Of a stretch of 8,146 bases of DNA, positions 1-8,146 are shown one piece after another. This stretch comes from Gammaproteobacteria bacterium (GTDB taxonomy: Bacteria > Pseudomonadota > Gammaproteobacteria > Enterobacterales > Alteromonadaceae). The notes beneath the pieces were generated by a model. The model worked only from the letters and a program-made list of their open reading frames with translations, searched no databases and was not told the origin of the DNA. Each line of letters starts with the position of its first letter. The first letter of the stretch is position 1. The translations under genes and the position numbers were made by a program. The stretch lies in the NCBI GenBank assembly GCA_023481025.1, contig JAMCWV010000259.1:1-8146 (forward strand), written 5' to 3'.

Positions 1-15
1 AAATCCGGAAAAAAC

Positions 16-44
16 TTACCGGCTGGAAAAATTCTGGCTATAGT
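16..44 (+). promoter_or_regulatory. possible clpS promoter
   Basis: A TATAGT hexamer at 39-44 matches the sigma-70 -10 consensus at five of six positions. A weak -35 candidate, TTACCG at 16-21, lies 17 bases upstream. This would start transcription near base 51 and give a short leader of about 24 bases before clpS. The first 74 bases otherwise hold no gene I can identify. The -35 match is poor, so this is tentative. Confidence 0.35.
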
Positions 45-74
45 TATAAAGAACACTGGGATTACTTTGAAACA

Positions 75-392
75 ATGACGTGGTTTAGCGACTCCATACC
101 TGAACATCATTTAGACGAAGCGACTGATACGGTTTTGCAGCCGCCGCGTATGTATCAGGTGATGTTGAATAATGACGATTTTACGCCGATGGACTTTGTC
201 ATCGAAGTACTTGTCCGTTTTTTCCGACTCGATCAAGAGTCGGCAACGGAAGTGATGTTAAAAGTGCATCATCACGGGAAAGCAGTGTGTGGTGTGTACT
301 CTGCAGAAATTGCAGAAACGAAAGTGGTGCAGGTGAATCAATATGCACGTGATAACCAGCATCCGTTGCTCTGTACCATGGAGCAAGTTTGA
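75..392 (+). CDS. clpS: ATP-dependent Clp protease adaptor ClpS
   Basis: ClpS is the small cytosolic adaptor that binds N-terminal Leu, Phe, Tyr or Trp and delivers such proteins to the ClpA N-domain. The 105-residue product matches the E. coli protein (106 residues) almost end to end. The N-degron pocket is intact: Asn33, Asp34 and Asp35 in the NNDDFTPM segment, Met39, Met61 and His65. Also present are the conserved AETKV stretch and the C-terminal HPLLCT. The flexible N-terminal arm (about residues 1-22) diverges, as is usual. ATG at 75 is the first start codon in frame inside the window; the frame stays open to base 3 without ATG, GTG or TTG. The ribosome site is weak (GGGA at 58-61, rather far). 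clpA follows after 22 bases, so the two are very likely one transcript. Confidence 0.96.
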
Positions 393-402
393 TTTGTGAA
401 GT

Positions 403-408
403 AAGGAG
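403..408 (+). promoter_or_regulatory. clpA ribosome binding site
   Basis: A perfect AAGGAG lies six bases before the clpA ATG, in the 22-base gap after the clpS stop. It is much stronger than the site in front of clpS, which suggests clpA is translated independently and efficiently from the shared message. Confidence 0.85.
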
Positions 409-414
409 AGCAGT

Positions 415-2673
415 ATGCTAAACAAAGCGCTCGAGATTTCGCTAAACGATGCATTTCGTTTAGCACGTGAACGCCAACACGAGTTAATGACCGTTGAACA
501 CCTACTCGTCGCATTGCTAGATAACCCAGAAGCTTCGGAGGCTTTACGTGCCTGCGGAATCGATTTTGCTGGGTTAAAAAGCGACCTATTAACTTACATC
601 GATCGCTCTACCCCTCGCTTTCCTGAAAATGACCTTGGTGAAACTCAACCAACACTTGGTTTTCAGCGCGTTCTGCAACGTGCCGTATTTCATGTCCAAT
701 CTTCAGGCAACTCAGAAGTTACTGGCGCAAATGTGTTAGTGGCAATTTTTAGTGAACAAGAATCTCAGGCTGTTTATTTACTGAATAAGCATGAGGTGAC
801 CCGGCTCGATGTTGTGAACTTTATTTCACACGGTATTTCTCGTGTTGAAGAAGAAAAAGGGGCACCGATAGACTCGACAGAAGCGACTGGCGAAACGGAA
901 GAGCAAAGTTTTCTTGCGCGTTTTTGCGTGAACCTCAATCAACGCGCGAAAGCGGGCAAAATTGATCCGCTTATTGGTCGTGACTTGGAATTGGAGCGCA
1001 CGGTTCAAGTACTCTGTCGGCGGCGTAAAAATAATCCGCTACTGGTCGGTGAAGCGGGCGTGGGTAAAACTGCGATCGCGGAAGGTTTGGCATGGAAGAT
1101 TGAGCAGGGTGATGTTCCAGAAGTCATGGCTGACGCGGTGATTTACAGTCTCGATATGGGCGGTCTTTTGGCGGGTACGAAATACCGTGGTGACTTTGAG
1201 AAGCGTTTTAAAGCCTTGTTGAAAGAGATTACGAAGCAGCAACATGGCATTTTATTTATCGACGAAATTCATACGATTATTGGTGCTGGCTCTGCCTCCG
1301 GCGGCGTCATGGATGCATCAAACCTATTGAAACCTCTACTCTCGAGCGGCGAGCTCAAATGTATTGGTTCAACGACGTATCAAGAATATAAGAATATTTT
1401 TGAAAAGGATCGGGCGTTGGTACGGCGCTTCCAGAAGATTGATGTGACGGAACCTTCAGTCGAAGATACGACACGAATTCTTTTAGGGTTGCGTGACAAA
1501 TATGAAGCGCATCATGGGATTCGCTATACGCAACCGGCCATTCGGGCAGCTGCTGAATTAGCGGCGAAATATATCAATGACCGTCATTTACCAGACAAAG
1601 CAATTGATGTGCTCGATGAAGCAGGAGCGAGTCAACGTTTGTTACCGCAGTCAAAACGGAAGAAAACGATTGGTGTTGGTGATATTGAAGCGATTATTTC
1701 GCGGATTGCTCGTGTTCCTGCGCAGTCGGTTTCGCGCAACGATCAAAGCATGTTGAAGCAACTCGACCGTAATTTGAAGATGGTGGTATTTGGGCAGGAC
1801 AATGCAATTGACTCGTTAGTTGCAGCGATTCGGCTGACACGCAGCGGACTAGGCGGAGAACACAAACCGGTCGGCTCGTTCCTATTCGCTGGCCCAACGG
1901 GAGTGGGCAAGACGGAAGTCACACAACAATTAGCCAAAGCTATGGGTGTTGAGTTACTGCGGTTTGATATGTCCGAGTATATGGAGCGCCACGCAGTAAG
2001 CCGTTTAATCGGTGCGCCACCGGGCTATGTCGGTTTCGAACAGGGTGGTTTGCTGACCGAGGCCGTAATTAAAAACCCATACAGTGTCGTGTTGCTCGAT
2101 GAAATCGAAAAAGCACACAATGATATTTTTAATATCTTACTGCAAGTTATGGATAACGGCACGTTAACCGACAACAACGGGCGCAAGGCGGATTTCCGCA
2201 ATGTTGTGCTGGTGATGACGACGAATGCGGGTGTGCGTGAAACTGAGCGCAAGTCCATTGGTTTCCAAGAGCAAGATCACAAGTTCGATGTCATGTCGGA
2301 AATTAATAAGGTATTTACGCCGGAGTTCCGTAACCGATTGGATGGTATTATTTGGTTCGATCATTTGAACACCGAAGTCATCCTGCAAGTGGTTGATAAA
2401 TTTATTTGTGAGCTACAAGCACAATTGGACAAGAAAGGTGTGTCACTGGAAGTGGAAAGTCCAGCTTTAGCTTGGTTAGCTGAAAAAGGCTATGATCGGG
2501 CGATGGGCGCTCGACCGATGACGCGTGTAATCCAGGAACATCTTAAGAAACCGTTGGCTAATGAAATTTTATTTGGGCGCCTAAGTCAGGGCGGAAACGT
2601 TCAAGTTTGTCTAAATGTTGAAACGGATTCTCTCGACTTTGTCTATGACAATGCCAGTGAAGCAGTGACTTAA
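415..2673 (+). CDS. clpA: ATP-dependent Clp protease ATP-binding subunit ClpA
   Basis: ClpA is the hexameric AAA+ unfoldase that threads substrates into the ClpP peptidase in the cytosol. The product has 752 residues against 758 in E. coli. Residues 1 to about 145 form the N-domain of two Clp repeats that docks ClpS. An acidic linker follows (about 143-163). The D1 ring has Walker A GEAGVGKT at 212-219, Walker B with Asp283-Glu284, and a pore loop KYRG at 256-259. The D2 ring has Walker A GPTGVGKT at 493-500, Walker B LLDE ending at Glu563, and the pore loop GYVG at 537-540. An IGF tripeptide at 615-617 is the loop that plugs into ClpP, so this is a ClpP partner and not ClpB; the long ClpB middle coiled coil is absent. 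No catalytic residue is missing. Its C-terminal tail is less conserved than the rest, as usual. Confidence 0.98.
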
Positions 2674-2703
2674 TCGACAGTCTCAGTTAAACACCAGACA
2701 CGA

Positions 2704-2730
2704 AAAAACCCAGCCATGTGCTGGGTTTTT
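2704..2730 (+). terminator. bidirectional terminator between clpA and infA
   Basis: A perfect 11-base-pair inverted repeat (AAAAACCCAGC at 2704-2714, GCTGGGTTTTT at 2720-2730) encloses a five-base loop. It ends in a T run on the plus strand and, because of the A run at 2703-2708, also on the minus strand. It lies 30 bases after the clpA stop and about 100 bases beyond the infA stop, so it can end both convergent transcripts. Confidence 0.93.
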
Positions 2731-2731
2731 G

Positions 2732-2768
2732 TTTCCTAACTCTGGTGCCTTCGGCTAGGGTTAGGAAA
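2732..2768 (+). repeat. long hairpin with GCCTTCG loop in the clpA-infA gap
   Basis: TTTCCTAAC at 2732-2740 pairs perfectly with GTTAGGAAA at 2760-2768. On the plus strand the stem continues inward with six more pairs, three of them G-U, around the loop 2747-2753. In minus-strand RNA those G-U pairs would be A-C mismatches, so the structure favours plus-strand RNA. It starts one base after the clpA terminator and has no T run of its own. Its role is unknown; it may be a back-up terminator, a 3'-end stabiliser or a decayed element. Confidence 0.6.
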
Positions 2769-2800
2769 ACTTCACGTTAGTAAGTTGGGATGCGATTAAC

Positions 2801-2819
2801 CCGCTGGCATCAGCAGCGG
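2801..2819 (-). repeat. short hairpin just after infA
   Basis: CCGCTG at 2801-2806 pairs with CAGCGG at 2814-2819 around a seven-base loop, ten bases beyond the infA stop. On the minus strand it is followed by GTTAATC and not a T run, so it is at best a weak terminator or a 3'-end structure. The rest of the 156-base gap (2674-2829) holds no gene or tRNA that I can see. Confidence 0.4.
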
Positions 2820-2829
2820 ATAGACACAA

Positions 2830-3114
<285 letters not shown>

Positions 3115-3858
3115 TTAATTGCCAACATTCGCTATGGGTATTTGTCGCGAGCACCAACGTTGGTGGTCAAATTCAAGTTCTTGCTGCTCTTGTAGTGCCT
3201 GAATAAAGTCAGTGCGTGGAAGTTCTTGCGCGCCCATTTGCTGCAGAAATGGGTTCATGATTTGGCAATCAATTCGTTCTATGGATAGCCTCTGAAGTTC
3301 GTCGCCTAAGGCAACCAGAGCGACCTTTGACGCGTTCGGTGCCAAACTAAACATACTTTCGCCACAAAATGTGCGCTTGACCTGCACCCCGTAGAGCCCG
3401 CCGACTAATGTTTCACCTTGCCAAACCTCGATAGAATGAGCATGGCCTAATTCATGGAGAGTGATATAAGCCTGTTGCATTGCTTTCGTTATCCAAGTGC
3501 CGTTGCCCGGACCTCGAGGGATGTCTGCACAATGCCGTATCACTGCAGGAAAATCTCGGTTTAAGGTGACACGGTACTGACTCTGCTTGATAAATTTGCG
3601 CAGGGACCGGTTACAACGCACCGAGTCGCTGGCTATGACTGCACGTTTCGAAGGCGACCACCAAAGAATCGGCTCATTCGGGCTAAACCACGGAAATATA
3701 CCTTGTCGATAGGCATTCATCAGACGTGTGGGTGATAAACAGCCACCAATGGCGAGCAAGCCATCCGGGTCTTCATGGGCGAGCGTAACATTGGGAAACG
3801 GCGCATTGGCATCCGTGTCGAGGACGTAAAAATATGGTGGGCGCGGTGATTGGCTCAT
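3115..3858 (-). CDS. aat: leucyl/phenylalanyl-tRNA--protein transferase
   Basis: Aat transfers Leu or Phe from aminoacyl-tRNA to proteins that begin with Lys or Arg, creating N-degrons read by ClpS. The product has 247 residues against 234 in E. coli, with a slightly longer N-terminus. Family motifs are clear: PDGLLAIGG near residues 31-39, GIFPWFSPNEPILWWSP at 53-69, GTWIT at 120-124, HELGHAHSIEVW at 135-146, FCGESMF with Glu167, NASK at 175-178, and IDCQ with Asp197 and Gln199, equivalent to the E. coli catalytic-site Glu156, Asp186 and Gln188. After GESMFS the usual Arg, as I recall the family, is Leu here. ATG at 3858 is the only reasonable start, but no good ribosome site precedes it, and a hairpin sits 15 bases upstream. 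It lies between trxB and infA without the bpt and cydDC genes seen here in some relatives. Confidence 0.95.
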   Translation of the reverse strand: MSQSPRPPYFYVLDTDANAPFPNVTLAHEDPDGLLAIGGCLSPTRLMNAYRQGIFPWFSPNEPILWWSPSKRAVIASDSVRCNRSLRKFIKQSQYRVTLNRDFPAVIRHCADIPRGPGNGTWITKAMQQAYITLHELGHAHSIEVWQGETLVGGLYGVQVKRTFCGESMFSLAPNASKVALVALGDELQRLSIERIDCQIMNPFLQQMGAQELPRTDFIQALQEQQELEFDHQRWCSRQIPIANVGN

Positions 3859-3873
3859 GGTAAGGCTAAATAA

Positions 3874-3897
3874 GGGACAAACCGTGCGGAATGTCCC
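3874..3897 (-). terminator. hairpin between trxB and aat, possible attenuator
   Basis: On the minus strand GGGACA and TGTCCC form a six-pair stem. Inside it, separated by a TT/TT internal loop, CCG and CGG add three pairs around a two-base loop. TTATTTAG follows, a mediocre T-rich tract. The structure starts about 10 bases after the trxB stop and ends 15 bases before the aat ATG. It may be a weak terminator for trxB that lets some transcripts through into aat, or a leader structure limiting aat translation. Confidence 0.42.
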
Positions 3898-3906
3898 CGG
3901 ACTAAA

Positions 3907-4887
<981 letters not shown>

Positions 4888-4935
4888 TTAAGGTCAACAG
4901 AATTGAAAACCGATAGTTATGATTCGTTTTGGACG

Positions 4936-4951
4936 CTCCCATTGTAGGGAG
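4936..4951 (-). repeat. small hairpin overlapping the trxB -10 region
   Basis: CTCCC at 4936-4940 and GGGAG at 4947-4951 form a five-pair dyad whose six-base loop is exactly the proposed trxB -10 hexamer. It could be an operator-like symmetry for a regulator of trxB or a chance repeat. No known binding-site consensus is recognised. Confidence 0.3.
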
Positions 4952-4969
4952 TTGTTTCCACAGGGTAAA
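4941..4969 (-). promoter_or_regulatory. probable trxB promoter
   Basis: On the minus strand TTTACC (4964-4969, four of six to TTGACA) and TACAAT (4941-4946, five of six to TATAAT) are separated by exactly 17 bases. Transcription would begin near 4934 and give a leader of about 65 bases. The -35 box abuts the end of the ald terminator, so trxB appears to start its own transcript directly after ald ends. Confidence 0.5.
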
Positions 4970-4990
4970 GAGCCGGCTTAAAGCCGGCTC
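4970..4990 (-). terminator. terminator after ald
   Basis: GAGCCGGCTT at 4970-4979 and AAGCCGGCTC at 4981-4990 are perfect inverted repeats, effectively an eight-pair GC-rich stem with a five-base loop. It lies 22 bases after the ald stop. On the minus strand the stem is followed by only three T residues (TTTACC), so the T tract is short although the stem is strong. It probably ends the ald message and separates it from trxB. Confidence 0.75.
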
Positions 4991-5012
4991 ATATTCAGTT
5001 GTAACGATTTCT

Positions 5013-6098
5013 TTAACGCGTAATTGCGTCAGCTGGATCCATGTACTCCAAGCCAAGTTTCTCACCTAAGTCGTCGTGTACGGCTTTATAAGTGATGTAA
5101 CCTTTATGCATGTTCAAGCCATTGCGCAAATTGACGTCATTGGCCATCGCTGCGAGGCCTTTATTCGCTAAAGCAATACCATAAGGCAAAGTGGCGTTGT
5201 TTAAAGCAATGGTTGAAGTCCGTGCGACACCGCCTGGCATGTTAGCAACACAGTAGTGCACCACATCGTCAACGACGTAGGTTGGATCTTGGTGGGTGGT
5301 CGCTTTCGAGGTTTCGAAACAGCCGCCTTGGTCAATCGCAACATCAACGAGAACTGAACCAGGCTTCATATTCTTGATGTGCTCACGGCTTAATAATTTC
5401 GGTGCAGCTGCGCCTGGAATTAAGACCGCGCCAACGACTAAGTCGGCTTCACGTGAATATTTGTCGATGGCGTCAACGGTTGAGTAGACGGTTTTGACCC
5501 GACCCATGAAAATATCATCAAGTTCACGTAAACGCGGCAATGAGCGGTCGAGGATAGTGACGTCAACGTTTGTTACCGCAATCAAAACTTTGCCAGGAGC
5601 AACGCCAGGAACGCCACCGAGTAACGTACCGCTGCCACCTTGAATTTTTTCCAAGTTGTGCGCGCCTGCTTGAATTGACATGCGTCCAGCTACTTCGCTC
5701 ATTGGCGCGAGTAACGGCAAACCGCCACGATTATCAGTGACCGTCTCGTAAGCAATCGCTGTGACGCGAGCCTCGGCGAGCAAGCGCGTTTGCTCAGGGT
5801 CTGGTGCAAGGTGCAAGTAGGTATAAAGAATCTGGCCTTCACGAAGTTGTTTACATTCGCCCGGTTGCGGCTCTTTCACTTTCACGATCATGTCGGCACT
5901 GGCGAAAATCTCTTCCGGTGTATCAACAATTCGTGCACCTGCAGCTTCGTAATCTTCGTTGGTAAAACCGATGGCGACACCACCATCGCGTTGAACCATG
6001 ACTTGATGGCCGTGAGCGACATACTCGCGAACCGCTGCCGGGGTTAAGCCGATGCGATACTCATGGTTTTTAATCTCTTTAGGTACACCGATCAACAT
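5013..6098 (-). CDS. ald: alanine dehydrogenase with its NAD-binding glycine loop missing
   Basis: Ald family enzymes reversibly deaminate L-alanine to pyruvate and ammonia with NAD. The start is taken at ATG 6098 because MLIGVPKEIKN is the family N-terminus and GAGG (minus reading of 6108-6111) lies nine bases upstream; a longer frame to 6137 adds 13 unrelated residues. The product has 361 residues, about 14 fewer than expected. Active-site residues are all in place: Arg15, Lys75, His96 and Asp256 (equivalent to Asp270 of the M. tuberculosis enzyme), and the ribose-binding Asp184 (Asp198). However, where the family reads KVxIIGGGVVGTNAA and a helix before DVTILD, this protein reads KVLI-AVTNV-DVTILD (residues 171-184). 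The glycine loop and helix are gone in frame. NAD binding is therefore doubtful. No frameshift or stop is present elsewhere. It is divergent from lrp. Confidence 0.9.
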   Translation of the reverse strand: MLIGVPKEIKNHEYRIGLTPAAVREYVAHGHQVMVQRDGGVAIGFTNEDYEAAGARIVDTPEEIFASADMIVKVKEPQPGECKQLREGQILYTYLHLAPDPEQTRLLAEARVTAIAYETVTDNRGGLPLLAPMSEVAGRMSIQAGAHNLEKIQGGSGTLLGGVPGVAPGKVLIAVTNVDVTILDRSLPRLRELDDIFMGRVKTVYSTVDAIDKYSREADLVVGAVLIPGAAAPKLLSREHIKNMKPGSVLVDVAIDQGGCFETSKATTHQDPTYVVDDVVHYCVANMPGGVARTSTIALNNATLPYGIALANKGLAAMANDVNLRNGLNMHKGYITYKAVHDDLGEKLGLEYMDPADAITR

Positions 6099-6126
6099 AA
6101 TAAAAAGCCTCAAGTCAATGTAATGG

Positions 6127-6160
6127 TGAATGGCCATTGACGTGCATCAACAGCCATTCA
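6127..6160 (-). promoter_or_regulatory. 34-base dyad in the ald leader, possible operator or switch
   Basis: TGAATGGC (6127-6134) and GCCATTCA (6153-6160) are perfect inverted repeats. Inside them TTGA (6137-6140) and TCAA (6147-6150) form a second stem level, with CA/CA as the only internal mismatch and a six-base centre. A competing pairing is possible: GTCAATG (6114-6120) with CATTGAC (6135-6141), next to the ald ribosome site at 6108-6111. It also contains the palindrome AATGGCCATT (6129-6138). The symmetry suits either a dimeric regulator such as Lrp or an RNA structure near the start. It does not closely match the E. coli Lrp consensus. Confidence 0.45.
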
Positions 6161-6181
6161 GGAACGCGTAATGTGCGGCAA

Positions 6182-6187
6182 AGTATA
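6182..6187 (-). promoter_or_regulatory. possible ald promoter -10 element
   Basis: On the minus strand TATACT matches the -10 consensus at five of six positions. No good -35 box is found 16 to 18 bases upstream, so if real it probably needs an activator; Lrp, encoded divergently next door, would be the natural candidate. The leader would be about 75 bases and would include the 34-base dyad. Confidence 0.32.
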
Positions 6188-6232
6188 GCTTAACCGCGGC
6201 GCGCATTACTGACTTTTTTAGTGGCGTATAAA

Positions 6233-6257
6233 AGCATAAAATGCTATAAATAATTTA
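6233..6257 (+). promoter_or_regulatory. lrp promoter region: extended -10 with AT-rich dyads
   Basis: TGCTATAAA at 6242-6250 is an extended -10 element (TGn plus TATAAA, five of six). It overlaps two small dyads: AGCAT-aaa-ATGCT at 6233-6245 and TAAAT-a-ATTTA at 6247-6257. No convincing -35 box is seen. Lrp represses its own gene in E. coli, and AT-rich dyads over the -10 would fit such feedback, but this is inference. The leader would be short, about 28 bases. Confidence 0.42.
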
Positions 6258-6284
6258 TTAAAAAGCAGAAATGACTGGTAATTT

Positions 6285-6767
6285 ATGTCAAAAGAGCATG
6301 AAGTCACTATTGATCGGCTCGACCGGAAAATTTTAAGAATCCTGCAAGAACGTGGTCGAATTTCGAATGTACAATTATCCAAAGAAGTCGGACTAAGTCC
6401 AACCCCTTGTTTGGAAAGAGTTCGTAAACTTGAGCGCAATGGCGTAATAAAAGGCTATTATGCCAGAATAGACCCAGATAAATTAGGTTCTCCGTTACTG
6501 GTTTTTGTCGAGATTACGTTGAGTAAAACGTCGTCGGATGTATTTGCAGAATTCAGTGCTGCAGCGCGAAAAACCGACGAAATTTTAGAGTGCCATCTCG
6601 TTTCTGGTGACTTTGATTTTCTTTTGAAAGCGCGAGTTGCCGATATGGCCGCTTATCGTAAACTCCTAGGCGAAACGTTACTGAATATGCCGGGCGTCAA
6701 TGAATCGCGCACCTATGTCGTCATGGAAGCCGTAAAACAAGAGAACAAAGTCGTAATAAAAGGCTGA
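6285..6767 (+). CDS. lrp: leucine-responsive regulatory protein Lrp
   Basis: Lrp is a DNA-binding, DNA-bending regulator of amino-acid metabolism that assembles into octamers and hexadecamers and senses leucine or alanine. The 160-residue product aligns with E. coli Lrp (164) almost throughout. The N-terminal winged helix has its helix-turn-helix near residues 25-58 (RISNVQLSKEVGLSPTPCL). The RAM effector domain follows from about 70, with LLVFVEITL, ECHLVSGDFDFLLK around 103-115 and YRKLLGETLL at 124-133. This closeness and the ftsK synteny indicate the global Lrp and not a local AldR-type paralogue. The ribosome site is weak. It diverges from ald, a gene often controlled by Lrp-family proteins. 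No terminator is visible before ftsK, so some read-through is likely. An exact 14-base repeat (6443-6456 and 6752-6765) encodes VIKG twice, once at the C-terminus. Confidence 0.97.
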   Translation: MSKEHEVTIDRLDRKILRILQERGRISNVQLSKEVGLSPTPCLERVRKLERNGVIKGYYARIDPDKLGSPLLVFVEITLSKTSSDVFAEFSAAARKTDEILECHLVSGDFDFLLKARVADMAAYRKLLGETLLNMPGVNESRTYVVMEAVKQENKVVIKG

Positions 6768-6793
6768 ATTTAGGTTAGTTTTGATTTTTAATT

Positions 6794-6830
6794 TTGAATA
6801 CTCGAACCGAATCACTGTATGGTATTCTAG
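6794..6830 (+). promoter_or_regulatory. possible ftsK promoter with a degenerate LexA-like box
   Basis: TTGAAT (6794-6799) and TATGGT (6818-6823) form a weak sigma-70 promoter with an 18-base spacer. Over the -10, CTGTATGGTATTCTAG (6815-6830) resembles the LexA box CTGT-N8-ACAG: the left half is perfect, while the right half is CTAG. The E. coli ftsK promoter is LexA-controlled, which is why this is worth listing, but the right half-site is poor. Confidence 0.3.
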
Positions 6831-6865
6831 GTCGATAATAAGAAAAGACAACGATACGGAGTGTT

Positions 6866-8146
6866 ATGACTGGATTGCAGCGACTACTTGAGGCTGGACT
6901 CATTCTCTGCGGCGCATTAGCGATATTTTTGCTGACCGCGCTATTGTCATTTGATCCTGCCGATCCCAGTTGGTCACAAACAGGGTACACCCAAGAGATC
7001 CAGAATGCGGCCGGTGCAATCGGTGCGTGGTTCGCCGATATTCTCTTATTTTCCTTTGGTGCACTTGCGTACTCAATTCCCTTCGTCGTGGTTGGTTTCG
7101 GCTATGTGGTGTTTCATCGTCCGCGGCAGTTGTTGAGTGTCGACTACCTGACACTTGGTCTGCGCCTATTAGGTATTATCCTCTTTCTTGCCGGAGCGAC
7201 CGGCATTGCCGCCTTGAACTTTGCCGATATTTACTATTTTCCAGCTGGGGGGCTTGTTGGCAGCGTCATGATTGCCGCGATGTTGCCGTATTTTAACCTT
7301 GGTGGCACCACGCTATTACTTCTGACCTTTATTCTCACAGGGATTACTTTAATTACCGGTTTGTCATGGATAGCTTTAGTCGACAAAATGGGCGCAGCGA
7401 CCATTGCTGCAGCACTTTGGTTGGCAAAACCGATAAGCTCCCGTTTAGGAGAAAAACCGGCCACAGTTAAACCCAAAAGCAGTTCACCTACGAAAGGAGA
7501 ACCACCGGCCAAGAAGTCGAGTTGGTTTACCGGGTTATTCAGCCGTTGGTTCTCGCGTCACGACAAAGCAAAGCAAGAGAAAAAAGTTGAGCCTGACGAC
7601 ACTTGGGATGCCTTGCCAGTGGGCGGTCAACATGTCATCGAAGATGACAATTTGCCATCATTTTCCACTCGTGATGCGATTGATGATGTGTCTGACGAGG
7701 CGCTTTTAGCTGACTTTGATGATGACGATAACGTACCGCAAATGGCAGCCAAGAAGCCAATGCCACAAGCGGCAAAGGCGCCGGTAAGCAAACCGCAACC
7801 GATAAAAACAAAGGCAGAGCCAACAGAGAAGAGCGCGCAATGGGTCAGTGAACTACCGTCGATTCAACTGTTGGATCGTGCTAACCGTTCTGGGAATCCC
7901 ATTAGTCAGAGCGAACTCGACGAAGTAAGCCGCACCGTCGAGTCGGTGTTGAAGGACTTTGGCGTTGAGGTGCAGGTCGCCGGTGTTCAACCTGGGCCGG
8001 TGGTCACTCGTTTTGAATTAGATCTCGCACCGGGCGTGAAGGTGAGCAAAATTTCTAACTTGGCAAAAGATATAGCTCGCTCATTGTCAGCCATTGCGGT
8101 GCGTGTGGTTGAGGTCATTCCGGGTAAATCGTATGTTGGTCTAGAG
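6866..8146 (+). CDS. ftsK: DNA translocase FtsK, N-terminal part (runs off the window)
   Basis: FtsK anchors at the division septum and pumps chromosomal DNA toward the dif site. The frame is open from ATG 6866 to the last base (427 codons), so the gene is cut by the window end. GGAG at 6858-6861 gives a good ribosome site. Residues 1 to about 172 form the membrane domain with four likely helices (about 8-28, 57-83, 97-119, 146-172); SFDPADPSWSQT (28-39) and the WFADILLFSFG segment match E. coli. A linker of about 155 residues (173-328) carries basic (about 203-241) and then acidic (about 258-288) stretches. It is far shorter than the roughly 600-residue E. coli linker, typical of smaller FtsK proteins. 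The motor alpha-domain starts near LPSIQLLDRAN (330-340) and includes GPVVTRFELDLAPG and VRVVEVIPGKSYVGLE. The Walker motifs and DNA-reading gamma domain lie beyond the window. Confidence 0.96.
   Translation, partial: MTGLQRLLEAGLILCGALAIFLLTALLSFDPADPSWSQTGYTQEIQNAAGAIGAWFADILLFSFGALAYSIPFVVVGFGYVVFHRPRQLLSVDYLTLGLRLLGIILFLAGATGIAALNFADIYYFPAGGLVGSVMIAAMLPYFNLGGTTLLLLTFILTGITLITGLSWIALVDKMGAATIAAALWLAKPISSRLGEKPATVKPKSSSPTKGEPPAKKSSWFTGLFSRWFSRHDKAKQEKKVEPDDTWDALPVGGQHVIEDDNLPSFSTRDAIDDVSDEALLADFDDDDNVPQMAAKKPMPQAAKAPVSKPQPIKTKAEPTEKSAQWVSELPSIQLLDRANRSGNPISQSELDEVSRTVESVLKDFGVEVQVAGVQPGPVVTRFELDLAPGVKVSKISNLAKDIARSLSAIAVRVVEVIPGKSYVGLE

Follow-up and report, generated by a model that had tools for sequence, protein, structure and literature searches.

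The ald locus and its shortened cofactor loop

The window, i.e., the whole stretch of DNA analysed (8,146 bases), contains clpS-like, clpA, infA-like, aat, trxB, ald, lrp and ftsK-like frames. The products of ald, lrp, trxB and aat each pass the cut-off of a family model, and the names clpS-like, clpA, infA-like and ftsK-like are our own presumptive assignments. Three of the genes are referred to throughout:

415..2673, plus strand: clpA, an intact open reading frame of 752 codons, aligned to the related locus L111 (see below) without a coding indel
5013..6098, minus strand: ald, the alanine dehydrogenase gene with the replaced loop, 361 codons plus stop, with its ATG at 6098
6285..6767, plus strand: lrp, the divergent neighbour of ald, NF008370 Lrp equivalog, 256.8 bits against a cut-off of 233

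The open frame of ald extends further upstream, where the first ATG lies at 6137. The spacer between the divergent lrp and ald genes is 186 bases long (6099-6284), and an lrp gene placed divergently beside another gene is a common layout for this regulator and its target.

The 361-residue Ald scored 451.1 bits with TIGR00518, the alaDH equivalog model (cut-off 391.85), over residues 1-347 of 361, and both the AlaDh_PNT_N and AlaDh_PNT_C domains were found. Equivalents of Arg15, Lys75, His96 and Asp270 of the Mycobacterium tuberculosis enzyme are present as R15, K75, H96 and D256. The likeness to the TIGR00518 Ald proteins therefore covers the whole gene apart from the patch described below, with the catalytic residues retained, whereas the difference is that the window Ald is without the entire glycine loop and the first helix of the NAD fold. 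The minus-strand translation reads ...APGKVLI-AVTNV-DVTILDRS..., which leaves five residues (AVTNV) between KVLI and DVTI against 19 in relatives, and the glycine-rich NAD loop and the helix following it are absent. The original prediction, made from the letters of the window, had described AVTNV in place of about 19 residues, and both the translation and the surveys of loci and proteins bear this out. Its offset of 14 residues is also correct, since R15, K75 and H96 keep the family numbering and D184 and D256 correspond to D198 and D270 of the intact protein P0002. A frameshift had been rejected, and rightly: six frames were read and none gives the glycine motif.

The loop is 19 residues long in 110 of 111 surveyed loci, a set that holds duplicates (at least two pairs from the same place, L001/L082 and L008/L081), and the lone exception is the window Ald. 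Among the matches listed by the protein searches it is 19 residues long in 222 of 224 proteins, the exceptions being the window Ald (5) and P0140 (10). Two such searches were performed, one using the whole protein, for which the best 120 of 7,999 candidates were examined, and one using only residues 158-198 to draw out carriers of the junction, for which the best 120 of 1,169 were examined; among the matches listed by either search, no other protein has the junction. Complete loss of the glycine loop and first helix was found in 0 of the other 110 loci and 0 of the 223 other listed proteins. The view that loss of exactly the cofactor loop is unusual stands, with one locus in 111 having an AVTNV-type five-residue loop, and close relatives with the short loop, which together with proven NAD-dependent activity had been named beforehand as evidence against the prediction, were not found among the 110 other loci, all having 19 residues. 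P0140 (364 aa, from a single JGI contig of 10,573 bases) is an Ald with a 10-residue NAD loop, IGGGVSGLGA, instead of 19 residues, which may reflect a separate in-frame deletion or an artefact.

Except for the window Ald itself, the best database match among those listed was P0002, which was found on 7 contigs. The first 173 and the last 183 residues are common to the two proteins, i.e., 356/356 residues are identical outside the block, and the sole difference is AVTNV for IGGGVVGTQAAKMAVGLGA.

The same picture was obtained at the DNA level. The nearest genome found, G299, contains a syntenic locus (L111) with 87.4% DNA identity over the window, the ald gene of which has a normal loop, and the alignment of the two opens a gap of 42 bases in the window near 5572. 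Among 17 genomes of the genus to which G299 belongs, 11 have a match that crosses the junction and exceeds the query by 42 bases; five ald matches end before the junction and one genome, G328, gave no match. According to one alignment, the coding indels relative to L111 are only the ald patch and one of 3 bases, near 7717, in the ftsK-like frame. Other short indels relative to L111, at about 2681 (8 bases), 2761 (1), 6101 (1) and 6841 (2), are intergenic.

Similarity between the ald loop and clpA

A point overlooked by the original prediction is that the five loop residues are encoded by 15 bases that occur exactly in clpA. The features concerned are as follows:

5565..5579, minus strand: the patch of 15 bases, the AVTNV codons, in place of 19 codons for the strand end, GGGVVG and the helix
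5580..5588, minus strand: microhomology on the 5′ side of the patch (coding strand), 8/9 bases common to clpA
5562..5564, minus strand: microhomology on the 3′ side of the patch, 3/3 bases (GAC) common to clpA
1631..1657, read on the minus strand: the putative donor stretch in clpA, 26/27 identical to 5562-5588, with 19 bases exact

The interval 5562-5582 originally given for the altered loop is correct, and the patch lies inside it. The 15-mer of the patch has exactly one further copy in the window; it lies 3,931 bases away inside clpA (1634-1648), on the same strand and in the same orientation. Read on the plus strand, the patch and its edges give QRLLPQSK, a ClpA peptide. Outside 5562-5588 the similarity to clpA drops to 2/11 bases on the 5′ side and 6/17 on the 3′ side. 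The TN of AVTNV had been ascribed to the GTNA of the family; this is wrong, as the nearest relatives have GTQA at this place and the letters of TN are antisense clpA.

Recurring 15-mers start at 10 of the 8,132 positions in the window, and all of them belong to the ald/clpA pair. This pair is also the longest exact repeat of the window (19 nt), and direct repeats in 300 dinucleotide shuffles did not exceed 17. As a control with real DNA, an exact repeat of at least 19 nt was found in 11 of 73 stretches of equal length taken from the fetched loci; ten of these 11 repeat pairs have their copies within 261 bases and one has them 7,246 bases apart. Since such repeats are frequent in real DNA, the length is not decisive, and it is the coincidence with the replaced block that carries the weight. 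The longest inverted repeat of the window, with overlaps excluded, is 12 nt; the shuffle counts for inverted repeats (1/300 reached 19) were set aside because they are thought to contain self-overlapping palindromes.

The specificity of the match was examined at both lengths. When three mismatches were permitted, two or more matches to the 15-mer were obtained in 17 of 200 shuffles. The exact 15-mer of the patch was found once among 1,172,817 fetched bases, in the clpA of locus L113. G299 has the 15-mer within two mismatches at 12 places (two with one mismatch, one of them clpA, ten with two, and none exact), and the reversed 15-mer, used as a control, at 22 places. These counts from G299 and the shuffles indicate that the 15-mer alone cannot fix the donor genome-wide. 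Across the same 17 genomes, which total about 47 Mb when their rounded sizes are added up, the 27-mer was found within three mismatches at a single place, the clpA of G299. Because the reading frame of the window clpA is intact, the donor would have been copied and not moved.

These results bear on the explanation that ald suffered a plain in-frame deletion followed by point changes, and that the match to clpA is coincidental. Shortening of the loop without such a patch does exist, as judged from the protein sequence P0140 (10 residues). Against this, the chance of an exact 15-mer in the same 8 kb is approximately 1.5e-5 (2 x 8,131 / 4^15, assuming equal base use), the clpA match extends into both flanks of the patch, and the 27-mer has its single near match in 17 genomes within clpA. 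We consider a coincidence of this kind hardly credible.

Junction scores were compared with a null in which two positions were drawn at random 200,000 times; pairs less than 40 bases apart (about 1%) were skipped yet counted in the total. The 5′ score was reached by 93 and the 3′ score by 3,954 of the 200,000 draws; both observed scores were reached together by 5/200,000 and their sum by 22/200,000. The ald gene of L111 has GTTCTGATC and GCTGATGTC at the junctions, and that of a further locus, L114, has GTTTTGATC at the junction. Going by these letters, ald itself accounts for much, though not all, of the junction match, including much of that on the 5′ side, and part of the junction letters may have arrived together with the patch. 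The placement of the junctions rests on L111, at about 87% DNA identity.

The window clpA and the ald copy differ by one base, which lies inside the 5′ microhomology. At this base L111 clpA agrees with window ald. A second base sets L111 clpA apart from window clpA and window ald alike, so that L111 clpA also matches the window ald stretch at 26/27 bases. The ald copy thus carries one letter of each clpA allele (window positions 1650 and 5581). Judging from these letters, the source may have been a clpA allele that unites them, which the ald stretch would match at all 27 bases, or the odd T would be ald's own. The donor stretch is itself variable, the window clpA and the L111 clpA (2734-2760) differing at 2 of 27 bases.

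A different explanation is that the junction was made in vitro, by template switching of the polymerase during amplification or library preparation, or arose when a chimeric read was assembled at low coverage. The patch is on a single contig, the 8,146-base window itself, this contig is short, and the normal-loop protein that is otherwise identical is on 7 contigs, all of which speaks for an artefact. On the other hand, the two junctions are 15 bases apart and the sequence re-enters ald in register, for which one chimeric jump is insufficient. The junction matches of 7-9 and 3 bases would be too short for a k-mer assembly path, there are no coding frameshifts elsewhere relative to L111, and the frame is preserved (1 in 3 by chance). 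We consider an in-vitro origin unlikely, though it is the one competing explanation with appreciable weight, and we put the allele being real at about two in three.

Consequence for the protein and copy number of ald

In M. tuberculosis Ald, the NAD-binding domain is described as residues 129-308, and Thr178, Asp198 and Lys203 are given among the residues that contact NAD (PMC4691113). P0002 has its aspartates at the corresponding numbers, D198 and D270, which puts position 178 and the GGGVVG (175-180) inside the lost block; the equivalent of Asp198 survives in the window Ald as D184. In a structure model of the window Ald, the strands 171-174 and 181-184 are joined by a loop with no helix between them, and pLDDT is below 50 at 176-179. 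Averaged over ten-residue blocks, pLDDT ranges from 78 to 98 in residues 1-120, from 53 to 78 in 121-200 and from 65 to 89 in 201-300, so the lower confidence starts before the patch, and these values are for the window Ald folded by itself, without an intact control. Being without the NAD pyrophosphate loop, the window Ald is strongly expected to have lost NAD binding and activity. Mutation of His96 or Asp270 is reported to abolish Ald activity (PMC4691113), and both equivalents are kept here. With AVTNV in place of 19 residues, the gene would be a damaged ald allele and not one encoding a working Ald.

The search for ald over 395 genomes gave a match in 389. Each of the 13 genomes with at least 87% identity has one ald match, indicating that the source cell is probably without a second copy. 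The window ald is probably a null allele of recent origin, in a gene of which close relatives carry one copy. The original prediction had proposed a recent deletion inactivating NAD use; recency is supported by the 356/356 identity outside the block, and inactivation would follow from the missing loop, but the event is not a simple deletion.

The prediction had also offered a protein of changed function, binding pyruvate or alanine without oxidising it. On a reading of this kind, the shortened loop would belong to a protein, either an enzyme or a binder, that has taken on a new role for which NAD is not needed. The preserved frame, the retained equivalents of Arg15, Lys75, His96 and Asp270 and the score above the NCBIfam cut-off are in line with this idea. 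Against it, no second carrier was found in the best 120 of 7,999 matches, the best 120 of 1,169 or the other 110 loci, the rest of the protein is undiverged, and the letters of the loop are antisense clpA. We regard this reading as very improbable.

Proposed event and known counterparts

The reading we favour, with a probability of roughly 0.66, is that a single templated patch mutation occurred recently and probably yielded a null ald allele. In one event, 19 codons of ald would have been exchanged for 15 bases copied from clpA, either by a template switch with return or by short-patch double illegitimate recombination (SPDIR), and the exchange would have preserved the reading frame by chance. 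The donor is intact, the recipient stretch has given way to a shorter exact copy on the same strand, and both edges show microhomology. Template switching and SPDIR leave this footprint alike and are indistinguishable here.

If the templated patch is real, a whole cofactor loop can vanish in one step with the frame unbroken, and a curated family model still accepts the gene without it, as TIGR00518 was passed. A broader proposal, which we regard as improbable, is that wild marine bacteria actively undergo templated patch replacement between unrelated genes lying kilobases from each other, and that this is common enough for single contigs to contain in-frame chimeric coding segments; if true, conserved proteins could exchange whole loops in a single step by patch replacement.

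The patch would be a further instance of an already known kind of mutation. SPDIR starts from single-stranded DNA at replication forks in living cells. In a 2016 study in PNAS, part of a gene is reportedly replaced by a short segment from elsewhere in the genome that has microhomology on either side. Two features of SPDIR, an insert identical to an ectopic donor (15/15; 26/27 with flanks) and an intact donor locus, are found in the present case. The likeness lies in the ectopic short segment that replaces a stretch of a gene between microhomologies, whereas the ald case differs in being a natural singleton that arose without laboratory selection, with its donor 3.9 kb off, and in being known from sequence alone. 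Events of the SPDIR type are supposed, in the account of PMC7192050, to be insignificant in natural populations.

In microhomology-mediated break-induced replication (MMBIR), single-stranded 3′ tails are described as annealing at microhomology and priming synthesis of low processivity, with several switches (PMC2621351). MMBIR and microhomology template switching, as presented in PMC2621351 and PMC8421209, share with the ald patch copying primed at a few bases of microhomology and a templated insert. The screen described in PMC8421209 sought inverted copies within 100 bases, whereas the copy in ald is direct, not inverted, and lies 3.9 kb from its putative template.
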